64,000 nt of DNA, taken from the NCBI RefSeq assembly GCF_020463795.1, contig NZ_CP080025.1:251001-315000 (forward strand). Reading direction: 5' to 3'. A model generated the notes under the pieces. That model had not been told where the DNA came from, did not search any database, and saw only the letters and a list, made by a program, of their open reading frames with translations. Origin of the DNA: Echinicola marina. Lineage in GTDB: Bacteria; Bacteroidota; Bacteroidia; Cytophagales; Cyclobacteriaceae. The position numbers and the translations under genes are program-made. Below, piece by piece: positions 1 to 64,000 of this stretch. The number at the start of each line of letters is the position of its first letter. Positions within the stretch are counted from its first letter, which is position 1.

Positions 1-2523
1 TTTTTCCTTGAGATAAACTGCCTTCAATTTTTCCTGCATCCCCGGATCATCTACAAAACCAAAAAGCGCCTGAAATGCAGCAAGCCTGACATAACGCTCA
101 CTGTGATCCTCGGCCAAGCTCAATAAATTACTTTTGGCCCGATCACTCCCTTCTTCCGGCATCCGCACAAAATAATCACTGTAAAAACCTATCAAATAAT
201 ATAAAGATTTTCCATTTGTCGCTTCAAATTTCTCATGAAGCCACACTCCTTTTCCTCCTATAGACTCCCTACTGTAATAATCAATCAATGGCACTAAAAA
301 CCGAATATTGTCCTCCTGCTCAAATGATGCCGCTACAATCCCCTTACCAACGCCTTCCTCCTCACTCTCCAAATACGCGGTCAATGCGGCACTGGAAACA
401 TAATAAGAAGAATCCTCCATCCATTCCAAAAAACTATTTCTACTGCTTTCATCTCCTAACATCCCCAATTTCTCAATCGCTGCTGCCCGGACATTGTTAT
501 TGGGATCCTCCGCCGCTAGTACCCTTACTTTCTGCAATACATCTTGAGGAGTCTTTTCATTTACCAACCTTGTAAGCGCCACCTCCCTGATTGGCCAATA
601 AGTATCAGCCAATCCCCTTTCCAAAACCCACAGCAATTCATCTTCCAGTAGTTCCAAATCGCTCAAACTGTCCAATGCCTCATACCTTCCTACACCACTG
701 ATGGACTTGTCAAATTGACTTACAAACTGCGCTTGGGTCCTTTTGGTATAATTCTTTGAAAGCAGTGTCTTATACTCATCAAACAAAACCAAATCCAACG
801 GAACTTCATTCTCTAATGCAAATTGCTGCGTTTGGCGCTCAAGTACAAATTCCTTTTCAATCCGCTCGCCCCCATCATACCAGCTCACCTTGAAAGGTAA
901 TTTATATAAAGGGGTCTCTTTGATATCCTGAACCTGCCTGATAGTCAATAGGATATTCTCAGGTACAGAATAATCCACTTCGATCTCCAACTCTGGATGG
1001 CCTGAATCCAAAAACCATTGGTTAAAAAACCAATTCAGATCGCGACCGGAAACTTTCTCCATGGCCAACCTCAAATCATGGATTTCCACCGAACTAAATG
1101 CATTTTCAGTCAAATAATATTCTAAGCCTTCAAAAAATGCCTTGTCTCCCAGACACTCCCTCAACATATGCAGCACCCGCCCTCCTTTCGCATAGGAATG
1201 ACTGTCAAACATGTCCTCATTATCCTCGTACTCATAGCGGATCAGGTCCACCTGCTTGGAGCTCGCTTCATAAAAGTAAGTTTCCATCTCACCAATATGA
1301 TGGAGATCAGCTGCATCACGCCCTTCTTTATGCTCATACCAAAGGTATTCTCCATAATTGGCAAAGGCTTCATTTAAAGGCAAATTAGACCAGGACTCTG
1401 TGGTTACATAATTACCAAACCACTGATGAAAAAGCTCGTGTGCAATGATTCCTTCATATTCATTATCGATGGCTTCTCTAGCATTCATGTTCAACTCCTC
1501 CATAAAAATAGAAGCAGTAGTATTTTCCATTGCTCCTGACACAAAATCCCTAACGACTATTTGATCATATTTTTGCCAAGGAAATTCCACTCCCAATAAT
1601 TGGGAATAAAAACTCATCATCTCAGGTGTATTGCCAAAGGTACTGGCTGCTCCTCCTTTAAACTTTTCTTCGACATAATAATTCACGGACTTCCCCCTCC
1701 ACTCATCTTCCACTTTCACAAATTCACCCACAGCCAATGCAACCAAATAAGGTGCATGGGGCAGATTCATCTCCCAATGATCTGTTCTGGTCCCATCAGC
1801 ATTCAACGTTTGATTGATCAACTCCCCATTACTTATGGTAGTATACCTCTCCTCGACGGTCAACTTAATATCATGTGTAGCACGTTCATTGGGAGTATCT
1901 ATGGTCGGGAACCATTTGGAATTATGTTCTGTCTCTCCCTGGGTCCATATTTGCTTGGGCTTTCCCTCCTTTCCTTCGGGATTGATAAAGTATAAGCCCT
2001 TATTATCTTTAATTGCCTCACTACCTTCACCACTATTCTTATTAGGATGGGCAGTATAATTTATCTTAAGCCTTACGGTATCATTTGCTGAAAACTCGTG
2101 AGGCAAGTACACTTTCAATACCTGACCATTATACCTCATACCCAGAGGCTGTTCTGACGCTGCATACACCAAACTCAACTCATGGATATCGAAATTTTTT
2201 GCATCCAACTCCAGTATTTTTTGACTATAGAAATAAGGTTTCAATTGGAGCAAGGCCTGTCCATTAACCAACTGCTTCTCCCAGTCAAACTTCAGGTCCA
2301 AACTGGTATGTAATAAATCAAATTTCCTTTCCCTACTTGCCCTAAAGTTGGAAAGGGCAATCTCTTTATTTTCAATCAGTTTCCCATAATCAATCATTTG
2401 ATTTTGCTCCACTGACAGCTGAACCTCTTCTGGGCTTTCTGTTTCAGTTACCGGCTTTTGGGACTGACAGGCACTAAAACCAATACCCCACAAAGCAAGG
2501 GCAAGAGAGAATCTTAAATTCAT
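1..2523 (-). CDS. M1 family zinc aminopeptidase lipoprotein (3' end outside window)
   Basis: Cell-envelope metallo-aminopeptidase that removes N-terminal residues from peptides. The start ATG is at 2521-2523 and 841 codons are visible before the window edge, so the C-terminus is missing. The N-terminus is a lipoprotein signal with lipobox FSAC (Cys19). The M1 exopeptidase motif GAMEN lies at residues 330-334. The zinc site HELFHQW (His362, Glu363, His366) is followed by Glu385 in LPLNEAFANY, giving the exact HExxH-18-E spacing of gluzincins. After about residue 600 the sequence becomes helical and repeat-like (HEAT-type), as in many Bacteroidota M1 proteins. It diverges from the biotin carrier gene across a 49 bp gap. 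The family call is firm; the substrate is unknown. Confidence 0.93.
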   Translation of the reverse strand, partial: MNLRFSLALALWGIGFSACQSQKPVTETESPEEVQLSVEQNQMIDYGKLIENKEIALSNFRASRERKFDLLHTSLDLKFDWEKQLVNGQALLQLKPYFYSQKILELDAKNFDIHELSLVYAASEQPLGMRYNGQVLKVYLPHEFSANDTVRLKINYTAHPNKNSGEGSEAIKDNKGLYFINPEGKEGKPKQIWTQGETEHNSKWFPTIDTPNERATHDIKLTVEERYTTISNGELINQTLNADGTRTDHWEMNLPHAPYLVALAVGEFVKVEDEWRGKSVNYYVEEKFKGGAASTFGNTPEMMSFYSQLLGVEFPWQKYDQIVVRDFVSGAMENTTASIFMEELNMNAREAIDNEYEGIIAHELFHQWFGNYVTTESWSNLPLNEAFANYGEYLWYEHKEGRDAADLHHIGEMETYFYEASSKQVDLIRYEYEDNEDMFDSHSYAKGGRVLHMLRECLGDKAFFEGLEYYLTENAFSSVEIHDLRLAMEKVSGRDLNWFFNQWFLDSGHPELEIEVDYSVPENILLTIRQVQDIKETPLYKLPFKVSWYDGGERIEKEFVLERQTQQFALENEVPLDLVLFDEYKTLLSKNYTKRTQAQFVSQFDKSISGVGRYEALDSLSDLELLEDELLWVLERGLADTYWPIREVALTRLVNEKTPQDVLQKVRVLAAEDPNNNVRAAAIEKLGMLGDESSRNSFLEWMEDSSYYVSSAALTAYLESEEEGVGKGIVAASFEQEDNIRFLVPLIDYYSRESIGGKGVWLHEKFEATNGKSLYYLIGFYSDYFVRMPEEGSDRAKSNLLSLAEDHSERYVRLAAFQALFGFVDDPGMQEKLKAVYLKEK

Positions 2524-2572
2524 AAAGGCTTATTAAAGATAAATAGTATATTGTATTGCTAAATTAAATCAA

Positions 2573-3067
2573 ATGTACTCAGTATCCATAAACGAAGAAA
2601 ACTTTAGTATTGAGCATGATGGCGAAGTTTTTTTGATTAACGGCAAAGTCCTGCAATGGGACCTCCATCAAGTCAATGAAAGGCATTTCAACATTATCTA
2701 CGATCACAAGTCATATAATGTGGAACTCATCCGCTTGGATCACAAAAAGAAATCAATCATCCTAAAACTGAACAACAAACAAGCAGAGGTAAGCATCAAG
2801 GACAAATTTGATTTGTTATTGGAAAAGTTAGGTATCAACGGCAGAGAAGACCAAAAAAACCAGTCAATATCCGCCCCAATGCCCGGCCTTATCTTGGATA
2901 TCAAAGTCAAAGAGGGAGACCAAGTCAAAAAGAACCAGCCTTTACTTATACTTGAAGCCATGAAAATGGAGAACCTGTTAAAGGCTTCCGGAGATGGCAC
3001 AGTCAAGGAGATATTGGTATCTAAAGGGGATAGCGTTGAAAAAAATCAAGTATTGGTACAATTTTAG
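2573..3067 (+). CDS. Biotin/lipoyl-attachment (biotin carboxyl carrier) protein
   Basis: A 164-residue biotin carrier. The last 75 residues form a biotinyl domain: the APMPG turn near residue 102 and the biotin-acceptor motif EAMKMEN near residues 128-134, whose central Lys would be biotinylated. The first 90 residues are a less conserved beta-rich region seen in stand-alone carriers of Bacteroidota acyl-CoA (acetyl/propionyl) carboxylases. No carboxylase or transferase subunit lies next to it, so the partner enzyme must be elsewhere. It diverges from the M1 peptidase, and pyrH follows about 100 bp downstream behind its own likely promoter. The carrier role is clear; which carboxylase it serves is not. 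Confidence 0.85.
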   Translation: MYSVSINEENFSIEHDGEVFLINGKVLQWDLHQVNERHFNIIYDHKSYNVELIRLDHKKKSIILKLNNKQAEVSIKDKFDLLLEKLGINGREDQKNQSISAPMPGLILDIKVKEGDQVKKNQPLLILEAMKMENLLKASGDGTVKEILVSKGDSVEKNQVLVQF

Positions 3068-3100
3068 AATCCTAGATTTAATTTTCTGGGCGCAAGAATT

Positions 3101-3108
3101 TATATTTG
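3101..3108 (+). promoter_or_regulatory. Candidate -7 promoter box for pyrH-frr
   Basis: TATATTTG matches the Bacteroidota -7 consensus TAnnTTTG exactly and lies 60 bp upstream of the pyrH ATG, in the gap after the biotin carrier gene. No convincing -33 TTTG is visible at the usual distance, so this is a motif match only. Confidence 0.45.
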
Positions 3109-3168
3109 TCGAGTTTATCTATTCTTTAAATCAATCTAGTATTTAGCACTCTGCTAACCGAACAAATT

Positions 3169-3879
3169 ATGAAATACAAAAGAATTCTGCTAAAACTCAG
3201 TGGTGAAGCTTTGATGGGGGAAAATGGATATGGTATCGACTCCAACAAACTCAAGCAATATACCCAGGAGATCAAAAAAGTTAAGGAACTGGGAGTTGAA
3301 ATCGCCATTGTAATTGGAGGCGGAAATATCTTCAGAGGGGTTCAGGGTGAAAAAGTCGGAATCGACCGTGTCCAAGGAGATTATATGGGAATGCTTGCCA
3401 CATTGATCAACGCCATGGCTTTGCAAAGCTCCCTTGAGCAAAACGGCATGTATACCAGATTGATGTCTGGAATCAAAATCGAAAGTGTCTGCGAGCCTTT
3501 TATCAGAAGAAGAGCCATCAGACACTTAGAGAAAGGACGGATTGTAATATTTGGAGCAGGAATAGGCAATCCTTATTTTACCACAGACTCTACGGCAAGC
3601 TTAAGAGCCATAGAAACTGAAGCAGAAGTGGTACTTAAAGGAACCAGAGTAGACGGTGTGTACACAGCTGATCCGGAAAAAGACAAAAATGCAGAAAGAT
3701 ATACCCATATTTCTTTCCAGGAAGTTTACGAAAAAAACCTCAATGTCATGGACATGACAGCTTTTACCCTTTGTCAGGAAAACAACTTGCCTATCATCGT
3801 GTTTGACATGAATAAAGAAGGCAATCTCCAGAGCTTGGTAAAAGGCGAAGATGTAGGTACTTTAATAAAATCTAATTAA
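3169..3879 (+). CDS. pyrH: UMP kinase
   Basis: Cytoplasmic UMP kinase (UMP + ATP to UDP + ADP) in pyrimidine nucleotide synthesis. At 236 residues it has the usual bacterial PyrH length. Amino-acid-kinase fold signatures are visible: KLSGEAL near residues 9-15, GGGNIFRG at 50-57 and DYMGMLAT at 71-78, followed by the ADP/UMP-binding region with TDSTASLRA and the later GVYTADP segment. PyrH is a hexameric enzyme unrelated to eukaryotic UMP/CMP kinases. The gene is followed after 12 bp by frr, the classic bacterial pyrH-frr pair, so the two are probably co-transcribed. Confidence 0.97.
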
Positions 3880-3891
3880 GCAATCATAACA

Positions 3892-4452
3892 ATGGAAGAG
3901 ATACAGCTAGAACTCGATGAAGCCAAGGAGCTAATGCAAAAATCAGTGGATCATACCGCCGCTGAACTGCTTAAGATCAGGGCGGGAAAAGCCATGCCCA
4001 ACTTATTGGACGGCATCTTGGTGGACTATTATGGAGCCCCTACCCCTATACAGCAGGTAGCCTCCATCAACACGCCCGATGCTAGAACTTTATCTATCAA
4101 ACCTTGGGAAAAAAACTTAATCGGAGAAATAGAAAAATCCATCATCAACTCAGACTTGGGCCTGGCTCCCCAAAATAACGGAGAAATGGTAATGCTTACC
4201 ATCCCTCCTCTCACTGAGGAAAGAAGAAAGTCCTTGGTTAAGCAAGTCAAAAATGAGTGTGAAAACGGTAAAATCAGTATCAGAACAGTAAGAAAAGACA
4301 CCAATGATTCTTTGAAAAAACTCCAAAAGGACGGTGCTCCTGAGGATGACATCAAAAGAGCTGAGGATACTGTTCAAAAACTTACAGACCAGTACTCAAC
4401 TAAAATCGATGCTTTATTTACCAAGAAGGAAGCTGAGATTATGACGGTTTAA
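3892..4452 (+). CDS. frr: Ribosome recycling factor
   Basis: Ribosome recycling factor splits the post-termination ribosome together with EF-G. The 186-residue length is typical. The start (MEEIQLELDEAKELMQKSV), the conserved LLDGILVDYYGAPTPIQQVA region near residues 40-60 and the PPLTEERRKSLVKQ segment near residues 105-118 are family hallmarks. The protein should fold as a three-helix bundle with an inserted beta domain. It sits 12 bp after pyrH, and a terminator hairpin follows at 4469-4505, which ends the operon. Confidence 0.97.
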   Translation: MEEIQLELDEAKELMQKSVDHTAAELLKIRAGKAMPNLLDGILVDYYGAPTPIQQVASINTPDARTLSIKPWEKNLIGEIEKSIINSDLGLAPQNNGEMVMLTIPPLTEERRKSLVKQVKNECENGKISIRTVRKDTNDSLKKLQKDGAPEDDIKRAEDTVQKLTDQYSTKIDALFTKKEAEIMTV

Positions 4453-4468
4453 CCCTCAACACATTACC

Positions 4469-4505
4469 AAAGGCCCTATGAGCAATCGTAAGGCCTTTGC
4501 TTTTT
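4469..4505 (+). terminator. Rho-independent terminator after frr
   Basis: AAAGGCC pairs with GGCCTTT around a 16-base loop, followed by GC and then TTTTT. It lies between the convergent ends of frr and the DUF5686 gene. The T-tract is on the plus-strand side only. Confidence 0.7.
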
Positions 4506-7140
4506 AATTGATATTGATAAATGAGGCTATGCCCAATCGCAGTCCATTTTTTTGATAATCCCCATCCTCAAAACCAAGCCCAAATTCTACCCTGAATAGT
4601 CGGAACAGATTATCCAAAGAATATCCGACTTCCCAATAATGGGGACTTACCTCTGTTTTAAGATAATTAAAAAACAAATTCTCCCTGATTCCTGAAAACC
4701 GCAAAACAGGAAACTGGGTCAACAGAAATTTCCTGAACTGATAATGAACAATGGAACTTAGGTAATTTCCTCCAGTGCTGTATTTATAATAACCCAAAAG
4801 CCGGTAATTATTCACCGTTCCCATATTTGAAAAAATTGTTCTATTGCCCCCAAAATGCTTGTAATCCATAAAGTAGAGGTTTTTATTATTGATAAACCCT
4901 CCTGCCTTTACATTAAAGTCCAGCTTTCCACTGACCCCTAATTTAAAACCATGCTTTACACCCAATTCCAATTGGTCAAAATCAGCAGCTTCCTCTCCCA
5001 AACCAGTATTGGCCAATCCCTTTCTATAAACAAAGCTGATGAGCGGGGCTGTGCTATTGAGAGGATGCCTTTCATTATTTCTAACATAATATTTCAAACC
5101 AGGCCTCCACTCCATATTCCAATCCAAAATCAAAGATTCATTGGAAGCAAATGCCCCATCACCTGCCTCTATATTTCCTGGTCTATTGGAAGTATATACT
5201 CTTCCGGCCTTGTGATAAAAGCTGTAATCATTACTATTTTCCAAAGTGTTTCTATTTGCATAGCTCATGGATAGTTGATAACTAAACGCCTCACTAGGTT
5301 TATGTTCAAAGTATAACTGAATGAATTTTTTGTCATATAGTTTCATATAATTTTGTCTGAAAAAGAGGGAATAAAAAGCATTTACCTGCTCATTAATAGG
5401 GTCCTCAGAATTAAATTGATAGATATAACTTCCCCCTTTCAGACCATAGGACATTTGCCGCCTCATATGGGTCCACGACCTTTTAAAATCCACCACTCCA
5501 TAAAATTGATGGCTAGAAAATCCATAACGGACTTCAGGACTAATTCGCCAAGAACTTGAACTTTGGAAAACACTGTCCTTTCTCTCTACTTTAAAATAGC
5601 CACCAAACCCCAACTTAACTCCTTCAACTGTATTGAAAGATACCTTACTCCAGTTTGGCTTGAAGCCCGCTGAAATCCCTTTACCAAAATAATAATCACC
5701 ACCTCCTATAATATCCACTACTTTGAATTTTCTCTTCATCTCACCTGAAAGGGAATCCACATTTGACTTCTTGGCTGACTCCACTTTTGCCAAACTATCA
5801 TCCCTTTGGTATCCCAATATTTCTTTTTGAGTTAGTTTTACAGGCCTGACACTATCCCAATAGGTTTTGTTTCTTTTCTCTGCCAATGAATCTATTGAAT
5901 ATTCCCTCTTAGCAATCACCTCGGCATCTTTCCTTTCCTTTAGGCTCTGTTTTTCATATTGGTTGATTACTTTTCTAAAGTCTCTCCGGCTCAACTGCTC
6001 CATACCTTCCAAATCCTCAACAGCAATTTCCTTTGCACTTATCTCTTCAACTGCTTCAGGAATACTTTCCACGTTTTCATCCAATATTTCAGTATCAAGC
6101 ACCAAATCTGGATTGAGCTTGATCTCATAATCCCTCGTTGTGGCCAGGTATTTATAATGTCCTTTGAAACCAAAAAAATTACCGGAAAAAGAATAAACAT
6201 GCGTAAGCGGCATCCACACATTTTCACCCACTTTAACATACTGCTGTCGAACCCCGATGGCAAACCCCATAAATGAAGTCTTCAAATCCAAACTATGGAT
6301 GGCCCAAAGATCTTCGATAATATAAATATGCCCCTCGAAAACCTGCTCCCCTCTTGATCTGGGGACAACCCGAATTTTATTGACCAAAACACCATTTTCA
6401 TAAAAAGTCCCCTCATGCCTAAATCTATAATAGACAAAAGCCGATCTGGACAGCGGAGATACAATATCATTGATTTTATCCGCATAAAAACTCGCCCCAA
6501 TATAGGGTGCAGGACTGGTCTGATTGTTTTCTCCTGTTGACCTAATACTAATTACCCTTTCCGAAATTTCATTGGGCTGCCTAAAGACTACTTCCGAAAC
6601 TGACTCTGAAGTATAGGCCTCATTGAGCTCCAAGCCTTCTTCCTGGAGTTTCCTCCTCATAAAAAATGGTGCATCTGTCAATTCCCCAGTACCTTTAATA
6701 TACACTTTCATACGGTACTCTGCCACCTGGAGCCTATGGTATTTTGCCTTGGCTATTGCCTTTCGCATTACTGTTAAAGCTGGATCTTCTGCATCATCCC
6801 TAATCTCCACTTCTTCCAACGCATATACCTGAGGCTTCAAAACAAATTCTACTTCCTCCCAAGCTTCTTTTACTTCAATGGTTTTTTGAGAAAATTCATA
6901 ACCTAAGTGCTGCACGATGACATCATAAACCCCAGGAGTCAATGGTATTTCAAACAGCCCTTCCTGATTAGAGGGAACACCATCGTTAAGGTTTCTTACA
7001 AAAACAGAGGCATATGCCAAAGGATCTCCAGCCTCATTGATAACTATTCCTTTTATTCCTTGTCCAATTACCCTAAGACATGATAGAAAAAAGAAAAAGC
7101 CAATTAAAACAATCAACTTGATCATTACAGAACTGTCCAT
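4504..7140 (-). CDS. DUF5686 / carboxypeptidase regulatory-like domain outer-membrane protein
   Basis: Large predicted outer-membrane protein of the Bacteroidota. After a signal peptide (MIKLIVLIGFFFFLSC...) comes a carboxypeptidase-D regulatory-like beta sandwich of about 85 residues (GIVINEAGDPLAYASVFV ... GVYDVIVQHLGYE). A long DUF5686 region follows, rich in aromatic alternating strands, ending in a barrel-like C-terminus. A charged, helix-prone segment sits mid-protein (about residues 360-460). The frame is open up to a GTG at 7149, but ATG at 7140 or 7125 is more likely; 7125 gives the cleanest signal peptide. A possible -7 box (TATTTTTG, minus strand) lies at 7242-7249. Members often sit near TonB-dependent systems; the function is unknown. 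Confidence 0.8.
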   Translation of the reverse strand: MDSSVMIKLIVLIGFFFFLSCLRVIGQGIKGIVINEAGDPLAYASVFVRNLNDGVPSNQEGLFEIPLTPGVYDVIVQHLGYEFSQKTIEVKEAWEEVEFVLKPQVYALEEVEIRDDAEDPALTVMRKAIAKAKYHRLQVAEYRMKVYIKGTGELTDAPFFMRRKLQEEGLELNEAYTSESVSEVVFRQPNEISERVISIRSTGENNQTSPAPYIGASFYADKINDIVSPLSRSAFVYYRFRHEGTFYENGVLVNKIRVVPRSRGEQVFEGHIYIIEDLWAIHSLDLKTSFMGFAIGVRQQYVKVGENVWMPLTHVYSFSGNFFGFKGHYKYLATTRDYEIKLNPDLVLDTEILDENVESIPEAVEEISAKEIAVEDLEGMEQLSRRDFRKVINQYEKQSLKERKDAEVIAKREYSIDSLAEKRNKTYWDSVRPVKLTQKEILGYQRDDSLAKVESAKKSNVDSLSGEMKRKFKVVDIIGGGDYYFGKGISAGFKPNWSKVSFNTVEGVKLGFGGYFKVERKDSVFQSSSSWRISPEVRYGFSSHQFYGVVDFKRSWTHMRRQMSYGLKGGSYIYQFNSEDPINEQVNAFYSLFFRQNYMKLYDKKFIQLYFEHKPSEAFSYQLSMSYANRNTLENSNDYSFYHKAGRVYTSNRPGNIEAGDGAFASNESLILDWNMEWRPGLKYYVRNNERHPLNSTAPLISFVYRKGLANTGLGEEAADFDQLELGVKHGFKLGVSGKLDFNVKAGGFINNKNLYFMDYKHFGGNRTIFSNMGTVNNYRLLGYYKYSTGGNYLSSIVHYQFRKFLLTQFPVLRFSGIRENLFFNYLKTEVSPHYWEVGYSLDNLFRLFRVEFGLGFEDGDYQKNGLRLGIASFININ

Positions 7141-7353
7141 ACAAAACACAATGATTTCACAGGAGTAAATTAATCATATCCAAATAATAAAAATAAGTAT
7201 TTGACAATACTTGCTTGGATAAATCCGAAAAACTACGCTATCAAAAATAAAAGAAAAAGCTTCCTGAAGAAGCTGTTAAAATAAAGAAGGGACAGCCATC
7301 AGCTGCCAATTCTTTTCCATTTATTTAAACCTTACGTGTTAAATATACCTTGG

Positions 7354-7383
7354 CTTATTCCAAAATCAAAATTTTAGAATAAG
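7354..7383. repeat. Imperfect inverted repeat / hairpin
   Basis: CTTATTC pairs with GAATAAG, then one C/A mismatch, then AAAAT pairs with ATTTT around a CAAA loop, giving 12 pairs in 30 bases. It lies 200 bp upstream of the DUF5686 gene in non-coding DNA. There is no T-tract on either side, so it is not a standard terminator. Confidence 0.4.
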
Positions 7384-7628
7384 TAATTCATTTCCTGTTT
7401 ACTCTTATGCCCTTTTTGCATACCTGCTATTGCACCAGTACATTTTTCGCTTCAAATTAAAGCATGACCTCCAAGACCACACTGATCTCACTGAAATGAT
7501 TGATTGTCTACTACTAGCTAGATCCCGGGAATCCCCTACGCAGACTGGACAGGCTGTAAACAATCGGATGACTGATGCGATAACTGCCCAATATTATTGA
7601 ATTTAACATTTTTAACGCTCATCCTTAA

Positions 7629-7685
7629 CCTGTGTTTAACCCCTAGTTAAGCCGTGTTTATCCCGTGTTTTAGCCGTATTTCTCT
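7629..7685. repeat. Short degenerate GTGTTT-type repeat
   Basis: Four spaced copies of a CC-GTGTTTA-like word: CCTGTGTTTAA, GCCGTGTTTAT, CCCGTGTTTTA and GCCGTATTTCT. They sit in gene-free DNA. The unit is too degenerate for a simple microsatellite and too short for a CRISPR repeat. Its origin is unknown. Confidence 0.4.
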
Positions 7686-8232
7686 TATTGAAATCTTAAG
7701 CTTGTCCTAGGCTTGCCTTAGGTACCTCTTCACCTTATGACCTAGAAAAGCAAGGGAACTCAACCCAATTTATGCTGAGCTAAAACTGAAACAATTGAAA
7801 CAGTAAGTTAGCTTTACTAATTTATTGGGCTACCGATGCAATAGCAGACATACATCAAAATAGGCCCCGTATGAATATAATATGACCAAATATTGATAAC
7901 GAATAATAGCTTATCTGGTCCTCAAAGAACTCCCCAAATGTTTTGGTAGATGTGCTCCTGTGCACTGTGGCGCAGCGACAGGTTTTTCTGTCGGACTTTA
8001 GATTGATTACTTTTTCACCTGTAGGAAAAAAGCAACAATGGTGAAGAGATAAATACTGCACTAGAATTTTGTAAACAAAAGTAAAAGCTACTCACAGTAA
8101 ACCATATAGAGGCAAAATTAGACATACTGCAATCCCCACTATTTTATAAAAAATGACTACATAAACAAACAGAAGTCCCCCTTAGTCAGGATCCCCTTTT
8201 TACCACAAAAAAGATCCCTAAGAATGATTTAA

Positions 8233-8245
8233 GTGTAAATTACAC
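8233..8245. promoter_or_regulatory. Perfect 13 bp palindrome, candidate operator
   Basis: GTGTAAATTACAC is a perfect inverted repeat (6+1+6) about 380 bp upstream of the SusC gene, in a size and form typical of a dimeric regulator site. No regulator gene is adjacent, so the assignment is speculative. Confidence 0.3.
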
Positions 8246-8622
8246 ACAAAAAAATTTTGTTTGGAATCACCCATCAAAAACAGCTCTCACCTTTCATAAA
8301 GGTCAATAAAACATTTAAAAAATACCGCATAACATTCGAAATATTGCTAATAATCAAAATTTTATTTTTATACAAACGATTGAAATAAGATGTTTTTAGT
8401 AGATTTTAATGATTTAAACATAACAACCGATTTCGATTAATAAATCAGCATTCAAAAAAGTAAAGAATTAGAATTTTCATTACAAACTATCATATTTTAT
8501 AAAATATTCATAACATAATATCATTCTTTATAGAAATTAGATATTGCAATTCTCCTTTTAAACAGTCATTTTTATAAAACACAATTATTATAACCTTTTA
8601 ACAAAAATTAACAATAACCCAC

Positions 8623-11600
8623 ATGAGAAAAACTCTACAAAAGTTGAGGGTCCTCTTGTTATGCACTTTGTTTTTAACAACCGTGCAATCGATAACATAC
8701 GGACAAAGTAGAGAAATAACCGGTTCGGTTATTTCCTCTGAAGACAATCAACCTCTACCGGGTGTTTCTGTTTTAGTACAGGGCACTACGAAAGGGACCA
8801 TCACTGACTTGGATGGAAATTTCAAAATCACCTTAAACCCAGGTGAAAATGTTTTAACCTTTTCCTTCATTGGATTTGAAACCCAAGATGTCACCGTCGG
8901 GAATCAAACTAACCTATCCATCACCATGAATGAAGACCTCAAGTCACTTGGTGAAGTGGTGGTAGTAGGTTATGGTGAGCAAAAGAAGGAAACTGTAACT
9001 GGTTCTGTCGCCTCAGTCAAGGGCACTGAACTGGCCAAATCCCCCGCAACCAACATCTCCAACTCCATCGCAGGTAGAATGCCCGGCGTAGTTGCCGTAA
9101 ACCGTAGTGGTGAACCTGGCTATGATGGATCAGGTATCCGTATCCGTGGCTCAAACACTTTAGGTAATAATAATGCCCTAATCGTGATTGATGGAATACC
9201 TGCCAGAGCAGGTGGCTTCGAAAGACTTAACCCAAATGATATTGAAAGCATCTCCGTATTGAAAGATGCTTCTGCGGCCATTTACGGTTCCAGAGCTGCT
9301 AATGGTGTAATCTTGGTAACGACCAAAAGAGGTAAAAGTGGAAAGCCAGAACTATCCTACCAGTTCAACCAAGGATGGGGCCAACCAACTGTATTGCCTG
9401 ATATGGCGGATGCCGCCCAGTACACTGAAATGCTTAATGACCTAAGTGTCTACGAATTACCTGTCGAAGAGTGGCAAGCAGCTAATGACGCCTACAAAAC
9501 CACAGGCGTCTATACCCGTCCAAATGGCCAGGAAAGGGCTGCCCCATTCACCCCTGAGGACATCGCGGCCTATCGTGCCGGTGGTGATCCTTGGAACTAC
9601 CCCAATACAGACTGGTATGACGAGACCCTTAAAACTTGGTCTCCACAAGTAAGACACAACTTACAACTTAATGGTGGCAGTGAAAACGTAAAATATTTGG
9701 CTTCCCTAGGCTATCAAAACCAAGACGCGTATTACAAAAATGCAGCCACTGGCTATAAGCAATATGATATGAGAATTAATCTTGATGCAAAAATCAACGA
9801 TTATATCAGTGTCAAACTAGGTGTACTTGGTCGTGAAGAATTCAGGTTCTTCCCTACCAGAAGTGCGGGAGCCATCTTCCGTATGCAAGTAAGAGGTAAG
9901 CCTCATCAACCTGCCTACTGGCCAAATGGTCTTCCAGGGCCGGATATTGAAAACGGTGAAAACCCTGTGGTGATCACCACCAATGCTACTGGCTATGACA
10001 GGGACAAAAGGGACTATTTCCAGTCCAATGGTGAATTGACTATCAAGATCCCTGGTGTAGAAGGACTTAAATTTGTCGGAACGGCAGCCGTAGATAAACT
10101 TTCCAGAGATCTCAAAAGATGGGAAACCCCTTGGACACTTTATGAACGAGGCAGCGGTTTTGAAGATGATGGTGTAACTCCAGTATTGGTCCCTAGTAAA
10201 AGAGGACCTGCTGAACCAAGACTTCGTCAGCAACACTATAATCAGCTGAATATCCTTTTGGGAGGTGTTTTCTCTTATGACAAAACATTCAATGAGGACC
10301 ATACCATTAATATTTTGGCTGGTACCAATAGGGAAACTGAAGAAGGCGATAATTTCTTTGCATTCAGAAGGTACTTTATCTCTCCTGCCATTGACCAAAT
10401 GTTTGCCGGTGGTGACTTGGAAAAAGATAATGGTGGTGGTGCTTACGAAAGGGCCAGATTGAACTATTTCGGTCGTGCCTCCTATAACTATAAAGAAAAG
10501 TACCTTGCCGAGTTCCTTTGGAGATATGATGCTTCTTATATCTTCCCTGAAGATACTCGATTTGGTTTCTTCCCAGGCATCATGCTGGGCTGGGTTGCCT
10601 CTGAAGAAGATTTCTTCAAAAACGCCATCCCTGCCCTTGAATTCTTCAAGATCCGTGGTAGCTGGGGACAGATGGGTAATGACCAAATTTATTTTGAAAA
10701 TACCCTGCAAGAGTATCAGTTCCTTTCCACTTATGGATTTAACAGCTATATCATAGATGGAGCAGAGACCAAAACTTTATTTGAAACTAGGGTTCCCAAT
10801 ACAGCCATTACCTGGGAGGTAGCCAATAACTCCAATATTGGTATAGAAGGTCAATTATTAGATGGAAAAATCTTCTTCGAAATGGATTATTTCTATAATA
10901 AGCGTACCAATATCCTTTGGAGAAAAAATGCATCAGTACCGCAAAGTACAGGACTTTCCCTTCCTGCTGAAAACATTGGTGAAGTGGCCAACTCTGGTTT
11001 TGATTTCCTAATGGGTTATAGGGGCCGCGCGGGTGATTTCAATTATAGTGCAAGTGTAAATGGTGGTTATGCCAAAAACGAAATTCTTTTCTGGGATGAG
11101 CCAGGAGGTGCTGAAGAATGGCAAAAATCTACAGGTAAACCAATGAACACTTTCTTGGTTTACCAATATGATGGTGTTTTCCCTGACCAGGCTTCCATCG
11201 ATGCAGAAACATTGGATTATTCTGACATCACCAATGAATTGAGACCTGGAGACATGAAATATGTGGATTATGATGGTGATGGTGCCATTACTCCCAAAGA
11301 CCGTGTCAGAATGGACCAAAACAATATTCCTATGTTCCAAGGAGGTGTTAACCTAACAGCTTCCTATAAAAACTTCGATCTTTCTGTTTTGATCCAAGGT
11401 GCATTTGGTGCCCGTCAATACATCAGTGCAGGTGAATCCGGTAATATTGGTAATTACTTCTTGGATATCTACCAAAACAGATGGACGGTGGATAACCCAA
11501 GCACTGAGCATCCTAGAATTGCCAATAGAAGTGACCAATACTATTCAGGAGGAAACACTTACTGGTTCAGAAAAGCTGATTATATCCGTTTGAAAAACGT

Positions 11601-11796
11601 TGAAATTGGCTATAATCTACCTGTAGAAATTGGTCAAAAAGTAGGCATCAGTAACTTAAGGATATTTGCTAATGGACTGAACTTGGCCAACTTCATGAAT
11701 AAGCTTGGAATTCTTGATCCGGAGACAGACGCTTCTACCGGCCAATACTACCCACAAGCTAGAGTAATTAACACTGGCCTATCTCTCACCTTCTAA
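8623..11796 (+). CDS. SusC/RagA family TonB-linked outer-membrane transporter
   Basis: A 1057-residue TonB-dependent transporter that would form a SusCD complex with the next gene. A signal peptide (to about residue 28, ending TYGQ) is followed by a carboxypeptidase regulatory-like domain (about 30-110; GSVISSEDNQPLPGVSVLV), the TonB-box region and plug (VVVVGYGEQKKETVTGSV; IRGSNTLGNNNALIVIDGIP; KDASAAIYGSRAANGVILVTTKRG) and a barrel ending in the typical GLSLTF. There is no STN signalling domain at the N-terminus and no FecR/sigma pair next door, so surface signalling through an anti-sigma factor is unlikely. SusD begins 18 bp downstream. The substrate cannot be told from the sequence, and no glycoside hydrolase is nearby. 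Confidence 0.96.
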   Translation: MRKTLQKLRVLLLCTLFLTTVQSITYGQSREITGSVISSEDNQPLPGVSVLVQGTTKGTITDLDGNFKITLNPGENVLTFSFIGFETQDVTVGNQTNLSITMNEDLKSLGEVVVVGYGEQKKETVTGSVASVKGTELAKSPATNISNSIAGRMPGVVAVNRSGEPGYDGSGIRIRGSNTLGNNNALIVIDGIPARAGGFERLNPNDIESISVLKDASAAIYGSRAANGVILVTTKRGKSGKPELSYQFNQGWGQPTVLPDMADAAQYTEMLNDLSVYELPVEEWQAANDAYKTTGVYTRPNGQERAAPFTPEDIAAYRAGGDPWNYPNTDWYDETLKTWSPQVRHNLQLNGGSENVKYLASLGYQNQDAYYKNAATGYKQYDMRINLDAKINDYISVKLGVLGREEFRFFPTRSAGAIFRMQVRGKPHQPAYWPNGLPGPDIENGENPVVITTNATGYDRDKRDYFQSNGELTIKIPGVEGLKFVGTAAVDKLSRDLKRWETPWTLYERGSGFEDDGVTPVLVPSKRGPAEPRLRQQHYNQLNILLGGVFSYDKTFNEDHTINILAGTNRETEEGDNFFAFRRYFISPAIDQMFAGGDLEKDNGGGAYERARLNYFGRASYNYKEKYLAEFLWRYDASYIFPEDTRFGFFPGIMLGWVASEEDFFKNAIPALEFFKIRGSWGQMGNDQIYFENTLQEYQFLSTYGFNSYIIDGAETKTLFETRVPNTAITWEVANNSNIGIEGQLLDGKIFFEMDYFYNKRTNILWRKNASVPQSTGLSLPAENIGEVANSGFDFLMGYRGRAGDFNYSASVNGGYAKNEILFWDEPGGAEEWQKSTGKPMNTFLVYQYDGVFPDQASIDAETLDYSDITNELRPGDMKYVDYDGDGAITPKDRVRMDQNNIPMFQGGVNLTASYKNFDLSVLIQGAFGARQYISAGESGNIGNYFLDIYQNRWTVDNPSTEHPRIANRSDQYYSGGNTYWFRKADYIRLKNVEIGYNLPVEIGQKVGISNLRIFANGLNLANFMNKLGILDPETDASTGQYYPQARVINTGLSLTF

Positions 11797-11814
11797 TTAT
11801 TAACCAACACGAAG

Positions 11815-13680
11815 ATGAATAAACTTAAAAATATAAGCTACATGGTCTTGGTTACACTGTCATCCTGGATGATGGGCAGTTGTAATGCAGATTTTGTAAA
11901 TACAGATCCTTTGGGCGAAGTATCAGAATCCGATGTATGGTCTGATGCAGCCTTAGCAGAAGCAGCTGTTACGGATATATACCGTGGATTGGGAAATGGA
12001 GGTTTTGACGAACAGATGCTGGCTTCTCTAACTGACGAAGCCATATTTACGCACCCAGGACGTGGAATCACCACAATCACAGAAGCAAGATCAAACCCTG
12101 CCGATATAGGTTGGGTGAACAACACCCTTTCATGGGGGAATATGTACAGCTATATCCGTTCGGCCAACGTGGCTATCCAGAACCTGACCGAACCAGAATT
12201 TCCAAATGAAAATGGTATTGTGGACCGCTTAATGGGCGAGGCTAAATTTATGCGTGCTTATTACAGTCACCAATTGCTGAGATACTATGGCGCATTTCCA
12301 ATTGTAGACCGCCCCTACACACTAGGCGAAGAGTCATATGATGCAGCCAGAAACACCTGGGAAGAATGTGTGGATTTCATCGTTACCGATCTGGACGATG
12401 CAGCAACTTTGCTGGATGGTAAATCCATGGCTGCTGGCCGTACCAATAGAATTGCCGCTTTAGCACTTAAGTCTAGGGTCCTACTATATGCTGCCAGTGA
12501 CCTTCATGATATCCCTACTGCATCAGCAAATTCCTCTGTGATATCCGGTTACTCCAATCCTGAATTCCTTGGATATACATCTGGTGACAGAACCCAGAGA
12601 TGGCAGAGGGCCCAAACAGCCGCCAAAGCGGTTTTGGACAATGCAGATGGCAATTTATTGAACTTGGATGGACCTGTACCTCATGAAGAGGGCATCCAAA
12701 ACTATATCAATAATTCACTTTCAAAAAATGGCGGTGAAAATGAATTGATCTTTGCCAGGTATTTTATTAATGCCAAACAGGAAAACGGTGGTCGCCAAGG
12801 CTTGTTCAATGGGCCAAACGGCTATAATAACTGGGCAGGTAATACGCCAATCCAACATTTTGTGGATGATTATGAAATGATGGATGGGACCGAGTTTGAT
12901 TGGGACAATCCAGAACATGCTTCCGCTCCTTATGACAACCGGGATGCCAGGTTCTATGCTTCTATCCTATATGATGGTGCTCAATGGAAACCAAGATCTT
13001 CTGCTAACCAACCAAGAGATCCACTAGGTCAAATCCAAACTGGCCAGTATGAAATCATATCAGGCGGAGAAACCGTTATCCACTTTGGCTTGGATACCAG
13101 AAACGGCCCTATTGAAGATTGGAATGGTAGTTATACGGGATATTATATGAGAAAATTCATTGATCCAGACCCCGCCATTGTTGATCAAAACACTTGGCAA
13201 GAGATTCCTTGGCCTGTATTAAGATACACCGAGGCTGTTCTAAATTATGTAGAAACGTGTATTGAGCTTGGCCAAGAAGAAGAAGCCAGAAATTGGTTGA
13301 ACAAAATCCGCTATAGAGTGGGTATGCCAGCCATTAACGATTCAGGCGAGGCCCTCATGGAGAGATACCGTAATGAGAGAAGAATAGAAATGGCTTACGA
13401 GGAACAGCGATACCACGATTGTAGAAGATGGATGATTCCTGAAGAAACATTAGGAAGAAAAGCCAATGGCATCAATATCGTTGGTGAATTAAAACCAGGA
13501 GAATCCCTCAGCCTGTATAGATATGATCCAAATATCTATAATTATTCTTACCAAGCTGTTAATATAGATCCAGGTAAGGAAAACAGGACTTGGCTGGACA
13601 AAATGTATTTCTTGCCAATTTCGCAGGATGAAATGAATAGAAATGCCGCCTTGGTACAAAACCCAGGTTATACAGAATAA
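11815..13680 (+). CDS. RagB/SusD family nutrient-binding outer-membrane lipoprotein
   Basis: Surface lipoprotein lid of the SusCD transporter. The signal ends in lipobox MGSC (Cys23). The N-terminal SusD-like part (YRGLGNGGFDEQMLASLTDE; GEAKFMRAYYSHQLLRYYGAFPIVDRP, near residues 140-165) is the TPR-like scaffold. The RagB/SusD C-terminal part has WPVLRYTEAVLNYVE, RYRNERRIEMAYEEQRYHDCRRW and the closing FLPISQDEMNRN...QNPGY motif. The 621 residues exceed many SusD proteins but are within the family range. It is co-transcribed with the SusC gene 18 bp upstream, and a terminator-like hairpin follows its stop. Confidence 0.96.
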   Translation: MNKLKNISYMVLVTLSSWMMGSCNADFVNTDPLGEVSESDVWSDAALAEAAVTDIYRGLGNGGFDEQMLASLTDEAIFTHPGRGITTITEARSNPADIGWVNNTLSWGNMYSYIRSANVAIQNLTEPEFPNENGIVDRLMGEAKFMRAYYSHQLLRYYGAFPIVDRPYTLGEESYDAARNTWEECVDFIVTDLDDAATLLDGKSMAAGRTNRIAALALKSRVLLYAASDLHDIPTASANSSVISGYSNPEFLGYTSGDRTQRWQRAQTAAKAVLDNADGNLLNLDGPVPHEEGIQNYINNSLSKNGGENELIFARYFINAKQENGGRQGLFNGPNGYNNWAGNTPIQHFVDDYEMMDGTEFDWDNPEHASAPYDNRDARFYASILYDGAQWKPRSSANQPRDPLGQIQTGQYEIISGGETVIHFGLDTRNGPIEDWNGSYTGYYMRKFIDPDPAIVDQNTWQEIPWPVLRYTEAVLNYVETCIELGQEEEARNWLNKIRYRVGMPAINDSGEALMERYRNERRIEMAYEEQRYHDCRRWMIPEETLGRKANGINIVGELKPGESLSLYRYDPNIYNYSYQAVNIDPGKENRTWLDKMYFLPISQDEMNRNAALVQNPGYTE

Positions 13681-13710
13681 GCCACGACCTATTGTTAATT
13701 TTTAATAAAG

Positions 13711-13750
13711 AATCTATACCGAACCTCAGTGTTTGGTATAGATTTTTTTA
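13711..13750 (+). terminator. Strong hairpin with T-tract between susD and the VCBS gene
   Basis: AATCTATACCGAAC pairs with GTTTGGTATAGATT (14 pairs including one G-U) around a 6-base loop, followed by a run of T. It would end or attenuate the SusCD transcript. The next gene starts only 30 bp beyond, so read-through or a promoter overlapping the T-tract (TATATTTA at 13749-13756, one base off TAnnTTTG) would be needed to express it. Confidence 0.8.
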
Positions 13751-13779
13751 TATTTAATTATCCACAATAAACACCCAAT

Positions 13780-16700
13780 ATGCTCAAACTCTACTCAAGA
13801 ATAACCTCATCACTCATCATTAGTTTGATTGTTTCTTGCGAGCCACCAAAGCAGCAGGATAAACCTAAGTCAAACATAAAACCACTATTTGAATTAATAG
13901 ATTCAAAAAATTCCCATATCACCTTCCAAAACAAGCTCACCGAAGGACTTAATACCAATGTCCTTATGTATGAATACTTTTACAATGGAGGTGGAGTAGC
14001 CATTGGAGACCTCAATAGTGACGGTCTTGATGATATTTATTTCACCGCTAATATGTCAACCAACAAGCTCTATCTTAACCGAGGTGAAATGGTATTTGAG
14101 GACATCACCACCTCTTCCGGCACACAAGGGCGCAAGGGACCTTGGAAAACCGGCGTTACCATGGCAGATGTAAATGGAGATGGCTTACTAGACATCTATG
14201 TGTGCTATTCAGGTAATTTGAGACCAGAAAAAAGAAAAAATGAACTCTACATTAATCAGGGATCTGATAAAAATGGCATTCCACAATTTACAGAGGAAGC
14301 TGAAAAATATGGCATAGCCAGTGCTGCCACCAGTACCCAAGGCACTTTCTTTGATTATGATAAAGATGGAGATTTGGACTTGTATCTCCTGAACCATAAC
14401 CATAAATCCTTACCCGTACTAGATGAATCAAGCACCGCTGAAATCCTAAAATCAAAATCACCTGCAGGTGCTCAACTTTTTAGAAATGACAATGGAAAAT
14501 TTACTGAAGTTACCGAAAAAGCAGGAATAAGGAACTCCGCCCTATCTTATGGCTTGGGCTTAGGAGTAGCAGACATCAATGGCGATGGCTGGCCAGACAT
14601 CTATGAATGTAATGACTATACCGCACCTGATTATCTTTATATCAATAATGGTGACGGCACCTTTACCGATGTAATTGGCGGCGAAATGGGACATACCTCT
14701 CACTTTTCCATGGGCAGTGATGTGGCAGACATCAATAATGATGGCTTACCGGATATTTTCACTTTGGATATGTTGCCAGAGGACAATAACCGTCAAAAAT
14801 TGCTCATGGCACCTGATAACTATGAAAAATTTGACTTCAAAGTCAAAGTAGGCTTTCACCATCAATACATGAGAAACATGTTGCAGGTCAATAATGGCAA
14901 CCAGTCATTCAGTGAAATTGGTCAAATGGCAGGAATATCCAATACCGACTGGAGCTGGGCAGCCCTCTTTGCAGATTTTGATAACGATGGCTGGAAGGAT
15001 TTATACATCACAAACGGATATTTAAGGGATTATACCAATATGGACTTCCTTAAGTTTATGGGAGATTATGTCCAAAACAATGATGGTAATATCAGGAGAC
15101 AAAATGTGTTGGATCTCGTCAAACAAATCCCTTCTTCCAACCTTCATAACTATATGTTCAAAAACAAAGGCGACCTTACCTTTGACAAAGTCAGCAAGGA
15201 TTGGGGAGTAGACTATGCATCCAACAGTAATGGTGCCGCTTATGCAGACCTTGACAATGACGGTGATTTGGATTTGGTGGTTAATAACATCAACCTGGAG
15301 GCCTTTATATTCAAAAACCTAAGTGATCAACAATCAGACAATGCCTATCTTAAAATACAGCTAAAAGGTGAGGCTAAAAACACATTTGGACTGGGCACCA
15401 AAATCTGGATATACAGCCAAAAAGAAGTATTATACCAAGAACAAATGCCTACCCGTGGCTATCAATCCAGTATTTCTCCTGTAGTCCATTTTGGTTTGGG
15501 CAAGGCCAGCACCATTGATTCCATCAAAGTAACATGGCAAAGCGGTAAAAGCCAATTATTGGAAAATATCAAAGCAAACCAAACTTTAATACTTTCTGAA
15601 AGTGACGCAACGGAACAAAAACAAATAAAAGATTCCAACAAACCTTTATTTGTACCTACATCAACAACTATTTCGACCCAACACCAAAAGAACAATATAA
15701 ATGACTTCAAAAGGCAGCCTCTTTTAGTTAATCCTCTATCATTTAACAGTCCTATCATGGCCCAAGCAGATATAAATAGCGATGGCTTGGAAGACCTCTT
15801 TGTGGGAGGAGGGCTAGGCGATGCAGCCCAGCTCTTCCTTCAAAATAAAAATGGAGGTTTCACCAAAACCAATGGACAAGCTTTTTTAGAAGACAAAGAC
15901 AGTGAAGACACGGATGCAATATTCTTGGACATCAATGGAAACGGGCATTTGGACCTTTATGTAGCCAGCGGTGGTTATGCCAATTTTATGCCTGAAGACA
16001 AAAAGCTCCAAGACAGGATATACATCAATGATGGCAAGGGTAACTTTAAAAAATCTCGTGAAGCATTGCCTAATATGCTGGTGAGTTCCAGCTGTGTAAG
16101 TGCATCAGACATCAATGCTGATGGGGCTCCGGATTTATTTGTGGGAGGCAGGGTGATCCCAGGCATGTACCCTACAGTTCCAAGAAGCTTTATCCTGATC
16201 AATGACGGCAAGGGCAAATTCACCGATCAAACCAAAACGATAGCCAATGAGCTTGAGCATCCGGGATTGGTCACTGATGCAAAATGGGCCGATTTAAATG
16301 CTGACGGAAAGGATGAATTGATCATTATTGGAGAATGGATGCCCATCTGCATTTTTGAGCAGGAAAATGGAAAACTCTCTAAAACAAGCGATAAGTACCT
16401 TGAAGAAGAATATAGCGGCTGGTGGAACACTTTAGAAATAGCTGACCTGAACGGAGATAATCAAATGGACCTTGTTGTTGGAAACCAGGGCACCAACACC
16501 CAGATACATGCCAACCAAGAAGAGCCTACAGAAATGCTCTATAAAGATTTCGATGAAAACGGCTCCATTGATCCCATCTTAACTTGCTATATCCAAGGTG
16601 AAAAGTTTCCTTATCTTACACGAGACGAACTACTGGACCAGATGGCCAGTATGAGAACCCGTTTCCCTAGCTACAAAAGTTATGCTGAAGCAAAAATTGC

Positions 16701-17112
16701 CGACATCTTTACTGAGAATGAGCTAAAAGGAGCAAAACTTCTATCGGCCAATTATTTAAAAACGGCGGTACTCATAAGCAACAATTCAGGAAAATACTCC
16801 ACTGCTACATTACCTTTGGAAGCGCAGGCCTCTCCTGTCATGGCTATCGCCTGTGATGATTTTGATAAAGATGGAAATACCGACCTGCTTTTATGTGGAA
16901 ATATTGAAAAGGCAAGGTTGCGATTTGGAAAATACGACGCTAACTATGGCACACTTCTCAAAGGAAATGGCCAAGGTGGATTCACCTATATTCCACAGCA
17001 TCAGTCAGGATTCAAGTTAAAAGGAGACGTACGAAGCATTGCCAAGCTAAATGATCAATGGCTTTTTGGCATTAACCAAAAAGGAGTAGTGGCTTATGGC
17101 CCTGCCCAATAA
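13780..17112 (+). CDS. FG-GAP/VCBS repeat and ASPIC/UnbV domain lipoprotein
   Basis: An 1110-residue predicted surface or periplasmic lipoprotein (lipobox IVSC, Cys20). It carries about 14 calcium-binding-loop repeats of the DxNxDGxxD type, for example DLNSDGLDDIYF, DVNGDGLLDIYV, DINGDGWPDIYE, DFDNDGWKDLYI, DINADGAPDLFV and DFDKDGNTDLLL. These form integrin-like beta-propeller blades (FG-GAP/VCBS). Two propeller sets flank an ASPIC/UnbV domain near residues 525-610 (GLGTKIWIYS ... HFGLGKASTIDSIKVTW). Such proteins are widespread beside SusCD in marine Bacteroidota without an assigned function; binding of a ligand or partner is the likely role. The haloperoxidase-like gene follows after 17 bp, so they are surely co-transcribed. 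Confidence 0.92.
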   Translation: MLKLYSRITSSLIISLIVSCEPPKQQDKPKSNIKPLFELIDSKNSHITFQNKLTEGLNTNVLMYEYFYNGGGVAIGDLNSDGLDDIYFTANMSTNKLYLNRGEMVFEDITTSSGTQGRKGPWKTGVTMADVNGDGLLDIYVCYSGNLRPEKRKNELYINQGSDKNGIPQFTEEAEKYGIASAATSTQGTFFDYDKDGDLDLYLLNHNHKSLPVLDESSTAEILKSKSPAGAQLFRNDNGKFTEVTEKAGIRNSALSYGLGLGVADINGDGWPDIYECNDYTAPDYLYINNGDGTFTDVIGGEMGHTSHFSMGSDVADINNDGLPDIFTLDMLPEDNNRQKLLMAPDNYEKFDFKVKVGFHHQYMRNMLQVNNGNQSFSEIGQMAGISNTDWSWAALFADFDNDGWKDLYITNGYLRDYTNMDFLKFMGDYVQNNDGNIRRQNVLDLVKQIPSSNLHNYMFKNKGDLTFDKVSKDWGVDYASNSNGAAYADLDNDGDLDLVVNNINLEAFIFKNLSDQQSDNAYLKIQLKGEAKNTFGLGTKIWIYSQKEVLYQEQMPTRGYQSSISPVVHFGLGKASTIDSIKVTWQSGKSQLLENIKANQTLILSESDATEQKQIKDSNKPLFVPTSTTISTQHQKNNINDFKRQPLLVNPLSFNSPIMAQADINSDGLEDLFVGGGLGDAAQLFLQNKNGGFTKTNGQAFLEDKDSEDTDAIFLDINGNGHLDLYVASGGYANFMPEDKKLQDRIYINDGKGNFKKSREALPNMLVSSSCVSASDINADGAPDLFVGGRVIPGMYPTVPRSFILINDGKGKFTDQTKTIANELEHPGLVTDAKWADLNADGKDELIIIGEWMPICIFEQENGKLSKTSDKYLEEEYSGWWNTLEIADLNGDNQMDLVVGNQGTNTQIHANQEEPTEMLYKDFDENGSIDPILTCYIQGEKFPYLTRDELLDQMASMRTRFPSYKSYAEAKIADIFTENELKGAKLLSANYLKTAVLISNNSGKYSTATLPLEAQASPVMAIACDDFDKDGNTDLLLCGNIEKARLRFGKYDANYGTLLKGNGQGGFTYIPQHQSGFKLKGDVRSIAKLNDQWLFGINQKGVVAYGPAQ

Positions 17113-17129
17113 CCTAACTATAGGATTAA

Positions 17130-18461
17130 ATGCGATTACTTATCATGAAATACCTCAATCAATTCATAGGCTTAAGTCTAATTACTGCACTCTTACTATT
17201 CAGTTGTAGTAAAAAAAACAATAAAGACATTGAAATACCTACCGCTTATATACAAGAAGTTACAATTCAGATGACGGAATTGATGATACACGATGTCACC
17301 AATCCTCCATTGGCAGCGCGGTTTTTCTCTTATGCTTGTCTCACAGGATATGAAATCACCTCTCAAAATGACAGTAGCCTTGCAGACCTTCATGGCATAG
17401 TCAATCAATACCCTGATATCAAAAAACCTGCTGGTTTTCCTGAACAATCATATCAACTTAGTGCTATCCTAGGCATGCTTCAAACTGCCAAGAAAATCCA
17501 GCCTTCAGGCCCAGAACTCCAATCATTGGAAGACGCTATTTTGGATAGTTGTAGGAATAAGGGAATGGATGAACTGACCATTGAACAATCATTGGGATAC
17601 GCCCAATCAATCAGCCAGGAAATACTTAAATATGCCAAAGCAGATGGGTATAATTTAATCAGTAACTATCCTAGGTATACACCTTTGGAAACTCCAGGAA
17701 GTTGGTACCCGACACCTCCTGGTTATTTCGCACCTGTTGAGCCCTATTTCAGTACAGTAAGGCCGTTCTTTTTGGACTCTGCCCAACAGTTCAAACCCGC
17801 TCCACCAGTGGCATTTTCCCCTAAGAAAGATTCCGATTTTTACAAGATTACTGAAGAGGTCTACAAGGTTGACCTTAACGAAGAAAACAGAGAAATTGCC
17901 GCATTTTGGGACTGCAATCCATTTGCTTTACAAGACAATGGCCACCTAATGGTCGGGATGAAGAAAATCTCTCCCGGCGCACACTGGATGGGCATCACCA
18001 ATATTGCCTGTCAAAAAGCAGGACTTTCATTTGCCAAAACACTGGAAGTCCATACCATGATAGCCTTAGGTTTAATGGATGGATTTATTGCCTGTTGGGA
18101 TGAAAAATACAGGAGCAATAGAATCAGACCAGAAACAGCCATTAGGAAGTACATAGACCCAACTTGGACACCTTTTCTACAAACACCTCCTTTTCCTGAA
18201 TATCTGAGTGGGCATTCAACCGTTTCCACAGCAGCATCGGTAATTCTCACCCACTATCTTGGTGACAATTTTGAATATGCCGATACGGTTGAGGAACGTT
18301 ATGGATTAAAAGCCAGAACATATAAATCCTTTGCCCATGCAGCCAATGAAGCGGCCATATCCAGACTTTATGGAGGAATACATTTTATGGATGCCATCAC
18401 TCGGGGACAGACCCAAGGGAAAAACGTAGGAAGTTGGATTGTCGACAAAATCAGTTCCTAA
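17130..18461 (+). CDS. Vanadium-dependent haloperoxidase / PAP2-type lipoprotein
   Basis: A 443-residue protein of the vanadium haloperoxidase/acid phosphatase superfamily, exported as a lipoprotein (lipobox LFSC, Cys26). The full oxyanion pocket is present: Lys326 and Arg333-Pro in KYRSNRIRP, Ser360-Gly361-His362 in EYLSGHS, and Arg412 with His418 in SRLYGGIH. This order and spacing bind vanadate in haloperoxidases and phosphate in PAP2 enzymes, so halide oxidation and phosphoester hydrolysis are both possible. AGGA four bases before ATG 17130 supports that start over the ATG at 17145. It closes the SusCD-VCBS locus, ahead of a strong terminator. The fold call is firm, the reaction is not. 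Confidence 0.88.
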   Translation: MRLLIMKYLNQFIGLSLITALLLFSCSKKNNKDIEIPTAYIQEVTIQMTELMIHDVTNPPLAARFFSYACLTGYEITSQNDSSLADLHGIVNQYPDIKKPAGFPEQSYQLSAILGMLQTAKKIQPSGPELQSLEDAILDSCRNKGMDELTIEQSLGYAQSISQEILKYAKADGYNLISNYPRYTPLETPGSWYPTPPGYFAPVEPYFSTVRPFFLDSAQQFKPAPPVAFSPKKDSDFYKITEEVYKVDLNEENREIAAFWDCNPFALQDNGHLMVGMKKISPGAHWMGITNIACQKAGLSFAKTLEVHTMIALGLMDGFIACWDEKYRSNRIRPETAIRKYIDPTWTPFLQTPPFPEYLSGHSTVSTAASVILTHYLGDNFEYADTVEERYGLKARTYKSFAHAANEAAISRLYGGIHFMDAITRGQTQGKNVGSWIVDKISS

Positions 18462-18471
18462 TGTCCATATC

Positions 18472-18513
18472 ATAAATAAGGCCTGATAAACTATATTATC
18501 AGGCCTTATTTAT
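18472..18513. terminator. Bidirectional terminator, haloperoxidase / nadD
   Basis: A perfect 17 bp stem (ATAAATAAGGCCTGATA with its complement) around an 8-base loop lies between two convergent genes. AT-rich flanks supply T-rich ends on both strands. Confidence 0.85.
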
Positions 18514-18515
18514 AT

Positions 18516-19082
18516 TCATTGAAAGAATTTTTTGCCTCTTATATAATCTTCTACTAAAGGCGGTAAAAGATAGGTAACTGATTTCCCCTCCTCCACAGAT
18601 TTCCTAATAAAAGTCGCAGAAATATCGATCAAAGGAGCTTCTACAAAACGGACTTGGGGATGATCATAATCCACAGATTCTCCAGGCCTTGGATATACAT
18701 AAAGGCCATAGTTTTCCAAAATTTGCTCGGCATTTTTCCATTTATGGAAATGCGTCAGGTTATCCCCACCTATTATCAGCTTAAATTCATTCTGTGGATG
18801 TTTTTCAGAAAGATAGGTTAGGGTATCAATGGTATAACTGGGCTTGGGCATATGAAATTCCACATCATTTGCCCTGAAATGGAATTTTCCTTCAATGGCC
18901 AGCTCCACCATTCTCAGCCTATCAAACTCATGTAATAAAGCCTTTCTCTTTTTAAAAGGATTTTGGGGAGAAACCACAAACCAAACTTCATCCAAGTCAG
19001 TCCTGTCTTGCATGATATTGGCGATGATCAAATGACCGATATGAATGGGATTAAACGAACCGAAAAATAAACCTACCTTCAA
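18516..19082 (-). CDS. nadD: Nicotinate-nucleotide adenylyltransferase
   Basis: Converts nicotinate mononucleotide and ATP to deamido-NAD in NAD synthesis. The 188-residue protein shows the nucleotidyltransferase signature GSFNPIHIGH (residues 8-17, HxGH) and the C-terminal ISATFIRKS motif corresponding to the family's ISSTxIR. The start is TTG at 19080-19082: an in-frame stop lies five codons upstream, and the motif begins at residue 8, so no other start fits. It begins 6 bp after the gmk stop, making it the last gene of the sigma/anti-sigma/gmk/nadD operon. Confidence 0.94.
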   Translation of the reverse strand: MKVGLFFGSFNPIHIGHLIIANIMQDRTDLDEVWFVVSPQNPFKKRKALLHEFDRLRMVELAIEGKFHFRANDVEFHMPKPSYTIDTLTYLSEKHPQNEFKLIIGGDNLTHFHKWKNAEQILENYGLYVYPRPGESVDYDHPQVRFVEAPLIDISATFIRKSVEEGKSVTYLLPPLVEDYIRGKKFFQ

Positions 19083-19088
19083 TTTCTT

Positions 19089-19658
19089 CTATTTACCAAT
19101 GAATTCATCGACCAGTTTTGCCGCTTTTTCAAATGATTTTTCCATATCATCATTCACCAAAACAGCATCAAACTTATCCTGAAAAGACATTTCATATTTG
19201 GCCTTATTAATTCTCTTTTCGAGGTTTTCGGGTGATTCAGTTCCTCTGTCTTTTAATCTTTCAGCCAAAACCTCCAGAGAAGGCACTTTCACAAAAACAG
19301 CCAAGGCACGGTTACCAAAATACTCCTTGATTTTCAGGCCTCCCTTTACATCCACATCGAAAACCACATGCTTGCCACTATCCCAGATTCTTTGCATTTC
19401 AGATTTTAAAGTACCATAGAAATTGCCTTCATAGACTTCTTCCCATTCTATAAAGGCATCCTCTCCTATTTTTTTCTTGAAATCATCCAGACTTAAAAAA
19501 TAATAATCTTTGCCATCCACTTCTTTTCCTCGCTTATCCCTAGTACAAGCTGATATAGAAAAATCCAAGTTATCATGATTAGAAAGAAGGTGATGGACTA
19601 TAGTCGTTTTTCCAGAACCCGAAGGTGCCGAAAAAATAAAAGCTTTTCCAAAAGACAT
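19089..19658 (-). CDS. gmk: Guanylate kinase
   Basis: Phosphorylates GMP to GDP with ATP. The 189-residue length is normal. The P-loop APSGSGKTT (residues 11-19) is followed by the GMP-binding region ([20 protein letters not shown]) and the lid ([17 protein letters not shown]). Position-wise it follows the anti-sigma-like gene by 12 bp and precedes nadD by 6 bp, so all are read from one minus-strand transcript. Confidence 0.96.
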
Positions 19659-19670
19659 GGTGGTGATCGC

Positions 19671-19943
19671 TTATTTGATATCTTCTATTTTTTGACGGAT
19701 ACTATTTGCCAATTCTCCAGGTACAGACTGTTTTGTACACTTGTTTTTAAGTACTTCACGAATGGCTTGCTCAAGGTGATAATGCTCAAAACAAGGCTGG
19801 CATTTTGAGAGTTTTTCTTTTAAAACCTCCTTAGAGGCATCCTTGTCCTCTCCATCAAGTATACTTTCCAAAAGCTGGAAGCACTTGCTTACATCACCGC
19901 ACTTAAGTTTCTTTTCTCCGGACGAGTCTAATTTTTTCTCCAT
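19671..19943 (-). CDS. Small anti-sigma-factor-like zinc-binding protein
   Basis: A 90-residue soluble protein directly downstream of an ECF sigma gene (30 bp gap). It has five Cys (15, 21, 48, 51, 69), with a CxxC at 48-51 (KCQPCFEHYHLE) that matches the end of the zinc anti-sigma (ZAS) motif HxxxCxxC. Residue 44, where the His should be, is Lys; His54 and His56 lie just after instead. It has no membrane segment. Position and Cys pattern suggest it binds and holds the neighbouring sigma factor, perhaps in response to redox state. The role is inferred from context. Confidence 0.65.
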   Translation of the reverse strand: MEKKLDSSGEKKLKCGDVSKCFQLLESILDGEDKDASKEVLKEKLSKCQPCFEHYHLEQAIREVLKNKCTKQSVPGELANSIRQKIEDIK

Positions 19944-19973
19944 GTTCCTTTTTTTTTCACTTTCAAACTCAAA

Positions 19974-20564
19974 TCACTCTTCCTCAGTATCATACCCCAT
20001 ATTCTTAGCATAAGAATGCAATTTCTCCTTCAATAAGTTCCTTGCCCTGTGTAATCTTGATCTCACCGTACCGATGGGAATGTCCAAAATCTTGGCCATT
20101 TCCTCATAAGTAAAGCCCTCAAGGTCACATAAAATGATGACCGTTCTGAAATCCACAGCCAAACTATTGAGCGCATTGGAGATTTCATCCCCCAGCATAT
20201 CCTTTACCGCATCTATCCTAAGATCTGAGGTAATATTATAATCAACACTATCAGAGTTATAATAAGTTTCAACCTCCTGATAATCTACCTTTGACGGCTG
20301 CTTACTCTTTTTCCTGTACTCATTGATAAAACTGTTCTTCAAAATCCTAAACAACCAAGCTTTCGCATTAGTGCCCTGTTCGAAGGAGTTTATAAAACGA
20401 TAGGCTTTCAAGTAAGTATCTTGTACCAAATCCTTGGCATCATCCTCGTCAAAAGTCAGCCTGAAGGCAAAATTATACATCGAGTCAATGTGGGGCATAA
20501 ACTCATGATCGAATATATTATTCTTTTCTTTATCGGAATATTTTTTCTTCTGTACCTCAGACAT
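19974..20564 (-). CDS. ECF-type RNA polymerase sigma factor
   Basis: Extracytoplasmic-function sigma factor of about 196 residues. Region 2 (YNFAFRLTFDEDDAKDLVQDTYLKAYR ... KAWLFRILKNSFINEYRK) covers roughly residues 30-95. Region 4 (ALNSLAVDFRTVIILCDLEGFTYEEMAKIL then PIGTVRSRLHRAR) has the -35-binding helix-turn-helix near residues 160-180. The frame is open to a TTG at 20573, but ATG at 20564 is the better start. A -7-like box (TATTTTTG, minus strand, 20571-20578) ends 6 bp before that ATG. It heads an operon with a putative anti-sigma, gmk and nadD, and diverges from the acyltransferase. Confidence 0.92.
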   Translation of the reverse strand: MSEVQKKKYSDKEKNNIFDHEFMPHIDSMYNFAFRLTFDEDDAKDLVQDTYLKAYRFINSFEQGTNAKAWLFRILKNSFINEYRKKSKQPSKVDYQEVETYYNSDSVDYNITSDLRIDAVKDMLGDEISNALNSLAVDFRTVIILCDLEGFTYEEMAKILDIPIGTVRSRLHRARNLLKEKLHSYAKNMGYDTEEE

Positions 20565-20699
20565 AAGCTTCAAAAATAATCATTGACTTAATTTATCACT
20601 AATTTTTTGAAAGAATTCGCTTGATTTGATTTATTTTGAGTTCCCAAAACCACGCCTTTCACCTTTCAATAGGACGAGTTTAACGTAACACAGCACTTA

Positions 20700-21539
20700 A
20701 TGTTTGCATTCCGCTTAATTTCTTATCTCCCTCTTTGGTTTTTATACCTTATATCAGACACCTTCTTCATCATTGCATATTACCTGATAGGATATAGAAA
20801 AAAAGTGGTCAGGGAAAACTTACTTCATGCCTTTCCTGAAAAAAGTCCACAAGAACGAAATATAATCATACGTGAATTTTATCGCAATTTGACGGATTCT
20901 TTTGCAGAAACCATCAAACTGATGACCATGGGCAAAGCAGAAATAGAAAAAAGATTCCAACTTGAAAACATGGACCTGCTCAGGGGGCTTTTAGCAAGGG
21001 AGCAAGTAATAGTGGGCTTGACTGCCCATTTTTTTAACTGGGAAGGACATCCCCTTGCCGTTAGGGCATTGGTGGATGAAAGAATTGAAATCGTCTATCA
21101 AAAAGTCAGCAACCCTTTCTTCGAAAAACTGATGCGAACCATTAGAAGTAGATTTGGAGGTTACTTGGTGGAAAAAAGCAAGTTTCAAAGGCACTTCATA
21201 AAACATAGACACCATCCCCGACTGATAGGACTAGCAGCCGACCAAAGACCCAACAGAGAAGATCAGCGCTACCATACTTATTTCATGAACCGTAAAACAG
21301 GTTTTTTTGAAGGTGCAGAGAAAATGGCCAAAAAATTTGATCTTACGGTGATATTTTCGGAAGTCCATAAAGTCAAACGTGGCCATTATAAATTCACCTA
21401 CCACTTTGTAACCGAACCACCACATGACACGAAAGAGCACAGCATCACTGAAAAATTCATTGAACTGACCGAAAAAAACATCCGTGAAGAACCAGCGCTG
21501 TACTTATGGTCACACAATAGATGGAAAAACAGCAAGTGA
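20700..21539 (+). CDS. LpxL/HtrB-family lysophospholipid/lipid A acyltransferase
   Basis: A 279-residue inner-membrane acyltransferase of the lipid A late-acylation family. One hydrophobic N-terminal segment (about residues 5-30) anchors it. The HxxxxE catalytic motif is HFFNWE near residue 111, and later conserved blocks include AADQRPNREDQRY and the C-terminal EEPALYLWSHNRWK, matching the family's PxQYxWxHxRfK-type ending. It probably adds a secondary acyl chain to a lipid A precursor. It diverges from the sigma factor and is followed by the helicase gene, which has its own promoter and SD. Confidence 0.87.
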   Translation: MFAFRLISYLPLWFLYLISDTFFIIAYYLIGYRKKVVRENLLHAFPEKSPQERNIIIREFYRNLTDSFAETIKLMTMGKAEIEKRFQLENMDLLRGLLAREQVIVGLTAHFFNWEGHPLAVRALVDERIEIVYQKVSNPFFEKLMRTIRSRFGGYLVEKSKFQRHFIKHRHHPRLIGLAADQRPNREDQRYHTYFMNRKTGFFEGAEKMAKKFDLTVIFSEVHKVKRGHYKFTYHFVTEPPHDTKEHSITEKFIELTEKNIREEPALYLWSHNRWKNSK

Positions 21540-21574
21540 TCCCCATTTGCTTCCGTTTTTCCATTTATATACAT

Positions 21575-21596
21575 TAACTTTGAAGCTTATAGGAGG
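21575..21596 (+). promoter_or_regulatory. Candidate -7 box and strong Shine-Dalgarno before the helicase gene
   Basis: TAACTTTG (21575-21582) matches TAnnTTTG exactly. AGGAGG (21591-21596) ends 8 bases before ATG 21605. A consensus SD is unusual in Bacteroidota and marks the start clearly. Confidence 0.55.
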
Positions 21597-21604
21597 TTAG
21601 AAGC

Positions 21605-23872
21605 ATGGATTATTTAGAAGGATTAAATCCCCCACAGAGACAAGCCGTAGAACATACAGAAGGACCATTGATGATCATTGCGGGTGCAGGCTCGGGCAAA
21701 ACCAGGGTACTCACCTACAGGATTGCCCACTTGATACACGCCAAAGGAGTGGATCCCTTCCAGATTCTCTCACTGACTTTTACCAATAAGGCCGCCAGTG
21801 AGATGAGAAACAGGATAGAAAAGCTTATTGGGCTGGAAGCCAGAAACACATGGATGGGGACCTTTCACTCCATCTTCGCAAAAATCCTAAGGGTAGAATC
21901 CGAAAAATTGGGCTTCCCCTCCAACTTCACCATTTACGATACTGACGATAGTAAATCCTTGATCAAAACCATTGTCAAGGAAATGAAACTAGACGATAAG
22001 GTCTACAAGCCTAATACTGTATTATCAAGGATTTCAGGGGCGAAAAACCGGTTAATCTCTTGGGAAAACTACCTTAACGACCCCTATATCAAAGCAGACG
22101 ATGAAACGGCCATGAAGCCCAGAATGGGCGAAATCTATAGGGCCTATCAAAAAAGATTGTTCAAATCCTCTGCAATGGATTTTGATGATCTATTATTTAA
22201 CACCAATGTACTTTTCCGCGATCATCCTGATGTGCTCAACAAATACCAGCAAAGATTCAGATATGTTCTCGTAGATGAGTTTCAGGACACCAATTTATCC
22301 CAGTACCTGATCACCAAAAAACTGGCTGCAGTACACCAAAATATTTGCGTGGTAGGTGATGACGCCCAAAGTATTTATGCTTTCCGGGGTGCGGATATTC
22401 AAAATATCCTGAATTTCGAAAAAGACTACCCTGATCTGGAAGTAGTAAAACTAGAGCAAAACTATAGATCAACGAAGAATATTGTTGAAGCGGCCAATTC
22501 CATCATTGCCAAAAACAAAGCGCAATTAAAGAAAAATGTCTGGACCCAAAATAATAGTGGAGACCTTATAGAACTTATAAAATCTGCCTCGGACAATGAA
22601 GAAGGTAGAATGGTGGCTTCCACTATCTTCGAGGAGAAGAACAATAAAAAGCTTCAAAACAGTGATTTCGCCATTCTCTATAGAACCAATTCCCAATCAA
22701 GGGCGATAGAGGAGGCTTTGAGAAAAATGAATATCACCTACAAGATTGTAGGTGGTCTTTCATTCTACCAAAGAAAGGAAATCAAGGACTTAATGGCTTA
22801 CCTTCGCTATGTGGTCAATCTTGATGATGAAGAAGCTTTCAAACGCATCATCAATTATCCTAAAAGAGGCATAGGTGCCAGCAGTGTGGAAAAAATGCTG
22901 GTTGCTGCATATGAGCACGACATCCCTCTATGGCAGGTGGTGGACAATTCCAATTCCTTCTTAGGCGGCAGGGCGGCCAACTCCGTATCAGACTTTGCCA
23001 CAATGATCAAAAGCTTCCGGATGGAATGCGAACGAAAAGACGCTTATGAAGCTGCTTCCTCCATTGCAAAACAATCTGGCCTACTAAGAGAACTCTATGA
23101 AGACAAAACCATAGAGGGACTAAACAGGTACGAAAACGTACAGGAATTGCTCAATGCCATCAAGGAATATGTTGACAACAAAGACAATGAAGACAAAAGC
23201 CTTGGTGCCTTTTTACAGGAAATTGCCTTGCTTACGGATAATGACAGAGACAAGGATGATACCGATGCAGTAACCTTGATGACCATTCACTCTTCCAAGG
23301 GATTGGAATTCCGTCAGGTTTTTGTGGTAGGAATGGAAGAGGACCTGTTCCCTTCCCAAATGATGATGCAAAGCAGAGAGGACCTGGAAGAAGAAAGAAG
23401 GCTATTCTATGTCGCCTCTACCAGGGCCATGGAAAAGTTATACTTAAGTTATGCCATCACCCGTTATAGATTCGGAAGATTGTTAAACTGCGAACCCAGC
23501 CGTTTTCTTGAAGAGGTTGACCCAAATTGTATGAAGGTCACCAAAAGAAAGGGAATGCAAATGGGCCATTCCTTCAGGGACCAAGCAGCAAGCAACAGTG
23601 AAGGTAAATCCGGATTTATCGGTATAAAACCACGCCCCACGGTCAGGGCCAATACTACCGCTAAAATCCATACACCAAGTCCTGACTTCAAACCATCCAA
23701 TACCAACAATTTGGCCTCAGGCATGAAAGTTGAGCATCCCAAGTTCGGTTATGGCAAGGTTTTAAAAGTAGAAGTGGAAGGTATGAATAAAAAAGCCACT
23801 ATAGGCTTCGACAATTTTGGAGATAAAACTTTATTACTTAGCTTTGCTAAGCTTCGAATTGTGGAATCCTAG
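21605..23872 (+). CDS. UvrD/PcrA-type ATP-dependent DNA helicase
   Basis: A 755-residue superfamily 1A 3'-5' helicase for repair and replication-fork maintenance. Motifs are visible in order: Q motif (LNPPQRQAVEH), Walker A GAGSGKTR near residue 28, motif Ia SLTFTNKAASEM, motif II VDEFQDTN, motif III VVGDDAQSIYAFRGA, motif IV LEQNYRSTKNI, motif V VTLMTIHSSKGLEF and motif VI RRLFYVASTRA. The C-terminal 60 residues (VEHPKFGYGKVLKVE...) form the Tudor-like tail typical of PcrA, thought to bind RNA polymerase. The length also suits PcrA. The start is fixed by AGGAGG. Confidence 0.95.
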   Translation: MDYLEGLNPPQRQAVEHTEGPLMIIAGAGSGKTRVLTYRIAHLIHAKGVDPFQILSLTFTNKAASEMRNRIEKLIGLEARNTWMGTFHSIFAKILRVESEKLGFPSNFTIYDTDDSKSLIKTIVKEMKLDDKVYKPNTVLSRISGAKNRLISWENYLNDPYIKADDETAMKPRMGEIYRAYQKRLFKSSAMDFDDLLFNTNVLFRDHPDVLNKYQQRFRYVLVDEFQDTNLSQYLITKKLAAVHQNICVVGDDAQSIYAFRGADIQNILNFEKDYPDLEVVKLEQNYRSTKNIVEAANSIIAKNKAQLKKNVWTQNNSGDLIELIKSASDNEEGRMVASTIFEEKNNKKLQNSDFAILYRTNSQSRAIEEALRKMNITYKIVGGLSFYQRKEIKDLMAYLRYVVNLDDEEAFKRIINYPKRGIGASSVEKMLVAAYEHDIPLWQVVDNSNSFLGGRAANSVSDFATMIKSFRMECERKDAYEAASSIAKQSGLLRELYEDKTIEGLNRYENVQELLNAIKEYVDNKDNEDKSLGAFLQEIALLTDNDRDKDDTDAVTLMTIHSSKGLEFRQVFVVGMEEDLFPSQMMMQSREDLEEERRLFYVASTRAMEKLYLSYAITRYRFGRLLNCEPSRFLEEVDPNCMKVTKRKGMQMGHSFRDQAASNSEGKSGFIGIKPRPTVRANTTAKIHTPSPDFKPSNTNNLASGMKVEHPKFGYGKVLKVEVEGMNKKATIGFDNFGDKTLLLSFAKLRIVES

Positions 23873-23991
23873 AAGAGAGGAACTTATATGAATACCCCAA
23901 GAAAAATCTTCCAGGTAACCTATTCCCTTTTCCCCTTGTAACGACATTTTTTCGTAACTTGAAACAATCGTTAATTAAACTGGGGAAAAAT

Positions 23992-24660
23992 ATGAAAGAA
24001 ACAGAAAAGCATAAACACTCAGTAATTTTGAAAGAATACGGAAAAAACATTCAGAAACTGGTGGATTACATCACCACCGTTCCTGATAAGGCCAAACGTA
24101 CAGAACAGTCCTATACTTTGGTAGAATTGATGAAACAGCTAAACCCACAGCTAAAAACTGAAAACGACCAAAAACTTTGGGACGACCTGTTTATCATGTC
24201 AGATTTTAAATTGGATGTAGACAGTCCATTCCCAATGCCGGAAAAGGAATTATTAGGCAAAAAGCCACAGGTAGTGGGCTACCCTGAAGGAGAAGTCAAA
24301 TTCAAACATTACGGAAGGAACATTGAAAAGCTGATCGAAAAGGCCATCGAAATAGAAAACGATGAAGACCAAGAAACCGCCATCATTTATATTGGTCAGC
24401 TGATGAGAAGCTTTCATTCTACCTGGAACAGGGAAAACTTTGACGATGGCATTATCATTGATGATATCAAAACCTTATCAAAAGGCAAACTTCATATAGA
24501 CCTCGAAAAGGTCAAAGAGAACTCCCTTTTTGAAACCAACACCAGAAGGGACTTTAAAACACCTTCCCAATCAAACGAGCATCCCAGCAATAATGGCGGT
24601 GGTCGCAGAAACAACAAAAGAAGAAACAACGGGGGCAACTACAAAAAACGCAGAAATTAA
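23992..24660 (+). CDS. DUF4290 domain-containing protein
   Basis: A 222-residue cytoplasmic protein confined, as far as I know, to Bacteroidota. DUF4290 makes up residues 5-175 (LKEYGKNIQKLVDYI ... KFKHYGRNIEKLIEKAI), mainly helices. The tail is low-complexity, basic and Asn/Arg-rich (GGGRRNNKRRNNGGNYKKRRN), suggesting nucleic acid or ribosome contact. A TTG at 23959 would extend it by 11 residues, but ATG 23992 with GGGGA upstream is preferred. Its stop overlaps the murA start by one base (TAATG), so translation is coupled. The function is unknown. Confidence 0.85.
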   Translation: MKETEKHKHSVILKEYGKNIQKLVDYITTVPDKAKRTEQSYTLVELMKQLNPQLKTENDQKLWDDLFIMSDFKLDVDSPFPMPEKELLGKKPQVVGYPEGEVKFKHYGRNIEKLIEKAIEIENDEDQETAIIYIGQLMRSFHSTWNRENFDDGIIIDDIKTLSKGKLHIDLEKVKENSLFETNTRRDFKTPSQSNEHPSNNGGGRRNNKRRNNGGNYKKRRN

Positions 24661-25967
24661 TGTCTTCATTCCGAGTAAAAGGGGGATTAAAACTCAAAGG
24701 CGAAATCACCCCTCAAGGTGCTAAAAACGAAGCACTCCAAATTCTTTGCGCCGTTCTTTTAACCAAAGAAGACATCACCATCCACAAAATCCCAAATATC
24801 AGGGATGTCAATAAACTCATAGAGCTATTGGCAGACATGGGGGTAAAAGTCGATAAAGTTGGACCGGAAAGTTACCAATTCAATGCGGCAAATGTAGACC
24901 TAGATTACTTGGACTCTGCAAAGTTCCTTACCAAGGCATCGGCCCTAAGGGGTTCTGTAATGATTCTAGGCCCACTATTGGCCAGGTTCGGAAAAGGCAA
25001 GATTTCCAAGCCGGGAGGAGACAAAATCGGACGTAGGAGACTAGACACCCACTTCGTAGGCTTCCAAAAGCTAGGCGCCAAATTCCACTATGACGACAAA
25101 CAGGAAATATATAATATAGACGGCAAAAAGCTTCAAGGAGCTTATATGCTATTGGATGAGGCTTCCGTAACCGGAACCGCCAATATCCTTATGGCTGCTG
25201 TCATGGCTGAAGGAAAAACGAGTATCTATAATGCTGCCTGCGAGCCTTACCTTCAACAATTATGTGATATGCTTAACCGTATGGGAGCTAAAATCACAGG
25301 TGTTGGCTCTAACCTTTTACATATCGAAGGTGTAAAAGAACTAGGCGGCACCGAACACACCCTTCTTCCTGATATGATTGAAATTGGATCTTTTATTGGC
25401 CTGGCTGCCATGACCCAATCAGAAATCACCATTAAAAATGCCCAAATCCATAGACTAGGGATTATCCCTGACACCTTTAAACGAATGGGCATCAAGCTGG
25501 AGTTCAGAGGTGACGACATCCATATTCCAGCACAAAAGCATTACGAGATAGAAACCTTTATCGATGGTTCCATTCTGACAGTAGCAGATGCTATTTGGCC
25601 CGGGTTTACTCCTGATCTCCTGAGTATTGTACTAGTTACAGCTACGCAAGCAAAAGGCACCGTTTTGGTACATCAAAAGATGTTTGAAAGCCGCCTGTTC
25701 TTTGTCGATAAATTGATTGACATGGGAGCACAGATCATCCTTTGCGACCCTCATAGAGCTACAGTGATTGGCTTGGATAGAAAATATCCGCTGAAAGGTA
25801 TTCGGATGACATCCCCAGATATTCGAGCTGGTGTATCGCTCTTGATCGCTGCTTTATCTGCTGAAGGGACTTCTGTAATTGACAATGTAGAACAAATCGA
25901 TAGAGGTTATCAATACATCGACCAAAGACTTAATGCACTGGGTGCCGATATTGTAAGAATAGATTAA
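24660..25967 (+). CDS. murA: UDP-N-acetylglucosamine 1-carboxyvinyltransferase
   Basis: First committed step of peptidoglycan synthesis: transfers enolpyruvate from PEP to UDP-GlcNAc. The 435 residues are close to the usual length. The KNEALQILCAVLL N-terminal block near residues 21-34 corresponds to the conserved KNaaLp region, and RRLDTHFVGFQKLGA and LLPDMIEIGSFIGLAA are family blocks. In the loop that normally carries the PEP-adduct and fosfomycin-target Cys the sequence reads GGDKIGRRR, so the position usually written GGCxIG is Asp. A Cys-to-Asp change there is known to confer fosfomycin resistance. It is translationally coupled to the DUF4290 gene, and a terminator follows. Confidence 0.94.
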   Translation: MSSFRVKGGLKLKGEITPQGAKNEALQILCAVLLTKEDITIHKIPNIRDVNKLIELLADMGVKVDKVGPESYQFNAANVDLDYLDSAKFLTKASALRGSVMILGPLLARFGKGKISKPGGDKIGRRRLDTHFVGFQKLGAKFHYDDKQEIYNIDGKKLQGAYMLLDEASVTGTANILMAAVMAEGKTSIYNAACEPYLQQLCDMLNRMGAKITGVGSNLLHIEGVKELGGTEHTLLPDMIEIGSFIGLAAMTQSEITIKNAQIHRLGIIPDTFKRMGIKLEFRGDDIHIPAQKHYEIETFIDGSILTVADAIWPGFTPDLLSIVLVTATQAKGTVLVHQKMFESRLFFVDKLIDMGAQIILCDPHRATVIGLDRKYPLKGIRMTSPDIRAGVSLLIAALSAEGTSVIDNVEQIDRGYQYIDQRLNALGADIVRID

Positions 25968-25991
25968 TGGAAAACAATTTTGAATAAATAG

Positions 25992-26022
25992 AAAAGGCCG
26001 AAGAATTTACCTTCGGCCTTTT
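25992..26022. terminator. Bidirectional terminator after murA
   Basis: AAAAGGCCGAAG pairs perfectly with CTTCGGCCTTTT around a 7-base loop. It lies between convergent murA and the 26040-26858 gene and works on both strands because the stem itself ends in A/T runs. Confidence 0.85.
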
Positions 26023-26039
26023 GTTTGAAAAAATCAAAG

Positions 26040-26858
26040 TTATCTCCCTGCTAAGTTCTTATCACTGTTGTTTCTTTCAGACAAATACTCATAAAACAAC
26101 CTTATCCTATCTGAAGGATAAATCTGCTTTGCCTTGATCAATTGTTTTTCGGCTGTAACTGCCTTACCTTGGTTGAAATGATGAATTGCATCATTATAGT
26201 ATTGCAAACCAGCCAGCTCTTTAAGAGAAATAGAAGAATATATCGTTTTTCCTTCTTCAGTTTCAGCAGACAAACCAGCCAATTCTGACATTATCTTTTT
26301 CCTTGGATTTACTTTTGGCTTAAAAGAGGCAATATATGCCTTAACTTCTTCTTGGTCTTTTATAAATCCCTCTCTTGGCTCAGTACTTTCCAGCACATAA
26401 GTTTTATCCTGATCTTTGACTAATACAAAAACATGAAAATCGGTTTCTATGATATCATATGAAAAACCATATCTCTCTAAGAGTAGCGCATATAGGGCGG
26501 AGCCACTCACACAATCATAATCTCCTGACTGAATCATTTGATTAAAGCTACTATGCTTGGTGTAATTCTTTAACAAATATTGATGGACCTTATAAAAGAC
26601 CTCTCCCAGAAACCATTCTGTGTAATTCTTTTTTTTGGCCTTTGAGTCAAGCTTGTCCAGTAATTTATCAAAACGTTCCGTATTTGGCTCCTCAGCAGCA
26701 TGCAAGGCCTGAAATAACTGAATAGGCTCAGAAGAGCTCATCAGATAAGATTGCTCTTTCAGATTTTCATAAACAGACTTCTCTCCATCCCACTCTTGGG
26801 ACATTCCATGAGAAACAACTAACACCAATCCTAATATTATAAACAATATCCTTTTCAA
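26040..26858 (-). CDS. Secreted transglutaminase-like domain protein
   Basis: A 272-residue exported protein (signal MKRILFIILGLVLVVSHGMSQ). The central part, SGDYDCVSGSALYALLLERYG near residues 112-133 followed by DFHVFVLV and YVLESTE, resembles a transglutaminase-like Cys-His-Asp/Glu core, with Cys near 117 and His near 143. The C-terminus (about 215-260) is TPR-like: YYNDAIHHFNQGKAVTAEKQLIKAKQIYPSD. The start is TTG at 26856-26858, chosen because AAGGGAGG sits just upstream and no ATG gives the signal peptide. It diverges from the coiled-coil gene at 27226 across a region with GTTAAC palindromes. The biological role is unknown. Confidence 0.7.
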   Translation of the reverse strand: MKRILFIILGLVLVVSHGMSQEWDGEKSVYENLKEQSYLMSSSEPIQLFQALHAAEEPNTERFDKLLDKLDSKAKKKNYTEWFLGEVFYKVHQYLLKNYTKHSSFNQMIQSGDYDCVSGSALYALLLERYGFSYDIIETDFHVFVLVKDQDKTYVLESTEPREGFIKDQEEVKAYIASFKPKVNPRKKIMSELAGLSAETEEGKTIYSSISLKELAGLQYYNDAIHHFNQGKAVTAEKQLIKAKQIYPSDRIRLFYEYLSERNNSDKNLAGR

Positions 26859-26860
26859 CT

Positions 26861-26870
26861 TTCCTCCCTT
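26861..26870 (-). promoter_or_regulatory. Strong Shine-Dalgarno fixing a TTG start
   Basis: On the minus strand the sequence reads AAGGGAGGAA followed by AG and then TTG (26858). This near-perfect SD is rare in Bacteroidota and supports translation from TTG. Confidence 0.6.
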
Positions 26871-26872
26871 CT

Positions 26873-27000
26873 AATGTTAACTTAATATAAACAATTTAAC
26901 AATTTGTTAACATTACAACAATAACACAGCCAAAAAACTAATATTAAGTTTTTTAAACTACTTAAAACCAATCAATTAAAAATAAACATTAAGTTAACAT
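26873..27000. promoter_or_regulatory. GTTAAC palindromes in a divergent intergenic region, candidate operators
   Basis: The 367 bp gap between two divergent genes (26859-27225) holds three GTTAAC palindromes at 26876-26881, 26906-26911 and 26993-26998. The outer two lie in an exact 13 bp inverted repeat: ATGTTAACTTAAT at 26874-26886 and its complement at 26988-27000. The first two are 30 bp apart, close to three helical turns. The rest of the gap is AT-rich with no other clear element. Confidence 0.4.
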
Positions 27001-27225
27001 AACAAACAAAACAGTCGTTAGCTTCCTCAAAAAAACCAAACGTATTTTCTACTATTTACAAGTAATAACAAAGAGACTCCCCGACTATTATAAAAAACGA
27101 TTTTTTGATTATCTTCATGAAAACATCATTGAACTACATGATTTTGTAAATATCCAGCAGAGCAAATGCAGCTACGCAAATTTAGATTAGAGTAAACAAT
27201 ATAATATTTTCAAAAAATTCTAAAG

Positions 27226-28068
27226 ATGAGCAAATATCAAATCATTATACTTAAATGCTTGGTCATTGGACTTATGTTCGTGAAGATACCTACTTCACAG
27301 GGCCAAGAAATGCCCTCCAAAAAGAAGGAACTGGAAGATGCCTATCAACAACATACACAACAAATTGCTTCTCTTAAATCAGAGTTGGCACAAATGAAGG
27401 AAAAAGTTGAAAATCTAGAAGCGGATAAGCGCAAACTAGGTTATGAAAAAGATGGCTTAATCCAAGACTTGAATTCCTTGGACTACAAAGTAGTAGACCT
27501 AAAAAAAATCCAGGATAGTCTAAGTGCAGAGCTGCTTGAAACTCAAAATCAGCTTGAGATAAATTTAGGAATTAATCAACAGCTCAAATCTTTACTTGAG
27601 ACCCTTACCGCATCCCAAGCCAGTCAAGAAGACTCAGTAGCTACTAATTTCACACAAAATGAGACAACGGTCCCTCTTTATTTAGGCAGTTTTGTAGGCA
27701 CCCAACCTGAATCCGTGATAAAAGACCAAGATGGGAAAGAAATGGTAATCAACGGCCAAAAAATAAAAACACCTCCTATTGGGCATACTTTTACCATCAT
27801 GAGTGATAACAAGGTAATGCTGGAACAAGTCAACGAGAATGACCAGTCCATTACCAAACTTAGTGGCACCTACACCATCAAAACCGACAACGAGCAGGTG
27901 TATGAAATGGCTTGTAAACTCAAAAATGATCAGGATCTGGTACTCGACTATATGATCACAATCAACAAGCTCAGCGAGGAAATCACTTGTTCACTAAAAG
28001 ACCAAGCCCCTTTTAAACTGCTGAAGAATATTCTTGTAGAAAACATTGGAGAAGTCACCTCCGAATAG
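27226..28068 (+). CDS. Exported coiled-coil protein of unknown function
   Basis: A 280-residue protein. Signal peptide to about residue 27 (...IPTSQGQ). A long heptad-rich coiled coil covers about residues 32-125 (KELEDAYQQHTQQIASLKSE ... LEADKRKLGYEKDGLIQDL). A C-terminal beta-rich domain of about 130 residues (VPLYLGSFVGTQPES ... ITCSLKD) follows. I do not recognise the family. It diverges from the transglutaminase-like gene, with which it may share regulation, and ends at a terminator shared with dnaN. Confidence 0.6.
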   Translation: MSKYQIIILKCLVIGLMFVKIPTSQGQEMPSKKKELEDAYQQHTQQIASLKSELAQMKEKVENLEADKRKLGYEKDGLIQDLNSLDYKVVDLKKIQDSLSAELLETQNQLEINLGINQQLKSLLETLTASQASQEDSVATNFTQNETTVPLYLGSFVGTQPESVIKDQDGKEMVINGQKIKTPPIGHTFTIMSDNKVMLEQVNENDQSITKLSGTYTIKTDNEQVYEMACKLKNDQDLVLDYMITINKLSEEITCSLKDQAPFKLLKNILVENIGEVTSE

Positions 28069-28084
28069 CCCCTCAAAAATAAAA

Positions 28085-28122
28085 AACCCGGCCTAAACAG
28101 CAATGCTCAGACCGGGTTCTTT
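28085..28122. terminator. Terminator between the coiled-coil gene and dnaN
   Basis: AACCCGG (28085-28091) pairs with CCGGGTT (28112-28118). On the minus strand the stem is followed by TTTTTTATTTTT, a strong tract for dnaN; on the plus strand by CTTTATATTT, weaker. Confidence 0.75.
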
Positions 28123-28139
28123 ATATTTCTTAATAGCTA

Positions 28140-29264
28140 TTACACGTAATTATTAAGCATTACAGGCATCACTAGCATCAGAATATCTTCATTTTCCCCT
28201 TTCTCACTTGGTACGATTAAGCCCGCACGGTTCGGAGCACTGAACTTCAGCGTCACCTGCTTGGCAGATATATTATTGAGCATCTCCACCAAGAACTTGG
28301 CATTGAAACCTATTTCGATATCCTCTCCTTCATGCTCACAGGATAACCTTTCATTTGCTTCGTTGGAGAAATCAAGATCCTCGGCAGAAATCTGCAACTC
28401 ACTTCCTGTCAATTTCAACCTTACCTGGTGAGTAGTTTTATTAGCATAAATAGCAATCCTTTTCAGTGAACTCAAAAACTCCACCTTATCGATGATCATA
28501 TCATTATTATTATCCACAGGAATTACATTCTCATAATCTGGAAAACGCTCATCGATCAATCGACAGATCATCTGAATATTTCCAAATTTGAAATAAGCAT
28601 TGGAATTGTTAAACTCTACTGTAACAGGTACATTTTCTGCTGGCAAAGTAGACTTCAATAAATTAAGTGCTTTCCTTGGGATAATAATGCTGGCTGCGTC
28701 TTGAGCCGCAATATCCACTCTTCTGTAACGGATAAGACGGTGTCCGTCTGTAGCAACAAAAGTAGCATTGGTATTGCTCAAATTCACATATACACCAGTC
28801 ATTGCTGGACGAAGCTCGTCATTACTTGTAGCAAAAATGGTATTATTTATAGCACTGCTCAAAACCTCAGTCGACATATCAACAGCTGTGGCATTGGTTA
28901 CTGAAGGAATCTTTGGGAAATCGGTAGCATTTTCACCTGCCAATTTATAACGACCATTATCAGAGCTGATTTCAACACTATAAGTATCATGGTCAATACT
29001 GAAAGTTACTGGCTGCTCTGGAAGGTTTTTCAAGGTTTCAATCAAAATCCTTGCTGGCACAGCTATATTTCCATCTTCTTTGGCCTCTACATCGATTTCG
29101 GTCATCATAGATGTCTGCAAGTCCGATGCCGTGATGGTCAGCTTTCCTTCTTTGATTTCAAAAAGGAAGTTTTCTAAAATCGGCACAACAGGATTGGTGG
29201 TCACCACCCCATTGATTCCGGATAATTGCTTCAAAAGAGCAGAAGAAGAAACAATAAATTTCAT
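28140..29264 (-). CDS. dnaN: DNA polymerase III beta subunit (sliding clamp)
   Basis: Ring-shaped processivity clamp for DNA polymerase. The 374 residues fit the three-domain monomer. The N-terminus MKFIVSSSALLKQLSGINGVV, the segment TGVYVNLSNTNATFVATDGHRL near residues 150-175 and the C-terminal ILMLVMPVML (the family's M-P-M/V-R/L end) are diagnostic. It stands alone rather than beside dnaA or recF. Upstream is a 226 bp gap that likely holds its promoter, and a terminator follows. Confidence 0.96.
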   Translation of the reverse strand: MKFIVSSSALLKQLSGINGVVTTNPVVPILENFLFEIKEGKLTITASDLQTSMMTEIDVEAKEDGNIAVPARILIETLKNLPEQPVTFSIDHDTYSVEISSDNGRYKLAGENATDFPKIPSVTNATAVDMSTEVLSSAINNTIFATSNDELRPAMTGVYVNLSNTNATFVATDGHRLIRYRRVDIAAQDAASIIIPRKALNLLKSTLPAENVPVTVEFNNSNAYFKFGNIQMICRLIDERFPDYENVIPVDNNNDMIIDKVEFLSSLKRIAIYANKTTHQVRLKLTGSELQISAEDLDFSNEANERLSCEHEGEDIEIGFNAKFLVEMLNNISAKQVTLKFSAPNRAGLIVPSEKGENEDILMLVMPVMLNNYV

Positions 29265-29490
29265 GTGAATATGATTTAGTTTTTAATGGAAATTAATTGA
29301 AATAAGCCTTGATCATCCAAAATCCTATCGGATAGACCAAAACTTTTCAATCAAAATACCAAAGCTTTTTTATTCCAATTGGTTTTCAACAGGGTAAATT
29401 TATAAATAAAATCATAAAAGCCTGTAAGGCTCGGAGATTTCTCAAGAAAAAAATTTCACACCTATTATTTGAGACTTTCTAGCCCACAGA

Positions 29491-31200
29491 TCACCCTCCA
29501 TATCGTCTTTTTCGCATATAGACCTTAAGGAAGCCAATTAATATAATCAAGGTCACTGGCAATGCAATATTGATCAGTTGCCATTTCAACTTCTCTTCTT
29601 TTACCTTCTTCTTATCCAATGGACGAATCTTAAGCACTTTGCTCCTTGTAGCCATAATTCCATCAGGATCGATCAGGTATTTCAAACTATTCTGAAGAAA
29701 GGCCCTGTTAGCATAGCTATTATTCGTAAAAGGACTTAATCCCAAAGGCAAAGGATCCCCTGATCCCACCTCGTGCTCGCTTTGTAACCAATCACCATCC
29801 CCTATAACGATCACAGCCCCCTCTGAACTGGATGGAACAAATTCAGCATCACCTTCAAATTCATCAGGTAAAAACCGATTATTAAAAAAAGACTCAAATT
29901 GCCCCTCCAGCAAGTACGCCAGAGGCAATTGCTTTTGATTATACAAATTTAAATCCGGTTCCTTGGACATGTCCTCAAAAGCTACCCTGACTGGCTGATC
30001 CAGGGTCCTGCTATAATTCCCACTAAAAACCAAGGGGACCTTTTTAACCCCATCAGCTTTTACCGTATCCAGAGAACTGATAAACCTGAACTTCATTTGG
30101 TCCAAGCCCTTGGTAATGACATGCCTGCTTATCCGATTGGCGATCACATAAAAAGGCCAAGGCAGCGGTGCCACCTGTGGCTGATCACCAAACTCACCTG
30201 CTACGACCGGATAATAACCAAAGTTCATGTCCTGAACCAAATCCTTATTGATCCTTATACCATATTTGAACAATAACCTGTCAAGCCCTGTATCAAAACC
30301 AATGGCAACTGTGCCCTCTCCTCCGGCATCCTCCATGTTCACGCTAAGCGGATCAATGCAAAACATTAACTTACCTCCCTGCATCAGGTATTGGTCAAGC
30401 AAATAAATTTCTCTCTCTTTATAGGGCGATTTGGGACCAGCAACTATTATCGCATCAAAGCTCAAAAGATCCTTTACTCCTTTAGCCTGGCTCAAAGGGA
30501 CTTTATAAACTTCATATTCCTCGGACAAAGCTTCCACAATACCGTATCCCTCATCATCCTGCAGTTCGCCATGATTAGTGATCATGGCTACCTTTTGCAT
30601 ATCCTCCTTGCTAAGCTTCTTGATCATATTAATCAGTTCAAACTCCAGGTTTTCCACCGACAGGTTAAGAATTTGGTCTGGCGTCATCCCTTTTTCTCCT
30701 TTAAGCAATAAGCCTCCCGTCTCATATTCTTCGTTCCGAATCACCACTCCAGGAAAAATCATTCTTGAAGTTTGAGCTCCTCCTTCCGAAGCATAGAGAT
30801 TGGTAGGATTAATCCCAAATTCTGCCAGATAAACAATATAATCCGCTCTCTCTTGCTCTCCCGCTATGCTCAAAGGATCCGTTTCTTTTAAATCAATGGA
30901 TACCTCACTATAATCATCAAAAGTCTTGACCATTTCCTCGATATTCTTTTGGAAACGGCGCATTCCACCGGGCAAGTCTCCATAAAGCTGCATATCCACT
31001 ACCAAAGGATCCTTCAAGCCCTTAAGTACTTCCTTTGTAGATGCATGTAAAGAATACCTTTTCTCTTCTGTGAGATCTATTCTAAAAGGGAAAAACTTGT
31101 TCAAAACCCAAAAGGTACCGATCAACAACAGCACCAAGATCCCTCCCTTGGCAATCCTCTTTTTATTCATCAAGCTAAAGTTCAATTTCCCCTTACTCAT
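29491..31200 (-). CDS. gldG: Gliding-motility ABC transporter protein GldG
   Basis: A 569-residue membrane-anchored protein of the GldG/ABC-type uncharacterised transporter family. One membrane segment lies near the N-terminus (GGILVLLLIGTFWVL, about residues 14-28) and one at the C-terminus (LINIALPVTLIILIGFLKVY). The periplasmic body begins with the conserved FPFRIDLTEEKRYSLHAST block and contains AMITNHGEL near residue 200 and the IIVAGPKSPYKEREIYLLDQYL segment. GldG works with GldF and GldA and is needed for gliding in Flavobacterium johnsoniae. Its start overlaps the gldF stop by 4 bp. Confidence 0.92.
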   Translation of the reverse strand: MSKGKLNFSLMNKKRIAKGGILVLLLIGTFWVLNKFFPFRIDLTEEKRYSLHASTKEVLKGLKDPLVVDMQLYGDLPGGMRRFQKNIEEMVKTFDDYSEVSIDLKETDPLSIAGEQERADYIVYLAEFGINPTNLYASEGGAQTSRMIFPGVVIRNEEYETGGLLLKGEKGMTPDQILNLSVENLEFELINMIKKLSKEDMQKVAMITNHGELQDDEGYGIVEALSEEYEVYKVPLSQAKGVKDLLSFDAIIVAGPKSPYKEREIYLLDQYLMQGGKLMFCIDPLSVNMEDAGGEGTVAIGFDTGLDRLLFKYGIRINKDLVQDMNFGYYPVVAGEFGDQPQVAPLPWPFYVIANRISRHVITKGLDQMKFRFISSLDTVKADGVKKVPLVFSGNYSRTLDQPVRVAFEDMSKEPDLNLYNQKQLPLAYLLEGQFESFFNNRFLPDEFEGDAEFVPSSSEGAVIVIGDGDWLQSEHEVGSGDPLPLGLSPFTNNSYANRAFLQNSLKYLIDPDGIMATRSKVLKIRPLDKKKVKEEKLKWQLINIALPVTLIILIGFLKVYMRKRRYGG

Positions 31201-31919
31201 TTCCTACGGACCATTAGCGTGGTAAAAACAATCAATATGACAATCCAGGTGATAAAAAAATATAAATCCCCGGAGTCTATCACTCCCCTACTCATGTTTT
31301 CGTAATGGTAACTCATGCTGAGTTCCTCTATCAAAACAACCCATGGACTGCTTCCCAAAAGGCTAGCCAAGCCCATAAATCCGAAATGAAATACAAAACA
31401 CAAAAACACCCCTAATACAAAAGCTGTGATCTGGTTATCCGTCAAGGAAGAACTAAAAAGCCCTATCCCTGTAAAAACGGCCCCGATCATGATAATACCG
31501 AAAAAAGAACCAAAAAAGCCGGCACTATCAATATTTCCTACGGGAGCTCCCAATTGATAAATACTGAAATAATACAATAAACTAGGCAATAGACCAAAAA
31601 CAAGCACCAAAAGACCTGCGAAATACTTGGCCAGCACCAACTGATATGGTTTCAAAGGAGAAGTCATCAGCAGCTCCCAAGTTCCCGTTTTCTTTTCCTC
31701 TGCGATCATTCTCATCGTTATGGCTGGCACCATAAAGGCAAAAATATAAGGAGTATATACAAACAGGGCTTCCAAATCAGCAAAGCCATACTCTAAAACA
31801 CTGGTATCCGGGAATACCCAAACAACCATCCCCAAAGCCACCAAAAATACAGTAAGTATCAAATAACCTATGATATTATTAAAAAATGCATTGACCTCTT
31901 TATAAACCAAACTGATCAT
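31197..31919 (-). CDS. gldF: Gliding-motility ABC transporter permease GldF
   Basis: A 240-residue ABC-2 type permease with about six membrane segments, the first at FNNIIGYLILTVFLVALGMVVWVF (residues 13-36). The conserved cytosolic motif ITMRMIAEEKKTGTWELLMTSP near residues 66-87 is typical of ABC-2 permeases. It overlaps gldA by 4 bp upstream and gldG by 4 bp downstream, so translation is coupled through all three. Confidence 0.92.
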   Translation of the reverse strand: MISLVYKEVNAFFNNIIGYLILTVFLVALGMVVWVFPDTSVLEYGFADLEALFVYTPYIFAFMVPAITMRMIAEEKKTGTWELLMTSPLKPYQLVLAKYFAGLLVLVFGLLPSLLYYFSIYQLGAPVGNIDSAGFFGSFFGIIMIGAVFTGIGLFSSSLTDNQITAFVLGVFLCFVFHFGFMGLASLLGSSPWVVLIEELSMSYHYENMSRGVIDSGDLYFFITWIVILIVFTTLMVRRK

Positions 31920-32833
31920 ATGTCACTCTCGGTTAGTTGATGAAAAATGGTTTCCAAATTTTTTTCGACTTGGTTTAAGTTCAGAAGGGTTAGACCCTTT
32001 TCATGAATTAGCTCTATTAAAGCCTTTCGCAAATGCCCAGGTACATCAGTGGAGATTTGTATTTGACGCTCACCCAACAGCTTCATTCTATCCAAACCAG
32101 GCAATCCTATAAACCATTCCTCCTTTAAACTTTCATCTGTTTCTAAAACTAAAACGGCCTTATCCTTTTCTCCCCGTAAATTCACAAGTAAGTCCTGAGC
32201 GACCACTTTACCTTGATGAATGATCACCACTTTTTCGCACAAAGCTTCGACCTCCTGCATAATATGCGTACTCAATATTAGCGTCTTATCTTTGCTGATG
32301 GTTTTGATCAATTTCCTGATTTCTACCAACTGGTTGGGGTCCAAACCCGTTGTAGGCTCATCGAGAATGATCACCTTAGGGTCATGGACAAGTGCCTTGG
32401 CCAAGCCTACTCTTTGTCGATAACCTTTTGATAAGGCTCCAATCTTCTTATGTTGCTCTGGTATTAAACCACACGATTCAAGAACCTCTTCTATCCTATC
32501 CTTAGCTGACTTGCCTTTAAGATGATGCAAGCCAGCCATAAACCCCAAAAACTCCTTGACATACATATCCAAGTACAGCGGATTATGCTCCGGTAAATAG
32601 CCTATCAAGCGACTTGTCTGCTCGGGGCATTCTACAGATGAAATACCATCTACCAATACATCTCCTTGATCGGGCAAAATATATCCCGCTGCAATTTTCA
32701 TGGTAGTGGATTTCCCCGCTCCATTGGGCCCCAAAAAACCCAGCACCTGACCAGGCCTAGCTTCAAAACTAACCTGATCAAGCGCTTTCTGCTTTTTATA
32801 AAACTTACTGAGTTGCTTTACTTGAAGCGACAT
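31916..32833 (-). CDS. gldA: Gliding-motility ABC transporter ATP-binding protein GldA
   Basis: A 305-residue ABC ATPase. Walker A GPNGAGKS is at residues 35-42, the signature LSKGYRQ at 134-140 and Walker B VIILDEP at 154-160, followed by the H-loop in LILSTHIMQEVEALCEK. The C-terminal 80 residues are the usual DUF4162-type extension. Linkage to gldF and gldG supports the GldA name. In F. johnsoniae gldA lies apart from gldFG; here the three are fused into one operon. The start is 1 bp after the SDR stop. Confidence 0.9.
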   Translation of the reverse strand: MSLQVKQLSKFYKKQKALDQVSFEARPGQVLGFLGPNGAGKSTTMKIAAGYILPDQGDVLVDGISSVECPEQTSRLIGYLPEHNPLYLDMYVKEFLGFMAGLHHLKGKSAKDRIEEVLESCGLIPEQHKKIGALSKGYRQRVGLAKALVHDPKVIILDEPTTGLDPNQLVEIRKLIKTISKDKTLILSTHIMQEVEALCEKVVIIHQGKVVAQDLLVNLRGEKDKAVLVLETDESLKEEWFIGLPGLDRMKLLGERQIQISTDVPGHLRKALIELIHEKGLTLLNLNQVEKNLETIFHQLTESDI

Positions 32834-32834
32834 T

Positions 32835-33533
32835 TTATCTTTTTCCTTTTGGCCTCAGTGGCCTACATTCCACATCAGCTATAAAATAATTGGGATGTGT
32901 TTCCAAAGTTTGAACCATGGTGCTGGCCACATCTTCTGGACGCATCATATTTTCATGGGCATTCATCCCCTCTATATCATCAAAGAAATTGGTTTGAACA
33001 GATCCTGGGTAGATAGTAGAAACTTTTATTCCAAAATCCCTTAATTCCATATACATGGCATGAGAAATTCCCCTAACCGCATGCTTTGTCCCACAATATC
33101 CTGCAAATTTAGCCACCCCATTTAATCCTGCAATAGAAGCCACATTAAGTATATGTCCTTCATCTTGCATTTTCATATTTGGCACCACCCTTTTGCTCAC
33201 ATAGAAAATGCCATGCACATTGGTATCAAACATCGCTCTCCAATCCTTACTATCCATCTCTTCCAAGTTTCCTGACACACCGAACCCTGCATTATTGACC
33301 AAAACCCTAATATCCTCACCCAGTATTCTTTTGGTTTCATTATATGCATCATCAACGGACACTTCATCAGAAACATCACAGCTGATAAAATGAAAGTTCG
33401 GATTTTCTAATCTTGGCGGGGTCCTTCCCCAGCCCGCTACATGCATACCTTTTTCTAGCAATAATTTAACTACTTCCAGACCGATCCCCCTACTGACGCC
33501 AGTGACTATGGCTCTTTTCCCTGATAATTCCAT
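32835..33533 (-). CDS. Short-chain dehydrogenase/reductase (SDR)
   Basis: A 232-residue NAD(P)-dependent oxidoreductase with a Rossmann fold. The cofactor motif TGVSRGIG is at residues 8-15, NNAG at about 86-89, the catalytic Ser in LNVASIAGL near residue 136 and YxxxK as YCGTK near residues 149-153. WGRTP after strand 2 suggests NADP preference, by inference. It is the first gene of the SDR-gldA-gldF-gldG cluster, with 1 bp before gldA. The substrate is unknown, and a link to gliding is only positional. Confidence 0.9.
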   Translation of the reverse strand: MELSGKRAIVTGVSRGIGLEVVKLLLEKGMHVAGWGRTPPRLENPNFHFISCDVSDEVSVDDAYNETKRILGEDIRVLVNNAGFGVSGNLEEMDSKDWRAMFDTNVHGIFYVSKRVVPNMKMQDEGHILNVASIAGLNGVAKFAGYCGTKHAVRGISHAMYMELRDFGIKVSTIYPGSVQTNFFDDIEGMNAHENMMRPEDVASTMVQTLETHPNYFIADVECRPLRPKGKR

Positions 33534-33686
33534 GTGTTTTTTAAACTTCTTTATATGAACAGGAATACAAATTGTTCCTTTTTTTTCGAGAATAAAACAG
33601 TTTCAAACTAAAAACTTATTAAAAGTTCTTAAATCCACTCATTTCAATAGCTTCAATTTTTTCCTACATTTAATCAAACCAATCAT

Positions 33687-34988
33687 ATGATCATGTATAG
33701 AATCCTCCTTACCTCTTTTTGTCTACTGATAAGCTCTTTCATCTTCGGTCAAAACCAACTGCATCAAAAGATTGACCAGAGCACCAAATCGATTGAATCA
33801 AAAGTGATCGATTGGCGCAGAGACATCCATCAGCATCCAGAATTGGGCAACCAAGAAACCCGGACTGCAGCCTTAGTCGCAAAACACCTTAGACAGATAG
33901 GGATAGAGGTAAAAGAAAATGTAGCGGTCACTGGTGTCGTCGGATTTTTGAAAGGTGGTCATGAAGGACCTACTGTTGCACTGAGGGCGGATATGGATGC
34001 CTTGCCGGTTACTGAAAGAAACGATTTACCATTTAAGTCTACCAAGACCACCATATATAATGATCAGGAAACAGGAATCATGCATGCTTGTGGACATGAC
34101 ACCCATGTAGCCATTTTAATGGGTGTAGCAGAGGTCTTGGCAGGCATGAAGGATGAACTTCACGGCAATGTCAAATTTATCTTTCAACCAGCAGAAGAAG
34201 GTGTCTTTGATCCCGGAATTGATTCCTGGGGTGCCAAACAAATGGTAGAAGAAGGCGTGATGGACGATGTAAATGCTGTTTTTGGTCTGCACATCAATTC
34301 CCAAACCGAAGTGGGCAAAATAAAATACCGATCAGGACCTGCCATGGCAGCAGTGGACAACCTCAAGCTTACCGTCAAAGGCAGACAGGCCCATGGGGCC
34401 TACCCTTGGTCATCAATTGATCCAATTGTAACCGCTGCACAAATCATCAATTCCCTGCAAACCATTATCAGCAGAAATGTAAACATCACCGAAAACCCGG
34501 CTATTGTCACCATTGGCAGTATTCATGGAGGCCTTCGCCAAAACATCATACCTGAAGAAGTAGAAATGCTTGGAACCATCAGGACCTATGGCCACGAACA
34601 GCAGGAGCTAATACACAGAAGAATTCATGAGATTGTGAGCCACACAGCACAGGCAGCTGCTGCTCAAGTCAATATTGAAATTGACAAAATTTACCCTGCC
34701 ACTATCAACAACCCAGAACTTACCAAGAAAATGGTACAAACACTAAACACTGTTGCAGGTAAAGAAAACATCATTTACCATGATCCTATCACGGGAGCAG
34801 AAGATTTCAGTTATTTCCAACAAGAAGTCCCTGGTTTATTTATCTTTTTGGGTGGAATGCCCAAAGGGAAAGATCCTACAAAAGTAGCTGCCCACCATAC
34901 GCCCGATTTCTTCATTGATGAGGAAAGTCTTAAACTCGGAGTAAGGGCCCTGAGTTATTTAACTGTAGATTATATGGATCAGCAATAA
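33687..34988 (+). CDS. M20 family metallo-amidohydrolase (exported)
   Basis: A 433-residue M20D-type amidohydrolase, related to hippurate hydrolase and IAA-amino-acid hydrolases, with a signal peptide ending IFGQ. Metal and catalytic features: RRDIHQHPELGNQE, ALRADMDALPV, HACGHDTH near residue 136, PAEEG near residue 171 (catalytic Glu pair) and a later AEDFSYF block. The dimerisation domain spans about 215-330. It likely removes acyl or amide groups from amino acids or peptides in the periplasm. ATG at 33687 or 33693 is possible. It ends at a bidirectional terminator. Confidence 0.9.
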   Translation: MIMYRILLTSFCLLISSFIFGQNQLHQKIDQSTKSIESKVIDWRRDIHQHPELGNQETRTAALVAKHLRQIGIEVKENVAVTGVVGFLKGGHEGPTVALRADMDALPVTERNDLPFKSTKTTIYNDQETGIMHACGHDTHVAILMGVAEVLAGMKDELHGNVKFIFQPAEEGVFDPGIDSWGAKQMVEEGVMDDVNAVFGLHINSQTEVGKIKYRSGPAMAAVDNLKLTVKGRQAHGAYPWSSIDPIVTAAQIINSLQTIISRNVNITENPAIVTIGSIHGGLRQNIIPEEVEMLGTIRTYGHEQQELIHRRIHEIVSHTAQAAAAQVNIEIDKIYPATINNPELTKKMVQTLNTVAGKENIIYHDPITGAEDFSYFQQEVPGLFIFLGGMPKGKDPTKVAAHHTPDFFIDEESLKLGVRALSYLTVDYMDQQ

Positions 34989-34996
34989 TAAATTTA

Positions 34997-35041
34997 ATAT
35001 CAAAGAAGGCTGTCAAATTAGATGACAGCCTTCTTTGATAT
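34997..35041. terminator. Bidirectional terminator, M20 gene / oxidoreductase
   Basis: A perfect 19 bp stem (ATATCAAAGAAGGCTGTCA with its complement) around a 7-base loop between convergent genes. It is the longest perfect stem in the window. Confidence 0.85.
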
Positions 35042-35058
35042 GTTTCGCTTAAGAAAAT

Positions 35059-35730
35059 TTACTTTTCAAAAACCAAGGCATCTGGCTCAGCCCCTAACTC
35101 TTTCAGTCCACCCATAACGGCCTTCATAAAACCTCCAGGACCACAGACATAAAAGTGTTGGTGATCAAAATGGCCTATTTTATTTTTCAAATATTCCTTA
35201 TTGATCAAGCCTTTGTCGTAAGCGGTATCCTTTTGATCAGAGATAATATTGATGAATTTATGCCCCAAAATAGCCTTCAACTCTTCATAAAGGATAATAT
35301 CATCATTGGTCTTATTGGCAAAAACCAGCATACTATTCCCTATCTTATTTTTCTTTCGAAGATGCCTCAAAATAGCTATAAAAGGGGTAATTCCTGCCCC
35401 TCCAGCTATAAAAACGCCTTCGCCCTTAAAGCTGATTGTTCCCCAAGCATCTCCAATTTCCACCTCATCCCCTACTTCAGCATTTCCAAGTCTTTTGGTC
35501 ACTCCTTCGTGTCCCTTATAGGACTTAATGATAAATTCCAAATAATCATCTGAAGGCAAATTGGTAAATGTAAAAGGACGCTTTTCTGCTTCCCACCCTG
35601 CTTTTAACAAACTCACCTCAGTAGCCTGGCCTGGATTAAACTGAAAGCCACGCGGTTTCTCCAACTTGAACCTGTTGACATCATGGGTCAATGGCTCTTT
35701 TTCCAAAATTTTCAATCTATAGTTCGCCAT
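35059..35730 (-). CDS. FAD/NAD(P)-binding ferredoxin reductase-type oxidoreductase
   Basis: A 223-residue flavoprotein of the ferredoxin-NADP reductase fold without a fused 2Fe-2S domain. The FAD motif is RPFTFTNLP (residues 52-60), the NAD(P) motif GGAGITPFIAIL lies near residues 110-121 and the C-terminal YVCGPGGFMKAV near residues 193-204. It probably passes electrons from NAD(P)H to a ferredoxin, flavodoxin or flavohaem partner. It lies 86 bp after the purine nucleoside phosphorylase on the same strand. Confidence 0.85.
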   Translation of the reverse strand: MANYRLKILEKEPLTHDVNRFKLEKPRGFQFNPGQATEVSLLKAGWEAEKRPFTFTNLPSDDYLEFIIKSYKGHEGVTKRLGNAEVGDEVEIGDAWGTISFKGEGVFIAGGAGITPFIAILRHLRKKNKIGNSMLVFANKTNDDIILYEELKAILGHKFINIISDQKDTAYDKGLINKEYLKNKIGHFDHQHFYVCGPGGFMKAVMGGLKELGAEPDALVFEK

Positions 35731-35816
35731 ACCTTAACTTACAAAAAAGCCTGCGCTTTTTGAAATGATGATGGGACACATCTTTGAATTTTGATACGAA
35801 TTAGGCTTTCAAGTAT

Positions 35817-36653
35817 TTATATTTTATACAGTAAGTCCCTGACGATTTCGGTCATCTTTGGTTCTGCAATGGCCGCGGCTGCAATCACTTCTTGTATGGA
35901 AATTTTCTTGATATTACCAGGGGAACATAAATCCGTGATGGCTGACATAGCAAACACTGGCAAATCCATCTGCCTGGCCACTATCACCTCCGGCACCGTG
36001 CTCATACCCACTGCATCTGCACCTATTGTTCTTAAATATTTGTATTCTGCTCTGGTTTCCAAGTTAGGTCCCTGCACCCCGGCATAAACGCCTTGATGGG
36101 CATTAATTCCCCTTTCTTTGGCAATCTTTAAAGCCTCATCTATTAAATCTAAATGATAAGGTTCACTCATATCAGGAAACCTTACACCAAAATCATCCAA
36201 ATTCCTCCCTCTCAGCGGATTCTCCGGAAATAGATCAATATGATCATTGATGATCATCACATCACCCACTTTAAAATCAGGTTTCAATCCTCCCGCAGCA
36301 TTTGACACTATTAATTGCGCTATACCAAGTTGTTTCATCACCCTCACTGGAAAGGTGACCTCCTTCATATTATAGCCTTCGTAATAATGGAAACGACCTT
36401 TCATGATCACAAGCTCAACCCCAGACAGCTTTCCGAAAATCAACTCTCCAGCATGGGTCTCAACGGTTGAAATAGGAAAGTTGGGAATATCTGTATAGGA
36501 AATGGACTTTTCCACATCAATATGATCTATCAATTGTCCCAATCCAGTACCTAAAATCACTCCGACCTTGGGCTGCCCCGCGTATGACCCCTGGATAAAA
36601 CTTACTGCTTGGCTAATTTGGTCTATATATGCTTCGGTGTTTCCTTTTTTCAT
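35817..36653 (-). CDS. Purine nucleoside phosphorylase
   Basis: A 278-residue PNP-I/MTAP family enzyme that cleaves purine nucleosides with phosphate. Conserved segments: GVILGTGLGQL (residues 31-41), THAGELIFGKL (about 65-75), YEGYNMKEVTFPVRVMK (about 91-107), SNAAGGLKPDF (about 117-127) and GADAVGMSTVPEVIVAR (about 211-227). The trimeric inosine/guanosine type is likely. It diverges from the NADPH-FMN reductase gene across a 118 bp gap. Confidence 0.93.
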   Translation of the reverse strand: MKKGNTEAYIDQISQAVSFIQGSYAGQPKVGVILGTGLGQLIDHIDVEKSISYTDIPNFPISTVETHAGELIFGKLSGVELVIMKGRFHYYEGYNMKEVTFPVRVMKQLGIAQLIVSNAAGGLKPDFKVGDVMIINDHIDLFPENPLRGRNLDDFGVRFPDMSEPYHLDLIDEALKIAKERGINAHQGVYAGVQGPNLETRAEYKYLRTIGADAVGMSTVPEVIVARQMDLPVFAMSAITDLCSPGNIKKISIQEVIAAAAIAEPKMTEIVRDLLYKI

Positions 36654-36771
36654 GTTTTCTTGGAATTGGACAAACTACAATCTTATTTTGAGGCTAATAA
36701 ATTCACATCAGAACTTTATATACCACGATATTGTATATTAAAGATCAAATTAACAAGTTTAAGACTTATTC

Positions 36772-37296
36772 ATGATCAAAATTATTATAGGTACCAATAG
36801 AAAAAACGCGCTTTCAAAAAGCATAGGTTTACTGTACCAGGAAATTCTGAAGGAACTAGGAGTAAAATCTGAATTAATTGATCTAAGGAAGCTTCCAAAC
36901 GATTTTGTCTTTACTGCCTTATATGAAAACAATGGGCGAAACCAAGATTATAATGAACTTCATGATCAAATAAAAACTGGAGACAAATTCGTATTTATCG
37001 TTCCTGAATACAATGGCTCCTTTCCCGGGATATTAAAGTCATTTATCGATGGCATGACCTATCCCAATACCTTCAGAAACAAAAAATGTGCTTTGGTGGG
37101 ACTTTCCTCTGGAATAGGCGGCGGTGGCATCGCATTGAGCCACCTGACCGACATATTCAACTACCTGGGAATGCATGTCTTGGCGAGTAAACCAAAACTT
37201 GCAAAAATTGAGGAAAATATGTCTAATAACTTGCTCACCAACAAGTTTTACATAGACCTTTTAAAATCCCAGGCAGAAATGTTGATTAACTTTTAG
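36772..37296 (+). CDS. NADPH-dependent FMN reductase family protein
   Basis: A 174-residue flavodoxin-like protein. The FMN phosphate loop is GTNRKNALSKSIG (residues 7-19), and PEYNGSFPGILKSFIDGM near residues 78-95 is the second flavin-binding block. Members reduce FMN or quinones with NADPH. The stop codon TAG (37294-37296) directly abuts the ftsZ stop on the other strand, and a hairpin spans both. Confidence 0.88.
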   Translation: MIKIIIGTNRKNALSKSIGLLYQEILKELGVKSELIDLRKLPNDFVFTALYENNGRNQDYNELHDQIKTGDKFVFIVPEYNGSFPGILKSFIDGMTYPNTFRNKKCALVGLSSGIGGGGIALSHLTDIFNYLGMHVLASKPKLAKIEENMSNNLLTNKFYIDLLKSQAEMLINF

Positions 37297-37307
37297 TTAG
37301 TCAACAT
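37279..37307. other. Hairpin spanning the stop codons of two convergent genes
   Basis: ATGTTGATTAAC (37279-37290) pairs with GTTAGTCAACAT (37296-37307), 12 pairs with one G-U, around TTTTA. Both stop codons lie in it. It may work as a compact transcription end, though there is no strong T-tract outside the stem. Confidence 0.4.
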
Positions 37308-38964
37308 TATCATGTAAAAACCGGTTATTGCCCAGAATCTCATTATCATCATTCAAATTGAACTTGGAAATGTTGGTTTCTGAGCTATGTTGCACATCCT
37401 GGAGTTTTACATTTTTCCTTAAATAAGCAGGCTTATCAAGCTTCTCCTTAAATTCTTCTGGAGTTTGATTGGCAGCCCTTAGATTTTTCAATCTTTCGAA
37501 GCGCTCATGCGCACGCTGCATGGCCTTTTGCTTGATTTGCTCATAATAATCATTGGTATAAGCCGCATTGGACTGACTTGGTTCCTCATACCTTGGTGCA
37601 CTTGGCTGCTCAGCTTGAGGCTCCTCGTCATACAATGGTGTCACTTTTCTAGTTTCGGCAGTAGGATTGGCTGGTACAAACTCAAATTCATCTTCTGAAG
37701 AATTTGCATTTGTCTGACGATAATCCTCTTCTGTTTCTACCTGGCTCTGAGGCTGAACTTGTGGTTTAGCCGGTTGAGCAGAAGATGCACTTGGCTCTTC
37801 ATTCTTGTTATTGACGGGATTAGGCTGCTGAACAGTAAAGGTAAAGGTCTGACCAGCTGTGGCTGTAGTATCCTCAGTTACCTTGGTAGTCTTACCAGAA
37901 TCCAAGTCTATTACCTTTTTGGCATTTTCCTCTTTCTCTTGCTCCTCTTTTTTTGCTTTATCGGCCTCGTCTTTTGTCAATGCCCCTGCCTGAAAGCCAG
38001 TAGCAATAACGGTTACTCGGATAGATTTCTTCAAGTCCGGATCGATACCCTGACCGAAGATCACCTCAGCATCATCACCTGCACGCTCTTGGATGTATTC
38101 AGTGATTTCACTCAATTCATCCATTGAAAGCTCTTCTTCCTCGCCTGACATGATGGACAAGAGGATCTTCTCAGCTCCCTTGATATCCACATTGTTCAAC
38201 AATGGAGAAGCGATAGCTTTCTCTGCAGCCTTGATCGCTCTGCCTTCCATTTCTTCGGTAGCAGATCCCATTACAGCAGCTCCGGCATCCTTCATTACCG
38301 TTTTAACATCTTCGAAATCGACGTTTACATCCTGGTGAACAGTGATGATTTCCGCAATGGATTTAGCTGCAGTGCTCAAAACATTATCTGCTTTACCAAA
38401 TGCTGAACGGATTGGCAAATTACCATAAACCTCTCTTAGCTTATCGTTAAGAATAACCAATACGGTATCACAGTTGGCCCTTAAATCCTCGATCCCCCTT
38501 TGGGCAGCGCCAGTCTTCTTACGACCTTCAAAAATAAATGGCGCAGTAACAATCCCTACTGTAAGGATATCCATATCCTTTGCGATCTTAGCAATCACTG
38601 GAGCAGCGCCTGTACCGGTACCACCACCCATACCAGCAGTGATGAAAACCATTTTGGTATTATCAGAAAGTAACTCTCTGATTTCTTCTTTACTTTCCAA
38701 AGCAGCATTTCTTCCTTTCTCAGGATTAGCGCCTGCTCCAAGTCCCTCTGTAAGGTGCGCTCCAATCTGAAGCTTTAAAGGAACTGGACTGCTTTTTAAT
38801 GCCTGCGAGTCTGTATTTACTACCACAAACTCCACATCCTTTATTCCTTGGCTGAACATGTGGTTCACTGCATTGGAACCACCGCCTCCCACGCCTATCA
38901 CCTTTATGATAGACTTGTGATTTTTAGGAATATCAAATTTGTAATCTTTCATGATATCTGACAT
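37297..38964 (-). CDS. ftsZ: Cell division protein FtsZ
   Basis: Tubulin-like GTPase that forms the Z ring. GTP-binding GVGGGGSNAVNHM is at about residues 24-36 and the tubulin signature GGGTGTG at 113-119. The GTPase core ends near residue 330. A long, acidic and Gln/Pro-rich linker (about 330-505) then leads to a conserved C-terminal peptide, DKPAYLRKN at 510-518, which should bind FtsA. Another 37 residues follow it, an extension after the usual end. At 555 residues it is much longer than E. coli FtsZ (383), mostly through the linker. It is the last gene of the dcw cluster, 70 bp after ftsA. Confidence 0.97.
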   Translation of the reverse strand: MSDIMKDYKFDIPKNHKSIIKVIGVGGGGSNAVNHMFSQGIKDVEFVVVNTDSQALKSSPVPLKLQIGAHLTEGLGAGANPEKGRNAALESKEEIRELLSDNTKMVFITAGMGGGTGTGAAPVIAKIAKDMDILTVGIVTAPFIFEGRKKTGAAQRGIEDLRANCDTVLVILNDKLREVYGNLPIRSAFGKADNVLSTAAKSIAEIITVHQDVNVDFEDVKTVMKDAGAAVMGSATEEMEGRAIKAAEKAIASPLLNNVDIKGAEKILLSIMSGEEEELSMDELSEITEYIQERAGDDAEVIFGQGIDPDLKKSIRVTVIATGFQAGALTKDEADKAKKEEQEKEENAKKVIDLDSGKTTKVTEDTTATAGQTFTFTVQQPNPVNNKNEEPSASSAQPAKPQVQPQSQVETEEDYRQTNANSSEDEFEFVPANPTAETRKVTPLYDEEPQAEQPSAPRYEEPSQSNAAYTNDYYEQIKQKAMQRAHERFERLKNLRAANQTPEEFKEKLDKPAYLRKNVKLQDVQHSSETNISKFNLNDDNEILGNNRFLHDNVD

Positions 38965-39034
38965 TATTTCCTCAATTTTTGGTGAACTGTTATTTCTAAA
39001 TTTTATTACGCTTTCTAAATCTTTCTAATCTGTA

Positions 39035-40348
39035 TTAATAGTTGCTATCGTCCCCGATATCGTCCGTGATAAAGTCCTTCAATCTTTTTCTGATACTTCC
39101 AAAAATGTCTTTACCAGGCATTTCCATCTGTCTGCGCTCGTTTTTGCCCTCAACCGGAACAGATTGGCGCTGACGGTAATAATCCTCTCTATCGTCCAAG
39201 GCTTTGAAGCCAGCCAATACCAAACCAACTGTGGTGGCATACATCGGGCTCTTCACTTCTTCAATCTTAGATTTGCCCAAATGCTCATTTGGATAGCCAA
39301 TCCTAGTGTCCAATCCAGTCATATATTCAAATAATTGACCGACACCCTGAAGCTGTGAACCACCTCCTGTAAGGACAATTCCTCCAGCCAATTTCTTATA
39401 AAGTCCACTTGCTACGATTTCAGATTGGACCATCTCAATGATCTCCTCCATTCTAGCCTCGATAATGCAAGCCAAGTTCCTTACAGAAATTTCCTTTGGA
39501 GGCCTGTTTCTTAAACCAGGAATGGATACGATCTCATTTGGATTGGCCTCCTCAGCTATGGCACGGCCAAATTTGGTTTTCAATAGCTCTGCTTGGTTTT
39601 GCATCACCATACACCCTTCCTTGATGTCGGAGGTAATGATGTTACCACCAAATGGAATCACCGCCGTATGACGGATGATATTATCATAGAATATAGCGAT
39701 ATCCGTAGTACCTCCTCCGATATCTACAAGACAAACACCTGCCTCTTTATCCAAATCGCTGAGGACTGAAAGCGAACTGGCAAGGGGCTCAAGAATCAGA
39801 TCTTTGGAATGAAGCTCTGCCCTTTTTACACATCTGTTGATATTATTGATAGCTGTGGTCTGTGCGGTAATAATATGGAAATCTGCTTCTAGACGAGCAC
39901 CTGACATACCCACTGGATCCTTGATTCCATCCTCATAATCTACCGTATAATCCTGCGGCATAACATGTATAATCGTATTGCCAGGAGGAACGACAATATT
40001 CTCCATATCATTGGAAAGACGGCGCACATCTTCGATGGTGATTTCATCATCCTTGGTATTTCGGATGATCACACCATGGTGCACAGAACTGCGGATATGC
40101 TGTCCGGCTATACCGACAATTACCTCTCTGATATCTACCTCCGCCATATCAGAAGCTTCATTAACAGCTTTCTGAATCGCATTTACGGTTTTATCAATAT
40201 TGGTAACAATGCCCCGGATCACTCCATCAGACACTGCCTTGCCCATGCCCAGCACTTCCAGTTTTCCGAACTCGTTTTTGCGCCCAATGATGGCACAAAT
40301 TTTCGTGGTTCCAATGTCCAGTCCTACGATTAATTTGTCAGTTTCCAT
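39035..40348 (-). CDS. ftsA: Cell division protein FtsA
   Basis: Actin-like ATPase that tethers FtsZ to the membrane. The 437 residues include the phosphate-1 loop VGLDIGTTKICAIIG (residues 8-22), the 1C domain (DKTVNAIQKAVNEASDMAEVD), phosphate-2 CLVDIGGGTTDIAIF (about 206-220) and the adenosine motif GGIVLTGGGSQLQGV (about 327-341). The C-terminus (GSIRKRLKDFI) looks like the amphipathic membrane-targeting helix. It lies 11 bp after ftsQ and 70 bp before ftsZ. Confidence 0.96.
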   Translation of the reverse strand: METDKLIVGLDIGTTKICAIIGRKNEFGKLEVLGMGKAVSDGVIRGIVTNIDKTVNAIQKAVNEASDMAEVDIREVIVGIAGQHIRSSVHHGVIIRNTKDDEITIEDVRRLSNDMENIVVPPGNTIIHVMPQDYTVDYEDGIKDPVGMSGARLEADFHIITAQTTAINNINRCVKRAELHSKDLILEPLASSLSVLSDLDKEAGVCLVDIGGGTTDIAIFYDNIIRHTAVIPFGGNIITSDIKEGCMVMQNQAELLKTKFGRAIAEEANPNEIVSIPGLRNRPPKEISVRNLACIIEARMEEIIEMVQSEIVASGLYKKLAGGIVLTGGGSQLQGVGQLFEYMTGLDTRIGYPNEHLGKSKIEEVKSPMYATTVGLVLAGFKALDDREDYYRQRQSVPVEGKNERRQMEMPGKDIFGSIRKRLKDFITDDIGDDSNY

Positions 40349-40359
40349 AGCTATATCAA

Positions 40360-41124
40360 TTATTCACAAATGATTTGATCCTTAAATTCCACATTTACCC
40401 TGGTATAGGCATCCCAACCTTTTTCAGGGATAATCTCCTCATAGAAGAGATTGATTTTTTTAAATTTTCTCTCAATATCAACAGGCTTTCCAAACTCAAT
40501 CCGCTGTCTTCCCACCTGCTGGTACATATTTATATTTCCATTTTTATCAATTTCCAAAGAAGCAATCTGTGCACTCCAAAATTCATTTTGATCTATAAAG
40601 TTGATCAGATCCAAAAGTCCCTGGTGCTCTTTGGTTAAATCTTTGGCCGCCAACAACTCATTTGCCATAGCCCCATTTATAATCAATACCCTTGAGGTAT
40701 AATGTGTAGACGTTGGCAAAATCAACCCCTCAGAAGATATATATCCATCTGCAGCCAAAGACCTCGTAATCCTCGCCATTGGCCTATATTGATCCACTGT
40801 CACCAATACTTCCCCTTTCAGGTCAGTGTATACTTCTGCATTTTTTACAAATGGATGACTCTCCACCTTTTCTTCCAAGTTTCTCAAAGCGATGCTCTCC
40901 AGTTTCGCTCCATCTGTAAGCATAGGAAACTCTTTCAATAACATGGAAGATATCTCTTCCTCCTCCACAAAATAAACATCACTTATTCCTTTCACCTTTA
41001 CGGACAATCCATGGTAACTTCTCTCCGCACCTTTCTTTTCCACAAAGCCTATGAATACCAACAAGACCAACAACAAGGCCGTGAAGACAAATGATTGCTT
41101 TATTTTTACTCCCTTCAATCCCAT
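40360..41124 (-). CDS. ftsQ: Cell division protein FtsQ/DivIB
   Basis: A 254-residue bitopic divisome protein. A short cytosolic tail, one membrane segment (FVFTALLLVLLVFIGFV, residues 12-28) and a periplasmic POTRA-type domain (VKVKGISDVYFVEEEEI ... NLEEKVESHPFVKNAEVY, about 42-105) precede the FtsQ beta domain. Its start overlaps the end of murC by 10 bp. Sequence conservation is low, as usual for FtsQ; position between murC and ftsA supports the name. Confidence 0.9.
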   Translation of the reverse strand: MGLKGVKIKQSFVFTALLLVLLVFIGFVEKKGAERSYHGLSVKVKGISDVYFVEEEEISSMLLKEFPMLTDGAKLESIALRNLEEKVESHPFVKNAEVYTDLKGEVLVTVDQYRPMARITRSLAADGYISSEGLILPTSTHYTSRVLIINGAMANELLAAKDLTKEHQGLLDLINFIDQNEFWSAQIASLEIDKNGNINMYQQVGRQRIEFGKPVDIERKFKKINLFYEEIIPEKGWDAYTRVNVEFKDQIICE

Positions 41125-42512
41125 GATGCTATCATATTATTGATTGGATCCACTAGTCTATCAATATCGCCTGCCCCCAAGGTCACCAAGACCTCCGGCC
41201 GCTTCTGATCCAAAAAGTCCATCAAGCCTTCTTTGCTTTGAAGGGACTTTTCAGCCGAATTGATTTTATCCATTAACATGGCTGCATTCACTCCTTCTAT
41301 TGGGAGTTCTCTCGCTGGATATATATCCAACAATATCACTTCATCAGCTATAGATAGGGCTTCAGAAAAACCATCAGCAAAATCCCTAGTCCTGGTAAAC
41401 AGGTGTGGTTGGAATATGGCTGTCAATTTCTTTTCTGGATACATGGCCTTCACCGATCCCAAAAAAGCTTTGATCTCTTCTGGATGATGGGCATAGTCAT
41501 CGATATAAACACCTTTATCATCTTGACGTTTTATCTCAAAGCGTCTCTTGACACCCCGAAAACTTTCCAACCCCTCTCTGATGGCCTTTTCTTCAATGCC
41601 AAAATGCAGGGCAATGGTTACCGCAGAAAGGGCATTTTCCACATTATGGAAGCCCGGCACCTTCAATACCAAATCCTTGATCACCTTCTCGGTAGAGATA
41701 TAGTCAAACTCAAATGAAGCAATACCTGCCTTGATATTCTCCGCCCTGATCGCTCCTTCTCCAAGTCCATACTCAAGCACTGTCAAACTGCCAAAATCAT
41801 TCCTATTCAGCTTTTTTAGGGCATTTTTTTGAATAATTAATACACCGTCCTCAGGAAGCAAACCGATATATTTTTCAAAATTTCTGGTAAGCTCCTGAGC
41901 GTCACCATAAATATCCAAATGGTCTGCGTCCACACTGGTGACCACCGCCACATTGGGGTGAAGCCTCAGGAAAGAACGATCAAATTCATCAGCTTCCACA
42001 ACTACAACAGGCTTTTCCTCTGTTTCCTCATCATGTAGAATAAGGTTACTCTCGTAATTCTGGGTCAAGCCTCCCAAAAAGGCTGCAATATTCTTTCCAG
42101 CACTCTTCAGCATATGGGCCACCATAGAAGAAGTAGTTGTCTTACCATGGGTTCCTGCCACCCCAACGGTATACATGGAATGGGTAATCATACCCAAAAC
42201 CTCTGAGCGCTTTTTAAGATCATAGTCTCCACTTTGGAAAAACTGCAACTGCACATTATCCTTAGGAATGGCTGGTGTCCACACGATCAATACATTTTCC
42301 TTGTCAGATTTAATCTGATCTGGAATGGTATCCAAACTGTCCTCATAGGTGATCATCATCCCCTCTACTTCCAATTTCCTCGTCAAAGGTGATGGCGTAC
42401 GGTCATAACCAAACACGGGTATCCCGACATGTTTAAACCATCTTGCAATGGCACTCATGCCAATGCCTCCGATTCCTAAGAAATACACGCTATGTAGTTT
42501 ATCCAACTTCAT
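41115..42512 (-). CDS. murC: UDP-N-acetylmuramate--L-alanine ligase
   Basis: Adds L-Ala to UDP-MurNAc. The 465 residues show the N-terminal Rossmann motif FLGIGGIGMSAIARW (residues 11-25), the ATP P-loop GTHGKTTTS (about 117-125) and HPNVAVVTSVDADHLDIYG in the central domain, followed by YAHHPEEI in the C-terminal domain. It overlaps murG by 4 bp at its start and ftsQ by 10 bp at its end. Confidence 0.96.
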   Translation of the reverse strand: MKLDKLHSVYFLGIGGIGMSAIARWFKHVGIPVFGYDRTPSPLTRKLEVEGMMITYEDSLDTIPDQIKSDKENVLIVWTPAIPKDNVQLQFFQSGDYDLKKRSEVLGMITHSMYTVGVAGTHGKTTTSSMVAHMLKSAGKNIAAFLGGLTQNYESNLILHDEETEEKPVVVVEADEFDRSFLRLHPNVAVVTSVDADHLDIYGDAQELTRNFEKYIGLLPEDGVLIIQKNALKKLNRNDFGSLTVLEYGLGEGAIRAENIKAGIASFEFDYISTEKVIKDLVLKVPGFHNVENALSAVTIALHFGIEEKAIREGLESFRGVKRRFEIKRQDDKGVYIDDYAHHPEEIKAFLGSVKAMYPEKKLTAIFQPHLFTRTRDFADGFSEALSIADEVILLDIYPARELPIEGVNAAMLMDKINSAEKSLQSKEGLMDFLDQKRPEVLVTLGAGDIDRLVDPINNMIASWD

Positions 42513-43591
42513 TTGATCAATGCTTCCAATTCATTTACTATCTCAAGGGCTGCCTCAGGCTTGCCCATTTTCTTTATGTTTTGTCCTAGCTTTTCTTGCA
42601 AAGACTTATTATACATGATTTCATCCACCTTACCTGCAAGGCCAGAAACTGCTTCATCATCTCCAAGCATCAAGGCGGCCTCCTGCCTCACGCAGGCTAG
42701 GGCATTTTTGGTTTGGTGATCCTCAGCCACATTAGGAGAAGGAATAAAGATCACCGGCTTCCCTACCAAGCTCAGCTCTGATACAGAGAGAGCTCCTGCC
42801 CGTGAAATGACCATATCTGCAGCAGCATAAGCCAGGTCCATTTCCCTGATAAATTCCAAAGCGTGGATACTGTTCAGTCCAGCTTCTTTTAACTTCCCTG
42901 CCATTTCTTCAAAATAGAACTTCCCTGTCTGCCACAGAAGCTGATAGCCATTCTTCTCAAAATGCGCCATAGCAGCCAAAACAGCATTATTGATGGTTCT
43001 TGCACCAAGACTTCCACCTAAAACCAATATCACCGGCTTTGCGGGATATAGTCCAAAATGTGCAATCGCCTTTTCCTTTTTATCTGAAAGGTTTAGAATA
43101 TCTTTCCTCACAGGATTGCCTGTAAAGTGAATCCTATCCGCTGGAAAGAACTTATCCATTTCATCATAGGCCACACAAAAGGCCTTTGCCTTTTTGGCCA
43201 ACAACTTATTTGTTAGACCTGCATAGGAGTTTTGTTCCTGTATCAAAGTAGGAATGCCTTTGCCTTGGGCCACATATAATAAAGGTCCACTGGCATAACC
43301 ACCCACACCCACTACAGCATGAGGTTGAAAATGCTTGATCAGTTTCTTAGCTTTATTGATACTGTCCCAAAGCTTAAAGGGGAAGCTCAAGTTCTCAAGG
43401 GTCAACCTTCTTTGAAGCCCTGCCACCGGCAAACCTTCAATTGCATATCCCGCTTCCGGAACCTTCTGCATTTCCATTTTCCCTTCTGCCCCAACAAAAA
43501 GGATTTCACTGTCAGGATGTTTTTCACTCCAGGCATTAGCAATGGCTATGGCCGGATAGATATGTCCTCCGGTGCCTCCTCCACTGATCAT
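42509..43591 (-). CDS. murG: Lipid II synthase (GlcNAc transferase MurG)
   Basis: Transfers GlcNAc to lipid I to make lipid II on the inner face of the membrane. MISGGGTGGHIYPAIAIA at the very N-terminus is the G-loop of the GT-B family, and GGSLGARTINNAV (about 193-205) and RAGALSVSELSLVGKPVIFIPSP (about 264-286) are the donor-binding blocks. The visible ATG leaves only one residue before the G-loop motif; an in-frame stop lies ten codons upstream. AAGGAG sits about 12 bases before the ATG. The 360-residue length is normal. Confidence 0.95.
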   Translation of the reverse strand: MISGGGTGGHIYPAIAIANAWSEKHPDSEILFVGAEGKMEMQKVPEAGYAIEGLPVAGLQRRLTLENLSFPFKLWDSINKAKKLIKHFQPHAVVGVGGYASGPLLYVAQGKGIPTLIQEQNSYAGLTNKLLAKKAKAFCVAYDEMDKFFPADRIHFTGNPVRKDILNLSDKKEKAIAHFGLYPAKPVILVLGGSLGARTINNAVLAAMAHFEKNGYQLLWQTGKFYFEEMAGKLKEAGLNSIHALEFIREMDLAYAAADMVISRAGALSVSELSLVGKPVIFIPSPNVAEDHQTKNALACVRQEAALMLGDDEAVSGLAGKVDEIMYNKSLQEKLGQNIKKMGKPEAALEIVNELEALIK

Positions 43592-43630
43592 GATGCGATA
43601 TGTCTCCTTCTCTTTGATAAGCTACGCTAT

Positions 43631-44800
43631 TTATTGTGCCATTTGCATGGCGTTCTTTCTAACTGCATTGGCATCACCCGCAAAACCATCTTCCTGGTCT
43701 CCACGGCTAACACTTAAAATAATTCCCAAAGAAATCCCTGTGAACAATAAAGAGGTTCCTCCCATACTGAGCAAAGGCAATGGTTGACCCGTAATTGGTC
43801 CCAAACCTACTGCAACTGCCATATTTACCATCGCTTGTATCACCAGCGCAAAACTCAAACCTGCCGAAAGCAAGCCCCCAAATGGCCGGTTAGAAATTGC
43901 CACTACCCGCATCCCCCTATAGAGCAATGCCAAGTAAAGGAACAATACTACCCCTCCTCCGATCATACCATATTCTTCTATGATAATGGCATAGATAAAG
44001 TCAGAGTAAGGGTGTGGCAAAGAGTTTCTCTGCTCACTATTTCCTGGGCCCTTACCAGCAATCCCACCAGTGGCAATGGCCATATAGGACTGCTGTGCCT
44101 GATAAGGAATTTCATCTTCAGACATGAAATTTTCTATCCTAGAGAAGAATGTCCCTCCCCGTTGTCCCAAGAAAATGGCCGAAGTAAGCGCAAGGAAGCC
44201 AATTAGGCAAACCGCTATCAAAAACTTCACAGGAACCCTACCGATAAACATCAAAAGCAAACAGGTGCAAAGCAGCATCACTGCAGTGGACATATTCGCC
44301 AATCCGATGAGCATACAAATCATCCCTATCCAGATCATTACCGGAATAAAGGTCCGCTTAAAGTCCTGAATGTTCTTTTGCCGCTTAGCCAACATCCCCG
44401 CCACCGCTGCAATCAAGGCCAACTTGGCCAAATCAGAAGGCTGGAATGCTTGGTTGATCAAAGGAATGGTCAACCATCTATTAGCATCATTTACATTGGA
44501 ACCAAATAAATAAGTAAAAGCCAAAAGCGGAACAGATACCCATAAGGCCATCAAACTCAACTTGGAATAATACTTATAAGGCAGCTTATGCGCTCCCCAC
44601 ATCACCACCAAACTCAATAGCACCAACAGCGAATGCTTGATCAAATAAGCCTCCGTATTACCACCCATTCTACGATAAGCCAAAGTTCCTGTAGCGGAAT
44701 AAACCACCAGGATACTGACGATGGAAAGGACCATCACAATCCCCCATATGATGGGATCACCCTTTAAGTTCTTATCGATCCAAGTCTTGACAGCTGCCAT
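43631..44800 (-). CDS. ftsW: Lipid II polymerase FtsW (SEDS family)
   Basis: A 389-residue polytopic membrane protein with about ten segments. SEDS hallmarks: FQPSDLAKLALIAAVAGML near residues 115-133, YQAQQSYMAIATGGIAGKGPGNS near residues 235-257 and the C-terminal GLGPITGQPLPLLSMGGTSL, which carries the family's PxTGxxLPfxSxGGSS motif. It polymerises septal glycan with FtsI. The flanking murD and murG genes confirm FtsW rather than RodA. Confidence 0.95.
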   Translation of the reverse strand: MAAVKTWIDKNLKGDPIIWGIVMVLSIVSILVVYSATGTLAYRRMGGNTEAYLIKHSLLVLLSLVVMWGAHKLPYKYYSKLSLMALWVSVPLLAFTYLFGSNVNDANRWLTIPLINQAFQPSDLAKLALIAAVAGMLAKRQKNIQDFKRTFIPVMIWIGMICMLIGLANMSTAVMLLCTCLLLMFIGRVPVKFLIAVCLIGFLALTSAIFLGQRGGTFFSRIENFMSEDEIPYQAQQSYMAIATGGIAGKGPGNSEQRNSLPHPYSDFIYAIIIEEYGMIGGGVVLFLYLALLYRGMRVVAISNRPFGGLLSAGLSFALVIQAMVNMAVAVGLGPITGQPLPLLSMGGTSLLFTGISLGIILSVSRGDQEDGFAGDANAVRKNAMQMAQ

Positions 44801-44803
44801 AAT

Positions 44804-46144
44804 TTATTGCTTCAACTTCTTTACTGCTTCTCTAAATTGATCCCCCCTGTCCTCATAGTTTTTGAACAAGTCAAAACTTGCACAGGCCGGTGACAACAAA
44901 ACCACATCCCCGGATTTTCCCTTCTCATATCCCCATCTCACCGCTTCTGTGATATCCTGCGTTTCCAAAATTTCTGGAACCACTCCTGCAAAAGCCTTCT
45001 TAAGCTTTTCGTTATCTTTTCCCAGACAGATCAAAGTCCTTACATGCCCCCTCACTTCTGTCATGGTTGTTTCATACTCATTGCCCTTGTCCACTCCTCC
45101 GGCAATCCAAATCAATGGCTCCTTGAAAGCGGCCAAGGCATAAATGGTTGCATCCACATTGGTCCCCTTGCTATCATTCACGAATACCACGCCATCAATC
45201 TCAGCCACCTGTTCCATCCTGTGAGGGGCATTCTTAAAATCAGCCAAGCCTTCCCTGATAGCTGATTCCTGTACTCCCGCCAATAATGCTGCATTCGCCG
45301 CACACATCACATTCAGCATATTATGTGTTCCCTTAAGTGACATTTCACTTAAAGGAAATGAGATCATATGCTCATCATGATTGATCTTAACCTCTGTACC
45401 ATTGAAAAAACTACCATCCTTCACAATCTTTTCCAGTGATACTTCATGTACCTTCGGCTTCACGATCAAATCCGATAATCCTTTCCAGATATTACTGTCC
45501 TCACTGAAATAAATAAAGTCACCTTCATCATCCATCTGCTTCAAGAGATTCAGTTTGGAATGAATATATTTCTCCAATTTATACTCATACCGGTCTAAAT
45601 GATCAGGAGTAATATTCGTTAGCACAGCAACCCTGGGCTTGAGGGTCTTGAACCCATCTATCTGAAAACTACTTACCTCAAGTACCCACCAGTCATGATC
45701 CTCTTCAACCAGCTGAGCCGCCCAGCTTTTTCCTACATTACCCCCCATTCCTACATCAAGCCCTCCTTTCTTCATCAGGTGATAGGTCAAAAGCGTTGTA
45801 GTGGTTTTTCCATTGGTGCCCGTAATCGCAATCACCTTTCCCCTAGAAAAACCATAGGCAAACTCCAATTCATCAATCACAGGAATACCTCTTTCCAAAG
45901 CCGCATTGACTATAGTATTGCCAAAGGGAATCCCAGGACTTTTAATAATTTCACCCTGACTTAAAATACGTTCCCCACTATGCTGTCCTTCTTCGTAGGC
46001 GATCCCTGCCTCCTCTAATCGCTGCTTTCTTTCAGCATTTATTTTGCCTCCGTCTGAGACAAATACATCATAGCCGTTCTTCTTGGCCAGCAATGCTGCA
46101 CCAATCCCACTTTCTCCTGCTCCCAGTATGGCTATTTTTTTCAT
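44804..46144 (-). CDS. murD: UDP-N-acetylmuramoylalanine--D-glutamate ligase
   Basis: Adds D-Glu to UDP-MurNAc-L-Ala. The 446 residues show the N-terminal GAGESGIGAALLAKKNG (residues 8-24), the P-loop GTNGKTTTT (about 113-121), the NITPDHLDRY block and FVNDSKGTNVDAT in the C-terminal domain. It begins 3 bp after mraY and ends 3 bp before ftsW. Confidence 0.96.
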   Translation of the reverse strand: MKKIAILGAGESGIGAALLAKKNGYDVFVSDGGKINAERKQRLEEAGIAYEEGQHSGERILSQGEIIKSPGIPFGNTIVNAALERGIPVIDELEFAYGFSRGKVIAITGTNGKTTTTLLTYHLMKKGGLDVGMGGNVGKSWAAQLVEEDHDWWVLEVSSFQIDGFKTLKPRVAVLTNITPDHLDRYEYKLEKYIHSKLNLLKQMDDEGDFIYFSEDSNIWKGLSDLIVKPKVHEVSLEKIVKDGSFFNGTEVKINHDEHMISFPLSEMSLKGTHNMLNVMCAANAALLAGVQESAIREGLADFKNAPHRMEQVAEIDGVVFVNDSKGTNVDATIYALAAFKEPLIWIAGGVDKGNEYETTMTEVRGHVRTLICLGKDNEKLKKAFAGVVPEILETQDITEAVRWGYEKGKSGDVVLLSPACASFDLFKNYEDRGDQFREAVKKLKQ

Positions 46145-46147
46145 TAG

Positions 46148-47359
46148 TTATCTTAATTTTAAAGTGGCCAATGTGATAATCGCCAATAAAATCCCCACAA
46201 TCCAAAAACGGGTTACGATCTTGGATTCAGGAATTCCGCCTTTTTGGTAATGATGATGTAAAGGGGACATCCTGAAAATCCTCCTACCTTCACCATATTT
46301 TCTTTTGGTATATTTGAAATAGGCCACTTGAATGATTACCGACAAGTTCTCTATTACAAAAATCCCGCATAACACTGGGATCAAAAGCTCCTTTCTCAAT
46401 ACCAGGCAAAGCACAGCTATCACACCTCCCAGCATCAAACTACCCGTATCTCCCATAAACACTTGGGCAGGATAGGAATTGTACCACAGAAAGCCCACAC
46501 ATGCCCCTAAAAAAGCCGCGCAGAAAATCACCAACTCACCTGAATTGGGGATAAACATGATATTGAGGTACTGTGAGAATATCGCATTACCACTGAGATA
46601 AGCAAAAATCGCAATAGCCAAGCCTATAATGGCCGAAGTACCAGCTGCCAATCCATCAATCCCATCTGTTATATTGGCCCCGTTTGACACTGCGGTAACG
46701 ACAAATATCACCAACAATGTGTACAAAACAGGCGTAACCCCATCCCCAAGAAAACCGAAGAAATTCTCATAATTGAGTTCGTTGTTCTTCATAAATGGAA
46801 TGGTAGTTTTCATCACCTTTACATCCTTATATGCTGGAGTCTCTACCACGCCTTCTTCTATAGAAACCGGCGTCTGGAACTCCCTGACGACCACATCTTC
46901 ATGGTAAAAAAGGGTAATGGCTACGATAATCCCTATCCCCACTTGGCCTATAATCTTGAATTTACCGGCAAGTCCTTCTTTATTCTTCCTGAATACTTTG
47001 ATATAGTCATCCAAAAAGCCTATTCCTCCAAGCCACACTACTGTGACCAAAAGAAGAAGAATATAAATATTGTAAACATCAGCGAACAAAAGCGTTGGGA
47101 TTATTATAGCCGCTATCATCATCAAACCTCCCATGGTAGGCGTTCCCTTTTTCTCTGATTGTCCGGCTAAGCCTAGGTCCCTTACTGTTTCTCCAATTTG
47201 TTTTTTCCTAATCCAATTGATAATACTTTTACCAAAAGTGATCGTAATAATCAAAGACAGCATAGCTGATAAGCCCGCTCGGAAGGAAATGTACCTGAAC
47301 AAACCCGAACCAGGAAAATCAAAATTACTGTCGATATAGTCGAAAAGATGGTAAAGCAT
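46148..47359 (-). CDS. mraY: Phospho-N-acetylmuramoyl-pentapeptide transferase
   Basis: Membrane enzyme that loads the MurNAc-pentapeptide onto undecaprenyl phosphate to make lipid I. The 403 residues form about ten membrane segments. Active-site blocks: KKGTPTMGG (about 69-77), GFLDDYIKV (about 112-120, the paired Asp), [13 protein letters not shown] (about 226-238) and [12 protein letters not shown] (about 364-375). Between the first and second thirds there is a longer loop ([18 protein letters not shown]...) than in E. coli, common in Bacteroidota. Confidence 0.96.
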
Positions 47360-47363
47360 TTAT

Positions 47364-48830
47364 CTATTTTGTCGTATGTATTAATTGTATCAATTCTTTT
47401 ATGGTCTGGAAATCATCAAAAGGATATTTTACTCCTTTGATCTCCTGATAGGTCTCATGCCCTTTTCCGGCCACAAGGATAATATCCCCTTTCACGGCCA
47501 TTACACAGGCCGTTTTGATGGCCTCCCTTCTGTCCGCGATGACCACTGTTTTTTTAAAAGCAACCGGATTTACCCCCTTTTCCATTTCACGGATAATATC
47601 CATCGGCTCTTCATCTCTCGGATTATCCGAAGTCAACACTACTTTCTCACTAAATTCTGTAGCTATTTTTGCCATCAGTGGTCTTTTGGCCCTATCCCGG
47701 TTACCGCCACATCCTACCACAGTGATCACGTTCTCCCCTCCAGTTCTCACCCCTTGTATCGTTTTCAGCACATTCTCCAATGCATCAGGCGTATGGGCAT
47801 AATCTACAATTGCTGTAATACCCGCTATTTCTATTTGATCAAATCTGCCATGGGCACCTTTGATTTTGGAGAGCTGGGTCAACACCTCATCTTCTTCCTC
47901 GCCTAATAATATCGCAGCCCCCAACACCCCACAAAGGTTATAGGCATTGAATTCTCCTATTAATCGGAACCATGCCTGCTTGCCATTAATATCCAACTCC
48001 AATCCCTGAAGGGTGTTACTTAGCACCTTTGCTTTGTAATCCGTAGGATACTTCAATCCATAGGTATGCTTGCTCGCTTTGGTATTTTGGAGCATTACCA
48101 TCCCCCTTTTATCATCGGCATTGACCAAGGCAAATGCATCTCTTGGCAATTCATCAAATAATTTTTTCTTTGCTTTGATATACTCATCAAAGCTGCCATG
48201 ATAATCCAAATGATCATGGGAAATATTGGTAAACACTGCCCCACTAATATGCAATCCTGCCATTCTTTCTTGAACAATGGCATGGGAACTTGCCTCCATA
48301 AAACAGTGAGTACATCCAGCCTCGACCATATCGGCCATCAACTTATTGATCGCCACACTATCAGGCGTAGTATGCGTCGCCGGAATGATCTTTTCATTGA
48401 TTTTATTTTCCACCGTGCTAAGCATACCGGTCAAGTAGCCTAACTCAATAAATAGACGATGAAGTAAAGTGACGCAAGTAGTTTTACCATTGGTACCGGT
48501 TACCGCAACGACCTTCAATTTACTGGAAGGATTTCCATAAAAATTGGATGCCATCACCCCCAAGGCATTTGCAGCATGAACGACCTGCACATAAGTGATA
48601 TGGGCATGTAAATTTTCTGGCATCCTTTCACAAACGATGCTTTTAGCTCCCTTTGCTACGGCCTGATCTATAAAGTCATGCCCGTCTACCTGAGTACCAG
48701 CAACAGCTACAAACACAACACCCTCTCTTACCTTGCGGCTGTCAAAGACAATATCATTCACGACTACTTCCATATCTCCGGTAGTAGAAGTCAGTGAAAC
48801 TTTGTACAATATGTCCTTTAGGGTCTTCAT
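47364..48830 (-). CDS. murE: UDP-MurNAc-L-Ala-D-Glu--meso-diaminopimelate ligase
   Basis: Adds the third stem-peptide residue. The 488 residues show the P-loop GTNGKTTCV (about 114-122), the THTTPDSV region (about 153-160), FTNISHDHLDYHG (about 202-214) and the C-terminal SDNPRDEEP motif. DNPR is the meso-diaminopimelate-specific signature, so the peptidoglycan is of the mDAP type. The murE start shares a base with the ftsI stop (48830). Confidence 0.96.
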   Translation of the reverse strand: MKTLKDILYKVSLTSTTGDMEVVVNDIVFDSRKVREGVVFVAVAGTQVDGHDFIDQAVAKGAKSIVCERMPENLHAHITYVQVVHAANALGVMASNFYGNPSSKLKVVAVTGTNGKTTCVTLLHRLFIELGYLTGMLSTVENKINEKIIPATHTTPDSVAINKLMADMVEAGCTHCFMEASSHAIVQERMAGLHISGAVFTNISHDHLDYHGSFDEYIKAKKKLFDELPRDAFALVNADDKRGMVMLQNTKASKHTYGLKYPTDYKAKVLSNTLQGLELDINGKQAWFRLIGEFNAYNLCGVLGAAILLGEEEDEVLTQLSKIKGAHGRFDQIEIAGITAIVDYAHTPDALENVLKTIQGVRTGGENVITVVGCGGNRDRAKRPLMAKIATEFSEKVVLTSDNPRDEEPMDIIREMEKGVNPVAFKKTVVIADRREAIKTACVMAVKGDIILVAGKGHETYQEIKGVKYPFDDFQTIKELIQLIHTTK

Positions 48831-50944
48831 TAGCCTAATACAATTCTTATTAATCCTCCTTTTGATACACTGGAACCTGCAGGAACAGACTGGTTCTTCA
48901 CCCTTCCCCTTCCGATATAGTCTACCCTCAGCCCCTTATTTTCCAATACATAGAGTGCATCTTTCAAAGTCATTCCTGAAACATCCGGCACCATTGGTGC
49001 TTCCACTTTATTGGATTTCCAATTGATAGACCTGTTCACAACGGAAGATTTCACCCATCTGTCTGCCCCATCATAATGATTGGAAAGCCCGAATTTATTG
49101 CAGATCATCTGAAGCTCATCTGCCATACCCGCTTGGATATAGGGAAAAACTACTTGAGACAGCTGTGGAGCCTTAGGCGCAAGCTTTTCTTCCTCTTTAT
49201 TCAATTTCAAATCCTGTGCATAGATCTTATCCGCTATTTCCTTAAATACAGGAGCAGAAACATCTCCTCCATAGGCATTGAACCCTTTGGGACTGTCTAT
49301 CACAATGATCATACTGTATTTCGGCTCATCCGCAGGAAAATAGCCGGCAAAGGAAGTGTAATACCTCCTGGTATACCTACCATTCACCAGTTTTTGAGCG
49401 GTTCCTGTCTTCCCTGCAATCTTATACTCACTATCACTGATATTTCTGGCAGTCCCTTTCTCCACTACTCCCTCCAGCAAAGACTGAAGCTGCTTGATGG
49501 TAGCTTCGGAGCCAATACTTCTCCTCAATACCTCCGTCTCAAATTCTTCTTCAATATGATTGCCCTTTTGGATTCTTTCCACAATCATTGGCTTGACCAC
49601 CTTACCTCCATTTGCCACTGCATTGTATAAAGTCAATGTATGTAATGGTGTTACTTTTAGCTCATAACCTATAGACATCCAAGGCAAGGTGGTGCCGTAC
49701 CAATTCTTTTTATCCTTGGGATCTTTGAAATAAGGAACTCCTTCACCTTTAATTTGGAAACCCAAAGGTTGATCCAACCCCACCTGCTCCAAATAAGAAA
49801 GAAACTTCTCTGGTCTAACCCCGAAATGCTCATCCACTAATTTGGAAATCCCCACATTAGAGGACTTTTCGAATGCCTGCCTGACAGTCAGCTTTCCATA
49901 ACCACCATATTTGGCATCCCTCATGGTTTGGTTATAGAATTTATAGGCGCCATTGCCTGTATCTACTGTATCTTTAAGATTTACCTTGCCTTCCTCCAAG
50001 AGTGCCAACATGGACAACAATTTAAAGGTAGAGCCAGGCTCTGTCAAACCTTGTTCTCCAACTGCATAATTATAGTACTCACCATATCCATTGCCATTAT
50101 CCTTCTTTTCCAAATTGGCAATGGCCTTGATATGTCCTGTCTTTACTTCCATCACCAGCACACAACCGTATTCAGCATCCTTGTTCATCAGCTGCCTCAA
50201 CAAGGCTGACTCCGCTACATCCTGAATATTCACATCTATAGTAGTTACTATATCGTAACCATCCTCTGGCCGGATGTCCTCTGCATCATGCACCGGTTTC
50301 CAAGTCCCCCCAGCTATCTTTTGAAACAAAGCCTCCCCATTTTTCCCTTCCAAATAGCCATTAAAGCTATACTCCAATCCTGCGCCATATCGGTCTTCAT
50401 TTAAGAACCCCACAGTTCTTCCTGCCAAATTCTTAAATGGCCTGTACCTCTTTTCCACCTTTTCAAACAATACACCTCCACCCATTCTGCCTTTTCTGAA
50501 GATAGGCCAGGTGGACATTTTTTGTTTGGCCTGATAGCCTATTTGGCTCCTGTTAAGCACCAAGTAGCGCCTGCCTTCTATTCGGGCATCATTAATTATG
50601 CGTTTATAGGCATTGGCTGATTTGTCCTTATAGAAACTGGACAGGTTCATGGCCAAGGAATCTATTCCTGCCCTAAAATCCTTTTCACTGGCAATTCCCG
50701 GATCCATAGCCACCCTATAAAAAGGTAAGCTGGTAGCCAAAAGACTACCATCAGCACTATATATATTGCCTCTGGTAGCACTGACTTTCCTATATTGAAG
50801 ATTAATGTCTTCCGCTTTTTGACGCCATTTATCTCCATCCACAAACTGAACATGGGCTATCCTATAAAGAATAGCCCCTGCAAAGAGTACCATTGCCAAA
50901 AAGGCAAGTCTTACTCTCAGAAGTATGGATTTTTTTATATTCAT
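48830..50944 (-). CDS. ftsI: Penicillin-binding protein FtsI with PASTA domain
   Basis: Septal class B transpeptidase, 704 residues. One N-terminal membrane segment (LAFLAMVLFAGAILY, about 13-27), the PBP dimer domain (about 50-210) and the transpeptidase domain follow. Catalytic motifs: SxxK is STFK at 305-308, SxN is SSN at 361-363, KTG(T) is at 512-515. The last 60 residues are a single PASTA domain (VPDVSGMTLKDALYVLENKG), unlike E. coli FtsI. It overlaps ftsL by 4 bp and murE by 1 bp. Confidence 0.95.
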   Translation of the reverse strand: MNIKKSILLRVRLAFLAMVLFAGAILYRIAHVQFVDGDKWRQKAEDINLQYRKVSATRGNIYSADGSLLATSLPFYRVAMDPGIASEKDFRAGIDSLAMNLSSFYKDKSANAYKRIINDARIEGRRYLVLNRSQIGYQAKQKMSTWPIFRKGRMGGGVLFEKVEKRYRPFKNLAGRTVGFLNEDRYGAGLEYSFNGYLEGKNGEALFQKIAGGTWKPVHDAEDIRPEDGYDIVTTIDVNIQDVAESALLRQLMNKDAEYGCVLVMEVKTGHIKAIANLEKKDNGNGYGEYYNYAVGEQGLTEPGSTFKLLSMLALLEEGKVNLKDTVDTGNGAYKFYNQTMRDAKYGGYGKLTVRQAFEKSSNVGISKLVDEHFGVRPEKFLSYLEQVGLDQPLGFQIKGEGVPYFKDPKDKKNWYGTTLPWMSIGYELKVTPLHTLTLYNAVANGGKVVKPMIVERIQKGNHIEEEFETEVLRRSIGSEATIKQLQSLLEGVVEKGTARNISDSEYKIAGKTGTAQKLVNGRYTRRYYTSFAGYFPADEPKYSMIIVIDSPKGFNAYGGDVSAPVFKEIADKIYAQDLKLNKEEEKLAPKAPQLSQVVFPYIQAGMADELQMICNKFGLSNHYDGADRWVKSSVVNRSINWKSNKVEAPMVPDVSGMTLKDALYVLENKGLRVDYIGRGRVKNQSVPAGSSVSKGGLIRIVLG

Positions 50945-51339
50945 TTATCTACTATGATCTTTTTTGGAGGCTCCTCTATCTCGTAAATGTTTAATACTTT
51001 AATTTTCTTGGCTACTTCTGACTGCTTACTGCTGAACATATACTCCGCTTCCAGTGTAGTAACATCAGCCCTCAGATCTTCCACTTCCTGCTGCAGCTTT
51101 TCGATTTCCCGAATTGTACTTTCCGCTTTGTGATTGGACCAGATATATATCAAAGCCAAAAAGGCGGCATACAAAAAAGGCGGCACCAACCTTACAGGAA
51201 TCCCTTCTCCAAGCCAATCACTGATCTTGAACTTCTGATCAATAAATGAAAAGAGATTACTCCCTCCACCAAGGTTACTTGATTGCCTGGACTCATTGGC
51301 CCCTCGCTTGATTTTTTTCTTGAAAGTATTCCCTTCCAT
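50941..51339 (-). CDS. ftsL: FtsL-like cell division protein
   Basis: A small bitopic protein (132 residues) with a basic cytosolic part, one membrane segment (VPPFLYAAFLALIYIW, about residues 52-67) and a periplasmic leucine-zipper coiled coil (TIREIEKLQQEVEDLRADVTTLEAEY). Size, topology and position between rsmH and ftsI fit FtsL of the FtsQLB complex. Sequence similarity in this family is weak. It overlaps ftsI by 4 bp. Confidence 0.85.
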   Translation of the reverse strand: MEGNTFKKKIKRGANESRQSSNLGGGSNLFSFIDQKFKISDWLGEGIPVRLVPPFLYAAFLALIYIWSNHKAESTIREIEKLQQEVEDLRADVTTLEAEYMFSSKQSEVAKKIKVLNIYEIEEPPKKIIVDK

Positions 51340-51341
51340 GA

Positions 51342-52250
51342 CTACACCTTTTTTGCAATCCTCAACTTAGCACTCCTCGCTCGGTTATTGACCGCGACTT
51401 CTTCTGGACTTGCCTGAATAGCCTTTCTGCTCACCGGCTCCAAGGGTCTGATCAGGTTGCCATAGAAATCCTTTTCTACCTCACCTTGCATTTTTCCCTT
51501 GTTCATAAAATTCTTAACCATACGATCCTCTAAGGAATGATAGCTCATAACTACTAACCTTCCCTCTGGCTTCAACACCTCTACCGTTTGGTACAGCATC
51601 TCTTCCAGTGCCCGCATCTCATCGTTCACCTCTATCCTCAATGCCTGGAACACCTGGGCAAAATACTTGAACTCCCTGTTTCGTGGAGCCAGCTTTTGCA
51701 ATAGCTGCTTAAACTGCTCAATGGTTTCAAAAGGCCGAATGGCTCTTTCGGAAACCACTGCTTGGGCTAGCGATTTTGCATTTTTCACCTCCCCATATAT
51801 ACCGAAAACCTTATGAAGCTTTTCCTCCTCATAAGTATTTAATACATCCTTGGCGGTAACATTACCAAGTTGGTTCATCCTCATATCCAAGTCCCCATCA
51901 AACCGGGTTGAGAACCCCCTGCTAGGCTCATCAATTTGGTGGGAAGAAATCCCAAGATCGGCCAAAATCCCATCCACTTGACTTACCCCATACAACCTGA
52001 GGTAACGCTTCAGGTCCCTGAAATTGGCTTGTACAAATGTGAAATTTGGATACTCCAAAGCATTCCTTGCAGCATCATCATCCTGATCAAAGCCATACAG
52101 ATGCCCCTCAGGCCCCAAATGCTTCAGGATCTCCTTTGAATGCCCTCCACCACCAAAGGTCAGGTCCACATATACGCCATCTGGACGTATATCCAAGCCC
52201 TCAATGCACTGTGAGAGCATTACGGGAATATGGTATTCGCTCGCACTCAT
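51342..52250 (-). CDS. rsmH: 16S rRNA (cytosine(1402)-N(4))-methyltransferase
   Basis: SAM-dependent methyltransferase for C1402 of 16S rRNA (formerly mraW). The 302 residues carry HIPVMLSQCIEGL (residues 7-19), the SAM-binding DLTFGGGGHSKEIL (about 29-42), ADLGISSHQID (about 96-106), GFSTRFDGDLDMRM (about 111-124) and the closing YHSLEDRMVKNF (about 228-239). It overlaps mraZ by 4 bp. Confidence 0.96.
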   Translation of the reverse strand: MSASEYHIPVMLSQCIEGLDIRPDGVYVDLTFGGGGHSKEILKHLGPEGHLYGFDQDDDAARNALEYPNFTFVQANFRDLKRYLRLYGVSQVDGILADLGISSHQIDEPSRGFSTRFDGDLDMRMNQLGNVTAKDVLNTYEEEKLHKVFGIYGEVKNAKSLAQAVVSERAIRPFETIEQFKQLLQKLAPRNREFKYFAQVFQALRIEVNDEMRALEEMLYQTVEVLKPEGRLVVMSYHSLEDRMVKNFMNKGKMQGEVEKDFYGNLIRPLEPVSRKAIQASPEEVAVNNRARSAKLRIAKKV

Positions 52251-52699
52251 TTGTTTGTATTGGACAAATATTTCTTAGCCTCACTTGCAAAAACATCTGG
52301 ATCCTGGATGAGATAATCTTCATATCTCTCCGGATCCCAAATCTCAATGGTCTTACCCATACCCACTACTACCACTTCCTTGGTGATATCAGCAAACTTC
52401 AACAAAGGCTTAGGAATTAAAAAGCGACCAGTAGAGTCCAACTCCACCTCTGTGTTGTCGCGGTAAAAATTCCTTTTGAACCTTCTCTGATCTGCATCAA
52501 AATCATCTAAAGCGGACACCTTACTGTCTAACTTGCGGTACTCATTAATGGGATACAACACCAAACAAGGATCGAACCCTCTACGCATAACAAGCTCATT
52601 ACCATGGGTCTCCGGCAATGCCGCCTTTAGCTTGGCAGGCAAAACCAGACGTCCTTTGGCGTCAAGCTTGCAATAATATTCGCTAGAGAAGTTTGCCAT
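52247..52699 (-). CDS. mraZ: Transcriptional regulator MraZ
   Basis: A 150-residue DNA-binding protein with two SpoVT/AbrB-like halves. The first half has LDAKGRLVLPAKLKAAL (about residues 12-28), the second ELDSTGRFLIPKPLLKF (about 86-102). Members form ring oligomers and repress the dcw promoter by binding tandem TGGGN boxes; three such boxes lie 57-81 bp upstream of this start. It heads the dcw operon and overlaps rsmH by 4 bp. Confidence 0.95.
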   Translation of the reverse strand: MANFSSEYYCKLDAKGRLVLPAKLKAALPETHGNELVMRRGFDPCLVLYPINEYRKLDSKVSALDDFDADQRRFKRNFYRDNTEVELDSTGRFLIPKPLLKFADITKEVVVVGMGKTIEIWDPERYEDYLIQDPDVFASEAKKYLSNTNK

Positions 52700-52727
52700 G
52701 TTGTTCCGATCGAGTTTCGTTCAAATA

Positions 52728-52735
52728 CAAAAGTA
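52728..52735 (-). promoter_or_regulatory. Candidate -7 promoter box of the dcw operon
   Basis: On the minus strand this reads TACTTTTG, an exact match to TAnnTTTG, 29 bp before the mraZ start. The MraZ boxes lie just upstream, where a repressor would block RNA polymerase. No good -33 TTTG is visible. Confidence 0.5.
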
Positions 52736-52755
52736 ATAAAAGCAATCACACAATC

Positions 52756-52780
52756 CACCACCTTTCCCCACTTTTTCCCA
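52756..52780 (-). promoter_or_regulatory. Triple MraZ box (operator)
   Basis: On the minus strand three pentamers, TGGGA (52776-52780), TGGGG (52766-52770) and TGGTG (52756-52760), are separated by exactly 5 bases. This is the repeat geometry known for MraZ binding (TGGGN with 5-base spacers). Position just upstream of the -7 box and mraZ supports autorepression of the cluster. Confidence 0.75.
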
Positions 52781-53138
52781 CTTCTTTATAAAAGTATCCA
52801 AAAGTTTGATTTTTCCCAATAAATAGACAAAAAATATTAAAGCTATCAACTGGTTTTCACCTAGTTACACAAGCGACAACAAATCATTCAAACACGACTT
52901 ATAGTCAATATAAGCCGATTTATGGCTTATTAAGGGTGAATTTTAGTACAATCTTACAGGGAGCCGCATGATTCCCCAAAAAGTGGGGGGAAATCCCATT
53001 GATTTTTCGAAAAAGAAATATTTTTGACATCCTAAGAAAAATATACTCCAAAAAAACACTTGCCAAACAACCGTCAAACAAAACATTTCATCATTTCTTT
53101 AACGATGAGAGGTCCTTATCAAAAACCAAAAAGTGCAG
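52781..53138. other. Gene-free region between the polyprenyl synthase gene and the MraZ boxes
   Basis: AT-rich DNA without a credible gene. It contains two hairpins that compete for the same bases (52898-52914 and 52910-52930) and, on the plus strand at 52978-52988, an 11-base copy of the MraZ box core. Everything else in it looks featureless. Confidence 0.5.
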
Positions 53139-54113
53139 TTACTTCTTTCTTTCTATTGTATATTTTACCAAGTTTTTCAAGGAAGTCTTATAGTCAGAAT
53201 CTGGCAAGCCAGCCAAAATATCCAAAGCCTCTTGATAAAACTTATTCATTACTTCCTCCGCATAATCCAAACCACCTGAAGCCTTCACAAAGCCAATAAC
53301 CTGATTAACAGCCTTTTTATCTTCATTCTTATTACGAATCAGGTAGATAATCTTTTTCTTATCGGACCAAGCAGCATTATTCAACGCATAGATCAAGGGC
53401 AGTGTCATTTTCTTCTCCTTGATATCAATACCTACCGGCTTACCCACTTCATCTTCACCATAGTCAAACAAATCATCTTTGATCTGAAAGGCCATCCCCA
53501 CTTTCTCCCCAAAATCACGCATCTTTTCCACTACTTCCTCCTCAGCTCCCGCTGTTAAGGCACCGACAGCACAACAAGAAGCTATCAGACTGGCTGTTTT
53601 CTGACGTATAATGGTATAATAAACTTCTTCCGTGATATCCAACTTCCTTGCCTTGGCAATTTGCAAAAGCTCCCCTTCACTCATTTCCCTAACCGCATTG
53701 GAAACCACTTTAAGCAAGTCAAAATCCCCATTGTCCACACTCAACAGTAAACCTCTGGACAAGAGGTAATCACCTACCAAAACAGCTATCTTATTTTTCC
53801 ATAAAGCATTTACAGAGAAAAAACCACGACGGTAATTGGCATCATCCACCACATCATCATGCACCAAGGTAGCAGTATGTAGCAGTTCTATAAGCGCTGC
53901 CCCCCTATAGGTAGACTCCGAAATACCTCCTGTCACTCCAGCAGTCAAAAAAACAAACATAGGGCGCATTTGCTTCCCCTTCCTTTTGACAATATAGCTA
54001 GTGATATGATCTAAAAGTTTGACCTTGCTCTTCATAAAAGAACGGAACTTCTTCTCGAAGTCGGTCATTTCCGATGCTATAGGAGCTTGTATTTGTTGGA
54101 GGTCTGGTTTCAT
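53139..54113 (-). CDS. Polyprenyl diphosphate synthase (trans-isoprenyl synthase)
   Basis: Chain-elongating isoprenyl diphosphate synthase, about 324 residues. The first Asp-rich motif is DDVVDDANYRRG, with its DDxxD Asp residues near 84-88, and the second is DDLFDYGEDE near residues 210-219. Such enzymes make the octaprenyl/heptaprenyl side chain of quinones. The frame extends nine codons further to 54140, but MKPDLQ at 54113 gives the usual N-terminus. The gene lies upstream of the dcw cluster on the same strand. Confidence 0.92.
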   Translation of the reverse strand: MKPDLQQIQAPIASEMTDFEKKFRSFMKSKVKLLDHITSYIVKRKGKQMRPMFVFLTAGVTGGISESTYRGAALIELLHTATLVHDDVVDDANYRRGFFSVNALWKNKIAVLVGDYLLSRGLLLSVDNGDFDLLKVVSNAVREMSEGELLQIAKARKLDITEEVYYTIIRQKTASLIASCCAVGALTAGAEEEVVEKMRDFGEKVGMAFQIKDDLFDYGEDEVGKPVGIDIKEKKMTLPLIYALNNAAWSDKKKIIYLIRNKNEDKKAVNQVIGFVKASGGLDYAEEVMNKFYQEALDILAGLPDSDYKTSLKNLVKYTIERKK

Positions 54114-54218
54114 TACGTCTTTAGTGATGCAATAATACAATCAAATATGCCATTGACAAAATGGAGGACGCGTTTATTCACAACAGGGAATTGGTTTTTA
54201 TAAGCTATGGGAAAAAAT

Positions 54219-55139
54219 CTAAAAAAGGTAGGAAAACCTCAAACTTCCCAAATACTGACCGCTGGCCGTTTCGGTTTCCCGACTACGATAAAAAATCCGA
54301 TAGGAAAAACCAAAACGAGGATAAGCCAAAACTAATTCAGCAAAATACTCATTTGTCAAACGTTCCGGTTCCATCGTCACCATATTCCATCGAGCGTGAT
54401 CATTGACCCCTTGTAAAGTAGCGTTCCAATAGACCCTTTTAAACAATGCTCCCATATGAAGATAAAATTCCTTCTTGCCATTTGCCCCTAGTCGTGATCC
54501 AGAAATATAGCTTTGCTCTCCAGGCAAAAACCTGCCCAACCTAAAAGACGGCCCCATCTGTATACTCCGATCATAATTTCCCACAGCGGCGGCTCCATTG
54601 ACCCAAAAATCAAAGCCCCTAGCAGCAATTAAATTATAAGCAGATTTAACCTTTAAATTAATTAGGCCTCCACTTCGGATTTGATACCGCCAACCTCTCG
54701 GCTCTGGAAAGCCAAAGACCTGATGATACCAAACCTGCACTTCCTCTGCCTTTGAACCGGGGCCTATTTTCCCAAAAAGCAACTCCCCTTCAAACCATGC
54801 CTTTTTTATAAAATGCTGATAACCTCCTGCACCGTACAAAACACCCGCATATGGTCGGTCGTAATATTTAAGTTCTGGTTTGGTATATTTTTGTGGAGTA
54901 TATATCTGTTGGGACAATTTAAATTTCAGCCTGGAACGCTCATTCAACAAATAGTTATACCCAATAAAAATCCCATTGGTATAATATCGGTCAAACCGGG
55001 AGAAAGCAAAAACATCATTGTCCAACTGTAAAAACACCTCATGCTTTTTCATCTCATCAGCAGCCTGCTGAGCACTGCATATTGTCACAGGCAAGACCAA
55101 AAACAGAGAAATCACAAGGGCTAACTTGGGCGTAATCAA
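54219..55139 (-). CDS. LpxR-like outer-membrane lipid A deacylase family protein
   Basis: A 306-residue predicted outer-membrane barrel of the DUF2219/LpxR family. After a signal peptide (ITPKLALVISLFLVLPVTICSAQ) comes the family signature QLDNDVFAFSRFDRYYTNGIFIGY near residues 38-61, whose Asp/Asn/Arg cluster includes the calcium and catalytic region in LpxR. It ends with an aromatic residue (YLF), as barrel proteins do. The start is TTG at 55137-55139; no ATG retains the signal peptide. It may remove 3'-acyloxyacyl chains of lipid A, but the activity is not certain. Its 5' end faces the acyltransferase gene. Confidence 0.78.
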   Translation of the reverse strand: MITPKLALVISLFLVLPVTICSAQQAADEMKKHEVFLQLDNDVFAFSRFDRYYTNGIFIGYNYLLNERSRLKFKLSQQIYTPQKYTKPELKYYDRPYAGVLYGAGGYQHFIKKAWFEGELLFGKIGPGSKAEEVQVWYHQVFGFPEPRGWRYQIRSGGLINLKVKSAYNLIAARGFDFWVNGAAAVGNYDRSIQMGPSFRLGRFLPGEQSYISGSRLGANGKKEFYLHMGALFKRVYWNATLQGVNDHARWNMVTMEPERLTNEYFAELVLAYPRFGFSYRIFYRSRETETASGQYLGSLRFSYLF

Positions 55140-55268
55140 GGGACAAGATTTACTTTGGATAAAAGATTATTCAAAGTATCAAAAAAACTTCATTCTGACC
55201 TACAGGAATCCCATTTTTGTTTTCATTAGCTTATTGGTTCCCTTATTATCAAAGCTTCAATTTTTGTT

Positions 55269-55276
55269 TATCTTTG
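55269..55276 (+). promoter_or_regulatory. Candidate -7 box for the glycerolipid acyltransferase gene
   Basis: TATCTTTG matches TAnnTTTG exactly and lies 24 bp before TTG 55300. If real, it places the transcript start downstream of the more distal TTG at 55126 and so supports the shorter protein. Confidence 0.4.
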
Positions 55277-55299
55277 ACAAATCAACAAAATTATTTCCA

Positions 55300-57000
55300 T
55301 TGACTGACGATTATATCAAACACAAATACGACCCGATTCTTCCCAAAAAAGATGAGTGGCCAGTGGTGAAGCTATCCAAAAGCCGAAAAGAATTCGTGCA
55401 AAGAATCGCTTCTCACAGTCGAGATAGCGTCATCAATATTACGGGCAACAATATCGAACTTCTTAAGGAGGAGCTAGAAACCACCCTATACCGGGAAAAA
55501 CTTCGCATCAAACAAAACCCCTGGCTTGTTGACCCTGATGATGAAGATGAATTTTGGGCCAATGTAAAATCTACTTTGGTTCAGCTTTCCTCCGAAACCA
55601 ACAGCACTGAGGAATCAAAAAGGAAAGGCTATCATGAAATCTTGGACAAGATCACTTCCCGCTATGCCGAAGAAATTGCCAGTAATTTTAAACATAGCCA
55701 TTATAGGGCCACTAGAAAAATAGTCACCTTTGGCTTTTCCAGATTGTTGAATGCAGGAAGGGTCAAGGGATTAATGTCCATATTCAGCAAACAATACAGC
55801 CTGGAGGATAAAATTCAGATCATAGGCGAAACCGAGCAAATCAGAAACTTGGCCTCAAAAGGCACAGTAGTTATGGTCCCTACTCATTTTAGCAATTTGG
55901 ATAGTATCCTAATCGGTTGGACCATCAGCACCTTAGGAATGCCGCCTTTTATCTATGGAGCAGGGCTCAACCTCTTCAATATCCAGATTTTTGCCTACTT
56001 TATGAATGCCCTGGGTGCCTATAAAGTGGACCGCAGAAAGAAAAACTTAATCTATCTGGAAACCTTAAAGACCTATTCCAGTGAGGCCATCCAGTTCGGA
56101 TGTCATAGCCTGTTCTTCCCTGGCGGAACCAGGTCCCGGAGCGGAAAAATAGAATCCAAACTTAAACTTGGTCTTCTTAGCACGGCCATTGGTGCCCAAA
56201 GAGCCAACTATGAAAAAGGCCTCAACGATATTGACGGAAAAGTATTTATTGTTCCGGTCACTATCAATTACCATTTTGTACTGGAAGCTCCCAGCTTGAT
56301 CAAGGAACACCTTAGTCTTACAGGACAAGAGCGTTATTACAAAGAAACAGATGAATTTTCTACGTCTTATAAAATCTCCAAATTCTTAGTAAAATTCTTC
56401 ACAAAGGGTTCTGATATTTCTGTTTCAATCGGAAAAGCCATGGATATCTTAGGTAACTATGTAGATAATGAGGGAAACAGTTTAGACAAGGACAACAGGA
56501 TCATAGACTGCAGGGATTATTTTATCTCCAACGGAAAAGTAACTGAAGACCCCCAGCGCGAAGAGGTTTACACACAAAAGCTGGGAGAAAGAATTGTAGA
56601 AGAATACCATAAGATCAACAGAATCTTTAGCAGCCACCTGGTCGCCTTTACTGCTTTTGAAATGATCAAGAAAAACAATAATAAAATGGATCTCTTTAGT
56701 CTTTTAAGACTCCCGGAAGAAGATCTTATTTTGGAATACAGTGATTTTCGGTCAGAATGTCAAAGGGTGCTTAATCGCATCATGGAAATACGGAGCGAAG
56801 GCCTGGTCCATGTAGCCCCACACCTCAAACAGGGACTTGATGATATCATCAACCACGGCCTCTCCAACGTCGGGATGTACCATGCCAAACGCCCCTTGAT
56901 CAAAACCCCAGAAGAACAAATCACCACACAGGATATGAGCCTATTATATTTTTATCACAACAGACTTGATGGTTATGACCTTGAAAAACTCTTCAAATAA
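55300..57000 (+). CDS. PlsB/PlsC-type glycerol(-3-phosphate) acyltransferase
   Basis: Membrane-associated acyltransferase of phospholipid synthesis. The HX4D motif HFSNLD (His196, Asp201 from this start) and the GGTRSRSG block (substrate-binding, cf. EGTRSR) mark the family; the large size (566 residues) and helical flanks resemble PlsB-type glycerol-3-phosphate enzymes. There is no in-frame ATG before residue 159, so the start must be a TTG. TTG 55300 follows a -7 box; TTG 55126 would add 58 residues and overlap the divergent LpxR-like gene. gpsA, which makes glycerol-3-phosphate, overlaps its end. Confidence 0.82.
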   Translation: MTDDYIKHKYDPILPKKDEWPVVKLSKSRKEFVQRIASHSRDSVINITGNNIELLKEELETTLYREKLRIKQNPWLVDPDDEDEFWANVKSTLVQLSSETNSTEESKRKGYHEILDKITSRYAEEIASNFKHSHYRATRKIVTFGFSRLLNAGRVKGLMSIFSKQYSLEDKIQIIGETEQIRNLASKGTVVMVPTHFSNLDSILIGWTISTLGMPPFIYGAGLNLFNIQIFAYFMNALGAYKVDRRKKNLIYLETLKTYSSEAIQFGCHSLFFPGGTRSRSGKIESKLKLGLLSTAIGAQRANYEKGLNDIDGKVFIVPVTINYHFVLEAPSLIKEHLSLTGQERYYKETDEFSTSYKISKFLVKFFTKGSDISVSIGKAMDILGNYVDNEGNSLDKDNRIIDCRDYFISNGKVTEDPQREEVYTQKLGERIVEEYHKINRIFSSHLVAFTAFEMIKKNNNKMDLFSLLRLPEEDLILEYSDFRSECQRVLNRIMEIRSEGLVHVAPHLKQGLDDIINHGLSNVGMYHAKRPLIKTPEEQITTQDMSLLYFYHNRLDGYDLEKLFK

Positions 57001-58039
57001 TTCTGACAAGCCAGTTGGAGTCATCGGAATAGGCAGCTTCGGCACGGCCATTGCGAATATACTTGCAGCCAAAAGCAAGGTAATCGTCTATGCCCGAAAG
57101 CAGGAAATCGTTGATGAAATCAACCAAAAACATACCGTTGAAGGCAGGGTCCTTCATGAAAACATCAGCGCTACCACCGATCCGGAATTGATTTGTGATT
57201 CATGTGAGGTAATGTTTCCTGTGGTTTCCTCTTCTGGTTTTCGGGAGGTCATGCAAAAGTTCGCCCCCTACCTTCACCCTTACCATATTTTGATCCACGG
57301 GACCAAAGGATTGGCCCTAAACTTACCCAATGGCAAAACCCTGGAAGATGTCAGCAAGATCAAAAGGGAAAATATCTGCACCATGAGTGAGGTTATCCTA
57401 AACGAAACAGTAGTGGTACGGGTAGGATGCTTGGCCGGCCCCAACTTGGCCAAAGAACTTTCAAAAGGCCAGCCCGCCGCCACCGTGGTGGCCAGCCGGT
57501 TCAATGAGGTCATCCTAGAAGGACAAAGACTATTGCGTTCGGATAAATTTCAAGTTTACGGCAACCAGGACATCATTGGGGTGGAACTCAGCGGGGTACT
57601 GAAAAACACCATTGCCATTGCTTCAGGAGCCTTGGCCGGACTGGGCTTGGGAGAAAATGCCAGAGGGCTATTGATCTCCAGGGGAATGGTGGAATTGATT
57701 CACTTGGGCAATGCCCTGGGAGGCCAAACACAATCCTTTATAGGACTAGCTGGCATCGGAGACTTAGTGGCTACCTGTAGTTCCACCCTTTCAAGAAACT
57801 ATACCGTAGGCTATAGACTTGCCCAAGGAGAAAGTTTGGAAGAAATCAATAATAGCATGGAAGAAGTAGCCGAAGGCATCAATACCGTCAAGCTCATGAA
57901 AACCTTTTTGGAGGGATCAGGCATGAGGGCACCAATCACAGAAAACCTGTACAAAGTACTCTTTGAGGACTTCAAGGTGGAAGACGCCTTACATTACCTC
58001 ATGAAATACCCGTTCAATGTAGATATTGACTTCCTGTAA
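56969..58039 (+). CDS. gpsA: NAD(P)-dependent glycerol-3-phosphate dehydrogenase
   Basis: Reduces dihydroxyacetone phosphate to sn-glycerol-3-phosphate for phospholipids. The Rossmann motif GVIGIGSFGTAIANILA lies near residues 17-33, and the catalytic Lys region ELSGVLKNTIAIASGALAGLGLGENARG near residues 196-223 is diagnostic. The frame opens with TTG 56966, ATG 56969 and ATG 56975; an ATG is preferred. It overlaps the acyltransferase by about 30 bp, and the two act in consecutive steps, so this is a functional operon. A terminator follows. Confidence 0.95.
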   Translation: MVMTLKNSSNNSDKPVGVIGIGSFGTAIANILAAKSKVIVYARKQEIVDEINQKHTVEGRVLHENISATTDPELICDSCEVMFPVVSSSGFREVMQKFAPYLHPYHILIHGTKGLALNLPNGKTLEDVSKIKRENICTMSEVILNETVVVRVGCLAGPNLAKELSKGQPAATVVASRFNEVILEGQRLLRSDKFQVYGNQDIIGVELSGVLKNTIAIASGALAGLGLGENARGLLISRGMVELIHLGNALGGQTQSFIGLAGIGDLVATCSSTLSRNYTVGYRLAQGESLEEINNSMEEVAEGINTVKLMKTFLEGSGMRAPITENLYKVLFEDFKVEDALHYLMKYPFNVDIDFL

Positions 58040-58048
58040 CAATATTCT

Positions 58049-58083
58049 GCCCAGCTCTTTATATTTTGAGCTGGGCTTTTTTC
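58049..58083 (+). terminator. Rho-independent terminator after gpsA
   Basis: GCCCAGCTC pairs perfectly with GAGCTGGGC around a 10-base loop, followed by TTTTTT. Confidence 0.88.
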
Positions 58084-58107
58084 TTTCAAACCAAAAAAAT
58101 CAACAAG

Positions 58108-59001
58108 ATGAAACTCAGATCACTTTTTATGCTCACTATCTGTACGGCTCTATTTTCTTGCAAGGCTTCAGAAACCCAACTTTTTCCTGAAGGCGACAGC
58201 CCAATATTACTGGCAGAGGGCTTTGCCTTTACAGAAGGCCCCGCAGTGGCGCCCAGTGGAGATGTTTATTTCACCGACCAACCTAATAACAACATCCACC
58301 GTTGGTCGACTGAAACGGGTGAAGTAAGCCTGTACATGGAAAATGCCGGCCGTGCCAATGGGCTCTATTTCGACAATCAAGGCAGGCTTTTGGCCTGCGC
58401 TGATGAGAACTTTCAGCTATGGCAAATAGACAAAAATAAAGCGGTAACAGTTTTGGAGGATGGCTTTAACAGCAAAAATTTCAATGGTCCAAATGACCTT
58501 TGGGTGGACAAAGCTGGTGGAATATACTTTACCGACCCCTATTATCAACGCCCTTATTGGGAAAGACAAGAAATGGACATGGATAGCCAACGTGTCTATT
58601 ACCGAAACCCTGATGGCCAGGAAGTAAAGGTAGTGGCAGACCACTTTGTCAGGCCTAATGGTATTATAGGAACAAAGGATGGCAAAACACTTTACATCGC
58701 TGACATTGGTGATAATAAGACCTATAAATATGCCATACAAAAAGATGGCAGTTTAGGAAAACCAGCACTTTTTGCAGAAATGGGTTCAGACGGAATGACC
58801 GTAGATAAAAAAGGAAACGTGTACCTCACCGGAAATGGTGTCACCATCTTCAACCCTAAAGGAGAACAAATCGGCCATATCCCAGTACCCAAAAAATGGA
58901 CCGCCAATGTCACCTTTGGAGGGAAAGACAGGAAAACTTTGTTTATCACTGCCAGTACAGCAGTCTATACTTTGAAGATGAACATTCCCGGAGCGAAATA
59001 A
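58108..59001 (+). CDS. SMP-30/gluconolactonase-like lipoprotein
   Basis: A 297-residue six-bladed beta-propeller of the SMP-30/gluconolactonase/LRE family, exported as a lipoprotein (lipobox LFSC). Blocks: EGPAVAPSGDVYFTDQ (first metal-ligand Glu), GRANGLYFDNQGRLLACAD, NGPNDLWVDKAGGIYFTDP and RPNGIIGTKDGKTLYIAD, whose Asn/Asp residues bind divalent metal. It likely hydrolyses a sugar lactone in the periplasm. The frame opens upstream at 58066, but that lies inside the gpsA terminator, so ATG 58108 with its clean signal sequence is the start. Confidence 0.88.
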   Translation: MKLRSLFMLTICTALFSCKASETQLFPEGDSPILLAEGFAFTEGPAVAPSGDVYFTDQPNNNIHRWSTETGEVSLYMENAGRANGLYFDNQGRLLACADENFQLWQIDKNKAVTVLEDGFNSKNFNGPNDLWVDKAGGIYFTDPYYQRPYWERQEMDMDSQRVYYRNPDGQEVKVVADHFVRPNGIIGTKDGKTLYIADIGDNKTYKYAIQKDGSLGKPALFAEMGSDGMTVDKKGNVYLTGNGVTIFNPKGEQIGHIPVPKKWTANVTFGGKDRKTLFITASTAVYTLKMNIPGAK

Positions 59002-59024
59002 GCTGGAACTAAGAATCAAACCAT

Positions 59025-59062
59025 AAGGGGTGAAGACATGAAAATGTTTCACCCTTAATTTT
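59025..59062. terminator. Weak terminator candidate
   Basis: AAGGGGTGAA and TTCACCCTT form a nine-pair stem with one bulged G, followed by AATTTTCTC. It separates the SMP-30-like gene from the convergent FemAB-like gene. Confidence 0.4.
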
Positions 59063-59097
59063 CTCTTAAATTACTGGAGCAAAGGAGACTGGTCACT

Positions 59098-60192
59098 TCA
59101 TTTGTTCAACTCCAAAGCCTTCATCAATTCATAGCTTCCTTGATCAAAAGGGTAATCCCAGCAACCCATTCTATGATAGATCTCCCCACCAAAACCTTTT
59201 TTGTACAGATGCACACCATGCAAAGGATGTGACTTGTCCAGATTGGGTGCACAGCCAAATAAATCATACTCTTCACAACCAAATTCCTTGCCTCTCCTGA
59301 TCGCCTCCCATTGTAGGGCATAACTTCCCATCACCTGCTTTTGATGGCTTGAAGAGGCTCCAAAAAGATAAGTGGCCCGCTTATTTGAAAGCACCAAAAA
59401 CATAGAAGCCAATACCTGCTCTTCATATGTTGCCATCAACAAACAAACCCGAACTTGCTCATCCTGATTTGCAAATAGGTCTAAAAAATAATCCTTGCTT
59501 TGATATTCAATTCCTTTTCGAAGAGCCGTTTCTTCATACAGCAAGAACCATTCATCTAACATCTCTACTCCATACTCCTTGACCGCAACGCCTTTTTTAA
59601 ATGCCTGACGGATATTATAACGGGTATTATACCGCATCTCATAAAGCAATTCTTCATCCTTCTTTTCCAAATCCAGAAAAAAAGTATTCTTTGGCAAAGC
59701 ATCTCCGGGGCTCTTTTTCAGATTCCAGTAATCCGTGCCAAAATTCACCCTAAATTCCTGAGTTTGGGCAGAAGGTGGACCCTGCCAATTTCCTTTATCA
59801 TCATAATAACTTTCATCCTCTGCCCATTGGTTTTCCCAAATCAGATCATATCGAATAAAAACACAGTTGGCAGGCAAATGTGGCTTTAAAGCCTCTGATA
59901 ATTTTTCCAAAAACATCCCCTGCTGCTCAAACTTGGGTTCCAATTTGGGGCCATAAGGCACATAAGCAAAACAGTCTTTCTCATTGACATATTTGATCAA
60001 GATCAAGAGATCCTCATGAACCAGCTTACCTGATTCCGTATAAGGGTTCAATAATTCCTTGGATACCGTTAACTCAAAACCTTGGGGAACAAAACCTTGC
60101 TGGTACTTCACCTTTGCCCAAAAGGGAGTCTGGGGCAAAATATTGGTAGCACTGATATTATTAACTGATTTTCTCTTCGCAGTACAAGTCAT
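59098..60192 (-). CDS. FemAB-like peptidoglycan-type aminoacyltransferase (GNAT fold)
   Basis: A 364-residue protein with two GNAT-like domains in the FemAB manner. LPQTPFWAKVKYQQGF near residues 20-35 is the usual FemX/FemAB opening. The YNTRYNIRQAFKKGV block near 185-200 and GSYALQWEAIRRGKEFGCEEYDLFG near 297-321 match the conserved C-terminal part. Such enzymes add amino acids from tRNA to lipid II stems in Gram-positives. In an mDAP organism such as this (see murE), the substrate is not obvious. The start is ATG 60192; the GTG before it is less likely. Confidence 0.78.
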   Translation of the reverse strand: MTCTAKRKSVNNISATNILPQTPFWAKVKYQQGFVPQGFELTVSKELLNPYTESGKLVHEDLLILIKYVNEKDCFAYVPYGPKLEPKFEQQGMFLEKLSEALKPHLPANCVFIRYDLIWENQWAEDESYYDDKGNWQGPPSAQTQEFRVNFGTDYWNLKKSPGDALPKNTFFLDLEKKDEELLYEMRYNTRYNIRQAFKKGVAVKEYGVEMLDEWFLLYEETALRKGIEYQSKDYFLDLFANQDEQVRVCLLMATYEEQVLASMFLVLSNKRATYLFGASSSHQKQVMGSYALQWEAIRRGKEFGCEEYDLFGCAPNLDKSHPLHGVHLYKKGFGGEIYHRMGCWDYPFDQGSYELMKALELNK

Positions 60193-60281
60193 CACATTTC
60201 AATTAAATAAGTGGCAAAACTAAAAAACGACTGATAGACGAAAAAATATTTGGCTAAATATCCACCAAGATCTTTTTTCAA

Positions 60282-61088
60282 TCAACGCCCCTTCTGTATT
60301 AAACCTTTAGCCCAATTAACCACCTGTTCATTTGCTTCCATAACAAACTCCTGACCTTTGGCTGCTGACTGAAAATACTCACCTTGAAAAGACTTTTCAC
60401 TATGATAACTGATCTCAATCCCCTTAAAAAACGCAGGCAAATCCCACCTACTTTTTGAATATCCATCTTTGGTAAGTTTTAAACCTTGGTGATACTTTAA
60501 TACTCCTGCCCCAGGATATTCAGGCTGTATACCAAGCCTATCACTTGCTTCATAGATGCAGTTATTGACACTTTTCCTAAATCTTTCATGAGCATGGGGA
60601 TGGTATTTCACATCCGCTGCTAGACTTTCAAAATGATCATGGACTTCCCCCACTTCCAAATAACCATAAATAAGATGGACATCAGGAGCTTTTTTGACAT
60701 AGCGCAGAAATCCATTTTCCATTTCCGTTTGCCTGAAGGTTCCGAAAAACAAAAATAGATCTCCTTTCCCCACCCCACTTTTTGCCAAATGTCCTTGGGC
60801 TGCTCCAGCCTGACCAAATAAAGGCCGCCAGTTCGGCAATCTAGGAATGGCTTCTTTTACGATATCAGGATCCAAATGACATGCACTTTGGGAATCAATA
60901 GCAGTTCTAGGATTTAATGTTTGGATAATATCGAAATAACTTTGTCCCTCATGGCTAATTCCCCCAAAAGTCAAGGTTTCCTTATTTTCTGGAATAGGCA
61001 AACTCAGCAAGGTACCATCAGGCAAAATAGGACTGGGCTGTCCGCCATATTGCATATCAAATCCTTTTCTGCTTAAAACAATTCGCAT
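60282..61088 (-). CDS. Nmad3-like putative nucleotide-modification-associated protein
   Basis: A 268-residue soluble protein. The N-terminus MRIVLSRKGFDMQYGGQPSP and the later WRPLFGQAGAAQGHLAKSGVGKGDLFLFFG and VHLIYGYLEVGE blocks match what I remember of the Nmad3 domain, a family linked by genome context to modified nucleotides. The assignment is from memory and not certain. ATG 61088 gives the conserved N-terminus; the frame continues upstream to 61160, where it would overlap the phosphotriesterase-like gene. It lies 43 bp after that gene and 89 bp before the FemAB-like gene, all on one strand. Confidence 0.6.
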   Translation of the reverse strand: MRIVLSRKGFDMQYGGQPSPILPDGTLLSLPIPENKETLTFGGISHEGQSYFDIIQTLNPRTAIDSQSACHLDPDIVKEAIPRLPNWRPLFGQAGAAQGHLAKSGVGKGDLFLFFGTFRQTEMENGFLRYVKKAPDVHLIYGYLEVGEVHDHFESLAADVKYHPHAHERFRKSVNNCIYEASDRLGIQPEYPGAGVLKYHQGLKLTKDGYSKSRWDLPAFFKGIEISYHSEKSFQGEYFQSAAKGQEFVMEANEQVVNWAKGLIQKGR

Positions 61089-61131
61089 GGACAAAGATTG
61101 GAAACATTTAATAATATGCAAAAACAACGGT

Positions 61132-62145
61132 TTACTCCAACTCCCTCGCTCTAATCCCAAAGGCTTTTGCCGGATTGACTTTTAAAAGCATGTCAATATC
61201 TTGGGTAGTAAATCCCTCCGATTTTAACCGGGGAATAAGTTCCTCAAAAATCCGAGTGTAGCCCACAATATCCTGCTGCTCCTTTTGGGGATCAAACCAA
61301 CCCGCATCATGGGAAATCAACACTTGGCCTAAAAAACCATTTTTCTTGGCATAAACCAATTGCTCTAAGTGTTTTTCCAATTCCCAGCCTAGACCATCCA
61401 AACTGATCCAACAGCCTGTTTGGGCTGCCCTCAGAAACTGCTCAAAATCAGATTCTGCTTGCCCATGCACCCAGATAAATGCCTTGGGAGATACTTTGTT
61501 TTGCGCTAATATTTCCAATTGAGGCCAAAGTGCCTTCGCTGCACCAGTATGTGAGGCAATGGTCAAACCTGTCTTCAAATGGGTAATGGCGGCTGCTTCA
61601 ACCAACTTTGCATCCATGTCCTCCAACGGATCCGAATTATCCACGCTGATTTTAATAAATCCAGGCTTAATTCCGGTACCGCCTATCCCATCACTATATT
61701 CATCCTCCCACATTTCAGCCAAGTCCTTTGCTTCCAACTCATATACATATTCAGGAAGGTACTTATTGTTTACCGCTCCATATAATCCCGTATTGGTAAT
61801 GATATGGATGCCGGACTGCTGCGAAAATTCTTTCAATAATTCAGGAGCTCTCCCCAGATAATTTGGTGTAGGATCGACAAAAAAACTCACGTCGTAAGCC
61901 TTCAATTCTTCCAGATAGGGCAACATGGTATGGATTACCTCTTTATCATCCCAATCATCTGCCCGAATACTGTCAGCCCCAATAAAGTCCACAAGCAAAT
62001 GTTCATGACTTAACCAAAGACTTGAGGTATCTACAGACAAGCTACCTTCTACAGTTTGAATAAAAAATTCATTAGTTTTTTCTTTACAAGCTATGGCCAA
62101 GGCAAGAGAGGCGATTATCAGAAAACACTTAATACGCTGATTCAT
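61132..62145 (-). CDS. Phosphotriesterase-family lipoprotein hydrolase
   Basis: A 337-residue amidohydrolase-superfamily lipoprotein (lipobox AIAC, Cys20). The binuclear-metal ligands of the phosphotriesterase family are visible: HEH near residues 47-49, the bridging Lys in PGFIKIS near 161-167, two further His (TIASHTGA and IWVHGQAES) and the Asp in ISHDAG near residues 274-278. Natural substrates of such proteins are often lactones or phosphoesters. It may be co-transcribed with the Nmad3-like and FemAB-like genes downstream. Confidence 0.85.
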   Translation of the reverse strand: MNQRIKCFLIIASLALAIACKEKTNEFFIQTVEGSLSVDTSSLWLSHEHLLVDFIGADSIRADDWDDKEVIHTMLPYLEELKAYDVSFFVDPTPNYLGRAPELLKEFSQQSGIHIITNTGLYGAVNNKYLPEYVYELEAKDLAEMWEDEYSDGIGGTGIKPGFIKISVDNSDPLEDMDAKLVEAAAITHLKTGLTIASHTGAAKALWPQLEILAQNKVSPKAFIWVHGQAESDFEQFLRAAQTGCWISLDGLGWELEKHLEQLVYAKKNGFLGQVLISHDAGWFDPQKEQQDIVGYTRIFEELIPRLKSEGFTTQDIDMLLKVNPAKAFGIRARELE

Positions 62146-62282
62146 GGAATTCCAAACGAATTTTAGCCGCTTTACAAATACTTAAAACCACCATTTCATT
62201 ATAAATTACTCATTATAATTCAGAACACCAGCCAAATTCCTCCAACAAAATTTTCAAGCCATTCCGTATGACTGTCCATATA

Positions 62283-62320
62283 AAAAAAGAGCCCATCCTT
62301 ACATGCAGATGGCGCTCTTT
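62283..62320 (-). terminator. Rho-independent terminator after the M81 gene
   Basis: On the minus strand AAAGAGC-GCCATC pairs with GATGGGCTCTTT (one bulged C), followed by TTTTTTTA. It ends the 63921-62344 transcript before the phosphotriesterase-like gene. Confidence 0.8.
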
Positions 62321-62343
62321 GGGTATGGTATAAATCCTATTAC

Positions 62344-63921
62344 TTATTCATGAGATAAAGGAATAAACCGTGCAGATAAATCTGGTTTTTCCATTTCAGG
62401 ATCAAAAGGGAACATGGGACGTTTAATGCGCTTATAATCCAAACGCATCAAATCCTGATCTACTCCGCCTGGAGTAAGCGCCAAGAGCCAATCAGCCCTC
62501 ATATTATATAACTCTGGAACCAAGTAACCTATTTTCACGACTACTATATCCGTTTCTTTAGGATTGAGGCCCAAATTGGTAAAATCACTTTCATGATGAT
62601 ACGGCTTTCGCTTTTTGGTAACAATCACATTAACCGAGCCTACCTTTACAACAACCTCTACATCTGCATCTCTATCACCTTTTTCTATGGCCAGCACCTT
62701 TCCCTTCAAGGTTATTGGACCAGCAAATCGATCGTCTACAGCTGCCCCTACAGGAGCTTCAACCTCTCCACCAACACCTACTTTTTCAGCAGCTTCCACC
62801 AGTTCAGGTCCTGGAATAGAGGCATAAATCAATGAAGGACCATCTTTCTTTTTAAATTCTGGCCTTGCCAATATTTCTTTCAAGGTCCAAGTCACATCAC
62901 CAGCACCACCAGCAGTTGGGTTATCCCCTGAATCACTGATCATAAATGGTACCTTATCACTTTTTACAGCAGCATCCAAAGCCTCTTCAAGAGTAGCAGT
63001 AGGCGCAACAAAATCAAATTCCTCCCTGACTGACCAAAAGCTTTCCGCTAATTTCTCAGCTGTGCTGCCTACTTTTTCCTTATCATCTCCTGTCACCATT
63101 ACCACCCCGTGATTTCTTGGCTCATCTGCCCAAGCATAACCTATCCAAATCGCAGCATCCACAATCCCTTCCTGGTTTGCCGCTGGCGCTACCTGTTCAT
63201 ATAAACTTTTTCCCGGTTCTATACGGGTGGATGTTTTCTCCCCGGGCAATAAGATCGGAACAGGTACATAAGCCTTATAAGCAGGCTTACCCTTTCCACT
63301 TTCCAATCTTTCCAATAAATTATCCATGGCCCTTTTCTTGGATTCCAAAGCATCTTCATGTGGAGCCAACCTATAGCAGGTTATGATATCAGAATGCTTC
63401 GCCAATCTATGTGAAACATTACCATGCAAGTCCATGGAAGTGGAAATAATGGCTTCCTCCCCGATCACTTCACGGATTCTTTCTATCATATCCCCTTCTG
63501 GGTCATCAATCCCTTGAACGCTCATAGCACCGTGAATATCAAAAAACAAGCCATCATAAGGACCATTTTCTTTGAGCATCGACAATGTCTCATCCATCAA
63601 GGATTCATAAGCTTCCCTGCTCACTATCCCTCCAGGAATAGCATGGCCTTTCAAGGTGGGCACCCAATCAGCCCTTTTCCTATTCTCTGACCCTTCTGCC
63701 ATAAATGGATAATAATTGAAAATTTCTTCTCCTCTTCTGGCCTTAAAGGCTTCCTTTTCGGTCACCGCAGGAGAAAAGGTACTGGACTCAATGGCCAATC
63801 CCGCTATGGCTATCTTGGGTAAATCCAGCTCTTCCTTTTCTGATGAAGAAGTACAGCTGGAAAAACCCAGCACAAAAAGCATTAAACAAAACAATGTAGT
63901 CGTGGTAAGTGGTTTGTTCAT
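62344..63921 (-). CDS. M81 family (MlrC-like) metallopeptidase lipoprotein
   Basis: A 525-residue protein with a lipoprotein signal (lipobox FSSC, Cys23) and the full M81 architecture: an N-terminal MlrC-like domain (IAIAGLAIESSTFSP, FFDIHGAMSVQ, STSMDLHGNVS, YRLAPHED with metal-binding Asp/His) and the C-terminal MlrC domain (ISDSGDNPTAGGAGDVT ... IGYLVPELYNMRADWLLALTPGG). MlrC of sphingomonads ends the microcystin degradation pathway; most homologues have no known substrate. Export as a lipoprotein means it acts on a periplasmic or external compound. Confidence 0.9.
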   Translation of the reverse strand: MNKPLTTTTLFCLMLFVLGFSSCTSSSEKEELDLPKIAIAGLAIESSTFSPAVTEKEAFKARRGEEIFNYYPFMAEGSENRKRADWVPTLKGHAIPGGIVSREAYESLMDETLSMLKENGPYDGLFFDIHGAMSVQGIDDPEGDMIERIREVIGEEAIISTSMDLHGNVSHRLAKHSDIITCYRLAPHEDALESKKRAMDNLLERLESGKGKPAYKAYVPVPILLPGEKTSTRIEPGKSLYEQVAPAANQEGIVDAAIWIGYAWADEPRNHGVVMVTGDDKEKVGSTAEKLAESFWSVREEFDFVAPTATLEEALDAAVKSDKVPFMISDSGDNPTAGGAGDVTWTLKEILARPEFKKKDGPSLIYASIPGPELVEAAEKVGVGGEVEAPVGAAVDDRFAGPITLKGKVLAIEKGDRDADVEVVVKVGSVNVIVTKKRKPYHHESDFTNLGLNPKETDIVVVKIGYLVPELYNMRADWLLALTPGGVDQDLMRLDYKRIKRPMFPFDPEMEKPDLSARFIPLSHE

Positions 63922-64000
63922 AAGTAAAGTTTTTAATTAATTTATCCAATTTCAATAGCGTCCTAAATAAAAAAATGGGAGGTCTTAATTTTTGCCCAAA
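63922..64000. other. Window end, upstream of the M81 gene
   Basis: 79 bases of AT-rich non-coding sequence. No full promoter box is visible before the window ends. Confidence 0.5.

Follow-up and report, generated by a model that had tools for sequence, protein, structure and literature searches.

The window, by which we mean the whole 64,000-nucleotide stretch of Echinicola marina DNA analyzed here, belongs to a 5.69 Mb genome assembled as a single contig and contains four plus-strand genes whose ORF coordinates, strands and family profiles all agree with the arrangement claimed in a preliminary description of this DNA. The first (8623..11796) encodes a 1057 aa SusC/RagA TonB-dependent outer-membrane transporter, identified from its ORF and from Pfam/NCBIfam profiles, which scores 909 bits against TIGR04056 and contains CarbopepD_reg_2 and plug domains; as had been claimed, these profiles gave no match to an STN domain. 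The second (11815..13680) encodes a 621 aa SusD/RagB lipoprotein recognized by the SusD_RagB profile, and since susC (TIGR04056) and susD (PF07980) adjoin, the two are classed as a SusCD uptake system. An attenuator- or terminator-like RNA hairpin of 18 pairs followed by a U tract (13707..13748, plus strand) lies in the gap before the third gene (13780..17112), which encodes an FG-GAP (VCBS-type) lipoprotein of 1110 aa with two beta-propellers and, between them, a UnbV/ASPIC domain detected by Pfam (residues 537-603; 15388..15588, plus strand). The fourth gene (17130..18461) encodes a 443 aa lipoprotein of the vanadium iodoperoxidase family with a vanadate pocket, its PAP2 domain spanning residues 319-427 (18084..18410, plus strand) in the Pfam/NCBIfam profiles.

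No glycoside hydrolase, sulfatase or other carbohydrate-active enzyme was found among the four proteins and eight scanned neighbors, as previously described, and the locus is thus not classed as a polysaccharide utilization locus. The accompanying claim that a sigma/anti-sigma pair is lacking holds for the four genes themselves but needs a correction for their surroundings, where an ECF-type sigma-factor gene (19974-20573, minus strand) lies beside gmk and nadD. Together with an ORF of 90 aa that matches no Pfam family (19671-19943, minus strand), it occupies the region 1.2-2.1 kb downstream of the four-gene locus. Clusters of these genes are found again beside the loci of relatives, in 10-14 loci each, so that they look like a fixed neighboring block rather than a part of the locus.

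The PAP2 lipoprotein is homologous over nearly its full length (residues 15-441; phmmer E 8.3e-116) to the vanadium-dependent haloperoxidase 4cit/4usz, the sole PDB sequence matched at E up to 0.01, which is the Zobellia galactanivorans enzyme named VIPO1. The entry 4USZ is called the Zobellia galactanivorans iodoperoxidase in PMC5064120. The window protein is 43% identical to 4cit, and residues K326, R333, S360, G361, H362, R412 and H418, reported earlier as an intact pocket, are correctly numbered and all align with the pocket of 4cit. These seven residues presumably hold the vanadate.

Relatives were collected in two sets, which may have species in common. The named set consists of the best 80 of 292 matches in one scan of all genome contigs and therefore favors close relatives; the nearest among these best 80 of 292 are four Echinicola species, with 72-90% identity in the PAP2 protein. 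The sampled set takes in all places that reach E 5.4e-56 or lower in a collection of 296 genomes chosen evenly across the phylum, an extra weaker match (L195) having been dropped before counting. One of its 80 places (L148), at which the peroxidase gene is missing from the gene calls, was left out of the counts (n=79); propeller ORFs lie upstream there nonetheless. All 80 named relatives (best 80 of 292 matches) and 70 of the 79 sampled ones share the seven pocket residues with 4cit, the nine exceptions being changed only at the Ser or Gly of the SGH motif. The Trp preceding the Lys and the Phe preceding the SGH motif, positions beside the pocket that we assume to matter for halide choice, are invariant in all 159 relatives (the best 80 of 292 plus 79 sampled). 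Across the PAP2 superfamily, pocket residues by themselves cannot tell vanadate from phosphate use. Homology and pocket place the protein in the vanadium iodoperoxidase family, in line with its earlier designation as a haloperoxidase, and because of the homology to 4cit, the matching pocket and the invariant Trp and Phe, iodoperoxidase activity is likely.

The FG-GAP lipoprotein contains nine FG-GAP_3 stretches and a UnbV_ASPIC domain in the Pfam/NCBIfam profiles, and with FG-GAP repeats followed by UnbV_ASPIC it is classed as an FG-GAP/UnbV (CRTAC1-like) protein. Its second propeller covers residues about 620-1110, and 13 calcium-type motifs of the form D-x-[DN]-x-[DNS]-G occur in the protein. 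UnbV is present in 141 of the 296 sampled genomes overall, as against all 58 genomes with a peroxidase match of E up to 1e-40 (p 9e-23, the overlap having been counted by eye). Among 20 hand-picked UnbV regions from genomes without a strong peroxidase match, read by eye, SusC or SusD lies near in 13, which suggests that propeller lipoproteins accompany SusCD loci more generally. The family of propellers thus extends beyond the pair, with the peroxidase as one partner that recurs.

It is this pair of propeller and peroxidase that recurs most consistently. A propeller gene lies directly upstream of the peroxidase gene, on the same strand, in 78 of the 80 named loci (best 80 of 292), the remaining two being contig ends, and in 76/76 of those with 2.5 kb or more of sequence available (likewise from the best 80 of 292 matches). 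Among the sampled places, 47/79 have the propeller gene as the next gene upstream, and in 60/79 it lies no more than 8 kb upstream; the other 19/79, two of which are contig ends, have none within 8 kb upstream. Adjacent pairs are tightly packed, with a gap of at most 60 nt or an overlap in 55/78 named cases (best 80 of 292; median gap 6 nt) and 39/48 sampled cases (median gap 13 nt). In the window's own genome there are two genes each for UnbV and for a peroxidase of this type, and they form two adjacent pairs. The second of these is preceded by two ROK genes and by a gene that resembles glucosamine-6-phosphate deaminase below the cut-off; no SusCD was found in the 20 kb read there. What relatives conserve as a unit is the propeller-peroxidase pair and not the four-gene set. 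The conservation suggested for the whole set was therefore borne out for the pair, with SusCD often joined to it, but the full four-gene order is not what is kept.

Among the named loci (from the best 80 of 292 matches), 70 offer 8.5 kb or more of sequence, and 51 of these have SusC upstream; of the sampled loci, 38 of 74 have it within 14 kb. Both counts are probably lower bounds because the SusC and SusD profiles are narrow. The two lipoprotein genes are accordingly not found mostly apart from SusCD. SusCD is absent from many loci, among them L117, L132, L135 and L138, where the pair occurs without it, and the pair is tied less closely to SusCD than its two members are to each other. Inter-locus distances of the peroxidase correlate with those of the propeller protein (r 0.85, 79 loci) and of SusD (r 0.79, 60 loci, species history still included), and in neither case did any of 1000 shuffles reach as high a value. 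The covariation of SusD with the haloperoxidase that had been proposed is thus seen in whole-protein distances, which shared history would also give; such agreement cannot tell linkage from species history. A better control for species history is provided by genomes with several loci (27 loci with a propeller gene from ten hand-listed genomes, the nearest such gene within 16 kb upstream being used). At 26 of the 27 loci, the propeller protein is closer to the propeller of the nearest peroxidase in another genome than to the own-genome propellers tested. SusD type is clustered on a FastTree peroxidase tree of 101 loci (79 from the sample and 22 chosen named ones), with 17 changes versus a shuffled mean of 37.7, to which near-copies contribute.

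Genes of sugar metabolism occur in a number of sister loci. The family cut-off for kojibiose hydrolase (NCBIfam NF053734) is reached at 24 places of the 296-genome sample. A peroxidase gene lies within 16 kb of 13 of these, whereas the other 11 have none that near; in the window's own genome, the best match (E 1.9e-8) is below the cut-off. GH116/MGH1-like enzymes are encoded at L159 (scanned) and at L160 and L161 (assigned by clustering), a GH35 enzyme at L120 and a sulfatase at L121, and ROK and NagB-like genes are also found. The absence of carbohydrate enzymes noted in the preliminary description consequently applies to the window locus only and does not extend to the family, given the GH65 kojibiose hydrolase, GH116/MGH1-like and GH35 enzymes of sister loci. 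A GMC oxidoreductase gene lies upstream in L158, and a CxxCH-motif FG-GAP protein, of which Pfam detects the FG-GAP part only, adjoins the pair in six sampled loci; the two offer redox hints. None of these (kojibiose hydrolase, GH116, GH35, sulfatase, GMC, ROK or CxxCH-motif FG-GAP protein) was found at the window locus.

The 99-nt gap between the SusD and propeller genes folds at -25.1 kcal/mol (z -7.7). Hairpins in the same gap of four Echinicola relatives and of L101 have z values of -4.5 to -7.1, and that of L042 is weaker (z -1.7); the stem sequences at L042 and L101 are quite different. Terminator-like sites are not enriched across the region (12 found versus 11.3 in shuffles). The hairpin probably puts SusCD and the pair at different levels of expression. 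A crude lipobox pattern was found in 114/159 peroxidases, 137/181 propeller proteins and 78/88 SusD proteins, and at least two D/E residues at positions +2 to +6 after the lipid-bearing Cys were present in 15/114, 34/137 and 41/78 of these, respectively. By this crude test, the stretch after the Cys is far less acidic in the families of both window lipoproteins than in SusD, and since the acidic stretch is mostly missing, the peroxidase and propeller lipoproteins may face the periplasm; their exposure at the cell surface, as in the preliminary description, is an assumption.

The peroxidase and the calcium-motif-rich propeller lipoprotein are well supported as a pairing, and we regard them as a functional pair; the most likely task of the propeller protein is to hold the enzyme or to present the enzyme's substrate. 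Our best explanation, which we hold tentatively and at somewhat less than an even chance, is a two-part device of peroxidase and propeller, often built into a SusCD uptake locus and oxidizing during the uptake of sugar compounds. SusCD would carry a sugar-derived or glycosylated compound across the outer membrane, and oxidation of sugar by the cell or in its surroundings would yield H2O2. With vanadate and this H2O2, the peroxidase would oxidize iodide, or another easily oxidized donor, at the same place. As an outcome, peroxide would be removed, or the non-sugar part of the substrate would be halogenated or oxidized and so become usable, while the hairpin after susD would probably lower expression of the pair relative to SusCD. 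The physical complex, the peroxidase activity of the window protein, the substrate and the peroxide source are elements that we infer. Arenibacter C-21, which encodes at least five homologues of 4USZ, accumulates iodine in dependence on glucose, oxygen and calcium, and a route via glucose oxidase and haloperoxidase has been proposed for it (PMC5064120). At the level of homologues, these traits would fit a link of sugar, peroxide, calcium and vanadium peroxidase. Against the two-part device stand the window locus itself, with neither a sugar enzyme nor an evident H2O2 source, the many loci at which SusCD is missing (that of the near-identical Zobellia enzyme among them), the 11 of 24 kojibiose hydrolase genes with no peroxidase gene close by, the propeller genes beside SusCD in genomes that lack a strong peroxidase match, the inability of pocket residues to tell vanadate from phosphate use by themselves, and the 19/79 places without a near propeller gene.

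The use to which the oxidant is put separates the alternatives, and we favor substrate oxidation or halogenation over peroxide removal, phosphatase action and iodine uptake. The PAP2 protein might be a phosphatase, with SusCD importing a phosphorylated compound (e.g. a sugar phosphate) from which the lipoprotein frees phosphate, vanadate having no natural use. Bacterial acid phosphatases are kin of the PAP2 fold. Many hosts also belong to genera regarded as non-marine, as this reading would allow, but the entire pocket, including the invariant Trp and Phe, matches that of the crystallized iodoperoxidase 4cit, and no phosphate-uptake family was found among the scanned neighbor representatives; we consider a phosphatase quite unlikely.

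Alternatively, the pair may form an envelope shield against peroxide, or a maker of hypoiodite against rivals, that is unrelated to the imported substrate and shares its locus in some lineages. The absence of SusC from part of the loci (present in 51/70 from the best 80 of 292, and in 38/74), the four loci noted above where the pair occurs without SusCD, and the hairpin between SusCD and the pair would all suit such a role, as would the induction of the Zobellia homologue vIPO3 on Ascophyllum versus alginate reported in PMC9296495. It speaks against such a role that the pair is found time and again in the company of SusCD, kojibiose hydrolase and other sugar genes, and that the SusD distances track those of the peroxidase, though shared locus history would produce such tracking too; we judge this role unlikely. 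Iodine uptake, in which the peroxidase would make HOI/I2 from iodide for the propeller and SusCD proteins to bind or import, draws on the glucose, oxygen and calcium needs and the at least five homologues of Arenibacter C-21 (PMC5064120) and on the 13 calcium-type motifs of the propeller protein. Against this, Dyadobacter, Rufibacter, Pontibacter, Siphonobacter and Larkinella make up 49 of the 80 named relatives (best 80 of 292 matches). These genera are mainly non-marine, where iodide is scarce, and iodine is not among the known cargoes of SusCD transporters; we view iodine uptake as very improbable. The same hosts weaken iodide as the natural donor in the two-part device and argue that it need not be the only one.

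A further-reaching version of the two-part device, which we think doubtful, is an unrecognized Bacteroidota-wide envelope system in which the vanadium peroxidase and a dedicated calcium propeller halogenate or oxidize a glycosylated compound during SusCD-driven uptake. If true, a nutrient-uptake locus would have a haloperoxidase as its working enzyme, and the known Zobellia iodoperoxidase would have been studied without its natural partner protein. In the literature searched, which lay mostly outside subscription journals and the founding iodoperoxidase paper, we found no description of the propeller-peroxidase pairing, and it apparently represents known protein families in an unrecorded, strongly conserved combination. 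PMC5064120 lists SusD and iodoperoxidase homologues and draws no link between them, and the accessible part of PMC9296495 likewise makes no SusD-iodoperoxidase link. The widespread FG-GAP/UnbV lipoproteins of Bacteroidota (141/296 genomes) gain a concrete enzymatic partner, and the pair may bear on bacterial iodine cycling. As far as we know, bacterial vanadium iodoperoxidases have no established physiological role; a partner and an uptake setting that both recur open that question to direct testing.

Compared with known systems, the window locus resembles SusCD utilization loci in its order of SusC then SusD, in the lipoprotein genes downstream and in the hairpin after susD, and differs from them in having a peroxidase-family enzyme and no degradative enzyme that we could find. 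Relative to CRTAC1 (cartilage acidic protein 1, PDB 9etn), the bacterial propeller protein differs by having a lipoprotein signal as well as a second propeller. Kojibiose hydrolase (PDB 7fe3; NF053734) has a member within 16 kb of a peroxidase gene in 13 sampled genomes, unlike the window's genome, where none is above the family cut-off. A close counterpart is the Zobellia iodoperoxidase (4cit/4usz), with which the window protein shares near full-length homology, a complete vanadate pocket and a lipoprotein-type N-terminus. In a genome (G182) encoding a protein 98% identical to 4cit, three FG-GAP/UnbV genes precede the peroxidase gene, a gene for a GyrI-like small-molecule-binding protein follows it, and upstream, on the opposite strand, there is a gene for a sodium/solute symporter; profiles detected no SusCD in the 19 kb read. 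This locus thus differs from that of the window, with its one propeller gene and SusCD, and agrees with it in that a propeller gene lies directly upstream of the enzyme gene.

Just past the SusC–SusD–propeller–peroxidase cassette, the minus strand of the window carries a block (18516-20573) comprising nadD, gmk, an open reading frame of 90 amino acids with no Pfam match and, beside it, an ECF-type sigma-factor gene. In L139, one of the numbered peroxidase loci of relatives (coordinates internal to each locus), a cassette is followed by genes that match this block in length and order. Because these downstream genes match even though the peroxidases of L139 and the window are only 43% identical, the arrangement suggests a single chromosomal site that different cassettes occupy. 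On its upstream side, the window locus is transcribed divergently from a minus-strand gene for an 881-aa DUF5686/CarbopepD_reg_2 protein (4504-7149), and the 1.47-kb gap between them contains no convincing gene.

Several other genes recur around the peroxidase or the propeller–peroxidase pair. Five loci (L104, L107, L112, L113 and L114) carry two peroxidase-family genes in tandem, the second directly downstream of the first and more divergent. Two families found beside peroxidase genes in six and five loci, represented by L168:489-1580 and L168:3082-3642 respectively, match neither Pfam nor NCBIfam. In six genomes, all belonging to one family, the pair is followed at a short distance by a PaaA/PaaC-type gene (L182, where the gene itself was scanned, and L176, L178, L179, L180 and L186, assigned by clustering). 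Adjoining the pair in L119, L125, L163, L166, L167 and L173 is an FG-GAP-repeat protein of ~494-541 aa with a single cytochrome-c-type CxxCH motif near its N-terminus. Proteins of ~300 aa from two families are also repeated neighbours that adjoin the pair: one (L194:5991-6929) has no Pfam match, and the other (L134:5067-5966 and L138:575-1471) shows weak to fair similarity to GyrI-like proteins.
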